Source: Paracyclopina nana
Taxonomy: Eukaryota > Arthropoda > Copepoda > Cyclopoida > Cyclopettidae
Direction: 5' to 3'
DNA: 64,000 nt
Assembly: GCA_019096065.1 (NCBI GenBank)
Contig: JAGUCH010000002.1
Location: 9,746,501 to 9,810,500, forward strand
Under the pieces are notes generated by a model. The model did no database searches. It was not told the DNA's origin and worked only from the letters and a program-made list of their open reading frames with translations. The first letter of the stretch is position 1; each line of letters opens with the position of its first letter. Made by a program: the position numbers and the translations under genes. This document shows positions 1-64,000 of this stretch, piece by piece.

Positions 1-880
1 GCAAAAGTCCCCAGGGGCAAAAGTCCCCAGGGGCAAAAGTCCCCAGGGGCAAAAGTCCCCAGGGGCAAAAGTCCCCAGGGGCAAAAGTCCCCAGGGGCAA
101 AAGTCCCCAGGGGCAAAAGTCCCCAGGGGCAAAAGTCCCCAGGGGCAAAAGTCCCCAGGCAAAAGTCCCCAGGGGCAAAAGCCCCCAGGGGCCAAAGTCC
201 CCAGGGGCAAAGGCCCACAGGGGCAAAAGGCCACAGGGGCAAAAGGCCCCAAGGGCAAAAGTCCCCAGGGGCAAAAGTCCCCAGGGGCAAAAGTCCCCAG
301 GGGCAAAAGTCCCCAGGGGCAAAAGTCCCCAGGGGCAAAAGTCCCCAGGGGCAAAAGTCCCCAGGGGCAAAAGTCCCCAGGGGCAAAAGTCCCCAGGGGC
401 AAAAGTCCCCAGGGGCAAAAGTCCCCAGGGGCAAAAGTCCCCAGGGGCAAAAGTCCCCAGGGGCAAAAGTCCCCAGGGGCAAAAGTCCCCAGGGGCAAAA
501 GTCCCCAGGGGCAAAAGTCCCCAGGGGCAAAAGTCCCCAGGGGCAAAAGTCCCCAGGGGCAAAAGTCCCCAGGGGCAAAAGTCCCCAGGGGCAAAAGTCC
601 CTAAGGGCAAAAGTCCCTAAGGGCAAAAGTCCCCAAGGGCAAAAGTCCCCAAGGGCAAAAGTCTCCAAGGGCAAAAGTCCCCATGGGCAAAAGTCCCCAT
701 GGGCAAAAGTCCCCAAGGGCAAAGGTCCCCAAAGGCAAACGTCCCCAAGGGCAAATGTCTCAAGGGCAAATATCCTACAGGCAAAAGTTCCCAGGGGCAA
801 AAGTCTCATGGGCAAAAGTCTCTACGGGCAAACGGCCAAGGGCAAATAGACCAAGGGCAAACGGCCAAGGGCAAAAGTCC
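1..880. repeat. 16-bp tandem repeat array (minisatellite)
   Basis: The unit reads CAAAAGTCCCCAGGGG and repeats about 55 times. Copies are nearly identical from 1 to about 600, apart from a variant patch at about 155-260. They then decay progressively toward 880, with cores changing from CCCCAGGGG to CCCTAAGGG, CCCCATGGG and CCCAAGGGC. Each unit carries a run of four C and a run of four G around a one-base centre. The array begins before the window. Open frames across it (about 683-929) are repeat artefacts because 16 is not a multiple of three. Confidence 0.97.
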
Positions 881-1504
881 TGAGACTGTAATAGTAATCT
901 TAGTCTCTGGCTACGACCATTTTTTCTAGAAAGCGTGAAAACAACGTACTGAGCTAATTTTAGTGCCTAAGCCTGCCTGAAAAAATGCTAGTGCGTTGGC
1001 TTACATTTCCTTTGCAAGTGGCTGAAAAGTCCGTTGGCTGAATTGACTGAAATATCCTTGGGTTGAATTGATGTTACATTGCCAGGGCAATCAGCCTCCT
1101 TATGGATCGGTCCAGAGCCTCGCTGAGTTCGGTAAAAGCTAGAAGGGCGGATAGACGAGCTCAGCTTGAATTTTCTCCGCTTTCATTTAAACCAGCTGGC
1201 ATTTTGAGCCGAAGTGCGTTTTCTCCGGCGCTGCGAACCCAATATGCTCCCCTAAATTCTTCGTATATAATTCGAAATCGTGAAACAAAGCTTTGAATAC
1301 TGGCCATTAAATTATTTTTTCATTTTTATTTGAATTATGCTCTTTTTGTTGAAAAAAATGCCTTTGGATTTTGGTTACTTTTTGAGCTGGTCTTATTTTC
1401 GATCGTGCATTAGCTGCTCTGCATCGCCAGCTGTGCTCGGCGATGGAAACATCTGTCAAAGAAATACACCCTCATGAAAATGCTGGAATACGAGTGAAAC
1501 AACC
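881..1504. other. Upstream region of WDFY3, no gene seen
   Basis: This 620-bp stretch separates the tandem repeat from the WDFY3 start codon. It presumably holds the promoter and 5' leader. I see no convincing TATA box near a plausible start, and no coding sequence. Short open frames here lack recognisable protein character. Confidence 0.5.
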
Positions 1505-4500
1505 ATGAACATAGTAAGAAGGCTCTTGTCTTCTTCTGGAGGCTCAATCGAGGGCAACGCCGCTGCAGCCTCCGACAGTGGTGACAATGCCTCGGATTTG
1601 GTTGGCAGTGCCTTGCAGCGAAAGGAGTCGACAATCAAGAGTCCAGAGCAGGAGCTGCTCGGGCTAAGTCATTTGAAAAAGTTGCATGTGGACTATACTG
1701 CCAGCAGCCTCCCGCCCAACGAGAAGGAGGACAAGTTGTACGCCATGCTGCCATTATTCTGTAACACGTTTTCTTGCGTCGCTCCCAAGGTTATAAGCGA
1801 GCGGTTCTCCGAGGAAGTCATACCATTCACGCAAGCCACTAGTCGTCTACTTGTCACTGAAGTCCGCCGGCGGGCCAGCAATCAATCCACAGAAGCAGCA
1901 GCCTCTGCCATTGCCTCCTACATGGAAGTTGAAGACGGGGGAGGAGGCAATGGATGGCATCTTTTATCCACTCTCAGCCTTCTAGTGGGGGAAGGAGACT
2001 CCCAGGCCGAGGTCATGACCAATGCTGCCCTCCCCTCGACGCTGGTCAAATGCCTGTATTTATTCTTTGACCTGCCAGAAGTGACTGACCAGCCCGAGTC
2101 GTCTGGCAGCAACTATTCGCCCAAGGAGCGTAGGCTCCTTTTGCAAAAGCTGTTTATTCAAGTTTTGCTGAGGCTGTGCACATATCAACCTGCAGTGGAA
2201 GAGCTGGCCAGAAAAGATGACTTGACGCTCCTCTTTTCGGCTGTCACTTCCGAGTGTCCGCAGCATAATATCATGTGGCGGAAAAGCTCGGCAGACATAT
2301 TACTTACCATATCAAGACATAGCCTCAGCCTTCCAGTTATTTCGTACCTACATGGTAACTATAATAATGGATGATAATTGCTTCTGAAATGTACATTAAC
2401 TCTATGTCTCTTTTCAGCGAAGGGATGCATAAGTCTGTGCGTTGAAAACATGCAGAAAAATTCCAACGTTAGCCCCCTCGAAGTTGTTGAGATGTTTGTG
2501 ACAGTATTCTGCTTCCTGAAGGACTCCTCTACTGAATCGGAGACTCTGCTAGAGGATTTTCGCACTTGTCAAGGCTACATTTTTTTGTCCGAATTTTTGT
2601 TGAGGTGGGCGTAACTAAATCTCCCTCAATGCCGTTCGTTTAATATCACGCGTTCCATATTTTTCTAGGATGGACGACACTGAAGACGAGGAAAGCAAGG
2701 AGGCCATGAGAAACTTGGTACTGCTCATAGCTTCCCTCACCTTCTGTGGCCATGCTGAGCTGAAGCCCCCTCAATCGGTAGGTTCGGCCTCTCTCTACCA
2801 GCTGGACAGCTTCGAGCAGCCCGAGCCCCAGAACAGAGGTTCCACAGTGAGAAATGTGCTTGCCTTTCAAGTCCTGCAGACGGTCTTCCTGAAGTCCAAA
2901 TCAGAGTATTTGGATGCTAGCGTGCTTGATGCTGTGTCAACCATTTATACGGCAGACAACGTCAACTACTTCTTGTTGGAAAGCCTCAGCTTTCTGCCAC
3001 AGTGTGCCGAGAAAATATGCTTCAAGGCACCGAGCGTTCAAGACAAATTTTTCCAGCTAGTCGAGTTTCTAGTCCATCACCTCAAGTATGTTCCTTGCAA
3101 GGAGCTGATTGCCATATCACTGATACTGAAGGCTCAAAACAATCGAGATTGCTGCATGCAGGCCGTCAAGAGCCTCATGTCTATCGTTAAGTTTGACGCC
3201 GTTTTCAAGAATGTGTTCCGAGAAATCGGCATGCTCGAAGCTCTCATTGGTTGCCTCAAATCGTATTCTGATCTTTTGGAGAGCAGCGAAGAAGTTGACG
3301 TGGACTCAGCTACCCTTAAACTTGGAAGATATGTGGCGTCCTTTCTTACGGAGCTGATAGCGAGCAACGGTCAAAATGGGTCCGTGTTCCGCGAATCTGG
3401 GGGCGTTTCAACAGCTGTAGCCCTCGCCAAAACACGAGCTAGCAGAAATGAGGGCATATGTTTACTCCAACATCTAGTGTTGGCCAGCGGAAGCGAGGAT
3501 GACATGACAGTCCTGCTGGAACTTCTCCAGTCTTCTGGCGTGAGTGACTTCGAATCAAGGACAGCCTTCGTTCATGCGTTAGTCTCGTGTCTGAGAGACA
3601 GCCACAAATGTCGCACCATCTTCAGAAAAGCAGGTGGCTTCGTCTACCTCGTCTCCGTTTTGCTCTCTCTCGACAGAAGCCTGGGCTCGCCACCACGACC
3701 TGATTCTGAGCAAGTATTAATGCTCTTAAGAGCTGTCTTCTACTGCCTCACAGTGGCCATGAGGTACGAGCCAGCCAACGCGAGATACTTCCAAGTTGAA
3801 ATTGCCACAGGAAACAACCTGGTGGAGGCCATTCAATTGCTTGGGTGCTTCTCTACTTCCCCTCATCACAGCATACTGCAATCTAATCCGATCTCAACTG
3901 ACAACACTGAATCCCTAGTCGAGCTTTTCAGGCAAGCATTCAGTACGGAACTAAAGGATGCTCTCCTAATTCGAGAAGATATCTTCAAAAGCCATTCCAG
4001 CTTAGACCCACGTCTCTTTTATGCCTGCTTGGTGTTACGAATGCTCTACGACATGGCAATAGATGGATATGAGCGGAATGTCACGATTTCCAATGCAGCC
4101 AAGCTTCAAAGGCAAAGTGAATCTGAAGAAACTAATGAGCACGAAAATGCTAGGAAAAAAGGGGCTCCTTCGCTGAACCTTTATCCGCCTCCTCCTGAGC
4201 CGGTTGTTGTTCACCCTTGCGTTGTCACAGCAATGTTGCATCTTTTGCCCACTCTGAGGACGGAGGATGAAGGCTCGAGCAATGAAATGGACTGCTACTC
4301 TGTAGCGCTTCAAGTTTACATCTCCGAAGTCATTCAGTCACTTCTGAGGACCGAGAAAAATCAGCAAATCATGTGCGATGTTGGGCTGCTCTCTAAAATT
4401 ATGACCATATGCAAGGCTCCGCTGGAAAATGATGGGCACATCTTACATGACCATTTTCAATATCTACTTGAGCGTTTGGCTGCCCAAAAATTGGAAGCTT

Positions 4501-7500
4501 CGGACCTGCGTACGTTTCTCAGGCTAGGCAACCCTTTGGCATGCCTCAACTATGAAGAGAGAAGTTCTGGAAGCAGCGAAAAAGTTTGCGGTTTCTTGCC
4601 GTTGACCAGAATTAAAACAATTGTGTCCATGACCACCCCTAGGGACCTTCACATACAAAACAACTCCATTTTGCCACCTTTTATCGAAATGGACATGGCT
4701 CCCGAAGGGTTTGGTTGCCTTTTTCTGCCAAGCATTGCTCCAACGAGTGCCCATTCAGCATCGGTGGTTGGAGTGAGCTCGTTGGCATCCCAGGAAAGTA
4801 GCGTCATTGGTGGCATAGGTCTGGGAGACCGTGCATTTCCATCCCAACCTGGTCTCTCCTACTCCACCTGGATTTGCATCGATAAGTTTAGCGATCCACG
4901 TACCGATCCGCATCCCGTGCGTTTGCTAACTATTGCAAGGTCCGTCAAAGATAGTGGAAACGAGGAAAGCTATGTCTGCTTTGCGTTGGCCTTGTCAGCC
5001 AGAGACAAGGCTCTCATTGTCTCTACAAACGAGGTCCCACTATCCAGACCTTGCGATTGGCAGCCAGAATTCACATCAGACCACGGGACCCGGATCTGGT
5101 TTCCAGATCTGATCAAGGAAGGAGAATGGCATCATCTGGTTGTCGTGTTGAACAGGCAAGTCTTGAAGAACTCCTCATTCAGCCTGTTTGTCAATGGCCA
5201 GCATATTGCCACCCAAAAGGTATTGTTCATCTCACCCACGCCTGGAGGCGGAGGTTTTGCTGGTGGAAACTTGACCTTGGCCTCCTCCGTTTATGCATTT
5301 ATTGGCACACCACCACATTGGAGAAGACATTCCAGACTATGTTGGAAGCAAGGACCTTGCTTACTCTTTGAAGATGTTGCCAGTCCGCAGTTGGCAGCTC
5401 TGCTCTACAAGCTTGGCCCTCACTACTTGGGGTCTTTACAAGCACCACAGGTTGCCACGACTGGAGAGGTGCTCGCATCTCAAATTGGCGAGGAGAAAAT
5501 CATCTTCGGCCTCAATGCAGTGGCAGTGTCCCAGCTGACCTTGGCGAAAATCAAGAAGGTCTTTAGCAAAGTGGATACCAAGTCTATAGCCAGGCAGCTG
5601 GGCATGGCTACAGGGGAGAATGCAACACCCATCAGAGTTGTGCACAACTCCGCTGGTCATCTGTTGGGGCCAGCTCGATCCCTTGGTGGTGTGATCATAG
5701 GCTACGTTGGTGTCCGCGTATTCAATCCACAGCCTGTATCAAAAGTGATGGAAACAGTTGGAGGCTGTCATGTTTTGCTAGGCATCATAGCTATGGCCCA
5801 TGACATGGAAAGCCTCTATGCGGGAGTGAAAGCCCTCGTTTGCGTCATCAAAAGCAATCCTTTCACGAGAATGCAAATGAGTGCCAACAAAGGCTATCAA
5901 ACGCTGGCCATGCTCCTGAGAAAGAAGATGCACCTGCTAAATGCCCACATTTTGCACCTGATGTTCACGATGGTGGGGACCATCGATGCCGGAAAAGACG
6001 TGGTTGGAATACCAAATGCTCCAGCCTTCAGAGATGTCCTCTGCGACCTCGATTTATGGCACGAATCCCCGTCTGACTTGGAAAAATCCTTGTTTGAGCA
6101 TTTCTTCGAGCTGATCTCAGACTCGCAGAAAAACGTTGGAAACATCAAGCTACTCAGGGAATTTGCCATGGTGGAGAAGCTGTTGGCCATTCTGAAGAAG
6201 TCCGAATGCTCCAATAGCACAACATTGATCCTGCTCGATGTCATTCACGGCCTTCTCTGCTGCAACCCTAGAGTATCCGACGTACTTTGCTTTGCTCTCT
6301 TCACAGCTGCAACTCTCAACATTTCTGACAACGAAAGGACCATCATATTCAAGCCAGATAACGATGGAACTGAGCTGGAAATGGGTGACGAAGATGAAGT
6401 CATCAAGAAAATTGTTCTCCGAAATCGGTGTCTCAAACTGTTCTTCTCCCTTTTATTCACTGAAGACTCGATTCATGTCAACTATTGCGAAGATGTCGTA
6501 CAAGTCGTCGGCTTTGATTGGATTTTACTCTTCCTCAACGGACATCTCCATAGCACCACTGTTATTTGGGCCTTGAGGATTCTCTCAACGTTGTTGTCGT
6601 TGCCTCAACTCATGCAAAAGTTCAGGTGTGGCACCTGCAATGGACATTGGCTTGTCAAGTCTGAAAATGTCTTGCATAATAAGATGGTGGAGGCTCTTGG
6701 GCAAAACACATCCAGATCAGTTGTTAAAGCTACGCGGCGAAACATCCGTAACGAAATTTTTCAAGTGCCTGGATTCCAACACCTCAACTGGCTAATGCCT
6801 CACAACGTCGAAGTTCCGGAGGCATATTTCCTTCTCATGTCCATGATGCTTGGCCAGTCTGTGAGAAATCTGCCTGAAGTTTCTGCCAAACTCGACCTGG
6901 ACTCAATTTGGCTGTATATTTTTGGCACGACTGCATCTGAGGCAAAACCAGCTGACTTGTCAGGAAAAGTGAACCTTAGCAGTGATGCCATGGTCACCGT
7001 TTTGGTGATGGTTCGAGCCATGCTGAATTACGAAAAGAAAGGCTCGGAGAAATTGCCAGATTGGTTGAAGGACTATCCGGTGACGCTTACGCAATTTCTA
7101 TTCTACTTGTATCACAATGTTGCTGACTTCATGCCGACGTTTATGAACTCCGAAGTTTTGACAGCCTTGGCTGGGACGTTGTTTCCGGTGGTCTATCAAA
7201 GCAACCACTCCTCTCCTGAAGAAAGTCCATTTTCCAGCCCCTCAAAGGAAACAACGTTGAGTGAAGGTAAAATTATATCCAACTAAATGTGTGCAATTCA
7301 GACCAGTAAGTTATCCTTGCAAAGCACATAAGCTTTCAGCTTTGCAAATCAATCAAGGAGAATAACGTATCACTTTTTCGTATAGAGCGTAATAATTTAA
7401 GCACTTTTAATGCCCCTGATGATTTATTAATTTTTTTGCACAGAGTGAACCAAAGGTTTATAGTTTCAATAAAAAATGCACTTTTTTGTTTGAGGGAAGT

Positions 7501-10500
7501 TTGTTAAACACACGTAGGGTTAAAGAGCTGATAAAAGTTTTACTACAATAATAAGGTCTAATAAGCATTTTTCATTGAGAGCATCTTGGGGTACTTTATA
7601 ATAAACGCTTCGATTTTTTTGAAATATGGTTTAAATTGTAAAACCTTATTTCCTGAGTAATGATCTGCATATTCCTTAGCTAAAAATGATTACTTTTTAT
7701 AGTTATGTGGGTTGATGAGCAGCTTTAGTTTTTGTTAAAATATGGTGCGATCAATTTTAGGGGTGCTTCTTAAGCAAAATTCAATAGCCTACCTTAAAAT
7801 CTATCCTCAAAAATATTCCTACAACATGATCTAAAATAAAAGTTGTACAATATACTACTTATTGTAATAAAATATCATTTTAAGCTCATTATTTTCACAT
7901 TACTTTAGAAACACTTCAAAGTTCTTGCGAAAGTGATCAAACCTCACATCCAATTTTATTAAAAGTCGCTCGTCACAACCCATAATTATAAAAACAAAAT
8001 TTTCAGGCATAAAAAGGCATCATGTGGCGTATATAGTCAAAAGAACGCTAAAAACAAGAAGTTGTGCGCTATCTTAGAGCACAAGAAAACTATCCCTGTT
8101 TGATTTTATCCTTTGACAAATATGAACTTAGGAAACACATTGATGATTTGATGAAGGTCCTAACCCAAACTCTTTCCTTCACCCGAAAAATATACATTTT
8201 CTGAAAGCTAATGTTCTAAGGGTTTAGTAATTTAAAAATCCTGGCCTATGGCTTCCCATAACATAAAATTTTCAGATACTAATACCTCCTAATAAGCTTG
8301 ATATAATATTTTTATGTGCATTATTTTTGGATACCGCTTGGAAAAAATCGTCCATTTTTGTTGTTACATTTTATGTCCTTATTATCAGCTTTTCCATGTG
8401 AGTACAAAAACTAAAGCATGACAGCCATCATTCGAAGAAAGTACTTTTGCTCTATTCTTCAGAAGAATTGACTGCCAAGTCAAAATCTTGGCTTTTTTAG
8501 CCAAATCATCTTTAAATTTCAACTTGTTTCTTATGAACTCAAGTTGTATTTTGCTAATTTTTCTTATTTGATCCTGCTCGTTCGAGAGGGTTTTCAAAGC
8601 AATGCGCGAGGCACAAAATTAGTTGCTTCAAAGCTTGATTTTCATAAATCCAATTTGGTTCAAAAACAATGTGTTTTGGGCGATGATCATTTTAAAAAGG
8701 CCTATTGCGATTTTTGGGCCTTCGAAATTGAGCACAAATTTGCTACTGAACTCTGTTTTAAAGCATTTCTTTATTGTAATCAAGTTAGCAACAGCATTGC
8801 CAACTAATTTAGTTATTTTACCCTTCAATTCTATGAGCCAAAAAAAGTTGATTATTCCCAAAACTTTTTTGGCTATAGAGCTCACTCATCTATGGAAGCC
8901 TTGAAACCTTAGCTTTATAATATGATATTAAGTACATTTCAGCGCAAGCACTGTAGCTGGAAAAAGGAAATAGTATAAAGTTGTGGCAAAATATATGGAT
9001 CAGGCCTTTAGTTTCTTCTATACTTTATATGATGGAAAGCAATTTTCGCATATATAATTCAGTTTACCAATTCGTCTCAGTTTATATAACTACACATGTA
9101 TAAAAGCTCTGACATTTTACTTTATCAAGTTGATGCACATTATATAGTATTTTATAAGGTGTGTCGCTCCTCATCAGGAAAAGGGAGCGAAATTTTGGCT
9201 GTAAAAAATCAAAAAGTTCCCAACACGGCTTTTCTCTAGAAGTTTGCTTGCAACTAAACCTAAAATGTAGTCACCCAAATCATATGCTAATTTTGAATAT
9301 AATTTATTAAGATTTGACTAATTTGCAACCCTTGTATTTCCACATTTAACCTAAGTTTCATGAAACTATTTAGCCTGATCACTACTTTTGGGCTGGTTTT
9401 TTCCAACTTTTCTTAGCTTTTCCATGCCAGTACAAAAACTACAGCATGGCAGACATCATTGCCGGAAAGTACTTTTTGCTATACTTTTCTCAAAGGATTG
9501 ACTGTTTTGTCAAAATCTTGGCTATTTTTATTTCATCCTCTCAAGTTGAACCTGCTATTTTGGAACTGTAAGAGAATTGAGTAAGGTAATCTTAGGCATT
9601 TCTCTTATTTTCGATCCATCATGCTCAAGCCTGGATATGATATGTCTCATGATCCAAAATTCCTTGACTTCCATGAAAATTGCTCAAATCTGTACCATTC
9701 TGTTCCTTGCTTAATTCTAAGTGTTACAAGCACCATCTGAGCACTTTCTTTGCCACTTGTTTAACTAAATTAGCAAAAACAGTTTTGTTTAAGTTTTTGA
9801 AAATGCGCTGTTTTTTCGGAAATTGCGATGGGTGAACACAAGCATGCCAGACAGCCAAAAATTCAGCACCAGATGTTGCATTATGCTTGTCTTTCGTTCC
9901 CTATAGTTTGTAAAATTGTTGTTAGGACTCCTTTTTATTGTTCTTCTAAGCTGAGCTAAGCTTAGTAGAAGAGTTCAAGAGTAGAGTCTCTATCAGAGAT
10001 ACCAGACAAAACTTGATCTAACACATCTTTTAGCTCCCAAAATTGCCAAATTCAAAATGCACAATTTTTAATTTATTTGTTAACGCTTTCAATTACTCTT
10101 GCACTCCTGAGGGCCTCTCAACCAAGCCCTCAAAGTAATGGATCAGATGCTAAGTCAAGATTGCCTGGTCTGGTAACTTCATTATCATTTGAAAATTACT
10201 TTCCATTACAAAATATCTGAGCTCATTTTGTAAAGTAAAAATCACGTAGCATCACTTGGCTCTCGCAAGCTTGAGCCCGCAAAGTTGCCACTCAATTTTT
10301 ACTTTACAAAATTTGCTCAGCTATTTTATTAGCTTGTTTTATAAATTGTTTACATATATAAATAGATAGGAAACTCAAAATCAATTCAGATAATGACTTA
10401 CGCTAAGCATTTTGGATGATATAATATGACATTACCTAATGGCTTTCTGCACGAAAGAAGTGTCAATTGTGTGATTTTACGTTTTCTGCCATTTCAGATG

Positions 10501-13500
10501 AAACCTCTAAAAGCATCGCAACCAATGATAGCCTCACCAACCATCCTGCTAAGAAAAATGTGATCAACTTCATGCGGGTCCTAATTGTCGATGGGCTTTC
10601 ACTTTTGTCGTCTCCAAAGACTCCACCAGTGATTGACATGTTGATCGACGCCCAACCTGATCATAGCAGTGCAGCCCAGCAATGCCAATTTCAAACTGAG
10701 CTTCTTGGCGTAGTAATGGACCATTTACTGGCAGCAGACATATTGATTGGCGACCAAGCTGCCCTTCCTGCTGTTCCTGGTGGGAATCTGCAGTACATAG
10801 CGCCCAATGTATTTTATTTGGCGAGTCGCCTAGTGGACAAATTGTGGCAAGGCGTGATCCAGAAGCCCGCCGATGAAGTGTTCCAGTTCATCCTGAAGCT
10901 GATAGCTCAAGCGAAGCGAAGGAGCGGTTCCAGCCTCAGCCTGGAGGGGATATACAAGAGCCTCAATCGAACCATACTGTACATGCTTTCGCGACCGCAT
11001 TTGAACGTTGCCGAGCAAATGGGAGTGCTGGAAGTGCTCCACAAGATTGTGGACAACCGGAATCTCATTTTTGGAGCGGGTAATCACGAATTGGACTTTT
11101 TCGGTTGCTTGACTTTTTGCCTGCTGAGGTTGACTGCGGGTAAAAACATCCCCACTGAGGCTGAGGGCAAAACAACTTGGCATGTCAACGAGGCCGACTT
11201 GGCTCCCGGAGAGTCGGCGCACATTCATCAGGGTCAGAATTTGTTGGTCAATGCTGCTTGTCGAGTCTGGGATCTGATGTATGTGAGCAAGAAGCCTGCC
11301 CTGGAGGAAGTGTTCAAAACGTCGTTCGGCCAGCAAAACTGCACCCCTCCCCTGGAATCGATCAGGGCCAATGTGTACGAGCAAGCCTCGAAAATATGGT
11401 TCACCTACATTGACCTCGAGAAAAAGGCCTCGTTTGCCAAAATTCCTGCTTGGGAATTCCACACTCAGCTGCAATCTCGCATTCAACGCGTGACTGGTGG
11501 ATTTGCTGGTGGACTTCGCAGACTCACTTCGGTGGGGGGCTCAAGCTCCTCGGTGGCCAACATCGATTCGAAGCTCAAGAAAGACGAGCCTCCCAAGGTG
11601 GAGTACAGCAATATTCCCAAGAGTGTGGTGCAAAAGGCTACGGCGGGCCACATCTCAGTTGTCAAAGAGGTTGTCGAGCAGCACTACAGAAACCGATTCC
11701 AAACTGACCAGCATATGCTCATCTACGTCGAGGAGGAGTGGCTCATCACCGAGTCAATGTTGACCCAAGAGAGAGGCATTTGGGGCCCCTACAGCGAGTC
11801 GAGGCTGACCAAATGGATGTTGGACATGACTGAGGGCCCTTGCCGGATGCGCAAAAAGCTAGTGAGGAACGATCTGTTCTACTTTAACTATCCGTACCAG
11901 AGGATGAGGCGAAGGACGACGACTGGTGGCTCCTCTGCTGCAGACGGCATTGACGGAACTACTGCAGTTGATAAGCCTCACAAATATAAAAAGCCTTCCA
12001 GTCATGACAGCAGGCTGTGGTACGAGCAGCACAGAGCTTTCGCCATGTTCGAGAGGAAGTCGAGTGATACTGCAAAAATTGTTGAAGAGTACGATGACTG
12101 CGATGTCTCCGTGGCAAATGGCGGTCAATGTGGCGAGATCACGTCCATCGATGAGGAAATGCGAAAAATAGGCTTCCAGGCGCTGGCGAAGCAGCACAGC
12201 CTCCAAAAGGGCGACTCTCAAGATGATGATGAAGAAGCTACGACGGAGAACTCCTCCACAGCCACGGATAACAGTGAGGAAAAACAGCAGCAGCAATCCC
12301 AACCTGCACCATCTGGGATGCCTACCCCGCAAAGTCCGACGAGCCTTGGCAGTGGCGGAGGTCTCGATGAAGAAGAGAGCTCGTCAGATTATCAGACCGT
12401 CATGCGTCTGCTGGAGCAGGGCGAAAAAATTACGCACATGTTCAGGTGTGCTCGTATTCAAGGCCTGGACACCACCGAAGGCCTCCTCCTGTTTGGCAGA
12501 GAGCACTTTTACCTTCTCGACGGGTTCACCTTGGTGAATGGCCGCGAAGTGCATGATATTAACTTCATTCCAATCACGTATTACGAGCCGATCATTCCGC
12601 AAGTACCGGGCCAAACGCGGCCTTGTCGCAAAAGGCTGGTCAGCAAATATGCATACGACAGCGTGAAAGAGGTCCATAAAAGGCGATATTTGCTGCAACC
12701 CATTGCTGTCGAGGTGTTCTGCACGGACGGGCAAAACCAACTTTTGGCCTTTGTCAAGGATGTGCGGCCGAAGGTGTATCAAAAGTTTTTGGCCTATTCG
12801 ACCAGCATCTCGGATAGTGCCTCGAGCTCAGTGGCAGGCCAACGGAGGTCGGCCAACGTGGAGCAAACTGGAGGTCTGTTTTCGTCCCTGATGGGCGAAA
12901 CCTCTGTGACGCAACGATGGGCCAGGGGCGAGATCACCAATTTTCAGTATTTGATGGCTCTCAACACTCTGGCTGGACGCAGCTACAATGACTTGATGCA
13001 GTACCCCATTTTCCCCTGGGTGTTGGCCGACTACAAAAGTGAGGAGGAGCCCGACTTCACCGACCCAGCAACATTCAGGGACCTGAGCAAGCCCATGGGA
13101 GCTCAGACCAGCCAGCGACTGGAGCAGTTCAGAAAACGGTTCAGTGACTGGGACGATCCTCACGGCGACACTCCTCCGTATCATTACGGAACCCATTACT
13201 CGTCAGCCATGATTGTGTCCTCCTACCTAGTTCGCATGGAGCCGTTTACTCAGCATTTTCTGCACCTGCAAGGAGGCCACTTTGACCTGGCAGACAGAAT
13301 GTTCCACAGTGTGGAGGAGGCATGGAACTCTGCCTCCAGGAACAATATGGCCGATGTGAGAGAGCTCATTCCAGAATTTTTCTACCTGCCTGATTTCCTT
13401 GAGAACCGGAACCGCTTTGATATTGGTACGAAGCAGAACGGCGAGTCCCTAGATGATGTCCTTCTGCCACCTTGGGCAAAAAATAGCGCAGCCGAATTCA

Positions 13501-15353
13501 TTCGCGTACACCGGGCTGCCCTTGAATCGGACTACGTGTCCCAACACCTGCATGAGTGGATAGATTTGATATTTGGGTACAAGCAGCAGGGACCCCCGGC
13601 AGTGGAGGCCGTCAACGTATTTCACCACCTGTTCTACGAGGGCAACGTAGACATTTTTAGCATTGATGATCCACTGCAGCGGAACGCAACCATCGGATTT
13701 ATTAACAATTTTGGCCAGGTGCCAAAGCAATTGTTCAAGAAGCCTCACCCAGCCAAACGCGTGACCTCGGTGACAGCCGAGGACGGAAGTGGTGTTGTTG
13801 CTTCGGATGGCGGTGCTGTCACTACCAGCAAGCTTTTCTTCCATCACCTAACCAACTTGCGTCCAACCATGACCCCGATCAAGGAGCTGAAAGGTCCCGT
13901 GGGACAAATACAACAGATTGACAGGCTCGTTTATGCGGTTGAGCAGAACAAAGTCCTCGTACCGGGCAGCTCGAATCGTTATTTGGCCTGGGGCTATGCG
14001 GACCAGAGCTTTCGATTGGGCAATTATGAATCGGACAAAGCGGTCTTCATCTGCGAGCCTAGCTACCTCATCGGACAAGTGTTGACCTGCGTCTGCCCCA
14101 ATGCCAAGGTGGTCATCACGGCTGGCACCAGCTCTGTTGTCATGGTGTACGAGTACAACAAGAAGGTGAAGCAGTTGCTTATAAAGAAGCTACTCTATGG
14201 TCACACTGATGCTGTCACGTGTCTTGCTGCCTCCCCCGCATGGAGCATCGCCGTTTCGGGATCCAGAGACAGATCGGCCATCATCTGGGACCTATCACGT
14301 TATGTCTATGTGAAACACTTGCCCGACCACGCAGGCCCTGTGGCCTCAGTGGCCATCAATGATCTGACCGGAGACATTGTCACCTGTGCTGGCTCTCTAC
14401 TTTATGTCTGGGATATCGGAGGCCGTTTGCTGGCCAGCATTGACACCAACTCAGTCTGTCCCCCGCTGTCTCCTCAGCCAAAGCATCAGCAAATTTTGTG
14501 CGTTACCTGCTCTCAAATGAATGAGTGGGACCGCGAGAATGTCATCATGACCGGATCCAGTGATGGTGTGGTGCGCATGTGGTCGATGGACTTTGTTGAG
14601 GTCGCTGTCGGTGAACTTGAGGGCTCAACGTTGACTCGTGATGCATCGCAGCAGCCTGACCTCGAGACTGAACTCAATCAGCGCAAGCTGTCTATCACGG
14701 CCCATTTGGCGAGCAAAATGAAGTGCACCAAATCCGAAGACTCAGACAAAGAGGAAGAGCGTGACAATAGCGAAGAAGACGGCGCCAATAGCGAGGGGTT
14801 CGTGCTTGTCGGGCCCCCCAACCCGCCCACAGTTCCCCTACCGGACTACCTGCTGCACAAGCCCGACATTGACAAGAGCGATGGGTACGTGTGGAAGCGC
14901 CAGCTGGTGTTCCGAGCCAAGCTGACCATGCACACGGCCTTTGAGAGGCCGGACAACAGTGACCCTGCTGCGGTCACCGCGCTGGCCGTCAGCCGAGACC
15001 ATCGGACAGTCTATGTGGGCGACGAGCGAGGCCGCGTGTTTTCGTGGTCGGTGGCGTCGAAGCCGGGCAAAGGGATGGTCGACCACTGGTGGAAGGATGA
15101 GGGTGTCGGTGCGTGCGTTCAGTGCGGCACCAAGTTCACGATCTACGAGCGGCGCCACCATTGTCGTAATTGTGGCAAAGTTTTTTGCTCGTGCTGCAGC
15201 CAATACCAGGCCGAAATTCCGCGGCTGAAAATCTTGCAGCCGGTGAGAGTGTGTAAACCTTGTCACGACTCCCTGGCCAACTCCTCGGAACAAGAGCCAG
15301 CTCCTACGGTAACGAATGCTTCGCCAAAGAAAAAGTGCGCCGTCAAGAATTGA
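1505..15353 (+). CDS. Wdfy3: WDFY3/Alfy (blue cheese) BEACH-WD40-FYVE autophagy adaptor, complete
   Basis: Exons are 1505-2354, 2418-2604, 2669-7266 and 10498-15353, with GT-AG introns in consistent phase, giving 3496 residues (human and fly homologues are about 3500). The N-terminus matches the family (MNIVRRL..., VRRRASNQSTEAA). A laminin-G/ConA-like segment lies near residues 1066-1235. The PH-BEACH domain is about 2506-2646, BEACH about 2681-2966 (starting VTQRWARGEITNFQYL) and WD40 repeats about 3039-3400. A C-terminal FYVE finger at about 3409-3475 has WWKDEGV, RRHHCRNCGK and RVC. An acidic stretch followed by EGFVLV near 3312 fits an LC3/GABARAP-interacting motif. From family knowledge, the protein links p62-positive aggregates and PI3P membranes to the autophagy machinery. 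It is strikingly intron-poor compared with ACE in the same window. Confidence 0.96.
8160..8285. repeat. Decayed fragment of the 49761-50377 foldback family
   Basis: The segment containing CTGAAAGCTAATGTTCTAAG, AATCCTGGCCTATGGCTTCC and CATAACATAAAATTTT matches the left arm of the inverted-repeat element at 49761-50377 with many substitutions. It is an old relic within the WDFY3 intron. Confidence 0.7.
8388..9535. repeat. Degenerate duplicated segment (about 8388-8500 and 9414-9532)
   Basis: Both segments share GCTTTTCCATG, AGTACAAAAACTA, AGCATG-CAG, GAAAGTACTTTTTGCT and TCAAAATCTTGGCT in the same order and orientation. They are therefore diverged direct copies within the same intron. Confidence 0.65.
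9015..10380. mobile_element. Dispersed non-autonomous element, copy shared with the PNP intron
   Basis: The sequence from TTATATGATGGAAAGCAATT through CAGTTTACCAATTCG, then GGGCCTCTCAACC, GATCAGATGCTAAGTCAAG and GCAAGCTTGAGCCCGCAAAG, recurs collinearly at 28340-29500. It carries no coding sequence. In the other copy this family ends in imperfect inverted repeats, so this is probably a copy that has lost its right end. Confidence 0.75.
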
Positions 15354-15775
15354 TCTCATATGCAGCGTTAGCTTTAATGTGCGCCACTACTGACTGTTGA
15401 TCATGTGATTTTATTTTTGTGACCAGCCAAGTGTTGGCTTACGATGATATTTTAGTATTGACCCAACTCGTGTTCTTGCTCTCCTCCATTTTCTTCTGCG
15501 TGTTATATGGCGTGTTTGAGTAGCTCCGCTCGCTCTACGACTAGTCTAGTACGACAGTGCTGCATAGAAGTGTGTTTGATTAAAAAGACACTTGTATCAC
15601 ACCGGTTTAAATCAACGACATTCCACTTCATGTATTATTATACAGTATGACGACAACGATGATGTTAATGCAGATTGACGTGAAACACTCACACATAAAA
15701 CAGATGAAAATGTGTCAAAATGATGAAACCCTTTTGCTGTTGTTGTTGAATTATGCTTTTTGTCAGACATATTAC

Positions 15776-15781
15776 ATTAAA
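15776..15781 (+). terminator. Polyadenylation signal of WDFY3
   Basis: ATTAAA lies 423 bases after the WDFY3 stop, in an otherwise non-coding 3' region and just before the stop of the convergent gene at 15823. Confidence 0.55.
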
Positions 15782-15822
15782 GCTTGTTCGGACCAAGATC
15801 AATAGTGGCTGTTGCATTGCGG

Positions 15823-17053
15823 CTAAAGCTCCTCCTTTCCAGTGCTCGCATCTTTCAAGCATCTAATAACGAGGCCAGGATCGATGTCGCCCTTCTGATT
15901 GATAAATCTGCCTCCGGTGGTTGTCAAGTCGTCGGGGCATTTCGGAGAGGGCTTCGTCTTGATGTGGTACCACTTTTTGCCGAACCAGTAATTTCCGGGC
16001 GTGGCGTCGTACATGCCTGCTTAGATGCACCGGTCATAAAGCAATCTCACAAAAACTCAAGATACTCGCTTATGATCCAGCAGCCACGGTCTTTGCATTC
16101 CACTTCCGGGTATTCGGGGACCTCGTTGAAGTAATAGTAGAGGAAAACCTTGGGCGGCACCGGTCGCTCTGGCGTCGCCACGAAATTGGAGAGGTTATGC
16201 ACGTAGACTGGGTATCTGCCGGAGATGTCCCCTCTGTTCTCGTACTCGATCCAAGGAAGTTCCTGGAACATGGGTAAATGTACCATACGAGTCCCCCGAC
16301 GCCTCCTCGTCGGAAATGCATTGGCAAATGTCTGCTAATGCACATCGCGCATTCTTCGGCTTGATTCTCACGAAATACTCACTGGGTAAATCGTGAAGAC
16401 GCCCATCATGTCTTGGTACCAGGGATCTCGATTCAGCGTCCCCTCGATTTGCAATTTTTCGCAGCACTTCTGCCTGCTCTCTCCTCCCGCAGCATGAGTC
16501 GGTGTATCTGCAGAATTTTGCTCAAACTCAGTCAACACACACATATAGCGTTGCGGCGTACGTAAAACATGGGCTGCATCTTTTGCGCTAATTCGATCGT
16601 GATGAACTACTCTTGGCTGGTTTTGCGCTTAACTTTGCATTATGGTCGCGCGCAACTACTGTAAAATACGACATGCAGAACTTCTCTAGAACAAAAGTAT
16701 GCTAAACAAGTTGGAAAAGTAGTATCACTAGCAGCAGAAGTAGTGTGACCCTAAATGAGTGGACTGGCTTGTGCATGCATGCTGACAGCTTGCCTTAACT
16801 ACTTTACTCTGTGGAATTTTGCTGCTGCTGCTGTGCTGCTGCTGCAATTCACAGGGCAGTTCCCTTTGGTTTATTTTTCTGCTCCTCGAACTGTAGATTG
16901 CACGTGACTAAAGCTCTGCTGCAATTTAGCCCCCCTTTTAGCATGTAGGACCATCGTCGTCTGTGCAACAGCATCACCTTTTGCCAAGCTGAAGATGAAC
17001 ACGGCCACCAACGCCAGTTTGCTGCCAACGTGAGCCTTTCTCGCCGTTGCCAT
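15823..17053 (-). CDS. Secreted protein of unknown function, 218 residues
   Basis: Reading on the minus strand, the exons are 17053-16978, 16507-16383, 16331-16070 and 16016-15823. Exon 1 encodes a clean signal peptide (MATARKAHVGSKLALVAVFI...). The mature protein starts DTPTHAAGG, then has KCCEKLQIEG, DPWYQDMMGVFTIY, GRYPVYVHNL, FLYYYFNE, CWIIS, NYWFGKKWYH and SPKCPDD. The spacing of aromatic strands, paired cysteines and the W-Y-H/P-x-C-P ending suggests a small disulphide-bonded extracellular beta domain, but I do not recognise the family. Introns 1 and 2 are GT-AG. Intron 3 (16069-16017, 53 nt) works in phase only as GC-AG, with donor GCGAGT. The gene is tail-to-tail with WDFY3 and divergent from the Methuselah-like gene. 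Confidence 0.72.
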
Positions 17054-20000
17054 GATGACTAAGCAATTGAGTGACTACTGATGGAGGCAATGCGCTAAAG
17101 AGGGGCAAAACACATCTGTAGCATTAATAATTGCGCGGGGCGGCCGCATTATCTGGGATTCAATCATCATTTCTTGAGAGGGCCCTTATCATGTGCGAAA
17201 TCGTACCAATGCATCAACCGCATCAATTATGGAGTAAGCCTTAACAGCTCCTGACTGTAAGCCACAAGCAATCCTGATACAAGGTTTCGGATTCGAAAAT
17301 CAGTTTTTTGGCCCAAACCCCTTGCAATAGTGTGAAAAATTGGAAAATTAAGTTTCATGACCACTGGACCACTCTAGGGTGGTCAAGTGGTGCGGTAAGC
17401 AAAATGCTGTTTAGATTAAGGCAAAAATGAATGGGGGCATAGCTGGAGGTGTGGGTATGGCCAGATATCAACTATACCCTAATTATCTAGGCCCTGGGGG
17501 GGTCTCTAGGTGTCAGGGAAAAAAAGTTGAAAAACGTAAACAAACTAGTTGAAAAATGGCCAAAATTCACTTTTTCGGACCCTACTTTGAGGGCATTTTC
17601 CTCCCATGTCAGTGGATGGATTTTTGATTTTTCAACTCTGGATGAAAGTCAAAGATTGGAACTGTCATTACAAAAAAGAAAATTCATTATATGTCTGCAG
17701 ATGGAGCTCCTGGAGCGATTCAAAAATACACATTTTTAACAAAAATGACTTTACAGTAAAACAGATAAAACTGACAAGCGGAAGTGAAGTCAAATACAAA
17801 AATTTTTTTATCATCACAAACATGTCAGTGCACACCCAGAGGCTTGTCCCAAACAAAAAAATTCAGGATATATAGGCCCTGCCCCTGGCCAGGAGCCTGG
17901 GCAGTCCCATTTATTCTCTGCTGTAACAGCTACATAGGCCAACAGGGAGCCCTTGGCTCCCATGTCAGTGGATGAAAGTGTCCTTTTTTGGCCTCCTGAG
18001 GTCTGTGCTGACCTGGAGGCTTGGGCCAAGCAAAAAACTTCAGGGTACATTGGCCCTGGCCAGGAGCCAGGGCGGTACCGTTTATGCTCTACTGCAGCAG
18101 CTTTATAGGCCAACAGGTAGCCCCTGGCTCCCATGTCAGTGGATGAAAGTGTCCTTTTTTGGCCTCCTGAGGTCTGTGCTGACCTGGAGGCTTGGTCCAA
18201 GCAAAAAAATTCAGGGTACATTGGCCCTGGCCTGGAGCCTGGGCGGTACCGGTTATACACTCTGCTGCAGCAGCTACATAGGCCAACAGGGAGCTCCCAT
18301 GTCAGTGGATGAAAGTGTCCTTTTTCAGCCTCCTGAGGTCTGTGCTGACCTGGAGGCTTGGTCCAAGCGACAAAATTCAGGGTACATTGGCCCTGGCCCA
18401 GAGCTGCAGCAGAGTGTATAACCGGTACCGCCCAGGCTCCAGGCCAGGGCCAATGTACCCTGAATTTTTTTGCTTGGACCAAGCCTCCAGGTCAGCACAG
18501 ACCTCAGGAGGCTGAAAAAGGACACTTTCATCCACTGACATGGGTGCCAGGGGCTCCCTGTTGGCCTATGAAGCTGCTGCAGCAGAGTATAACCGGTACC
18601 GCCCTGGCTCCGGGCCAGGGCCAATGTACCCTGAATCATTTTGCTTGGCCCAAGCCTCCAGGTCAGCACAGACCTCAGGAGGCTGAAAAAGGACACTTTC
18701 ATCCACTGACATGGGAGCCAGGGGCTCCCTGTTGGCCTATGTAGCTGCTGCAGCAGAGCATAACCAGTACCGCCCTGGCTCCTGGCCAGGGCCAATGTAC
18801 CCTGAATTTTGTCGCTTGGACCAAGCCTCCAGGTCAGCACAGACCTCAGGAGGCTGAAAAAGGACACTTTCATCCACTGACATGGGAGCTCCCTGTTGGC
18901 CTATGAAGCTGCTGCAGCAGAGTATAACCGGTACCGCCCTGGCTCCGGGCCAGGGCCAATGTACCCTGAATTTTGTCGCCTGGACCAAGCCTCCAGGTCA
19001 GCACAGACCTCAGGAGGCTGAAAAAGGACACTTTCATCCACTGACATGGGAGCTCCCTGTTGGCCTATGAAGCTGCTGCAGCAGAGTATAACCGGTACCG
19101 CCCTGGCTCCGGGCCAGTGTCAGTGGATGAAAGTGTCCTTTTTCAGCCTCCTGAGGTCTGTGCTGACCTGGAGGCTTGGGCCAAGCAAAATGATTCAGGG
19201 TACATTGGCCCTGGCCCGGAGCCAGGGCGGTACCGGTTATACTCTGCTGCAGCAGCTTCATAGGCCAACAGGGAGCCCCTGGCACCCATGTCAGTGGATG
19301 AAAGTGTCCTTTTTCAGCCTCCTGAGGTCTGTGCTGACCTGGAGGCTTGGTCCAAGCAAAAAAATTCAGGGTGCATTGGCCCTGGCCTGGAGCCTGGGCG
19401 GTACCGGTTATACACTCTGCTGCAGCTCTGGGCCAGGGCCAATGTACCCTGAATTTTGTCGCTTGGACCAAGCCTCCAGGTCAGCACAGACCTCAGGAGG
19501 CTGAAAAAGGACACTTTCATCCACTGACATGGGAGCTCCCTGTTGGCCTATGTAGCTGCTGCAGCAGAGTGTATAACCGGTACCGCCCAGGCTCCAGGCC
19601 AGGGCCAATGTACCCTGAATTTTTTTGCTTGGACCAAGCCTCCAGGTCAGCACAGACCTCAGGAGGCCAAAAAAGGACACTTTCATCCACTGACATGGGA
19701 GCCAGGGGCTACCTGTTGGCCTATAAAGCTGCTGCAGTAGAGCATAAACGGTACCGCCCTGGCTCCTGGCCAGGGCCAATGTACCCTGAAGTTTTTTGCT
19801 TGGCCCAAGCCTCCAGGTCAGCACAGACCTCAGGAGGCCAAAAAAGGACACTTTCATCCACTGACATGGGAGCCAAGGGCTCCCTGTTGGCCTATGTAGC
19901 TGTTACAGCAGAGAATAAATGGGACTGCCCAGGCTCCTGGCCAGGGGCAGGGCCTATATATCCTGAATTTTTTTGTTTGGGACAAGCCTCTGGGTGTGCA

Positions 20001-20634
20001 CTGACATGTTTGTGATGATAAAAAAATTTTTGTATTTGACTTCACTTCCGCTTGTCAGTTTTATCTGTTTTACTGATAAGTCATTTTTGTTAAAAATGTG
20101 TATTTTTGAATCGCTCCAGGAGCTCCATCTGCAGACATATAATGAATTTTCTTTTTTGTAATGACAGTTCCAATCTTTGACTTTCATCCAGAGTTGAAAA
20201 ATCAAAAATCCATCCACTGACATGGGAGGAAAATGCCCTCAAAGTAGGGTCCGAAAAAGTGAATTTTGGCCATTTTTCAACTAGTTTGTTTACGTTTTTC
20301 AACTTTTTTTCCCTGACACCTAGAGACCCCCCCAGGGCCTAGATAATTAGGGTATAGTTGATATCTGGCCATACCCACACCTCCAGCTATGCCCCCATTC
20401 ATTTTTGCCTTAATCTAAACAGCATTTTGCTTACCGCACCACTTGACCACCCTAGAGTGGTCCAGTGGTCATGAAACTTAATTTTCCAATTTTTCACACT
20501 ATTGCAAGGGGTTTGGGCCAAAAAACTGATTTTCGAATCCGAAACCTTGTATCAGGATTGCTTGTGGCTTACAGTCAGGAGCTGTTAAATTGGCACTTCC
20601 AAATGCTTAAGTAGGCAGTCTCGATTGAATCGGT
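17054..20634. promoter_or_regulatory. Divergent promoter region split by an insertion
   Basis: The start codons of the secreted-protein gene (-) and the Methuselah-like gene (+) face away from each other across this interval. Without the foldback at 17241-20588 only 187 bp on the left and 46 bp on the right remain, i.e. about 235 bp for both promoters. I cannot point to specific promoter motifs. Divergent transcription is inferred from gene orientation alone. Confidence 0.4.
17241..20588. mobile_element. 3.35-kb foldback element with 1470-bp arms flanked by TTAA
   Basis: Positions 17241-18710 are the reverse complement of 19119-20588. Base pairing at both extremes gives the same coordinate sum (37829), so the arms align end to end, with only scattered differences noticed (for example near 17752 versus 20077). 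A 408-bp loop (18711-19118) separates them. Both ends read TTAACAGCTCCTGACTGTAA, so TTAA may be a piggyBac-type target site or part of the terminus. The outer 640 bp of each arm is unique. Inside are 165-171-bp sub-repeats around GTCAGTGGATGAAAGTGTCC whose orientation flips at about 18405, 19118 and 19424. No transposase is encoded, and long open frames across both strands are repeat artefacts. Confidence 0.93.
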
Positions 20635-22558
20635 ATGGCGAACGGTGGCCGCATTGCCGCCGTTACCATCATCTCCATGATTTGCTTCTGCGGCAATGTG
20701 CCTCGTTGCGGCAGCAACGGAAGCTTGCCGCAAAATGTGTCTGTTGCCAAATGCTGCGCCACGCACGAGGTGTTCAACGAGAAGACCAATCGATGCGAAA
20801 GCGGTGACTTCAACCTGGAAGACTTGATCGTCTACGAGGCGGATTTGACCACGCGAGTTGAGAACCGCCACATCAATTTCGTCACCGGAGCTCTCAAGCC
20901 GGAGGACTGTCCGTCTGGCTACGAGACGAGGTTTTTCAAATATTATCAAAATTGCAAAATACGGACTGTTGCGCAGTTTCTCTTGAGCCGCTCGACGAGA
21001 CACGCTAGTAATGGGGCTATTATTTTTTAAGGTAACGATATGGTAGCACATGCGCGCGAGCCAGCCACTGGCTACAGTTAGCGATGGAATTTTAAGGCCT
21101 GTAAATTTTCCGCCTGACTAGCAATGCTGTGCGCTGAAGATTGCTTGTTGCCGCCCCAGATGAAAAGCTCCTTGCTATCAAACGCATAATCGTGGCAGTG
21201 CCACGTCGCGCGCAACAATAGCAACGTACGTCTTGCTTTCGCTAACAATATGCAGGTGGAACGTCTCGCCTTTCAGGATGCTGATGCCCCCCACCGACCA
21301 GTTTGAGGTGGTGGCCGACGGCCGCCTGCACCACGGCGGCCACTTCTTGGGCCCGTCGCACTACTGCGTGGAAAAATGCCACATGTCTGGCCTGCATGTG
21401 GCCATCGTCTGCGTGGCTCGCGGCCGTTCCTCGCCGTGCTTTTACCGCGATCTGCTCTACACGATCGGGATGTGCGTGTCTGCGCTGGGCCTGGCGTTGA
21501 CGATGGCGGTCTACGCGGCCGTGGCCGAGCTGCGGAATGCACCTGGGAAAAATCTCCTGTGTCTGGCATCGTCCCTCTTGCTGGCCTACGTCGTCTTGGT
21601 GGCCACCAGACTCATGGCAACATCTCGCGAGTGGGTGTGCATGGCGGCAGGCAAGAAGATGCATGCACCAACCATACGCACACCTCGCTCATGCACGATT
21701 GTTTTTTCAGCCCTGCTCATGTACTTCGGGTTCACCTCCTCGTTCGCCTGGTTCACCGTCATCTCCACCGACATCTGGCTCACTTTCGGGTACTTCTTGC
21801 ATGCACGTTGATCTCGCGAAAAAAGCATTGAGACGGGGAAAGTTTGCTGCTGCCGCTGCATGATTTCAACTTAACTGATTTGGCAAGCTAGAGAACGCCC
21901 TACATGCATGGAAGCTGCCAGCCTAGCTAACCTATGATTAAGCAATAGGAAACGCGTTTCCTCCTCCGCCAACGTCATGAGAACGGGCGGCGGCGCCGGG
22001 ACCAGGAACAGGGTCTACATCGCCGCCGGCTGGGGCGGGCCCCTCCTCATGACCCTCGTGGCCTTGGCCGTGGACAGGACGGACTACGAGGGCCTGAGGC
22101 CCAACTTCGGCCTCACGTCCTGCTGGTTCCACGACCCCTGGGCCGTGCTGGCCTACTTCTACGGGCCCATCGGCTGCCTCCTCATGGTCAACTTCGCCCT
22201 CTTCCTCCTGACCACGGTTGAGCTGTGCCGGCTGCAGGCCAGCCTCAAGGCCGGCAAGACCAGGCAGCTGTGGCGGCGGCACAGCAAGAACAAGTGCCAG
22301 GAGAACCTGGACGGCACGCGGCAGCGCCTGGCCCTGCATTTCAAGCTCTTCGTCGTCATGGGCCTGTGCTGGGCCTTCGAGCTGCTCGCGTGGGCCTTTC
22401 CCAGCCCCAGCTGCTGGCCGTGGTACGTGGTCACGGACATGGTGAACGCGCTGCAGGGCCTCTGGATGTTTCTCATCTACGTGGCCAAGGAGGACGTGTG
22501 GAAAAAGTTGCTGGCGAAACTCGGCAGCAGCAACCACGTGGTCCCGGCTGCGGCATGA
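20635..22558 (+). CDS. Methuselah-like class B (secretin-type) GPCR
   Basis: Exons are 20635-20930, 21256-21650, 21711-21789 and 21949-22558, giving 459 residues. A signal peptide (MANGGRIAAVTIISMICFC) leads into a cysteine-rich ectodomain with LPQNVSVAKCC and a later HYCVEKC, as in Methuselah receptors. TM1 begins LLYTIGMCVSALGLAL, followed by TM2 NLLCLASSLLLAYVVL, TM3 ending FAWFTVISTDIW, TM4 VYIAAGWGGPLLMTLV, then TM5-TM7 (MVNFALFLLTTVEL, LFVVMGLCWAFELLAW, GLWMFLIYVAKEDVW). The family is linked in insects to stress, lifespan and peptide signalling; the ligand here is unknown. Intron 2 is GC-AG with donor CAG|GCAAGA, and leaves the frame open if retained. The exact acceptor of exon 4 is uncertain by a few residues. 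The last exon is very GC-rich compared with its neighbours. Confidence 0.88.
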
Positions 22559-22612
22559 CATTAAATATAACTCTCCATGCTATAAACTCCGGCATATGCC
22601 ATATAGCCATAA

Positions 22613-22618
22613 AATAAA
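22613..22618 (+). terminator. Polyadenylation signal of the Methuselah-like gene
   Basis: AATAAA lies 55 bases after the stop codon. Confidence 0.7.
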
Positions 22619-22683
22619 AGGAGTGAAGCGCAATCGAGTACGGGGAAGTTATCAAGCAAGCGCATGGTGGGAAGATCGTAAAA

Positions 22684-23580
22684 ATGCGGTTTCTTTCGGT
22701 CGGAGCCGGCCTCGGGCTGGCGGCCGCCTCATCCGGCCTGGGCCGTTGGCAACTGATTGGCCACGTGTTCGTGACTCATAACCTCGGCATGCCCTTCAAC
22801 AGCTGGATGATGATGAAGGAGGAACCGCCGCAGCTGCTATTGAAGCTGCAGCAGTCAGTCGCCGCGTCGGCCGCCCACTCCACATCGTCGTCGCCGTCGT
22901 CGGCGGGGCCTTCTTGGGCAGCCTCGCTCGCGTCGCTGCTGCCCATCCTCGATGGCCAGTTGACCTCTTTGGAAAGAGCTAAGCTATGCGAGCAATGCTG
23001 GCTTTCTCACGTACGAGACTCCGCATTGCATCGCGCGAACTATTGCTGCGGACTACGGCTCGGCCTCCGCGGGCAACCAGTGGAGGCCGCCACGGCTTGC
23101 TGGTGCGCGCGGCCAAGGTGCGGACGTCGTCCAGCACGCTGAACCGGTGGAGTGGGCCGCCGCCATGTCTTGGTGCGGACCGGCGCGGGTGCAGCTGCTA
23201 ACGTGACTTGCAAAAGAGCGAGGAGAGCGACGCCCAGCTGCAGCTCGACCACACCGACTGCAGCATCAGTCCGATCAGCAACGTCCTCACGAGCGGACAT
23301 GTCCGCACCCGAGACCGGGACCTCGTGGCCGTTCTTCCAACCGCAACTCCATCGCCCCGAGGGCGCTGCGGCCCGAGGCCCGAGGCCGCCCCGCACCACG
23401 TTGCCGCTCCAGCTGTTCGGCAAGCCTTGGCCGACAAGAAGCTGTCGTCGTCGCAGCATGAGCAGCTGTGGGCTGGCCCAGCTGATGAAGCTAGCGAAAC
23501 TGCAGCCAGTCACCACCGGGCCATGGCAAGCGGACGACGATCGACTTCTCAATCCTGGTCTTGGAACTTCTTCCTCCTAA
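22684..23580 (+). other. GC-rich block with coding-like but unresolved signal
   Basis: A start at 22684 (MRFLSVGAGLGLAAASSGLG) could splice through a very short intron (22765-22802) to an in-phase segment LDDDEGGTAAAIEAAAVSRR. That segment continues into a hydrophobic stretch LHIVVAVVGGAFLGSLARV and stops at about 22984, for roughly 84 residues. Further downstream, frames containing GLLVRAAK and SEESDAQLQLDHTD could be joined by a GT-AG intron. Several frames look protein-like because of high GC content, so I do not assert a gene. If real, it would be a small membrane protein just after the Methuselah-like gene. Confidence 0.25.
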
Positions 23581-25207
23581 GAAACACGAGATCGATGAGA
23601 TTTGTACTTTATCAGGTGCTCTGCTCCGCAATCCTACTCAGGGCATCTGTCCAAGTACATAGCTTATTCTCGACCTCCGAGCGCTCAACACCCCTCTTCC
23701 CCAGATTTCAAAGGCCAGACAGACGCTGCTGCACTCTTCAGGTAGCCCTTTACACGCTTTAACGCCACTTTGGGGCCTTGTCTCGGCCTCTGCTGGGACG
23801 AGCGGCGAGCAATGATGTCATGCCTACTCAATCACGCGACGAGGTTGCGCGAGCCGCCCGCTCCAATGTTCCGAAGAGAAAATGGGATGTGGGTACGTGC
23901 ACCATGTGCTGCGGCACAGGAAATCGCTCTTTTTTGCGTGTGCAAGCGTCTCCCCTTCGTTTGGCCTTTGCGCTCACTTTTCCTCCTATTGCGAAGCAGC
24001 AGCGGAACAAAGGTTAGCATTAAACAGCCGTTTCGTCATTAGCCGCATCAATAACATCATCATCATCTGGAATAGTAATGATTCCACTCCCGAGCAGCTC
24101 GGAGAACTGGATATATGACAAACAAAAGACTCGTTTCCTCAATGGCACGCCATGGTAACAAACACGTACTTATCAATTTCAAAGGTGTATTAGCAGCACT
24201 TGTGCATGGATCAAACTTTGCCGGTTGTCATGGCGCAGCCACATCGCTGCACTTTCTACTATTAAATGTCACGACATGTCTCAGCAGTATGCTAGATACA
24301 TGCATCATGAATTATTCGCGTTCTTCTTTTTCGATTGATGACATTTAGTTATCGGAACATTCATTATCGATCCAAGAGACTCAACACCCCACGATGAAAA
24401 AAAAATAATGATGACGACTGCAGAACTGGTTGATAATTGCTTGTTGCGTTTGCACAAGCCTGTAATTATTATATGGGTGCATGCCAATTGAGAACCACAC
24501 ATCTTTTTCGCATACTATTTGCTCACCATCTGCCCACGACATGGCGGTAAACGAGCAGGGGGTTGCAGCACACCCTCAAAGTGAGCATGGCCTTTTTTCG
24601 TGTCAGCCCCACCAGATCATGTTTGTCCGCCTCAATAATCCGCGATATTCTTCTTTAAGTGAAAAACTGACCGTGACGGGAACAAAACACGAGTCGGGTC
24701 TACTATTGCACATTTTGGCAAGCCAAACTCTCTAGCTCCTCAGCACTTTTACAATTTTCTGCCTCAGGAACACTTGTTGCGGAACGATATTTAGGCTCCT
24801 TCAGCATCATCATCACGATGCATTCCAATACAATCGAGAAGCGCACGTCATGCACTGAGCAGCCAAAATAGCAAAGGTGGTCTTGCGCGAGCGCGGCCAT
24901 GCACATTTTACATTTGTTTCAGACAAGTGCAATGAACTGGGGAAAATGCTGCTGCTGTCCACTGACCAAGAATGTCCTCCGAATTTCAAGCATGCTTTTA
25001 CTTTTAACTCTTGGCTTAATAATCCGATCGGGCACCGAATGGCAGCGAGGCGCGTGTTTTTACCACCATGCAGTAGTGGTATACCTACATAGCAGTAGAA
25101 GTAAGCTAGTAAGCGCTGGTAATCCAGGAGTGCTCCTCAGTGCCGGATTGGAAAGCTCGAAGACAAGTTACTAGCAAGGCAAATTGGCCGCGACAAAGAT
25201 CTAGTAG
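23581..25207. other. Intergenic, nothing recognised
   Basis: About 1.6 kb of mixed composition between the GC-rich block and caveolin. Short open frames on both strands have no recognisable motif or convincing splice partners. The caveolin promoter presumably lies in the last few hundred bases. Confidence 0.5.
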
Positions 25208-26908
25208 ATGTCTGTGAAACCCATGGCAGGATTCGACATGGACAACCGCGACCCAAACAACCTCAACGAGCACCTCCAGGCAGGTTTTCCTTTACCACAT
25301 AACAGCAAGATTGATAGGACAGCATGGTCATCAATCTTGATTTCCTAGGTGATGTGGGACGACATCATCGGGGAGCCGGAGGGAATCAGAAGCACCCAAT
25401 GTGCCTGGAACTGCTCCTATAAGTGCTTTCGAGGGACCAAGAGCTGCTGCTATATCCTTCTGACTACACTCTTCGCGCCCTGCTTGGCTTTTTGCTCAGC
25501 CATCAACTTCGCGTGTCTGGCCTTTCAGGTAAAACACGGCGGCGGGAATTCGCACTATCCTCCTATTATTTGAGGAGAAAATCTTGGCACGCTGCTAATT
25601 AACTGGGCAAAGTTAATCTTAACTTTCTCGCGTGCCCAGCAGCAAAAGTAGATGATGTTCTCATCCACTTTGACTGACACGGGGACAGCATCATTCTTGA
25701 GCACTTTTGCTGCTGTTGCTGCTGCTGCAAGGGAGGAATGCGATGAAAAACACACCTCATTCTTTGCATGTTTTCCATGATGATCGGAAGCTCTAATTTG
25801 GCGAGTAGCTCGAGCTGCAGCTTGCTCGCGACGTGGGAAAACATGGCTAAAATTAACGATTCCTGCTCAAATTGCACACACTTCCAGCTCGACTACTAGG
25901 AAAATGCTTAGCATATACTGGTTTTAAAAAGCCTGAACGTAGAGAGTGGAAATTTTGCCATGATCGATTTTCTGTCGATTGCCTTGAATTGGTTCCGGTT
26001 TTGCCACTAGTAAGGTCAATCAAGTTATGAACAACTGTGCTTTTCCTCCTTCGCTCACCAAAAGCAGAAAACTCCACCAAATAATGATTGTGTGTGTGTG
26101 TGAGCGTGGACGCCATCGTGGAAATGATCTCGTTTGATCAATAAAGGAGGAAACGCAAAAGTTGCACCACAGTTCCTATGACAAAAATTAAGAGCAAGCT
26201 GCAATTACAAGGTACACTTTGGATGTGTCGGCCAAAAAATGGCTGCCATAGAAAACAACTTTGAAATTCAACATACTACGAATATGCATTATTGACAACT
26301 CAACTGAACTACTACGGGGGAAAATCAATAGAGAACATAACTTTGTAGTTAAGCAACCAGCTATGTGGTATTGCAGTTAATTATTCCGACTAGGCCTTCC
26401 TGACCTATTCAGCAATTACATTGACACCATAGTCCGCACGCAATGGAATGCTCCATTATCAAATCATGGCATTTGGCTGCTCCATTAGGACACAATTGTG
26501 CTACGCTAATTTTAAACCAACTCGGTACTACACCTGCACGCACGAAAGGCATGTTGTTTTCTGGTAGAAAGTCCTCCGGCCTCTACTTGTTTTTCAAGTG
26601 GGTCATCCTGCAGCTTGATGATGAAATACTTTTATAGCTTCAGTAGGAAGGGTGGTGTAGGACACCACCGTCTCTTTTATGGCCCCTTCTCAAGAGATTT
26701 GCTTTCTTTCCAGCATATCTGGTGCATGGGGCCTTGCCTCAGAACCTGGAAGATCCACTGTGCATTTTTCCGCAACTTCTTCACCGTCTGCATGGTGGCA
26801 ACCTGTGGGCCGTGTGCAGAAACCTGCGGCCTGTACTTTTCAAAGGTCAAAGTCCGCTACCAAAGGCTGCCAGATGGAGATGACGAAAAAGACATCATGA
26901 TAGTTTGA
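25208..26908 (+). CDS. Cav: Caveolin, 148 residues
   Basis: Exons are 25208-25279, 25349-25528 and 26714-26908, all phase 0. The protein starts MSVKPMAGFDMDNRDPNNLN, continues EHLQVMWDDIIGEPEG (the family has NEHLKVAFEDVIAEPEG) and has the tryptophan-bearing CAWNCSYKCF. The hydrophobic intramembrane hairpin runs CCYILLTTLFAPCLAFCSAI. Exon 3 begins HIWCMGPCLRTWK, matching the caveolin H-I-W segment, then a cysteine-rich C-terminal helix region. Caveolins scaffold caveolae and lipid-raft signalling at the plasma membrane. The scaffolding segment is cysteine-richer than in vertebrates. Intron 1 (25280-25348) is GC-AG with donor CAG|GCAGGT; a GT donor nearby breaks the caveolin frame. Intron 2 is 1185 bp. 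An AATAAA lies 161 bases past the stop. Confidence 0.93.
25555..25877 (-). other. Weak coding-like signal opposite caveolin intron 2
   Basis: On the minus strand, QFEQESLILAMFSHVASKL followed by LELLAKLELPIIMENMQR, and in another frame AVPVSVKVDENIIYF, read like protein segments near a glutamine-coding CAG/CAA run. I could not join them by an in-frame GT-AG intron. It may be chance, a pseudogene piece, or exons of a nested gene. Confidence 0.15.
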
Positions 26909-27002
26909 TCCACCTTGCCTGATGTTTCAGTACAACTTACAACATTGATTACTACTTTACCATATTATAAGGTTCACACTTCAAGTACAATGCAACTCCG
27001 CT

Positions 27003-27008
27003 TTTATT
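27003..27008 (-). terminator. Polyadenylation signal of PNP
   Basis: TTTATT on the plus strand is AATAAA on the minus strand, 170 bases beyond the PNP stop. Confidence 0.55.
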
Positions 27009-27068
27009 CAACCATGCAATTTGGCATTTAATATATACACGCATGTTTAATGTAACTGAGTGCCGATA

Positions 27069-27074
27069 AATAAA
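27069..27074 (+). terminator. Polyadenylation signal of caveolin
   Basis: AATAAA lies 161 bases beyond the caveolin stop. It is located past the PNP signal at 27003-27008, so the two transcripts should overlap antisense by roughly 100 nt. Confidence 0.6.
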
Positions 27075-27178
27075 ACGAACGGGCTTTTTACACTGGAAAC
27101 GTCCATAGTGCAAAAAATCGGAACTTTAGCAAACGCAACTCTCTCAACCTTCGGTTAAAAAGCTTTGAGCTGTCGTCC

Positions 27179-30100
27179 TTAAGGTTTTTCAAGATCTTCA
27201 CCCAGCTTTTGAATCAAATTCCCCACGAAATCCTTTAAAAGCAACTCGGACTTCTTTGCCACATCAAACACTTCTTCTGCCAGATCTGTAACATTGTCCT
27301 CCTCGGCCGTCTCCAAAACGCAAGGATTCGTGATAAGCGAAAAGGCAAGCACTTTCATTCCACAATGTCTTGCAGTAACAACTTCGTGGACAGTGCTCAT
27401 TCCTGCAAAAAGCCATTAGAGACTCCAAGTGGAAACAGAAGAAGATTGTCACAAAGATTCATAGACTTGTTAACTTCGTAGCTTTCAACACAAAGTAGTT
27501 ACTCAGGAAAGGCACATCCGTTCACTACATGAAATCAGAGCCTTCCCTTATAAAGCTTATATGCCTCTCTGCATAATTTGAAACCAGTTTTCCTCGAATA
27601 CGAATGAAATACAAGAAATTCTGCGACTCTTCTGAGAGGAAATAATTTGTGACATGTAAACTTTTTTGCCTTCACTGTACTCACCCACAGCATCGACCCC
27701 GCACATTTTCAGCATCTTGAGCTCGGTTGGAGTTTCAAAGTTTGGTCCACCCAACATTGTGTAAACACCCTCCTTAACCGATTTTTCTATTTTCAGTGCT
27801 TCAGCCACTTCCACGGCGATTTTTCGCCATTTCTTGTTGTATGCATCATTCAGTTGAAAAAATCGGGGACCAAAACTGTATGACAAAACCAAGCAATATT
27901 TCTATAAGATTTTATATAGTTTTTGCCTCCATTGACCGGATAGAGGTCCAACTCAGAATAGTATTATTGGGCGGAAATCAAGAAATTGCATCTTGAAAGT
28001 TTAAAAATGCATGAGAAGCTACCACGAATGATTTTTGAGATAAGCTCAAAATTATTGCAATAGTACAAGCTTTTATAGGGTGTTCATCTATGCCTCGTTT
28101 CCTTAAAATCTTACGACAGCCTTAAACGAAATGCTTAAGTTTTCGTACTTCTGATTAATCAAAACAATTCTAGGTCATATGACCGAAAGAGGTCGGAAAA
28201 GTGGTCTAATTGAAGCTATGAAACGTGAGTAAAAATGGTCAGTTCTGAAATAGGAGGCTTAGGTAAAACGCAATTTAACGGAAGGAAAAAATGTCCTTTG
28301 TAGGTGAACACGGCATTATGCCTTGTTCATGTTTAAAGAATTTTATATGATGGAAAGCAATTTTCGCATGTATAATTCAGTTTACCAATTCGTCTCAGTT
28401 CATATAACTACACATGTATAAAAGCTCTGACGTTTTACTTTATCAAGTGACACACATTATAAAGTATTTTATAAGGTGTGTTGCTCCTCTGTTTGACCAG
28501 AGACCATGATATTGTCCAAGAAGTAAATCCCATTGCAGAAAAAAGGAGAAACATTGCCTTAAGTGGGGATCGAACTTTGATCATCTAAATTAGGAGTCTG
28601 ACGCTCTACTGACTGAGCTACTGATTTACTAAGAATTATTTTGGTAAAATTTGTTTTAACAATGACATTTGTGCTCTTCCACTAAGCTCAGCTTAGTAGA
28701 AGAGTCTCTTTCAGAGATACCAGACAGAACTTGATCTAACACATCTTTTAGCTTCAAAAAGTGCCAAATTCAAAATGCACACCTTTTAAGTGATTGATTA
28801 ACTTTCAGCTTCTCTTGCACTACTGAGGGCCTCTCAACCCAAGCCCTCAAAGTAATGGATCAGATGCTAAGTCAAGATTGCCTGGTCTGGTAACTTTATT
28901 AACATTTGAAAATTACTTTCCATCATATAAAATCTTATATATATGTAAACAAATTATAAAACAGGCTTACAAAATGTCTGAGCTCATTTTACAAAGTAAA
29001 AATCTCGTAGCATTAATACTTTGTTCATCTACCGTTCCTTAAGGAATGCATAATGACGAAACCATGCAGAATGACAACTCTACGCAGCTATTTAATGTAC
29101 TGAGAACTCCTTTGCGCAAAGGAATTTCGCGTTCCGATTCCTTAAGGAGTTTGTAGATGAACAGAGCATAAGGCCCTGTTCACCTGCAATATTATCAGCA
29201 AAATAACGCACGATATTATGCTGATATTTGCAAATATCCGGTATTTGTAAAATAATATTTCAGATTTTGACTTCGGAATCGATCTATTGGTGCCAAAAGC
29301 CATCCTGCACCAAAATAAAAATTCTCAGTTTCTCAGTATTTCTCTCTAATATTTTGCCAAAATAACGGCTATAATAAGGAGGTGAACAGGCCCTAATTGT
29401 CTCTCGCAAGCTTGAGCCCGCAAAGTTGCCACTCGATTTTTACTTTACAAAATTTGCTCAGCTATTTTATTAGCTTATTTTATAAACTGTTTACATTTAT
29501 ATAGTTATTTATTTCGAGCTGGGGCACGTAAAGTAGGGTCATTAAATAGCTGAGCGAGGATTTTAAAATGGGAAAACTCGAGTACAGCTTTACTAGCCCG
29601 AGCCTGCGAGGGCTGTAATTGTACGAGTGTTTTTCCATTTTTAAATCCGAGGTCAGCTATTTAATGACCCAATTTTACGTGCCCCAGCTCGGAATATACA
29701 ATTTTATATTCTGTAATACGATTTTTGAGTGTTTTAATGAAGTTACCGGGCTGCCCCGTGCCCTAGAAAATACTGCTCGGTTTTTAGTTGCTATGTGAAT
29801 ATCACTGGCTCTCATTAGCTAGCATCCAGTGGGTTGGGAGCAATTAAATAGACTTTCAAAATCCATTTCTTCAGATGTGTTCCTATGGCACATTGGTTAG
29901 AGCGCTAGGCTCTTGATTCAGGAGTCTAGGGTTCAAACCACTGTCATTCCTCAACTCACTTTTTTTCTTTATCTGGCTAAAATTATGGTCAAATTCCTAT
30001 ACATAGCCTGAAATTTTCATCATTTTTCCTTAGCTTAGTGGTTCGAGCATTGGGAATCTAATCCAACTGTCTGAGGTTCGAATCTTGGATGATCCTCTCT

Positions 30101-32949
30101 TTTTCCAACTTCTTTGGAATTTGCATTACTTCCATGGAATATGAGGGGCATTAAATTACTTAAAATCCCTCAAATTTGATTCAAGGGCTGTTAAGTATTT
30201 AATATCCCCCAAATTGCTTAGAAAGAACTGTGATATAAAAGAGCTGAGTCGGATCGGTAAACTGAATTATAACACGAGGAAATCGTATTACAGTATATAA
30301 AATAGATAAAGGTATGGAAAATATTGTCTTGAGGAAGAGTGAATCAACTGCAAACTGCCGCCCAACTAGTTCAGCTTAGGGCCGAGCAGCATTTTTATTA
30401 AATGGCAATTTTTGCTATTTTGTCTCATGGTTTTCAGCATTTTTCAAAACAAACTAGCTTTCTTCACGTTTCTTTGATAAAAAATAAAATCGAGTCGATC
30501 TAATTTTTTTGCATCAGCTCGAGATTGCCACAAGACAATTTTTTGCCCTTCCTTAAAGTGTTTTTTGTGCCTTTTCCTGTGCGTATTTTTGTGCGTACAT
30601 GAACAGGACATAAGAATATGCATTGTTTTTGGACGACTATTCTTTTCGGGGTAGAAGCTTCAACAAGTAAATCTGAGCATAAATTATCCCCCCCATACAC
30701 AAATACACCAGACCATCTTGCACCAGACCAGAAATATCTTGAATGCAAAAAGTAGCTTTAAAATGTCCTAAAAAGTGAAATTTGGTCGACCAGAAATATC
30801 ATGAATGCAAAAAATAGCTTTAAAAACGCCTAAAAACTGAATTTTGGTCGACCAGAAATATCATGAATTGTTAGGTCATGAATGCAAAAAATAGCTTAAA
30901 AAAGCCTAAAAACTGAATTTTGGTCGACCAGAAATATCATGAATTGTTAGGTCATGAATGCAAAAAATAGCTTAAAAAAGCCTAAAAGCTGAAATTTGGT
31001 AGACCAGAAATTCATAAATGCAAAAAATAGCCTTAAAACGCCTATTAAGTGAAATTTGGTCGACCAGAAATTCATGAATGCAAAAAGTAGCTTTAAAAAC
31101 GCCTACAAACTGAAATTTGGTCAACCAGAAATATCATGAATGCAAAAAATAGCTTAAAAAGGCCTAAAAACTGAAATTTGGTCGACTAGAAATATCATGA
31201 ATGCAAAAAATAGCTTTAAAAGGACTAAAAACTGAAATTTGGTCGACCAGAAATATCATGAATGCAAAAAATAGCTTAAAAAGGCCTAAAAACTGAAATT
31301 TGGTCTACCAGAAACATCATTAATGCAAAAAATAGAAGGAATATCTGAATATCACGAATATCTGAATGCCATTTCCTGCACACAAGGAAAATGGCACTAT
31401 TTATAGATTATAGCTATTAGATAAAAGCGACACATTTTTTACTCAACGCAAGAGGCAACAATTTCACTTTCAGCAAAAAACTCGTTAGTTTCAACATTCT
31501 TTTTGAAAAAGTAGCTGAAGTTGACTCATCCAATTTTCCCGTTATGAATGACATCTGTATCGACTTTCAACTAATGGAGATGCAATCAATTGATGCACTC
31601 TTTCGATTTTCAATTACTTACTTTTTTTCAAAAAATGGGCTATACCCCAGCAAAAATCGAAATAGGTAATTGCGTGAAAAGCATTGCACAGAAAAAAATC
31701 AAGAGCATGCAGCCATAAAGCTAAAAACTTGATACTGTGTTCCAACATTTTCGCTGTATTTTATATCTGCTTTTAGCTTCATTTTTGCATGCAGGCTTTT
31801 TCACATCAACTTTTTTTACATCTTGTCAGGGGAATTTGTAGCGAAGATACAGCTATGTAGTGCTTGAAAATATTACCGATCATCGTTGATTCCCGCAAGT
31901 GGGCTAATGCCCACAAAGCTCATAAAGCTCAAGTGGTCCCTGAGAATCATGATATCTCCAACATTGAAGTCTGTGTTGAGGCCCCCTGCAGCATTGGTAA
32001 CGATCAATCCCTTCACGCCGAGCAAATGCAAGACTCTCACTGGCATCGCCATCTGGGGAAAAGTCCTTACTTTAACAACTAACAGACAGTTGTTAAGTTA
32101 TTCAGAATATTGTTTGCATGCATGCGAGGGAAAGCTAGCGATTTGTATGCAATAGTTACGCATAAGGATTTTAAAGGCAGCAATTAAAAAACTTTTTTAC
32201 GGCTGCTCTACTATAGCCTTTAGGATCTGACCTAGTTTTCATTAGCCTTCTAGTAGTAGAGAAGTGTGAGTAAAGGTTAGGATTACTTTGTGAATCGAAT
32301 AGCCTTCATAGAGATGAAACCTCCCTTGCATAAGAACAATACTTCGGCCATGAATGAGTCCGAACATTAGTCTTGATTTATGTCCAGGAGCAGTAGATTT
32401 GGGGAAATGAGGGATTTCTTCATAGCCTATTTCCACGCAGTTTTCCACCAGTAGGCCCAGTTGAGCTTTGGATTGAAGAAGAAAAACTTTGCTTAATCCT
32501 CGGCGATGAACAATGCATGTGAAAAAATTTAGCAGTTCAAATATACTGTGCTGCTACTCCTACGTTCCCATTAAAAACTTCAAGGGAGTCTGGTTTCAAA
32601 ATTAGTTTTCCCATAGCTGTAAAGGATGAATTACCTCCTCCCTATGTGTGAACTTTGTAATAATGAGATTTGTTGTGCTTTGAAAAAAAAAAGCGGAAAT
32701 AGGGGCGTACTACTCAAGCACTCAAGCAGGATTTTCTTCCCCTTTGGAGAAGCTCTCTTTTTTTTACCTAGGCCTGATCCACAAATGATGCCGAACTGGG
32801 GCTGAAATTCGCCTATTCTGGAGCGGATGAAACGAGCACTCTCCTCCACTAATGAAAAATCCATGCTCATTGAACTGGAAGATTGCAAATGCAAATTGAA
32901 AAGTACTTTTTGAAGGTGCTCAAAGAACTTACTCGGCAGCCGATGACAT
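27179..32949 (-). CDS. PNP: Purine nucleoside phosphorylase, 297 residues
   Basis: Minus-strand exons are 32949-32933, 32874-32768, 32465-32287, 32052-31877, 27875-27685 and 27402-27179, all GT-AG and in phase. The start MSSAAD is preferred over an in-frame ATG at 32894, because a 17-nt first exon and a good acceptor (CTTCCAG at 32875) join in frame. The enzyme phosphorolyses inosine and guanosine in purine salvage. Family residues seen are GIICGSGL (phosphate Ser), [36 protein letters not shown] (catalytic Glu), GMSTV and SLITN (base-binding Asn). The helix that carries the ribose-contacting His of mammalian PNP (NHEEV) reads LAEEV here, so that His appears replaced by Ala. The third coding intron from the 5' end after exon 4 is 4.0 kb and full of repeats. 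Confidence 0.94.
28557..28627 (-). repeat. tRNA-like remnant 1
   Basis: The minus strand has an A-box-like TAGCTCAGTCAGTAGAGCG, a loop CTCCTAA and a B-box-like AGTTCGATCC with correct spacing. The acceptor and T stems do not pair, so it is a tRNA-derived repeat or pseudogene rather than a working tRNA. Confidence 0.5.
29018..29169. mobile_element. 152-bp MITE (TTCATCTAC family)
   Basis: The left end TTCATCTACCGTTCCTTAAG and the inverted right end TTCATCTACAAACTCCTTAAG form terminal inverted repeats. A second copy of the same length lies at 50968-51120. The WDFY3-intron copy of the host element lacks this insertion. Confidence 0.8.
29171..29396. mobile_element. 226-bp MITE (GGGCCTGTTCACCT termini)
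   Basis: The left AGGCCCTGTTCACCTGCAAT and the reverse complement of the right end, TTAGGGCCTGTTCACCTCC, form inverted termini. The interior is A/T-rich with no coding sequence. It abuts the preceding MITE, and both are absent from the related copy at 10225-10260. Confidence 0.75.
29515..29692. mobile_element. 178-bp MITE with about 50-bp inverted repeats
   Basis: The left CGAGCTGGGGCACGTAAAGT through GGGTCATTAAATAGCTGA is mirrored at the right end as TCAGCTATTTAATGACCC and ACGTGCCCCAGCTCGG. The element is nearly all stem, with a short centre near 29600. Confidence 0.85.
29884..29952 (+). repeat. tRNA-like remnant 2
   Basis: TGGCACATTGGTTAGAGCG resembles an A box, with a TCTTGAT anticodon-like loop and a B-box-like GGGTTCAAACC. 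The T and acceptor stems do not pair, so it is probably tRNA-derived and not functional. Confidence 0.45.
30024..30095 (+). repeat. tRNA-like remnant 3
   Basis: TAGCTTAGTGGTTCGAGCA (A box), an anticodon-like stem TTGGG/TCCAA and GGTTCGAATC (B box) are spaced as in a tRNA. The acceptor stem does not pair and the base before the anticodon is not T. Confidence 0.45.
30723..31332. repeat. 62-bp tandem repeat in the PNP intron
   Basis: About nine units are built on GACCAGAAATATCATGAATG, CAAAAAATAGCTTTAAAA and CTAAAAACTGAATTTTGGTC. Two neighbouring units carry the same extra 16-bp piece (TTGTTAGGTCATGAA), showing unit-by-unit spread. Unit junctions contain the palindrome GGTCGACC. Confidence 0.9.
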
Positions 32950-33523
32950 TTTGCGATGAATACACGATATGCTATCTAAAGATATATCTACAAGGGAGGA
33001 TCTGTATTGGACAACTGACATCAAAATGCGATAAATACTAAACTCGTTTCTTGCGAGCAAACAAACTGATGTAGACTATTTTGTGCTACATCCAAGGGTT
33101 GAAAACTCAAGGCTGTAAAGTGAAAACGATGCGGTAAAATTTCAATTTCATTTGAGCCAATTTCCTGAGCGGGAAACGATGTAGCCTTGAAATGAATACG
33201 GCTAAAGTGCAGCTTGAAAACCATGCCAAAAGTGAAATTGGACTTTTTTTCGCAGTGATGGGCATAACACGCTTCAGCCGGAATTTCCAACTGTTCGTAC
33301 GGACATTAAAAAAGCCTTCAGCAAAAGGCGGCTTTTAAAAGAAAGTCAGTGGCGCGTGTATGCATTTTTTTAGCCGTCGCCGTTGTTGGTCTCTCGACGA
33401 GGCCGCGAGTTACGAGCGGCGCACCGAGGAGGCCGTTTCATTCACGAGGCTACTGGAATCGCGAGAGGCAGCCGGAAGGCTGCTCAGAGAAACCAGTTGG
33501 CCTCCGACTCGCTCGCTACGACA
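32950..33523. promoter_or_regulatory. Intergenic region between divergent PNP and FMRFamide-receptor genes
   Basis: The two genes point away from each other across 574 bp, so both promoters should lie here. I see no clear TATA box. The final 170 bp are GC-richer and probably form the receptor 5' leader. Confidence 0.4.
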
Positions 33524-36500
33524 ATGGATAACCTCACAGCACGTCTAGATTTGAACCACAGCTCCCAGGTTTTGGAGGGAGGCTCCGCCACGGCCTCGCA
33601 AGACCAAGATGAATTCAGCACCTTTTTCGAGCTGGTTGTCCCCGGCGTCCTGCTCAACATTGTCGGCATCCTGGGCCTCATCGGCAACCTCTTGTCGATT
33701 TTCATACTGAGCAGGCCGCAGATGAAAGGGTCGACAAACTGCATCCTCATCGGACTGGCCTCGTACGACAGCATACTCATTCTAACCAGGTAGATAGTTA
33801 ATGAAAGTAGGGTGAACAGGTAATGATTGCATTTTGTTCGCAGTATCCTCATGTTTGGGCTGCCAGCGCTCGCCATCCAGGCCAAGGAGGGCTTTTTCAA
33901 CTTCTACGCCATGAAAGTGTTTCCCTATGTGACTCCCTTTGTGTATCCCATCGGATTGATTGCGCAATCAACGAGCGTTTACCTAACGCTATGCGTAACT
34001 ATCGAACGCTACGTGGCCGTCTGCTCACCTCTACGTGCGAGGTAAAAAGCAATTATTGCTCGTCTTTTCAATCAGTTCGGCAAAAAGTCAGACTTGACAG
34101 CATGATTTGATGTGAAATGTTCTCAGGAGATCAGTCAAGGGAAAATCGCAATTCTATTGTTATTACCAGCAGCAGCAGCAGCTCCGAAACGAGATTCTGT
34201 ATTTAGACAAAGATTTCGCCTCACACGAGAGCTGCATGAATTAGATAATGAGGTGGCAAAATGAAAAAGCTCTCTCAATTCCAAAATGGAAATAAATCGA
34301 AGAGCGGATATCAGGCCGCGAGAGAGAGAGAGGAAAGAATGGTGAAAGCATCTTGGCATTGTGGAAAAATGATGCGCCATCATTTTCTGAAAGCTCTTTA
34401 ATTCTAGCATAGAAAACAAATCTCACGAGCGTTGGCTAAACCCCACTAAAGTATGGCTGCTGTTTTTTCCAGATCAATATGTACTTATGGGAGGGCTCGA
34501 ATGAGCGTTTTGTGCGTGGGCATTTCAGCCTTTCTCTACAATATCCCAAGATTTTTCGAGGTCACGTGGACTTCGATGTATGACGAAACTAGCCAGCAGA
34601 ATAAGACCATAGTTCAACCAACCATGCTCCGGCAAGACACAACCTATATAAGGTATTAGCTCCATTACTATTAATCATCCGATATATAGCCAAAGCTCTC
34701 TTGCAGCGTCTACATTACGTGGATGTATTTGGTTGCTATGTACATAGTGCCGTTTGTCTCTTTGGCGGTGCTCAATTTGCGGATCTACGTTCAAATTCGC
34801 CATTCGACAGCGGAAAGAGCTAAACTGACTCGACACGAGCAAAGGGAAATTGGCATGGCCACAATGCTCCTATGTGTTGTCATAGTCTTTTTCGTCTGCA
34901 ACATTTTGGCACTCGTCGTCAACGTTTTAGAGGTGAGAAGCTACTACTTCATATAAAGTAGACCATAATAAATCACTGGTAGCTTTCAACACTTTCAGCT
35001 ACTGGCATTACACGCATGAATTTTTGACATGTGCATGCACAAAGAGGCTTTAGTTTACTAGCTGCTGCAACAACAAACATGTTATAGAGTACTATAAGGC
35101 AACCGAGTTAAAAATGCAAAATTTGCGGTTATGCTCACGACTCACGAATGCTACTTGTATACCATAGTATACAATGGTTTCCAAATTGATTGCAGGGAAA
35201 TTGACAGAATCGGTCCACTTTTTGAAAAGCCCCCCTGCAATCTATAGCTGAATTAGTACAAAGTTTCAGCGAAAAACAGCATCATCTCCTTTAGATACTG
35301 ACTTGGAGTGCTTTTAACTGCATTCCGAAATTTTACGAGAGCGGCACAAGATATCATATGACTTTGTACTACACATTAGCATCGTTGCATAAATTGACTC
35401 ATTGGTGAAATAGCATGAACATAATAACTCACCCGAGGAAGAATGGAAGGTTTGCAAACAATGGCATCGTCTCGCGCCTAGCTCAATCTGGCGTCTTTTC
35501 CCAAACGTGCGAACGTGAATGCCATACAACCACGATATGGCTCTCTGACTTAGATGGAACCCTGAAAAATAATTTGTTTTCATTACTGCGACTCGTACCG
35601 AACATAGCATTTGCAAACTTTGTTAAGATTCGGGCAAGCTTTCAAACAATTTAATTCAATTCCTCAGCATACGAGAATGTAGCCTTCCGACTCTTTGAAG
35701 CTCTCCTTGATAAGCCTTTCTTGGACGCAGAACTTGAAACGACTTTTCTTCTCGTGCAGGTGATGTCGATTGCTATCACGGCCCTAACTCAAGTCTCCAA
35801 CCTGATGGTGACGCTCAACAGCTCGGTCAACTTCATCATCTACGTGATTTACGGCGAGAAATTCAAGCGCATCTTCCTGTTCATCTTTTGCAACGGGCAC
35901 AAAGGGAATCAGAAGATGCTCTGTCGATACACCACATCCACTATTCATGGACGTACTCCGGCCAAGATTGAAGACAGTCCCAATGACGTCACCGTGGCAA
36001 ATGGTCACCACCACAGGCATCACTTCCATCGCAAACGCGAGGAGTGGTCAAGAGCTCTGGTAATTGATTTGCGTCATTAGCACGTGACAACAGCGAATTT
36101 CATGTACATCTTTTTTTAGAACAAGGACCTGAGCAGCTTTGACTGGGATTCAAGTGTTGCTGATGCCAACATGCCTTTGAGGCAAATGGGGCCTTCGGCG
36201 GCTGCTGTGGAAGAAACTGCGGCTATCATTGTCGAGGACGTCTCCTCGAGGCAGACTTCGACGTCGAAGAAAAGGAGCGGTGAAACCGATCAGAACTCCT
36301 ACATTTCCTGCTCCTCATCTTCCCCGGAGCTGAGCTGCCTCGCCAAAAAGTCACATTCGCTGCTGGCGAGCAACAAAAGCAGCGGCAGCAAAAAGCATCA
36401 CCATCACCACCACCACCACCACCATAAACGGAGACACCACCTTTGCCCCAACCAGAAGGCCAATGAGTCGTCAATGCCAGCCTCGACACCAAAGTCCACT

Positions 36501-36614
36501 CTGGTTACTCGCATTGATGCGAGGCTGTGGGACAATGAATTCTCAGCCGAAGAGAAGGGCCTCAAGGACAGGAAAGAAGATCCAGATGCGATCATATGCG
36601 GGACTCAAGTGTGA
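33524..36614 (+). CDS. FMRFaR: FMRFamide-receptor-like rhodopsin-type GPCR, 554 residues
   Basis: Exons are 33524-33789, 33844-34041, 34473-34652, 34707-34932, 35760-36059 and 36120-36614, all GT-AG and in phase. The start MDNLTARLDLNHSS sits in a good context (ACAATGG) and has glycosylation sites. TM1 ends in LLSIFILSRPQMKGSTNCIL, close to fly FMRFaR. TM3 ends VTLERY-type (CVTIERYVAVCSPLRAR), TM4 follows CTYGRARMS, TM5 is MYIVPFVSLAVLNLRIY and TM6 is ATMLLCVVIVFFVCNIL. TM7 has NSSVNFIIY in place of NPxxY, then GEKFKRIFLFIF. The long serine-rich C-tail contains ten consecutive histidines. It is predicted to couple neuropeptide binding to G proteins. Confidence 0.93.
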
Positions 36615-38580
36615 ATTAACTAGAAAATACACATTACTTTTTGGACGTACTACATGCAACTTTTTCAAAGGATTCTGCTCTTCTTCTTCTTTTTTGAAGC
36701 ATTGCGTGTAAGCTAGGTCGTGGTTGTTATAAGAGAGCTGGCGCTAATGAGGCATTTCAAAAGCACGTTTCTAATTGAGCACCCTTCAACTCAACAGCGG
36801 ATGATTAATTTGCAAAAGTCCAGTCAAGTGCAACCTTTCCTGCTCTCCAATACAAGTAGTCAACACTTATGTTGAATTGCAACAGGACTTTGAAATATAT
36901 CCAGATGGGAAAACGGTAAAAATTAACGTTGCTCTCTATTAATAATTGATAAAAGATGAAAACTATATCTTACCTCTTAAGAGTCGTAATCAAAGTGTCT
37001 CAATGCTTTTAGAGCAAACATTCCCATCCCCGTCAGACAGACGGGAAATTTGGCTGCTGCCTGATGGCGAAAATCTCGAATTCCTGTTTGTTTACAGTTT
37101 AAAAAACCGTACATAAACATAGCAGGAAGGCGTCAAAAAGGCGTTTTCGCTAAGCTTTTGACGACTTTCCATAATAGTTACCTGGATTCATTGGAAACAA
37201 GCAAAAACTGTAAATAATCAGCTACCAAGAAGAGAAACTGAGAAAGATGCAAGTTGCAACGTGATTCCTGAAAAACGTGATCAGACAAGCTCAACTTTGG
37301 GCCGCTTTAGTAAAACTTTTCTTTTGTGATAATGCACGCAGCTGACAAAAATGTCTCATTTACGATTTTGTGCAAAGTTGACTTTTTTTCTGAGCTGCAT
37401 TTGTTCCAAAATGACGTCTCTCCATTTCTTGCTCTAAATGGCGTCAAAATGTTGCCTCGCCTCCACTCCGCCAAATTTAAAGCTGCCGAGAGCCGATTGA
37501 TTGGCTCGACACTTACAAAAGATTTCTGAGTTCTGATTTCCTTGCTCGATTCATCAAAAGTTCATTATTATGCGCTGCATTGTGTCACCGAGGCTGAGGT
37601 AAGCGTTTTTAAATTGCAATTTAATCGAGCCAAGTAAAGTGGCTGGTGGAAATTTCGAAGTGCACCAAAGGCCAGACTAACTGGTTTCAGATATATGAGA
37701 CGGTAAGGAAATCACCGACAATTGACAAGCCGGAACAGCCACTGCCGAGTGGACATTTTTGGAGCCGTGGCCTTGCAGAGGAAAATGGACGTAACAGGAT
37801 TTCTATGAGGAGAATTTTCTGCCTCTTTCGTTTTCATTGCGAAGCAGTGCATGCAGCTTGGCTTTTTTTCCTGGTTGCTTCCCACTTCTTTTTTAGTGAA
37901 ATGTGGTCAGTGTTTTATTTATGCATCTCATGAAGGCTCTCTCTGCTCTTGATTAATTTTTGGCCGTTTCTCCTGCAATGAAAAGCAGAAATCAAGCTAA
38001 GCTGAATCACTCTTGGCGGGTTTTTTTGCAACTGTAATCAGTAAGACATTGCACTGGCGTTAGCCCTGCCAACTTGAACCAGACATACAATTCAGAGCAA
38101 TTCAAACGGAAATATTGTTCAAGAAAATCCAACCTTGCCTTTTTTACGACACATCGGTAAGAAATTACTCTAGTAGATGCATTACAGCAGTCTGGTTTGC
38201 ATTAAGCCAAGAACGTATATAGACTTTACTCTCAAATGCTTTTCATAGCACTTTGGAAAGCAGGCATGCTCTATAATAAAATGGTGTCTTATCAAATACA
38301 CTTTTACCGGAAAGCAGAGTCATTCCGAACAGTTAGCTTCTTTTAAGTTAGCTGTAATGGTCACTTGATAAATTTCGTATATGATATTCTTACAACAGGT
38401 GTTACCTATCGAGGTGAAAAGGATGTTTCGCGGAGTCCTCGATCGCACGCAGTGTGCCTAAGTACACCTGGCTATCAGTGTGAGGTAAATGTCGATTTTT
38501 GTTTGCATTCTAATAAGTCAGAGATAGTCTGAACTAATTATTATCTAATCTGAGCGAATTTCATTCCAGTTTGGCCCACC
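36615..38580. other. Intergenic, FMRFaR to ACE, nothing recognised
   Basis: About 2 kb of AT-rich sequence with only short open frames and no convincing exon, repeat or RNA gene. The ACE promoter and any 5' non-coding exon should lie toward the right end. Confidence 0.5.
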
Positions 38581-41500
38581 ATGGTTAACGTCATGGAGGT
38601 CAAGTTACCTATAGCCATTCTTTGTTGCCTTTTGTCGGCTACGACGTTTGGCTTGCCTTCATCTCTAGATGCAGCCGAGTTTTTACGCTCCGTCAACTCA
38701 ACTTTTAGCCACTTCGGGAATAAGGAGATGGTTGCACGATGGGAATACATTACTGACATCACCACAGATCACGAAGCAGCAATGGTAAGTTGTCTCCTCA
38801 TCCCTGATTTGCACTATCTGCGATTAAGCTGGCTTGCTTTCATCAATCACGAAAAGTGTCCTTCCAATCCCAATTCTAATTTTGGGGATCTGTTTTCAGA
38901 ATGCTGCTCGTTTGGAATTTCAAGAAGTCAAAAAGAACACTACCAGAGATATTGGTGACTACGATTGGAGCCAAGAAAGCCTACTATTTCAACGTGAAGC
39001 GAAATTTTACAAATCTTGGGGAAATAACTTGACAACTGCTCAATTATCCCAGGTGTGTAAATTTACAGTTGGTTTTGATAATTCTACTTAGTTCTCGGCT
39101 AATGTTGGAAAGCCTTAGAAAGCTAACCTCAAAACGATGCCGAATGCAGTTACAACCTTTTATGTACTACTTATTTTTCGTACGTTTATGTTCTCTTTTC
39201 CTAAGTGCATCTTTTGCATGGGAGCTTTTTTGAGTAAGGGAAGCTTCTTGATGAGCTTCATCTGTAGTAAAAGAAAACTTGGGAGCTCAGTTTTTTTCAA
39301 GGCTCGCTCCAGTTATAAGTAACTAAGTATCGATTATAGCCAGCTGTTCGGGCGCTTTGATGCTTTGTTGAACGCCGTTATCAAAATGCAAACTATGATG
39401 TAAAGTTGGAAAAGAGGCTGCTTGCATGCATGTATGCGATGATTCTTCTTTCTAGATGAATGAGTTGGGTGCCAAAATGGAGAGTATCTATAGCACAGGA
39501 AAAATTTGTAAGCATAATGAGGATCCTGCAGCGTGTACGCCTTCCTTAGCTTTGGAGCCAGGTAATTGCTGTTAAAAGCACCATTTATCATAGTCTGCTT
39601 CTGCTTTGAATTAAAAATAAGACCTGCATTTACGTAAGCTAAATAGTACTCGTTGGAGCTTCCTCTTCTTTTTCCTTTCATATCAGACCTCGTGGAGATG
39701 TTTGCCACTTCTCGAGATCACAACCAATTAAAGCATGCATGGGAGGAATGGAGGAAAGTGAGCGGAAATCAGTATCGAAAAGAGTACATAGATTTCATCA
39801 ATGTGAATAACGAGGGAGCCAAATCTTTGGGTAGCCCACCGTATAAATGGTTTGTGTTATTTTCCATCTTATTTTTTTGCGTGTGCGCAGGCTTTCCTAG
39901 CTTAAAGGAGCAATGGATTGAACGTTACGAAACCGACGACTTCGAAGGACTTATCAAGAAAGTATGGACTGAAGAGATTACGATGAATGGGGGAAAATCC
40001 ATCTCGTTGGAGAAGTTCTACAAACAACTGCATGCATATGTGCGATCCAAATTGAGGAGATACTACAATCAACAGGCAAGCTGGTTCCAACTATTCCAGA
40101 TCATCTTCTCCTTATTATGTGCATTATGCGTATGCAGGGAGCAGACATCAAGAAAGGTGGGTACATTCCAGCTCATTTGTTAGGGAATATGTGGGGCCAA
40201 CAATGGGATAACATTGAGGAGCTCGTGAAGCCTTACAATGACACCACAATACTTGACGTCACCGAAGCTTTGGTTGAGCAGGTGTGTCACCCTTTCTGAC
40301 CATGAGCAATCTGAGCTAAATTCTAAAATTCGCTGCGTTGCAGAAGTACACACCCAGGAAGATGTTCGAGCTGGCCGAGCAGTTCTTCGTGGGCCTGGGC
40401 TTCGACAATATGACTGATACATTTTGGGAGCAGTCGATGATTGAAAAACCCTCCGACAGGGAAGTTGTGTGCCATGCATCAGCCGAGGAGTTCTACATGC
40501 TTGACGACTTCAGGTGCGATTTTATGCCTGCATGCCTATGGCAACCATAATTTGCGTGAATTTATGTCTCTCCAAGAATTAAGATGTGCACGACCATCAC
40601 TCATTCGGATTTAGTCACGATTCATCACGAAATGGGCCACATCGCTTATTTCATGCAATACAACACTCAGCCATTTGTCTTCAGAGAGGCTTCCAACCCA
40701 GGTGGGCGTTAAGATTGATCGCTCTATTGAGTGGCTGCTGCCATTTTTATCGAGAGCTCTCGTAAATTTCTCGTTTTCAAAAGGATTTCACGAGGCCATT
40801 GGCGACACCATGGCCTTGGCAGTCAACACCCCGGCCCATCTTCAGGCTGTGGGCCTATTGCCCTCTCCCGCAAAAGATAGGGACGAAAGGGAGGACATCG
40901 GATACTTGTTTCACGTTGCCCTTGAAAAGGTACGATTATTTTGGAATATGACCTTGGTATTGTCTCTTCAACTTCCTTTCTTGTCTTTTCTTTTCTCCTC
41001 AATCAGCTTGCTTTTCTTCCATTCGCCTACACCATGGATTTGTGGAGATGGCGACTTTTCACTGGGGAAATTGACGAGACCAATATGAACTCGGAGTGGT
41101 GGAGGCTCAGGAGAGAGCTCCAGGGTGTTGATGCACCCGTCGATAGGTCCGAGGAGGACTTTGATGCTGGCTCCAAGTATCATATTCCAGCAAATGTCCC
41201 ATATATCCGGTGAGTTTTTTCTGCTGCCCATGCAAATATTAAATGTAGGCTATATCAACAACGAACGAGAAATTACTCCCAGCTAATATCTTGCGATTAC
41301 TTCTTGTAAGCTTCAAAATGCATTCAGTACCGATGCATGTGGAAAAAGCTCGAGTTGTTTGCCAGGTTGTAGAGCGTTATTTTTAAAGAATAAGCAAAGT
41401 CGTCGTACGGTTACAAAAGGTTGATATAATGGATTTCCATTTCAGCTACTTTGTCAGCTTTGTGGTACAATTCCAGTTTTACGAAGCTCTTTGCACCAAG

Positions 41501-44500
41501 GCTGGACAGTATGAAGAAAATAATGCCGACAAGCCTCTCTTTTTGTGTGACTTTAGTCTTGGAGGCGACAAAACTGGCCAGCTAATAAGGTATGGTAATT
41601 GACTTACACTATTTTTGAGGGAAATTACTAATTGTGTTAAAAAATCTTATATATATATTTAAGTGGGCAAAGTTTCGTTCGTTTTTTAGGCATGGCACCT
41701 CTTAATGGCCATGACGTTCGTAGAGTGGGGTGCACAAAACGTACTATACTATGATTTTCTTAAGTTTCAAAACTTTTTGCGTGTCAATTGAGATTATTTC
41801 TGCACTAATCTTTTCTTTTATGTGTCCGCTTGGTGGAACATGACAAGGGGCTTGATTTTTAAGCTCTACGCTTAATTAACGTTCTGTTACTTTTTTCAAG
41901 TTCTACCCACATAGCACTTGTCTTGTGTAAGCTAGGCTGTTATTCAAGCTTTTAGGGTATATTCCTCGTCACGTCATTATTTAGTGCTCTCCTATTAATA
42001 CACTTTTGCTATGCAGGGATATGATGCAGCTTGGATTTTCAAAGCCTTGGCCAGAGGCATTGGAGGCTATGACAGGGACTCCTGACATGTCAGCCGAATC
42101 ATTTATTAAGTACTTTTTACCTTTGTACAACTTCTTGGAGAAAGAGAACGCCAATGAGTGCATTGGTTGGGGAGGTAATTACACTAGTACCCATTGCGAG
42201 CCTTTATAGTGCTACTTTAATTTTCGCAGCCGAGTGCGAATCCACGGCCGAAAAGTGGATCGACGAAGTGTATGAAACCTTCCATCGTGAGTTGGATGAA
42301 GCCCTCGGCCAAAAAGACTGGGAGTACAACACTAATATCAATGATGGAACGTCTGCTGCTGCGGTAATCAACTTTCGTTCAAGTCAAATATCGTGGTCTA
42401 TTTATTTTGCTTTCTGTATAGATCGAGGCCCTTGAGACCCTTCAAAAGTACGACAAGGACGTTTGGTTCGAGTACATCACCCAATTTGATTACAAGACTT
42501 TTTCAAACGAGGAGCTAAAAAGGCGATTTGCCAGCATGGCTGTTTTAGGAGTTGCCGCTCTGGACGACGATTCTTTATCTCAAGTGCGTTCTTCGTATGC
42601 TTCCAACAAAGGGAAGCAACATCTCTGGTGCAACTTGAAACTTTCTCGAGCAAAACTTTGTTTTGTCGTGATGAATGCTTTGGCATCTCCGCTTATTCTC
42701 TGCACACGGCCAGCTCGCATTTCGTTGTCGCCGTAATTTATATGTATATATACTTCTAGTTCAACCGAATCGTATCAAACATGACTGGGATCTATGGCTC
42801 CGCCAAGGTTTGTCCCTTTGAGAACCAGGATTGTGAATTGCAAACTGAGGGCCTCACTTTGGAGCCAGGAATCAGTGCGGTGGTCGACAACCCAGCTGAC
42901 TACGAATGGGACAAAATTGGATACTACTGGGGCAAATGGAGGGAAGCGTCTGGAAGGAAGATGCGAGAGCAATTTGTACATTACATCGACCTTAGCAATA
43001 AGGCTGCCGAAGCCAACTGTAAGACACATCCTATTATTATTACATGGCATTATGTAAAACTGTTGTTGCCTACAGCGCTCAAAGACGCGAGTGAGCTTTG
43101 GCTTACTAACTACCTGCAAGATGATCCCAACTTCAGAGATGACTTGGAGATTTTGTGGCAACAAATAAGGCCACTCTACATGAAAGTACATGCCTACGTC
43201 AGATTTCGCTTGGGCGAAAAGTGGGGCGTGGATAAGGTGGATCCAGAGAAGCCCATTCCTGCCCATATTCTGGGCAACATGTGGGCACAAACTTGGGAAA
43301 ATACCCTCAAATTGGTCACTCCCTTTCCTGACGTCACCAACCCTCTGGATGAAGTCAACGAGGCTATGGTCAAGCAAGTACGAATTTTTGATTGGATGTC
43401 TCGCAAATAATAACTACATCCATCTGCTCAGAATTATACCAGGCGCGGTATTTTTGAGCTATCCGACCAGTTTTATCAGAGCTTGGGCTTAGCCCCAATG
43501 CAAATGTGCTATGACACTCCATGTGGAACCGAAGTAAGTGCATTGTTTTTGCAGTACAAATGAGCATTTCGTTCGCGCTGACTCGGCTGTTACATAAACA
43601 TGGGATAAAAGCAAGTATTTTCGATCTATCGTGTCAGATAGCCTCTAGGGGCTTTTTCAGACAGGAAAAGCTTTCTCGCCAAAATGCTGATTTAGCTGAT
43701 TTAATGTCGTTAAGCATCGCCATCTACTTTGTTCAAGTTAAGAGCGTAATGATTGCACCTGGCGTAATTGTGGCCTAAAATATTCACGAGCAGATACTAG
43801 CTCATATTTTGTCATGCCTGTTAAAGATACATATAGAGCACAGTGTTCCTGTGGGCAACTTAGCCCAAAGTTAATATACTTTCTTAAATTCAAGGCTAGG
43901 ATCACCAAGAAAGGAGTTATAGCACCTTGATTTATAATGCTGATGTGGACTAATTAAGGCTGCCTTACTAGCTTCATTTATTTTTGTCATCATTCTTTCT
44001 CGGCTCGTGGTCATTTTAGCGACTTGCTTATGAAATTATAAAAGTTACATCTTACAACTTTTTTTGAAAGGGGATTATTGAAAATTATGATTTTGAAAAA
44101 TCCAAAGGGAAGAGTGCCAGAAGTTTTTTTTTTAACTTTTATGAAGAAGGTAGCCGCTATATCTGATTACATCCTATGTACTGTTGGAATCCTGGGATAA
44201 GGAGCTTTCAGAAAATATCTATATATTTAGGGATGATCAATTAACTTTGGGTTCAGTTACCCACATGAACTCTGTGAGTACGAGCGTAATAACATGCCAC
44301 GGATTAAATTCGTAACGGGGTAAAAGTGATATCCTATTTTCGTACCTTTCAGGACACCGAAGAAAACCATAAATGCGTCAGCAACAATCCTATGATTGAA
44401 AAGCCCGATTGGGATGTGGGTAGGAATAATGGGAAAAAATAGAGGAGCTAATTATGGACTTTTTGAATCTCCCTTGTTTTATATTTCAGTATGCCACGCG

Positions 44501-47500
44501 TCAGCTTGGGACATGTATAAATCCAGCAAGGACGATTTCAGAATCAAGATGTGCGCTGAAATCAACCTCAGCAATCTGGTCACAATTCACCATGAAATGG
44601 GCCACATTCAATACTACCTTCAATACGTTAATCTGCCATTGCAGTTCAGAGAAGGAGCCAACAATGGTAAGCAAAAAAAGTCGCTGTCTCCAGCAAAAGT
44701 TGGCAATTTTTCTGGACAGGTTTCCACGAGGCAATTGGAGACACAATGGCGTTGGCGGTTCAAACTCCGGCCCATTTGCAATCAGTCGGTTTGCTTAGTG
44801 AAGTTTCGCAGTCTGATGAAGCTGGCATTAACTACCTACTCAAATCAGCTCTGGAGAAGGTATACTACGTGACAAAAAAGTTTATTTAAAACTTCTGCCA
44901 CCATTTTTTCCCTCCATAGATTGCTTTCTTGCCTTTCGGCTACACAATCGATCAATACAGATGGGCCTTGTTTGATGGATCGATATCTCATATAGACATG
45001 AATTACCAATGGTAGGGGTGTCAAAAAGTGATTACTACTTATCTGATTAGCCAAAAAGCACCTGGTAGTTCTACGTATTTAGTTCCTCTTCACATTTTTG
45101 CTCAGCTTCCCATGTGAAAGTATTTTCTTTTCTTTATTACAAGAGAGGAACTAGCGCAAGCTAAACTAGATGTTGCTTCTTGGCTAATCACTTTATCACG
45201 CACATCCCTAGGTGGAAATTGAGGTAAGCCTTCATTTTTTTTCTCTCTACTTTATTTGCAAAAAACACAAGCTTCATCAGCTTGGATGTTGTTGACGCAA
45301 GTCGCTGCTGCAACTACAACACGATCTTCCTAGGGATTTCCTTTCTGTGTATTTTGGGGCACAATCTTTTGAGTTCTACCGCAATTCTACTCTGATGAGT
45401 TACCATCAACCGTGTTGCTCAGGCTATTTTTTCGATTTTGCTAAGACTACCTTCGTCACTTTTTGGAGCCTAATTTGGTAGTTTTGGCTCTAAAGTAACG
45501 CTGAGAAACTTTCTGCATTTCATAGCATCTTCGACTGTTACTTACACACGTGTTATACAACTATTCGCAAAAGGGGCTCTTAAAAATACATGACTCTGGC
45601 TACTTTCTCCAAGTCCACGGGAGGGCTAGTATTTTCACAATAGAAGTGGGGTCATTACAGCAAGAGCTAATAAAGGGCGTTGCCATATTTTCCGGTTGTC
45701 TTGGCTTCAAGCACCAAAGTTTCACCAAGCCTGTTAGAAATGGCATTTCAGGGGAGGTGGCAGAATTGCTGCTCTGTATCAGAGTTGCTGCTGCTCTTAC
45801 AATTTCCCTCACGTCCTTCAAGCTTATTGATGGAGTCGACAATATCCGAGTAAACCAACTTTCCGGCATTTTTGGATACGATGAAGTCGAGATGAGCCCA
45901 CAGCGGCTCGCTCACGACCTTGTTTGCAATCAAATTGGGCAGTTTCTCCGCCAAAATGTCTGTATCTTTGGGCGTTGCGAATCCATCCGAAAGGCCGCCA
46001 TAAAGGACAGTGGGCGCAGTGACAAGGCTCAAATCGTACTCGGGTGGGCTGGCACTTCCGTAGACCATGAAGTTCTTGATGGCACCGTAGTCGTACTTGG
46101 TGAATTTGCCCCCATTTCGAAAGAGCTGAGCGTAGTGTACAAAGCTGGGTAATGATGCTCCTGCAGGCAGTTGTGACATGAAAGTTGGCACCGAGGCCGG
46201 ATCAACTCCTGTAGGGTCGATGCCAACGATGGCAGCATAAATGTTTTGGCATAGGAGGGAGTGAACGTAGCTTTTTCCGCATATTTTATGCGCTAGGCGA
46301 GACTTGATCTCCAAAAAGTTGGGCATGAACTCCTCCATGCCAATCAGTTGGAAGACGGACTGGATCAGCTCTGCCTGATCCGCCAGCTTGATCAAGCCGT
46401 TGTTGGCGTTTCCTCCAAAGGCCGTGGGCCCTAGTAGAAAGCCAGCCTTGACCTTTGCGTTATACTCCGGCCTTTCGGAGAGAAACACCAAGTACTGAGT
46501 GGTGCCCATGGAGTAGCCGACAAAATAGACCGCTTTTTGGCCAGTCACTTGCAAAATCTTATCCACAGTGGCCGGATAGTCGTAAATAGCCGACTCGTGA
46601 AAGCCGAACGACCAGAACTCGCCGCAGTTGGGGCAGGAATCCAAGTGCTCGTGTTGTTTGCTGTACGAATTGCCCCTGATGTTTATCATCCAGACATCAT
46701 ATCCTGGAAAGTAGTAGTGGGTTTTTGGGTGTCGGTTTTCATATCATCCTCATTATGATTATTGCTTCGGTAGCTCCCTTTGTTGGCACCTTTCTATATC
46801 TGACGTACATGGTATATTATTAGCTGCATGTACCTGCATCGGCGAGCATGTAAGCCAACGAATTGTCCCTGGGTCCGAAAGTCCAAATTGCGCTGCTGCC
46901 AACTAAACAGTGTCCTAAAAAGACAGCAGGGCCAAGAGGTAGCCTTGAGCTGGTGGCCTCTTCCACCTCCTTACGACCATGAGGTATCCGATGAAGCGTG
47001 AGGTGATAGCCGTCCTCGGTTTTCACCACATGCTCCTCCACTGGGTAGCCAAACGACTCGATGAGCTGAGGCTTAGGCACAAAAAGACCATATAACTCTC
47101 GCTATTGCTTGGCGCAAAGTTTACTTACCACTGTTTTCACCGGATCCATCTGGTCATCGTGAGCGTTGCTATCCAGTAGGCCTTCAGAAAGCCTCAGCAG
47201 CAAAAGTAAGGCAACATACAGCTTCGACATGTTCGGCAATGACTTGATGCATTCCCTTTGACCTTTTTTCACCCTGATATTGTTATTTATTGTCTACGTG
47301 TGCAAACTACATTCGGACAAATGATGGACAGAGCAGATAATAATGAGGAGATAAAGATGCAGCGTAATTCTGGAGCCTGCAGGAATTCTTGGTGGGGTTG
47401 CAACTTCTCGCCATTTCAGCTATTTCGCGAACTTGCGAGAAAAGTGCCAACCTTTGCTCTCATTGCACAGAACCTCAGACGTCATTTCCTCGAATAACTT

Positions 47501-48224
47501 AATTCTAACTTGGAAAGTTCGTGATAGTCGGAGTCTTGGGGAAACTTTTTATAATTCCCCATTTCGTCGTCGACAAACTGTAATCTCCTTATGGGCAATT
47601 AGCGGTGCATGGTTGAAAGCAGACTGCCACGTTGCTGTACCTCGATTGATTTATGCCAGACATGTGTTACATACTTGATGGGATCGGTGTTGCATGATCT
47701 TTGCATTGTTTGCTGCCTGCTTGCAGAGAGAAATACCAAGGCGTCGCACCGCCAATCACCAGGACTGAAGAGGATTTCGACGCAGGAGCCAAGTACCACG
47801 TGGCATCTGATGTTCCCTACATCCGATACTATGCTGCTCATATTCTGCAATTCATGTTCTACAAGGAAATGTGCCTTGCGTCCAAGCAGTACGAGCCAAA
47901 CAACCCTGACAAGCCCCTGTACAAGTGTGACTTTTCTAATGGAGAGTTTGCACATGCTGCAGGAGACAAACTTAAGTATACCATTTGTTGTTACTCTACA
48001 ATTGAGCTTTCCTAGCTGGCAACATTCTCTTCAGAGAAATGCTGAAGGTAGGCAGCTCCCAGCCTTGGCCGGTCATTCTTGAGAAAATGACAGGAAGCAA
48101 GAAAATGACAGCTGATGCCATCTTGGAGTATTTTGAACCGCTCTCCACGTGGCTAGATGCGGAAATTGAAAGCAAAAATATTCATGTTGGCTGGAAGTCC
48201 GTCGTTGATGGCTTATTTCCCTAG
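38581..48224 (+). CDS. ACE: Two-domain angiotensin-converting enzyme (peptidase M2), 1255 residues
   Basis: The 24 exons start at 38581, 38900, 39456, 39687, 39891, 40138, 40344, 40577, 40784, 41007, 41446, 42017, 42230, 42422, 42760, 43076, 43432, 44353, 44490, 44720, 44920, 45212, 47727 and 48035. Phases close exactly. A signal peptide ([20 protein letters not shown]) is followed by two tandem M2 domains. Each has zinc motif HEMGH (386-390 and 1004-1008) and the third ligand in GFHEAIGD exactly 28 residues later. Each also has the VCHAS active-site His, DAG-KYH and PYIRY residues that bind substrate C-terminus and chloride. No membrane anchor is visible, so it is likely secreted. Such enzymes trim dipeptides from peptide hormones. 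Domain 1 has HASAEEF and HEMGHIA where HASAWDF and HEMGHIQ are usual. Intron 5 is GC-AG, and intron 22 contains a lipase gene. Confidence 0.95.
45212..45223 (+). other. 12-nt micro-exon of ACE (exon 22)
   Basis: Exon 21 ends with TG (45011) and exon 23 starts with A (47727). The 12 bases GTGGAAATTGAG, flanked by CCCTAG before and GTAAGC after, complete W-W-K-L-R. Domain 1 has the equivalent E-W-W-R-L-R-R inside a normal exon. Without the micro-exon, conserved residues are lost. Confidence 0.88.
45748..47230 (-). CDS. Lysosomal-acid-lipase-family lipase, nested in ACE intron 22
   Basis: Minus-strand exons are 47230-47129, about 47071-46834 and 46703-45748, giving about 431 residues. The signal peptide is [17 protein letters not shown]. 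Family features in order are [40 protein letters not shown], and the nucleophile elbow FVGYSMGT (usually GHSQG). They continue with the acid region [13 protein letters not shown] and the histidine in WAHLDFI. It should hydrolyse triglycerides or cholesteryl esters in lysosomes or outside the cell. The acceptor of exon 2 could be six bases further in. Compared with the family, HEM before YDLPA is HES, and the C-terminus carries about 30 extra polar residues. The whole gene lies inside the 2.5-kb ACE intron (45224-47726) on the opposite strand. Confidence 0.9.
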
Positions 48225-48238
48225 GCTGTAGCCGAGCA

Positions 48239-48244
48239 AATAAA
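48239..48244 (+). terminator. Polyadenylation signal of ACE
   Basis: AATAAA lies 15 bases after the ACE stop codon. Confidence 0.7.
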
Positions 48245-48388
48245 CCTGTTTGAGAGCAAATGAACGAGTAATTGCACGATAACAAACGACCGCTAGCTCA
48301 TACGTATGCAGCAACAAATTGATTCAGGCTCGAAGCGCTATTTTTTCTTTGCGGAATCAGAAGAAAGCTAGATAGAGAGAATAAACTT

Positions 48389-48798
48389 ATGCCCTGTTCA
48401 TGTATAAAGAATGCTTTAAGGTATGGAAAAAATTGTCATAAGGAAAAGAGAATCTGTTGCTGACTGTCACTCAACGAGTTCAGCTTGGGGCCAAGCAGCG
48501 TTTTTAATGGCAATTTTTGCTATTTTGTCTCATGCTTTTCAGCATATTTGAAAACAAACTATCTTTCATTACGTTTTTTTGATAAAAGATGAAATTCAAC
48601 TATTGATTTTGCTCAAAAGTTCTTAAATGTGTAGCACTTAATAGCCAAAATTAGATTTGTTTACTTTCAAGTTGGCTTCAAGTCGATCTGATTATTTTTA
48701 GTATCAGCTGGCGCTTGTCATAAGACAATTTTTCTCCTTTCCTTGAGGTGTTTTTCGTGCATTTTCCTAAGGAGTTTGGGGCGTACATGAACAGGACA
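48389..48798. mobile_element. 410-bp MITE (TGTTCATGTA family), intact copy
   Basis: The left CCCTGTTCATGTATAAAG and the reverse complement of the right end, TGTCCTGTTCATGTACGCC, form inverted termini. The interior (GGCAATTTTTGCTATTTTGT and others) matches 30306-30612. No coding sequence. Confidence 0.8.
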
Positions 48799-49760
48799 TT
48801 AATGCTGTTGTTGAAAGGCCAAATTGCTGTCTGCAGCATTAAATTGAGAGCATTTTTAAACGATGGTTTCTTTTCAAACTTGTATGTCATTTGCACTATT
48901 TCTATATTTGAGTGCGGTTGTGGCATGAAATTGAATTATGTATTCATTTGATATTGTCGAAAAAACCTCTACATATAAGAACATCTTTGCTTTGAAATTA
49001 TCAGCAATATTCTTGATATATACCACATGCTTAATGGATTCTTTTTGTTAAAGGAGGTCTTAAAAATCCTATTTTTTTTCAAAATACCTAATTTATTAAC
49101 TTTTCTTGAAGCCAACCGATTTCGCTTGTGTTATATTCCTGTGAATAACTGAGATGAAATCGTATGTTAAAAAAATAGAAAACTCGCGCATTGTACAAAA
49201 TATAATTTCTCTTAGATACCCAATATTTTACCTTTTAGGTCCAATTAGGGCATATCGTGCGTAAAATTTTCTGAAATTATTAAGTTAAAAAAAGTAGAGT
49301 TTATAGAAAAGATACGCCTTTTATAATTCAGCTAAAGCGCTGGATGTACGTACTTCACTCGCTGCCTTAGAAAATTTAATTTTTGTTTAGTCTTGAAAAA
49401 TATCCAAATATCATTTAGTTAAAAAATATTTTTATTTTGGTGGTAATTTTCATTTTTTGATAGTCCTTTGGGATGAGCTCGATTTTATTGAACTGCTGAT
49501 TGACTAAGTTGAGGCTTTGCAATTTGTAAAGCTTTTTAACCTTAAAATGTGAGTAAAAACTAAAACAATGGAGCAGTGCCTTTCTAGAACTAGCAATATA
49601 ACAGAAAAGTCTATGTAAAGTGAAAAGTGAAGTCACTTTCTTAAGCTAATCTTTTGTTAAAAGCCTTAAAAATATAAGCACAAAGACGGTTTCCACTTAT
49701 ACCATAGCAAATTTGGGCGCACGCTTCCTCAAAAACCGAGCTCGTCCGTTCTTATTCTCC
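48799..49760. other. Intergenic AT-rich sequence, nothing recognised
   Basis: About 960 bp of AT-rich DNA with no credible exon. A short open frame around 49415-49636 is of low complexity. Confidence 0.5.
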
Positions 49761-50377
49761 ACACATCAACCTGAGGGCTACTGTAACCCAGAAAAAATTG
49801 CCCACCCAAAATATGTACATATTCTGAAAGCTAATGCTCTGGGGGTTCATTTGGTAGTAATTTTAAAATCCTGGCCTAGCGCTTCCCATAACATAAAATT
49901 TTAAAAAACTTCTAGCGCCAAAAGCATTGAATAGGTCGAATTTTTCCTGTTAAAATACCCCCACTAAAATGGCAAGATCTATCTTTCTTTACTTCATAAG
50001 AAAATCGCTAGGATGCCCTGGAATCGAGATATATTGGTCAGATCGGCCGCTGATGAAGAGATTTGGAATTCACGCCATTTGACAATAAAGAGAACTGCCA
50101 CCGCTATATCTCGATTCCAGGGCATCCTAGCAATTTTTCTATGAAATGAAGAAACATAGATCGTGCAATTTTAGTGGGGGTACTTAAAGACGTAAAATCT
50201 GACTTAGTCCATACTTTCGGCGCTAGAAGTTTTTTAAAATTTTATGTTATGGGAAGCGCTAGGCCAGGATTTTAAAATTACCGCCAAACAAACCCCCATA
50301 GCATAAGCTTTCAGAATATGTATATATTTTGGGTGGGCAATTTTTTCTGGGTTACAGTAGCCCTCAGGTTGATGTGT
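49761..50377. mobile_element. 617-bp foldback (inverted-repeat) element
   Basis: The left arm begins ACACATCAACCTGAGGGC and continues through AATCCTGGCCTAGCGCTTCC and GCATCC-type sequence near 50010. The right arm is its reverse complement, ending GCCCTCAGGTTGATGTGT. The arms are about 270 bp with small differences, around a centre near 50069. It is non-coding, and a decayed fragment occurs at 8160-8285. Confidence 0.88.
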
Positions 50378-52143
50378 CCAGGCAGTGAGTGACGTCACTG
50401 ACTAACACGTACATGCAGGTCTTTAAATTCAGCTATGTGGAGCGTAGCATAGTTATTTCTTAGATGCAAATGCATTTTTAATTCGAATCTTGTGATTTTC
50501 TATTGAGCCATTAGGGAACCTTGAACGATACCATATTTATCCTACCGGCGAGCTCACAAGATTCAAATAGACCAATTATATTTACATATTACTATATTTA
50601 GAGAGCTATCTTTCCTGAAATTCCATCGTTTCCTCAAATTCCAGGCTGGCCTTTGGGCTGGCTTATGGGCAAGCTAAGAGCACTAATTAAAAGTATAGCC
50701 AGATTAGCACGTTTAGTAAAATTGGCTTTTTTATAATAGGAAGCTGGCTCTTTTAGACTTTTTGCTTTAGTTCATATCAAGAAGTCTCTGGTTCATGTGT
50801 TGAAAGGGTCAACTACGCTCGCGCATTGATGACGCCAAGCCGTCGGAACTCAGTGCCATTCAGTGCAGTCAGCTTGACTTCGGGATCCTATTCAAGTACT
50901 AGCCAGAGCAGTAGATTTTGATGAGAGTAGAACGTTCTCCAAACTTAGTTCCAAAAAACAGCCTAATATACAGTTCATCTACCGTTCCTTAAAGAATGCA
51001 TTATGACAAAACCATTCATAATGACAGCTCTACGCAGCTAGTTTATGTACTGAGAACTCCTTTGCGCAAATGAATTTCGTGTTCCGATTTCTTAAGGAGT
51101 TAGTAGTTGAACAGAGCATAAAGGTCGCTGGCCGCCCTACAGTAGCACGACATCTGCCCATTTTTGTTCCACCGTTCCACCGTTTATGATAGCGTCCAAT
51201 GCGTTATTTTATTTGGTATTTGATAAATTAACCTAGCATAAACACCTTAAGTTTTTATTCCGATCGGAGCTGTGGTGTGAGTTGTACCTTATTGAATTTT
51301 CCCAAAAAACGTCAGCTGTTGTTGAGAGTGAGATACTCTCATGAAAATCTACTGCTCTGGGACTAGCAACCTTTTCATTCTGAAAGCAATGAAGAAATGA
51401 ATGCTAGTTGTAGGTTGTCATAAATAACGAAAGAGCTACTTCTGCATCTTCTCTGTTCAAGTAGACTTCATCCCATCTGATTCACGCACAATCTTGATAG
51501 AAAGTGAAAGGAATAACTACATCTTTAAATGAAAAGATCCCGACACCAAGTGCACTCGTTTCTTCTTCGAAACACAAGCTTTAGAACAATTATGAAAGTT
51601 CAGTAGTGAAAATTGAAAAGCTGATCTTTTAACGAGAAAAAAGCAACAGTGTTTTTTTCCCTTAGTAACAGTTTACTCGTGAATGAGTGCTTTTAGTTCC
51701 AGAGCTTTCTTCATGATGATTCATAAACCTCATTTACTGTTTTACTCTAGCCAACAGGCAATCGACACACACATGCGCTCGTGGATAAACTAATTAAGCG
51801 CGGATGGCAACGAAGCTTTCAAAAAAGAGACTTTTACTATATTGGTTCATAGTTCATAGCTTGACTTCAAAGCATGAGCGAGGTTTGGGCAATTTTGTCT
51901 TTCACCAAATGTATTGAACTGAAACGTACAAGCACTTAGTGCGTGGCAATAAGGCCATAAAAAGCTAAACAGGCATTTCTTCACCATGAATGGTAGCTGC
52001 ATGTGGAGTAGTTCACATCGTCATAATGATGAAATTGAATTTTTGAGCGCTTCCATCATGTCAGCCTTGTTTCTACCGGCAAAAAAAGAGAAAGCAACTA
52101 CAACGCTATGAAAAGGTTAGATTATGTTAAAAAAGATGGCACG
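50378..52143. other. Intergenic region upstream of the acidic gene 3' end
   Basis: About 1.8 kb without a recognisable gene. It contains the MITE at 50968-51120. The rest is unremarkable AT-rich sequence. Confidence 0.5.
50968..51120. mobile_element. MITE (TTCATCTAC family), second copy
   Basis: It starts CAGTTCATCTACCGTTCCTT and ends AAGGAGTTAGTAGTTGAACA. It is collinear and the same size as 29018-29169 with about 10% differences. The shared interior includes TACTGAGAACTCCTTTGCGC. Confidence 0.8.
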
Positions 52144-54709
52144 TCAGTTCTTGCTAGCAACGCACGAGAAAAAGCTCCGGATGTATCCTATGATTCCTCC
52201 TGCTTGCGCAGGCTGAACTGATGACTGGTGAGCAATCAATCCACCTCTGTTCGCGTCATTATTATCACTGGTAGCAGCAGTGGCAGTGTTGCCTTCCGAT
52301 TTGGACTTGGTACGAGCCGGTGGCTTTGGAGGCTCTGACGACTCTTCAAGTCTTTCCTCTGATTGGATATCAACACGAGTTACAAACTTGGGCGAGTCTT
52401 GAGGCTGAGGAGATGATGATCCCACCACTGTCACTTGATTGGAGGCCGTCGACTCGGCCTCGGTTATGGCAGCTGCATCGCAATTAGAGGTTACTGTTGG
52501 CTCAGACGAGTTGGCTTCAGTGGAAGTGGTGACCACAGAAATGATTGTGGTGCTATTTTCCGTGGTGGTGATTGTAGTGCAATTGTCGTTGTCCACTCCA
52601 ATGACCAGCTTCTGCTGTTGCACATTCGAGTCATCAGTGTCAATTGAGCGTGACATTGCCTCCACACACGTGGTTGCATGTCCTTCCAGATCTTCTTGGC
52701 TAGTTGGCGCTAATTGCACTTCCGCTTCTTGGCCTTCGCCAAGCTTCTTTTCGTCTTCTACGGTAATCTGTTCCTCAATATTTTCAGTCGAGATTTCCTC
52801 TCCCAGGTTGGCTTCTCGTTCTGCAGGTGATTCTTCTGGAGCTGATTTACCCTCATTATGTAGCAGCTCAATTAGCCCCTCTTCGAGTTGTGTGCTTGAC
52901 TGACCGAGTGTTTGAGACTCCTCTTGAGTAATGGCTTCAATTGCATTTGCCTCTTCATTTTCGTCGACTTGCTCAACAATTTGGATATCCGAGTTTTCTG
53001 CCTCATTCTTGTCTCGACTTTCAATTGAATGGCCATCGTCGGTTTCCTTTGAAATGTCATCTTTATTGCTTTCGTCTGGAGTACTTTTGTTGGGCTCTAA
53101 AGTGTCCTCCTCGGTTGCTTGTTTGGACGGGGCGACGGAATGAGCTACCATGGAGTTAAAAAGAGATTCCTCATTGCAAAATGAGGGCGGCATGCATTGG
53201 CTTTCTTGAGTCGACTTCACTCCAGTCACAATGTGAGCCACCATTGAGACAAAAGGAGGCTGCAAATTAATTTGCCCATCCACGGGATGATCTTCTTGTG
53301 GCATGGCCTCGTTTGATAAATCTCTTTTTGGAGTTGCTTCTCTTGATTCAGAATCGGTAGACTCTACAATTTGAGGTTGGATGTCTTCAACTGTAGTAAG
53401 AACAGCTGGCTTGTCTGCGACTACTGTATCTGCAATAATTTTTTCTGATTGGTCAGCCTGAACGGGTTCTTCTTCGACCTCTGAATCTACTGGAACTGGT
53501 TCAGGTTGGATTTGTTCAGTTGCTGGCTGATCAACCTCCCGCTCCTTAGCTTGTTCCGTCTCTTCTGAAACTGCTTCAGATTGGAGAGAATCCTTAGTTG
53601 CGTTAGGCTCTTGTGCTGCAGACTCCATTGCGTCCAACTCAACAGCCTCATTTTGCTCTTCATGGATGAAGGCCTCTGTGGCTGTCACAATGTGAGCCAC
53701 CATAGAGACGAAAGGAGGCTGCAAATTAATTTGCCCATCCACGGGATGATCTTCTTGTGGCGTGGCCTCGTTTGACATATCTCTTTTTGGAGTTGCTTCT
53801 CTTGAGTTAGTATTGGAAGACTCAACAATTTGAGGCCGAAAATCCTCAATTGTAGTTTGAATGGCTGGCTCAGCAGTGGCTACTGAATCTGCAATGATTT
53901 GTGCAGCTTTGATGGGTTCTTCTGACTCTGAAGGAACTGGTTCAGGTTGTTCGGTTTCAGATGCTTCTGAAACTGCCTCAGATTGGAGAGTTTCCCTAGT
54001 TACATCAGGTTCTCGTACTGCAGACTCCAGTTGGTCACAGCCAACTGCCTCGTTTCGCTCTTCATGAATGAAGGCCTCTGCTTCTGGCAGTTTTTCATCT
54101 TGTTCATTAAATCTTTCTCCTGCTGCTACCTCATTATCAATCTCAGGCTGCTCGTCATATTGAGTCGCTACCTCGGCAGTTTCCTGTTCAGTTTGCGAGG
54201 CTGCACTAAAATCGTGACACTTTTCTCCCGCTTCCTCATCCTGGATCTGGATTGGAGACTCGGTGGACAATGCTTGGTTGACCACCTCATCTTGAACGTC
54301 CTCAGTCACTGCAGAAGCTTCGACGAGAGAGGTGCCAATGTCCGCGGCTACTTCTTGGTAGTCTTGATTAAGCTCTATGGAAGCGGCATTTTGCTCCATT
54401 GTGTTGCCAATGGGAGGAGAGGCCGCGAGAGCAGCATCCACCACAGACTGGCTCACCATGGACTTGATGATTGCCGTCAAGTCTAAATTATGCTTCTTCG
54501 CATCTTTATGGCACACTTCTGGCGCGTGATTGGCATCATGTGATTCCTCGTAATTGTCGCCATGATGTCCGTGACCATTAAGCGGCTCTGAGAAAAGAAA
54601 CGTGGGGTAGCTTGTACAAATACTCTGCCTTCAGTGTAGTAGAAAAAAGAGATTACTCACCTGATGAGTTCGTTCTCAAGCTCACTGAAGAAGACGTTTC
54701 TTCCTCCAT
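52144..54709 (-). CDS. Highly acidic, internally repeated protein of unknown function, 830 residues
   Basis: Minus-strand exons are 54709-54661 and 54587-52144, joined by a GT-AG intron in phase. The start MEEETSSSVSLRTNSS is followed by a His-rich patch (NGHGHHGD). The body is dominated by Glu, Gln, Ser, Thr and Ala, and is predicted to be disordered. A segment of about 30 residues (PQEDHPVDGQINLQPPFVSM and what follows) occurs twice, 153 residues apart, and is nearly identical in DNA at 53225 and 53684. A short helix-like motif S-M-V-(A/S)-(H/Q)-x-V occurs four times, near residues 59, 311, 464 and 495. The tail has AQAGGIIGYIRSFFSCVASK, a hydrophobic cysteine-bearing end that might attach to membrane. 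I do not recognise the family; the repeated helix could be a docking site. Confidence 0.85.
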
Positions 54710-54825
54710 CTTTGATGTAGCTGCCCTCAGTCTGCAAACAGAAGCCAGTTGTAGTAGTTTGACCTCCAATCGAATCGAGAATGTTGGCTAGAGTGACAAC
54801 AAAGAATCGGGGACAAGTCCGATTT

Positions 54826-54833
54826 TATTTATA
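54826..54833 (-). promoter_or_regulatory. TATA box of the acidic-protein gene
   Basis: TATAAATA on the minus strand lies 117 bases before the start codon. A non-coding first exon ending near 54752 (GATTGGAG|GTCAAA) may splice at the TTTGCAG before 54732. This is the clearest core promoter in the window. Confidence 0.6.
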
Positions 54834-55159
54834 CTACAACAGTTTCCCACACCCCAAGTCGCTGCAGCATGAGAAGCATGTGCGTGAAACTTGGACTGCA
54901 GCCCGAATAACACACCCTTGCTGCGTGATGATGTCAAGCTTTCATTTCTATTTTTAGGTAGCCCTGCCCCTAATTGTTTCACAAAAAAGAGGATGCTTCA
55001 CTTTTACTGCTTTGTTCGCACGCTAGCCTCACTCAAAATAATGTTTAACAATTTCATTGCATTTCAGATGCACGCTCACTATGTATACAAATTGGACGGT
55101 GTGGGAATCGAAAGTTTGTGTTATTAATTCATGAATTTTGAGGCGTAATGGGGCCGCGT

Positions 55160-55285
55160 CTAAAAGCTGCGCCGACCCGCACCAACCCGCACCGACCCGC
55201 ACCGACCCGCACCAACCCGCACCAACCCGCACCAAGCCGCACCGACCCGCACCGACCCGCACCAACCCGCACCAACTCGCGCCAT
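55160..55285. repeat. 10-bp minisatellite
   Basis: About twelve units of CCGCACCAAC/CCGCACCGAC are followed by an A-rich stretch. The single open frame across it is a repeat artefact. Confidence 0.9.
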
Positions 55286-55476
55286 ACCACACAAACAAAA
55301 AAAAAACCAAAAAAAAACTAACTAAAAGCTGATAAAGCACTTCTATTAGTAGCAAGCTAGAGCTTTTTGGCAAAAATGGATATGAAAAGAGCGGTTTTAT
55401 CAAAACTATTTAATAATGCATAGCTTAAAGTGGAATTGTCAGGTGCTAGCTAGCATGAACTTTAAACTTCAAAATT

Positions 55477-58400
55477 CAAAGTGGTTACTGCAGTGGCTGG
55501 CCAAGAAAGAGCCATTTCTGCTCTCCCATGTAGCGAAGCAAAACTTCAAGTGCAATTTCTAACCCGCACCAAGAAGTAACTTTTTTCAAAGTGGTTACTG
55601 CAAAAGATAGCTGGTAGCATCACCTTTCTGGCACAAGTGGCCTTTTTGGCCTTTGCAAGAAAAGTTACTGCAGTGGCTGGTAGCTTGACCTTTCTGGCAC
55701 AAGTGGCCTTTTTGGCCTTTGCCAGTAAAGTTACTGCAGAGTCTGGCACAGAAAGAGCCATTTCTGCTCTCCTATGTAGCGAAGCAAAACTTCAAGTGCA
55801 ATTTCAAACCAGCGCCAAGAAGTAACTTTTTTCAAAGTGGTTACTGCAAAAGTTAGCTGGTAGCTTGACCTTTCTGGCACAAGTGGCCTTTTTGGCCTTT
55901 GCCAGTAAAGTTACTGCAGAGTCTGGCACAGAAAGAGCCATTTCTGCTCTCCTATGTATGAAAGCAAAACTTCAAGTGCAATTTCAAACCCGCGCCAAGA
56001 AGTAACTTTTTCAAAGTGGTTTCTGCAAAAGATAGCTGGTAGCTTGACCTTTCTGGCACAAGTGGCCTTTTTGGCCTTTGCCAGTAAAGTTACTGCAGAG
56101 TCTGGCACAGAAAGAGCCATTTCTGCTCTCCTATGTAGCGAAGCAAAACTTCAAGTGCAATTTCAAACCCGCGCCAAGAAGTAACTTTTTCAAAGTGGTT
56201 ACTGCAAAAGTTAGCTGGTAGCATGACCTTTCTGGCACAACTGGCCTTTTTGGCCTTTGCAAGAAAAGTTACTGCAGAGTCTGGCACAGAAAGAGCCATT
56301 TCTGCTCTCCTATGTAGCGAAGCAAAACTTCAAGTGCAATTTCAAACCCGCGCCAAGAAGTAACTTTTTTCAAAGTGGTTACTGCAAAGTTAGCTGGTAG
56401 CATGAACTTTCTGGCACAACTGGCCTTTTTGGCCTTTGCAAGAAAAGTTACTGCAGTGGCAGGCACAGAAAGAGCCATTTCTGCTCTCCTATGTAGCGAA
56501 GCAAAACTTCAAGTGCAATTTCAAACCCGCGCCAAGAAGTAACTTTTTCAAAGTGGTTACTGCAAAAGTTAGCTGGTAGCATGAACTTTCTGGCACAACT
56601 GGCCTTTTTAGCCTTTGCAAGAAAAGTTACTGTAGTGGCAGGCACAGAAAGAGCCATTTCTGCTCTCCTATGTAGCGAAGCAAAACTTCAAGTACAATTT
56701 CAAACCCGCGCCAAGAAGTAACTTTTTCAAAGTGGTTACTGCAAAAGTTAGCTGGTAGCATGACCTTTCTGGCACAAGTGGCCCTTTTGGCCTTTGCAAG
56801 AAAAGTTACTGCAGTGGCTGGCCAAGAAAGAGCCATTTCTGCTCTCCTATGTAGCGAAGCAAAACTTCAAGTGCAATTTCAAACCCGCGCCAAGAAGTAA
56901 CTTTTTCAAAGTGGTTACTGCAAAAGATAGCTGGTAGCATGACCTTTCTGGCACAACTGGCCTTTTTGGCCTTTGCAAGAAAAGCTACTGCAGTGGCAGG
57001 CACAGAAAGAGCCATTTCTGCTCTCCTATGTAGCGAAAGCAAAACTTCAAGTGCAATTTCAAACCCGCGCCAAGAAATAACTTTTTTCAAAGTGGTTACT
57101 GCAAAAGTTAGCTGGTAGCATGACCTTTCTGGCACAACTGGCCTTTTTGGCCTTTGCAAGAAAAGTTACTGCAGAGTCTGGCACAGAAAGAGGCATTTCT
57201 GCTCTCCTATGTAGCGAAGCAAAACTTCAAGTGCAATTTCAAACCCGCGCCAAGAAGTAACTTTTTTCAAAGTGGTTACTGCAAAAGTTAGCTGGTAGCA
57301 TGACCTTTCATGAACAACTGGCCTTTTTGGCCTTTGCAAGAAAAGTTACTGCAGTGGCAGGCACAGAAAGAGCCATTTCTGCTCTCCTATGTAGCGAAGC
57401 AAAACTTCAAGTGCAATTTCAAACCCGCGCCAAGAAGTAACTTTTTCAAAGTGGTTACTGCAAAGTTAGCTGGTAGCATGACCTTTCAGGAACAACTGGC
57501 CTTTTTGGCCTTTGCCAGTAAAGTTACTGCAGTGGCAGGCACAGAAAGAGCCATTTCTGCTCTCCTATGTAGCGAAGCAAAACTTCAAGTGCAATTTCAA
57601 ACCCGCGCGCGCCAAGAAGTAACTTTTTTCAAAGTGGTTACTGCAAAAGTTAGCTGGTTGCTTGACCTTTCATGAACAACTGGCCTTTTTGGCCTTTGCA
57701 AGAAAAGTTACTGCAGTGGCAGGCACAGAAAGAGCCATTTCTGCTCTCCTATGTAGCGAAGCAAAACTTCAAGTGCAATTTCAAACCCGCGCCAAGAAGT
57801 AACTTTTTCAAAGTGGTTACTGCAAAAGTTAGCTGGTAGCTTGACCTTTCTGGCACAACTGGCCTTTTTGGCCTTTGCAAGAAAAGTTACTGCAGTGGCA
57901 GGCACAGAAAGAGCCATTTCTGCTCTCCTATGTAGCGAAGCAAAACTTCAAGTGCAATTTCAAACCCGCGCCAAGAAGTAACTTTTTTCAAAGTGGTTAC
58001 TGCAAAAGTTAGCTGGTAGCTTGACCTTTCTGGCACAACTGGCCTTTTTGGCCTTTGCCAGTAAAGTTAATGCAGTGGCTGGCACAGAAAGAGCCATTTC
58101 TGCTCTCCTATGTAGCGAAGCAAAACTTCAAGTGCAATTTCAAACCCGCGCCAAGAAGTAACTTTTTTCAAAGTGGTTACTGCAAAAGTTAGCTGGTAGC
58201 ATGAACTTTCTGGCACAACTGGCCTTTTTGGCCTTTGCAAGAAAAGTTACTGCAGTGGCAGGCACAGAAAGAGCCATTTCTGCTCTCCTATGTAGCTAAG
58301 CAAAACTTCAAGTGCAATTTCAAACCCGCGCCAAGAAGTAACTTTTTCAAAGTGGTTACTGCAAAAGTTAGCTGGTAGCTTGACCTTTCTGGCACAACTG

Positions 58401-61400
58401 GCCTTTTTGGCCTTTGCAAGAAAAGTTACTGCAGTGGCAGGCACAGAAAGAGCCATTTCTGCTCTCCTATGTAAAAGCAAAACTTCAAGTGCAATTTCAA
58501 ACCCGCGCCAAGAAGTAACTTTTTCAAAGTGGTTACTGCAAAGTTAGCTGGTAGCATGAACTTTCTGGCACAACTGGCCTTTTTGGCCTTTGCAAGAAAA
58601 GTTACTGTAGTGGCAGGCACAGAAAGAGCCATTTCTGCTCTCCTATGTAGCGAAGCAAAACTTCAAGTACAATTTCAAACCCAGCGCCAAGAAGTAACTT
58701 TTTCAAAGTGGTTACTGCAAAAGTTAGCTGGTAGCTTGACCTTTCTGGCACAACTGGCCTTTTGGCCTTTGCAAGAAAAGTTACTGCAGTGGCAGGCACA
58801 GAAAGAGCCATTTCTGCTCTCCTATGTAGCGAAGCAAAACTTCAAGTGCAATTTCAAACCCGCGCCAAGAAGTAACTTTTTTCAAAGTGGTTACTACAAA
58901 AGTTAGCTGGTAGCATGAACTTTCTGGCACAACTGGCCTTTTTGGCCTTTGCAAGAAAAGTTACTGTAGTGGCAGGCACAGAAAGAGCCATTTCTGCTCT
59001 CCTATGTAGCGAAGCAAAACTTCAAGTACAATTTCAAACCCGCGCCAAGAAGTAACTTTTTCAAAGTGGTTACTGCAAAGTTAGCTGGTAGCTTGACCTT
59101 TCTGGCACAACTGGCCTTTTTGGCCTTTGCAAGAAAAGCTACTGCAGAGTCTGGCACAGAAAGAGCCATTTCTGCTCTCCTATGTAAGCAAAACTTCAAG
59201 TGCAATTTCAAACCCGCGCCAAGAAGTAACTTTTTCAAAGTGGTTACTACAAAGTTAGCTGGTAGCTTGACCTTTCTGGCACAACTGGCCTTTTTGGCCT
59301 TTGCAAGAAAAGTTACTGCAGTGACAGGCACAGAAAGAGCCATTTCTGCTCTCCTATGTAGCGAAGCAAAACTTCAAGTGCAATTTCAAACCCGCGCCAA
59401 GAAGTAACTTTTTTCAAAGTGGTGACTGCAAAAGTTAGCTGGTAGCATGACCTTTCTGGCACAACTGGCCTTTTTGGCCTTTGCAAGAAAAGTTACTGCA
59501 GAGTCTGGCACAGAAAGAGCCATTTCTGCTCTCCTATGTAGCGAAAGCAAAACTTCAAGTGCAATTTCAAACCCGCGCCAAGAAGTAACTTTTTCAAAGT
59601 GGTTTCTGCAAAAGATAGCTGGTAGCATGACCTTTCTGGTACAACTGGCCTTTTTGGCCTTTGCAAGAAAAGTTACTGCAGTGGCAGGCACAGAAAGAGC
59701 CATTTCTGCTCTCCTATGTAGCGAAGCAAAACTTCAAGTGCAATTTCAAACCAGCGCCAAGAAGTAACTTTTTCAAAGTGGTTACTGCAAAAGTTAGCTG
59801 GTAGCTTGACCTTTCATGAACAACTAGCCTTTTTGGCCTTTGCAAGAAAAGTTACTGCAGAGTCTGGCACAGAAAGAGCCATTTCTGCTCTCCTATGTAG
59901 CGAAGCAAAACTTCAAGTGCAATTTCAAACCGCGCCAAGAAGTAACTTTTTCAAAGTGGTTACTGCAAAAGTTAGCTGGTAGCTTGACCTTTCTGGCACA
60001 AGTGGCTTTTTGGCCTTTGCCAGTAAAGTTACTGCAGAGTCTGGCACAGAAAGAGCCATTTCTGCTCTCCTATGTAGCGAAGCAAAACTTCAAGTGCAAT
60101 TTCAAACCCGCGCCAAGAAGTAACTTTTTCAAAGTGGTTACTGCAAAAGATAGCTGGTAGCATGACCTTTCTGGCACAACTGGCCTTTTGGCCTTTGCAA
60201 GAAAAAGCTACTGCAGTGGCAGGCACAGAAAGAGCCATTTCTGCTCTCCTATGTAGCGAAGCAAAACTTCAAGTGCAATTTCAAACCCGCGCCAAGAAGT
60301 AACTTTTTCAAAGTGGTTACTGCAAAAGTTAGCTGGTAGCTTGACCTTTCTGGCACAACTGGCCTTTTTGGCCTTTGCCAGTAAAGTTACTGCAGTGGCA
60401 GGCACAGAAAGAGCCATTTCTGCTCTCCTATGTAGCGAAGCAAAACTTCAAGTACAATTTCAAACCCGCGCAAGAAGTAACTTTTTCAAAGTGGTTACTG
60501 CAAAAGTTAGCTGGTAGCATGAACTTTCTGGCACAACTGGCCTTTTTGGCCTTTGCAAGAAAAGCTACTGCAGTGGCAGGCACAGAAAGAGCCATTTCTG
60601 CTCTCCTATGTAGCGAAGCAAAACTTCAAGTGCAATTTCAAACCGCGCCAAGAAATAACTTTTTCAAAGTGGTTACTGCAAAAGTTAGCTGGTAGCATGA
60701 CCTTTCTGGCACAACTGGCCTTTTGGCCTTTGCAAGAAAAGTTACTGCAGAGTCTGGCACAGAAAGAGCCATTTCTGCTCTCCTATGTGAAGCAAAACTT
60801 CAAGTGCAATTTCAAACCCGCGCCAAGTAACTTTTTCAAAGTGGTTACTGCAAAGTTAGCTGGTAGCATGACCTTTCTGGCACAACTGGCCTTTTTGGCC
60901 TTTGCAAGAAAAGTTACTGCAGAGTCTGGCACAGAAAGAGCCATTTCTGCTCTCCTATGTAAAGCAAAACTTCAAGTGCAATTTCAAACCCGCGCCAAAG
61001 AAGTAACTTTTTTCAAAGTGGTTACTGCAAAAGTTAGCTGGTAGCATGACCTTTCATGAACAACTGGCCTTTTTGGCCTTTGCAAGAAAAGTTACTGCAG
61101 TGGCAGGCACAGAAAGAGCCATTTCTGCTCTCCTATGTAGCGAAGCAAAACTTCAAGTGCAATTTCAAACCCGCGCCAAGAAGTAACTTTTTCAAAGTGG
61201 TTACTGCAAAAGTTAGCTGGTAGCTTGACCTTTCAGGAACAACTGGCCTTTTGGCCTTTGCCAGTAAAGTTACTGCAGTGGCAGGCACAGAAAGAGCCAT
61301 TTCTGCTCTCCTATGTAGCGAAGCAAAACTTCAAGTGCAATTTCAAACCCGCGCCAAGAAGTAACTTTTTTCAAAGTGGTTACTGCAAAAGTTAGCTGGT

Positions 61401-61505
61401 AGCTTGACCTTTCATGAACAACTGGCCTTTTTGGCCTTTGCAAGAAAAGTTACTGCAGTGGCTGGCCAAGAAAGAGCCATTTCTGCTCTCCTATGTAGCG
61501 AAGCA
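55477..61505 (+). repeat. 179-bp satellite array, forward orientation
   Basis: About 34 head-to-tail copies have a 179-bp period. Landmarks in each are CAAAGTGGTTACTGCAAAAG, TTAGCTGGTAGC, GGCCTTTTTGGCCTTTGC, GAAAGAGCCATTTCTGCTCT and ACTTCAAGTGCAATTTCAAA. Copies differ by a few substitutions (for example GAGTCTGGCACAG versus GTGGCAGGCACAG) and 1-4-base indels. The palindrome GGCCAAAAAGGCC occurs in every unit. Open frames of about 69 codons recur because monomers lack stops in one frame, but 179 is not a multiple of three. Confidence 0.97.
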
Positions 61506-62278
61506 TGACCTTTTCTAGGCCCAACTGTTGTTTGGACCTCATGTGTTAGGTCCAAAAGGGTCCAAAAGGGTCCAGAACCAGTCCTTTATCAAAAAACTTG
61601 ATATATATGTTGAAATTGGCAATAGCCAAAAAACTCACAGAACTCTTTTTTAGTAAAATCTGTCTTATTCTCTACCAGTAATCGCAAATCCTTGTGGGCT
61701 TGAAATTCCAAGACTGTCCCGTTCTAAAAACTTGATGCTGTACTATGCAAGTGTGGGAGTTTGAACACCCTGTTAGCCCGACAAGCAAAGCTCATACGAG
61801 ATAATGCATAGAGATGTTTACTAGAGTATAGCCATGTATTTACTGCTCATCTTATACATGTGACTTTCACCGGGAAGGCAGGTGGAGGCGCCCAAGCAAC
61901 ACAGTCCCAGGTTCCTGATTTGCGGCTTAGTTTTTAAGTAAATCGAGTGGCATCGTTTTTAGCTTAATAGTGAGTCGGGAGACTCTTTATTTTCAAGGGA
62001 AAAATAAACCCTGGTATGAGAAAAAGCTGAGAAGCATTTGGAAATTGAAGGCACACCCAGGATTTGCGGTTACGGTTTACCGGTAGGTAATAAGACATAT
62101 TTTACTAAAAAAGGGTTCAATCCTACGCTCAGATGAAAAATAGTAGCTCAGTTCTCAAATTTTTCCCGACCTCTCAGGGATTTTTCTTGGGGCCTAACTT
62201 TTGCTGAGGCAGTTGGGAACTATTAGAGTCAAAAAATTACTTTGAGGCATCTCTAGGCCCAACTGCTGATTGGACTTG
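61506..62278. other. Spacer between oppositely oriented satellite arrays
   Basis: About 770 bp are unrelated to the satellite. It is bounded by a direct repeat reading TCTAGGCCCAACTG-TG-TTGGAC at 61513-61536 and 62251-62274. Near the left edge the piece AGGGTCCAAA repeats. I see no coding sequence. Confidence 0.8.
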
Positions 62279-64000
62279 AAGTTTTGCTTCGCTACATAGG
62301 AGAGCAGAAATGGCTCTTTCTGTGCCAGACTCTGCAGTAGCTTTTCTTGCAAAGGCCAAAAAGGCCAGTTGTGCCAGAAAGGTCATGCTACCAGCTAACT
62401 TTTGCAGTAACCACTTTGAAAAAAGTTACTTCTTGGCGCGGGTTTGAAATTGCACTTGAAGTTTTGCTTCGCTACATAGGAGAGCAGAAATGGCTCTTTC
62501 TGTGCCTGCCACTACAGTAACTTTTCTTGCAAAGGCCAAAAAGGCCAGTTGTGCCAGAAAGTTCATGCTACCAGCTAACTTTTGCAGTAACCACTTTGAA
62601 AAAAGTTACTTCTTGGCGCGGGTTTGAAATTGCACTTGAAGTTTTGCTTCGCTACATAGGAGAGCAGAAATGGCTCTTTCTGTGCCTGCCACTGCAGTAA
62701 CTTTTCTTGCAAAGGCCAAAAAGGCCAGTTGTGCCAGAAAGGTCAAGCTACCAGCTAACTTTTGCAGTAACCACTTTGAAAAAGTTACTTCTTGGCGCGG
62801 GTTTGAAATTGTACTTGAAGTTTTGCTTAGCTACATAGGAGAGCAGAAATGGCTCTTTCTGTGCCTGCCACTACAGTAACATTTCTTGCAAAGGCCAAAA
62901 AGGCCAGTTGTGCCAGAAAGTTCATGCTACCAGCTAACTTTTGCAGTAACCACTTTGAAAAAAGTTACTTCTTGGCGCGGGTTTGAAATTGCACTTGAAG
63001 TTTTGCTTCGCTACATAGGAGAGCAGAAATGGCTCTTTCTGTGCCTGCCACTGCAGTAACTTTTCTTGCAAAGGCCAAAAAGGCCAGTTGTGCCAGAAAG
63101 GTCAAGCTACCAGCTAACTTTTGCAGTAACCACTTTGAAAAAGTTACTTCTTGGCGCGGGTTTGAAATTGCACTTGAAGTTTTGCTTCGCTACATAGGAG
63201 AGCAGAAATGGCTCTTTCTGTGCCTGCCACTGCAGTAACTTTTCTTGCAAAGGCCAAAAAGGCCAGTTGTGCCAGAAAGGTCAAGCTACCAGCTAACTTT
63301 TGCAGTAACCACTTTGAAAAAGTTACTTCTTGGCGCGGGTTTGAAATTGCACTTGAAGTTTTGCTTCGCTACATAGGAGAGCAGAAATGGCTCTTTCTGT
63401 GCCTGCCACTACAGTAACTTTTCTTGCAAAGGCCAAAAAGGCCAGTTGTGCCAGAAAGTTCATGCTACCAGCTAACTTTGCAGTAACCACTTTGAAAAAG
63501 TTACTTCTTGGCGCGGGTTTGAAATTGCACTTGAAGTTTTGCTTCGCTACATAGGAGAGCAGAAATGGCTCTTTCTGTGCCTACCACTGCAGTAACTTTT
63601 CTTGCAAAGGCCAAAAAGGCCAGTTGTGCCAGAAAGGTCAAGCTACCAGCTAACTTTTGCAGTAACCACTTTGAAAAAGTTACTTCTTGGCGCGGGTTTG
63701 AAATTGCACTTGAAGTTTTGCTTCGCTACATAGGAGAGCAGAAATGGCTCTTTCTGTGCCTGCCACTGCAGTAACTTTTCTTGCAAAGGCCAAAAAGGCC
63801 AGTTGTTCCTGAAAGGTCATGCTACCAGCTAACTTTGCAGTAACCACTTTGAAAAAGTTACTTCTTGGCGCGGGTTTGAAATTGCACTTGAAGTTTTGCT
63901 TCGCTACATAGGAGAGCAGAAATGGCTCTTTCTGTGCCAGACTCTGCAGTAACTTTACTGGCAAAGGCCAAAAGGCCAGTTGTTCATGAAAGGTCATGCT
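62279..64000 (-). repeat. 179-bp satellite array, reverse orientation, running off the window
   Basis: Nearly ten copies of the same monomer as 55477-61505, on the opposite strand. The same sequence variants (GTGGCAGGC and GAGTCTGGC types, CTTGACC and CATGAAC types) occur in both arrays. Confidence 0.97.

What the first reader, a model, noticed from the sequence alone, without database searches (positions are those of the whole stretch)
17241..20588. A 3.35-kb near-perfect foldback sits inside a compact divergent promoter
The arms (1470 bp each) align without net length change, and few mismatches were noticed. The insertion therefore looks very recent, gene-converted, or under correction. It lies 46 bp before the Methuselah-like start codon and 187 bp from the secreted-protein start codon. 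Without it the two start codons would be about 235 bp apart. The element must either supply, block or rewire the promoters, and any transcript across it would be a long hairpin and a possible small-RNA source.
Basis: partly seen in the sequence, partly recalled or inferred. Interest (0 to 1): 0.75.

Follow-up and report, generated by a model that had tools for sequence, protein, structure and literature searches.

The report
Foldback jumping gene with fusogen-carrying relative
The giant hairpin between two genes is a stripped-down jumping gene whose full-length relative in the same genome carries, beside its likely jumping enzyme, a gene resembling the cell-fusion protein of certain RNA viruses.

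Summary
In detail: 17241-20588 is a 3,348-bp foldback with ~1,475-bp arms, 99.7% identical, 187 and 46 bp from two putative divergent gene starts. It belongs to a dispersed transposon family. In 25 of 25 two-armed copies examined both ends read TTAA|CAGCTCCTGACTG; 4 of 25 joined flanks match uninterrupted single-TTAA sites, so TTAA is the duplicated target. Arms are a ~580-bp tip plus 171-bp tandem units. One 13,390-bp copy is coding: a transposase-like gene and, divergently, a Monjiviricetes-type fusion-glycoprotein gene. 13 of 24 non-coding copies, not the window's, keep a 201-204-bp relic of that gene's 3' end. A second family has the same plan; 3 of 3 transposase loci pair with a glycoprotein match, and both genes show purifying selection. 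The window copy is best read as a non-coding two-arm derivative moved in trans: Galileo/Foldback-like architecture in a TTAA transposon lacking the tested piggyBac and Kolobok marks. Arms are partly homogenised, so 'very recent' is only partly supported; promoter effects are untested. The linked fusogen is the surprise.

The parts
17241..17244 (.). left TTAA target-site duplication
   Evidence: 61 of 63 tip matches align from TTAA on; 4 of 25 joined sites have uninterrupted single-TTAA matches
17245..17824 (+). left non-tandem tip (about 580 bp; inner limit approximate)
   Evidence: begins CAGCTCCTGACTGTAAGCC
17601..17618 (+). motif CTCCCATGTCAGTGGATG in the tip, repeated in the 171-bp units; candidate transposase-binding site (inferred)
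   Evidence: (family D7); 32 bp at 87.5% in the second family's tip
17825..18403 (+). 171-bp units in forward orientation (3 anchors)
   Evidence: limits approximate
18404..19117 (-). 171-bp units in reverse orientation (4 anchors)
   Evidence: limits approximate
19118..19426 (+). 171-bp units in forward orientation (2 anchors)
   Evidence: limits approximate
19427..20004 (-). 171-bp units in reverse orientation (3 anchors)
   Evidence: limits approximate
20005..20584 (-). right non-tandem tip
20585..20588 (.). right TTAA target-site duplication
16874..17053 (-). putative first coding stretch of the left gene (60 aa, hydrophobic N-terminus); flanking context, not part of the element
   Evidence: no transcript evidence
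20635..22558 (+). putative secretin-family (7tm_2) receptor gene, first ATG 46 bp from the element; flanking context
   Evidence: (7tm_2 in frames 21164-21811 and 21938-22558; the first frame 20629-21030 had no Pfam match)

Best explanation
The window feature is a non-coding, two-arm derivative of a TTAA-targeting DNA transposon family with Foldback-like, internally repetitive terminal inverted repeats. Shown: family membership, TTAA target duplication, shared tips and 171-bp units, and one full-length copy in the same genome with a transposase-like gene and a fusion-glycoprotein gene between the same kind of arms; 13 of 24 other copies are deletion derivatives of a glycoprotein-bearing parent. 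Inferred: the transposase-like protein binds repeated motifs in tip and units, cuts at TTAA and moves coding and non-coding copies in trans. The arms stay alike through exchange between them (hairpin-templated repair or gene conversion), and arrays grow and shrink by unequal exchange. In the window the element landed between two divergent gene starts; its effect on them is unknown.
For: 25 of 25 two-armed copies with TTAA ends and unrelated flanks; single-TTAA uninterrupted sites for 4 of 25; arm and unit structure; 13,390-bp coding copy; 201-204-bp relic of the glycoprotein gene's 3' end, starting at the same base, in 13 of 24 other copies; second family with the same plan; arm tree in which arms of a copy fall in the same supported groups; copies sharing the same pair of slightly different arms at different places (L018/L020/L021, L024/L026, L011/L017).
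Against: The window copy itself has no coding relic and no uninterrupted site was listed for it. The only full-length copy of the first family found belongs to another subgroup, about 6-7% different at the tips, so it need not be the copy that moved the window element. The transposase-like protein has no Pfam or PDB match, so its role rests on context and motifs. Movement was not observed.
Confidence: 0.87

Rival explanations
1. The fusion-glycoprotein gene in full-length copies is only a passenger: a virus- or retroelement-derived gene caught between the arms, without a role for the transposon.
For: The genome has 68 listed PF24664 frames elsewhere, at least one (L056) between an integrase-like tail and a second envelope-like frame (labels by eye). 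One further fragment of the transposon-type glycoprotein (C1:15497740, 39 aa) has no transposase match near it. One of the three paired loci (C2:16.94 Mb) has a broken glycoprotein frame. Glycoprotein identity between families is lower (43%) than that of the transposase-like blocks (49-52%).
Against: 3 of 3 transposase loci carry it in the same divergent layout in two families; dN 0.58 against dS about 2.8 between families for its last exon; 13 of 24 non-coding copies descend from a parent that carried it; it is only 21% like the one other PF24664 frame it matched (L054).
Confidence: 0.2
2. The near-identity of the arms means only that this single insertion is very recent; no homogenisation is needed.
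For: The window's left tip is identical to one L029 tip, and many tips of different copies are identical.
Against: The L030/L033/13.4-kb subgroup is several percent from the window subgroup, yet both arms of each copy sit in the same subgroup (100/99 and 95/97 support); in the second family arms are 99.7% alike while copies differ by about 3% on the glycoprotein side. Most other forks are weak.
Confidence: 0.25
3. The hairpin is a regulatory element: it replaces or silences the divergent promoter, or makes small RNAs from a long hairpin transcript.
For: Position only: 46 and 187 bp from two putative start codons.
Against: Nothing here tests it; 24 other two-armed copies show that the element exists independently of this gene pair.
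Confidence: 0.15
4. Assembly artefact.
For: Long palindromes are hard to assemble; no reads could be examined.
Against: Three differences and one gap between arms; TTAA at both ends and many copies with other flanks and array lengths.
Confidence: 0.03

Closest known systems
Galileo (P superfamily, Drosophila)
   Same: [quoted passage not shown] copies from nearly complete to two-arm only; exchange among copies (PMC3573991, abstract)
   Different: Galileo is a P-type element by its transposase; iMITEdb gives 7-8 bp target duplications for P (PMC5199201, passages). Here the duplication is TTAA and the transposase-like protein has no Pfam match
Tetris and other Foldback elements
   Same: Non-autonomous foldback with ~220-bp tandem repeats inside the arms (PMC4079207, abstract)
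   Different: Unit 171 bp, TTAA target; a full-length relative is present here
Kolobok superfamily
   Same: TTAA duplication; several lineages carry an accessory protein beside the transposase (PMC9587614, abstract and sections 3, 9, 10; PMC6004289, passages)
   Different: Kolobok tips are 5'-RR...YY-3'; here 5'-CA...TG-3'. In the paper's text a find for 'glycoprotein', 'envelope' and 'foldback' gave 0
piggyBac, and Teratorn (piggyBac fused with a herpesvirus)
   Same: TTAA duplication; a transposon carrying viral genes including an envelope glycoprotein (PMC10175614, passages)
   Different: piggyBac tips begin CCYT (same passages); here CAGC. Teratorn is 180 kb with a whole herpesvirus; here 13 kb with one virus-type gene recognised
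Retroelements with captured chuvirus-type glycoproteins (Anakin and others)
   Same: A glycoprotein of this general kind captured by a mobile element (PMC7642597, search listing; PMC10084718, abstract and passages)
   Different: Those named in the passages are LTR elements or unclassified; a find for 'DNA transposon' in PMC10084718 gave 0. Here it is in a TTAA DNA transposon

Membership tests
Foldback-type element (architecture) | Long inverted arms holding tandem repeats | tested here: met
Foldback-type element (architecture) | Dispersed copies with variable arrays and independent flanks | tested here: met
   25 two-armed copies, 6-24 unit anchors each
piggyBac superfamily | TTAA target duplication | tested here: met
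piggyBac superfamily | Tips beginning CCYT | tested here: not met
   tips begin CAGC in both families; criterion from PMC10175614 passages
piggyBac superfamily | piggyBac-type transposase | tested here: not met
   no Pfam match for the frames tested; that Pfam holds a piggyBac transposase model is recalled
Kolobok superfamily | TTAA target duplication | tested here: met
Kolobok superfamily | Tips 5'-RR...YY-3' | tested here: not met
   tips 5'-CA...TG-3'; criterion from PMC9587614 section 3
Kolobok superfamily | DDD/E transposase related to Kolobok | not testable with these tools
   no Kolobok profile or sequence on hand
Sola3 | TTAA duplication (recalled) and Sola-type transposase | not testable with these tools
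   no Sola profile on hand; the defining paper is not held
P superfamily (Galileo) | 7-8 bp target duplication | tested here: not met
   TTAA, 4 bp; criterion from PMC5199201 passages
Monjiviricetes-type fusion glycoprotein (gene in full-length copies) | Match to PF24664 over the curated cut-off | tested here: met
   Last exon 47.1 bits, cut-off 27, profile 347-635; second family 56.8 bits, profile 345-622. Upstream pieces are below the cut-off (26.0, 21.1, 24.5 bits; profile 79-344, in order); 3 of 6 upstream pieces had no match
DDE-type transposase | Catalytic D, D, D/E in an RNase H-like fold | tested here: inconclusive
   DWAMK and SDNAG stretches are conserved between the families, read by eye; no fold prediction, no profile match

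The most novel reading that the evidence does not exclude
A lineage of cut-and-paste TTAA transposons keeps a functional negative-strand-RNA-virus-type fusion glycoprotein as part of its own toolkit, for example to leave cells in vesicles and spread between cells or species, while seeding the genome with non-coding foldback copies such as the one in the window.
Probability: 0.3. Interest if true: 0.88.

Novelty: new variant of a known kind. Interest (0 to 1): 0.62.

Why it matters
Foldback architecture is seen here in a TTAA-targeting transposon, beside the P-type case (Galileo) and others. More important, two diverged families of the transposon keep a transposase-like gene and a virus-type fusion glycoprotein side by side under purifying selection, and most of the non-coding copies examined (13 of 24) descend from a glycoprotein-bearing parent. 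If the glycoprotein serves the transposon, it gives a testable route for horizontal spread of cut-and-paste DNA transposons, a long-standing open question. My searches of the held library (listings only) showed no report of this combination; the library lacks most subscription journals.

Tried and rejected
Rejected: assembly artefact and chance (see rivals). Rejected: a nested LTR retroelement as the carrier of the glycoprotein gene inside the 13.4-kb copy: no match to reverse transcriptase, integrase or gag models in the frames tested there (4 frames, 3 pieces, 6 small frames; not every frame of the copy was scanned), and both families share the layout. Rejected: piggyBac, Kolobok and P membership on the tested marks. 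Left open: Sola3.

Led nowhere: PDB searches with the transposase-like protein (best E 0.62, 0.099, 1.6); a scan of viral contigs with its profile (two patterns, 243 stretches, none confirmed); contig ends for a telomere motif to guess the phylum (4 ends fetched, 3 read). The host species stays unknown. Two papers looked up were not held.

Limits: the motif conservation is biased, because units were found with an anchor that covers much of the motif, and only 119 of 197 distinct units (85% or more like the majority) were scored; the stretch CCTCCTGAGG outside the anchor is as conserved. Own-genome searches score only part of the candidates (40 of 79, 40 of 107, 40 of 704 and 68 of 381), so counts are lower bounds and missing matches are not proof of absence.

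Full report
1. Observation. The inverted repeat is real and its coordinates are exact: arms 17241-18714 and 19114-20588, 1,475 aligned columns, 3 mismatches and 1 gap (positions). It is not a plain hairpin. The inner ~2 kb consists of 171-bp tandem units in the order FFF RRRR FF RRR; the outer ~580 bp of each arm is not tandem. Among the 25 two-armed copies mapped, this is the only one with more than one switch of unit orientation. The putative start codons of the neighbouring genes are 187 bp (17053, minus strand) and 46 bp (20635, plus strand) away. The right gene has 7tm_2 matches. No transcript evidence was available.

2. Family. A search of the own genome (92 Mb, 10 contigs) with the left arm gave 386 matches, a lower bound. 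I fetched 36 stretches. Of 63 tip matches in these and the window, 61 align from the terminal TTAA on; two (L036, L040) are eroded, and L037 gave none. I used 25 two-armed copies: the window, L009-L030, L033 and the 13.4-kb copy spanning L031/L032. Eleven loci were dropped from the counts: L034, L035 and L044 (two ends, but only 456-1,167 bp long with short arms) and L036-L043 (one end or none in the stretch). All 25 have TTAA at both ends and flanks that look unrelated. The 24 others than the 13.4-kb copy are 2,442-5,524 bp long. A tip search listed 40 ends at 99-100%, scoring 40 of 107 candidates.

3. Target site. I joined 45 bp of each flank with one TTAA for all 25 copies and searched the genome. 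Four of 25 joined sites have matches that run across the junction without the element: L018 (38 listed matches, up to 97% over 94 bp), L025 (two, 94 and 95%), L020 (one, 95% over 92 bp) and L012 (two; best 100% over 75 of 94 bp). Query positions were assigned to copies by arithmetic from 94-bp blocks. For 21 of 25, the window among them, none was listed; only 40 of 704 candidates were scored. So TTAA is present once without the element and twice with it.

4. Arms. Over the 560-bp tips the median difference is 0.0018 within copies and 0.0071 between; one copy (L022) differs by 0.067 between its own arms. A tree of the 50 tips (24 distinct rows) does not split into two arm clades; arms of a copy fall into the same supported group, e.g. 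L030/L033/13.4-kb copy (100/99) and window/L009/L023/L029 (95/97). Only 2 of 21 inner branches reach that support and L022_B lies apart. So arms appear homogenised over time. But L018/L020/L021, L024/L026 and L011/L017 keep the same pair of slightly different arms at different places, so homogenisation is not constant. Arm identity is therefore a poor clock.

5. Coding partner. The 13,390-bp copy (C2:9462619-9476008) has arms of 2,237 bp at 98.5%, arrays of 9.3 and 15.5 units and, between them, minus-strand frames of 429, 297 and 361 aa and a plus-strand frame of 316 aa. The latter matches PF24664 Monjiviricetes_fusion, 47.1 bits, cut-off 27. The minus-strand frames match nothing in Pfam; the 297- and 361-aa blocks match nothing convincing in the PDB. 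I call them transposase-like because they lie in a TTAA element, occur again in a second family with what look like the same intron positions, and hold conserved DWAMK and SDNAG stretches; motif and intron reading is by eye.

6. Non-coding copies come from a glycoprotein-bearing parent. 13 of the 24 other two-armed copies (L010, L012-L015, L018-L022, L024-L026) contain 201-204 bp, 93-94.5% identical, that cover the last ~60 bp of the glycoprotein frame and the stretch up to the array, all beginning at the same base; the protein comparison shows the last 14 matched residues. A single internal deletion in a full-length parent explains this. The window copy, L009, L011, L016, L017, L023 and L027-L030, L033 lack it. 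No transposase block was found in any of the 24.

7. Second family. Searching the 297-aa block gave 4 matches at 3 loci: this copy, C1:7.403 Mb (51%) and C2:16.932 Mb (49 and 41%, with stops). Searching the 316-aa frame gave 6 matches: 4 at those same 3 loci, always on the other strand and 4.0-5.9 kb away (one of the loci with stops); one 39-aa fragment at C1:15.498 Mb without a transposase match; and one 21% match (L054) inside a long PF24664 frame. The C1 element spans about 12.9 kb, with 1,585-bp arms 99.7% alike and 180-bp units; its C2 relative is 96.9% over 3.97 kb on the glycoprotein side. Tips read CAGCCAGTATTG; the four bases outside are TTAA at 4 of 5 ends seen and ATAA at the left end of the C1 copy. 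The tip search found 7 matches, 5 of them full. The two families' units share about 60% identity over 242-254 columns.

8. Selection. Between families, codon-position differences are 0.45/0.31/0.62, 0.38/0.28/0.58 and 0.39/0.28/0.58 for the three transposase-like blocks and 0.49/0.31/0.63 for the glycoprotein's last exon; dN is 0.42-0.58, dS 2.46, 2.76 or saturated. Synonymous change is near saturation, so ratios are approximate, but both genes have been kept as proteins. Upstream glycoprotein pieces match the same profile in order, below the cut-off; 3 of 6 had no match.

9. How it likely works. Shown: TTAA insertion, shared tips, variable arrays, coding and non-coding copies, linked glycoprotein, deletion relics. 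Inferred: the transposase-like protein recognises a motif present in the tip and in the units (CTCCCATGTCAGTGGATG; 32 bp around it are 87.5% alike in the second family's tip; conservation among units is biased by the way they were found), so the arrays would be arrays of binding sites; non-coding copies arise by loss of the middle and are moved in trans. The role of the glycoprotein is unknown; spread between cells is one reading, passenger another.

10. Comparison. In architecture it works like Galileo, Tetris and Foldback elements (abstracts). It is not filed under piggyBac, Kolobok or P because tested marks fail (tips; duplication length). Teratorn is the nearest published TTAA transposon with viral genes that I saw (passages). 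Library searches for a DNA transposon with such a glycoprotein (listings read) showed none; the library lacks most subscription journals, and I recall, without having it here, a report of fusogens in Maverick elements.

11. Verdict. The window feature itself is a new member of an old kind. The family behind it is a new variant, and the transposase-fusogen pairing deserves follow-up.

Noticed in passing
own genome, 68 places; L055-L064 cut: 68 listed frames match Monjiviricetes_fusion (PF24664) over the cut-off, many of about 815-836 aa (68 of 381 candidates scored). In L056 such a frame lies between an integrase-like tail and a second envelope-like frame (by eye), as in Gypsy-type elements with envelope genes.
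   Followed up: partly
L068 (C1:1-300), L071 (last 300 bases of C2): Two of three contig ends read consist of a GGCCT-type 5-bp satellite rather than a familiar telomere repeat (one search shows other sequence).
   Followed up: no
L025, element position 3010, about 712 bp: A stretch of about 712 bp in this copy matches neither tip nor units; perhaps a nested insertion.
   Followed up: no
L018 flanks: This copy sits in a repeat with 38 listed uninterrupted matches in the genome, a second, unnamed dispersed family.
   Followed up: no
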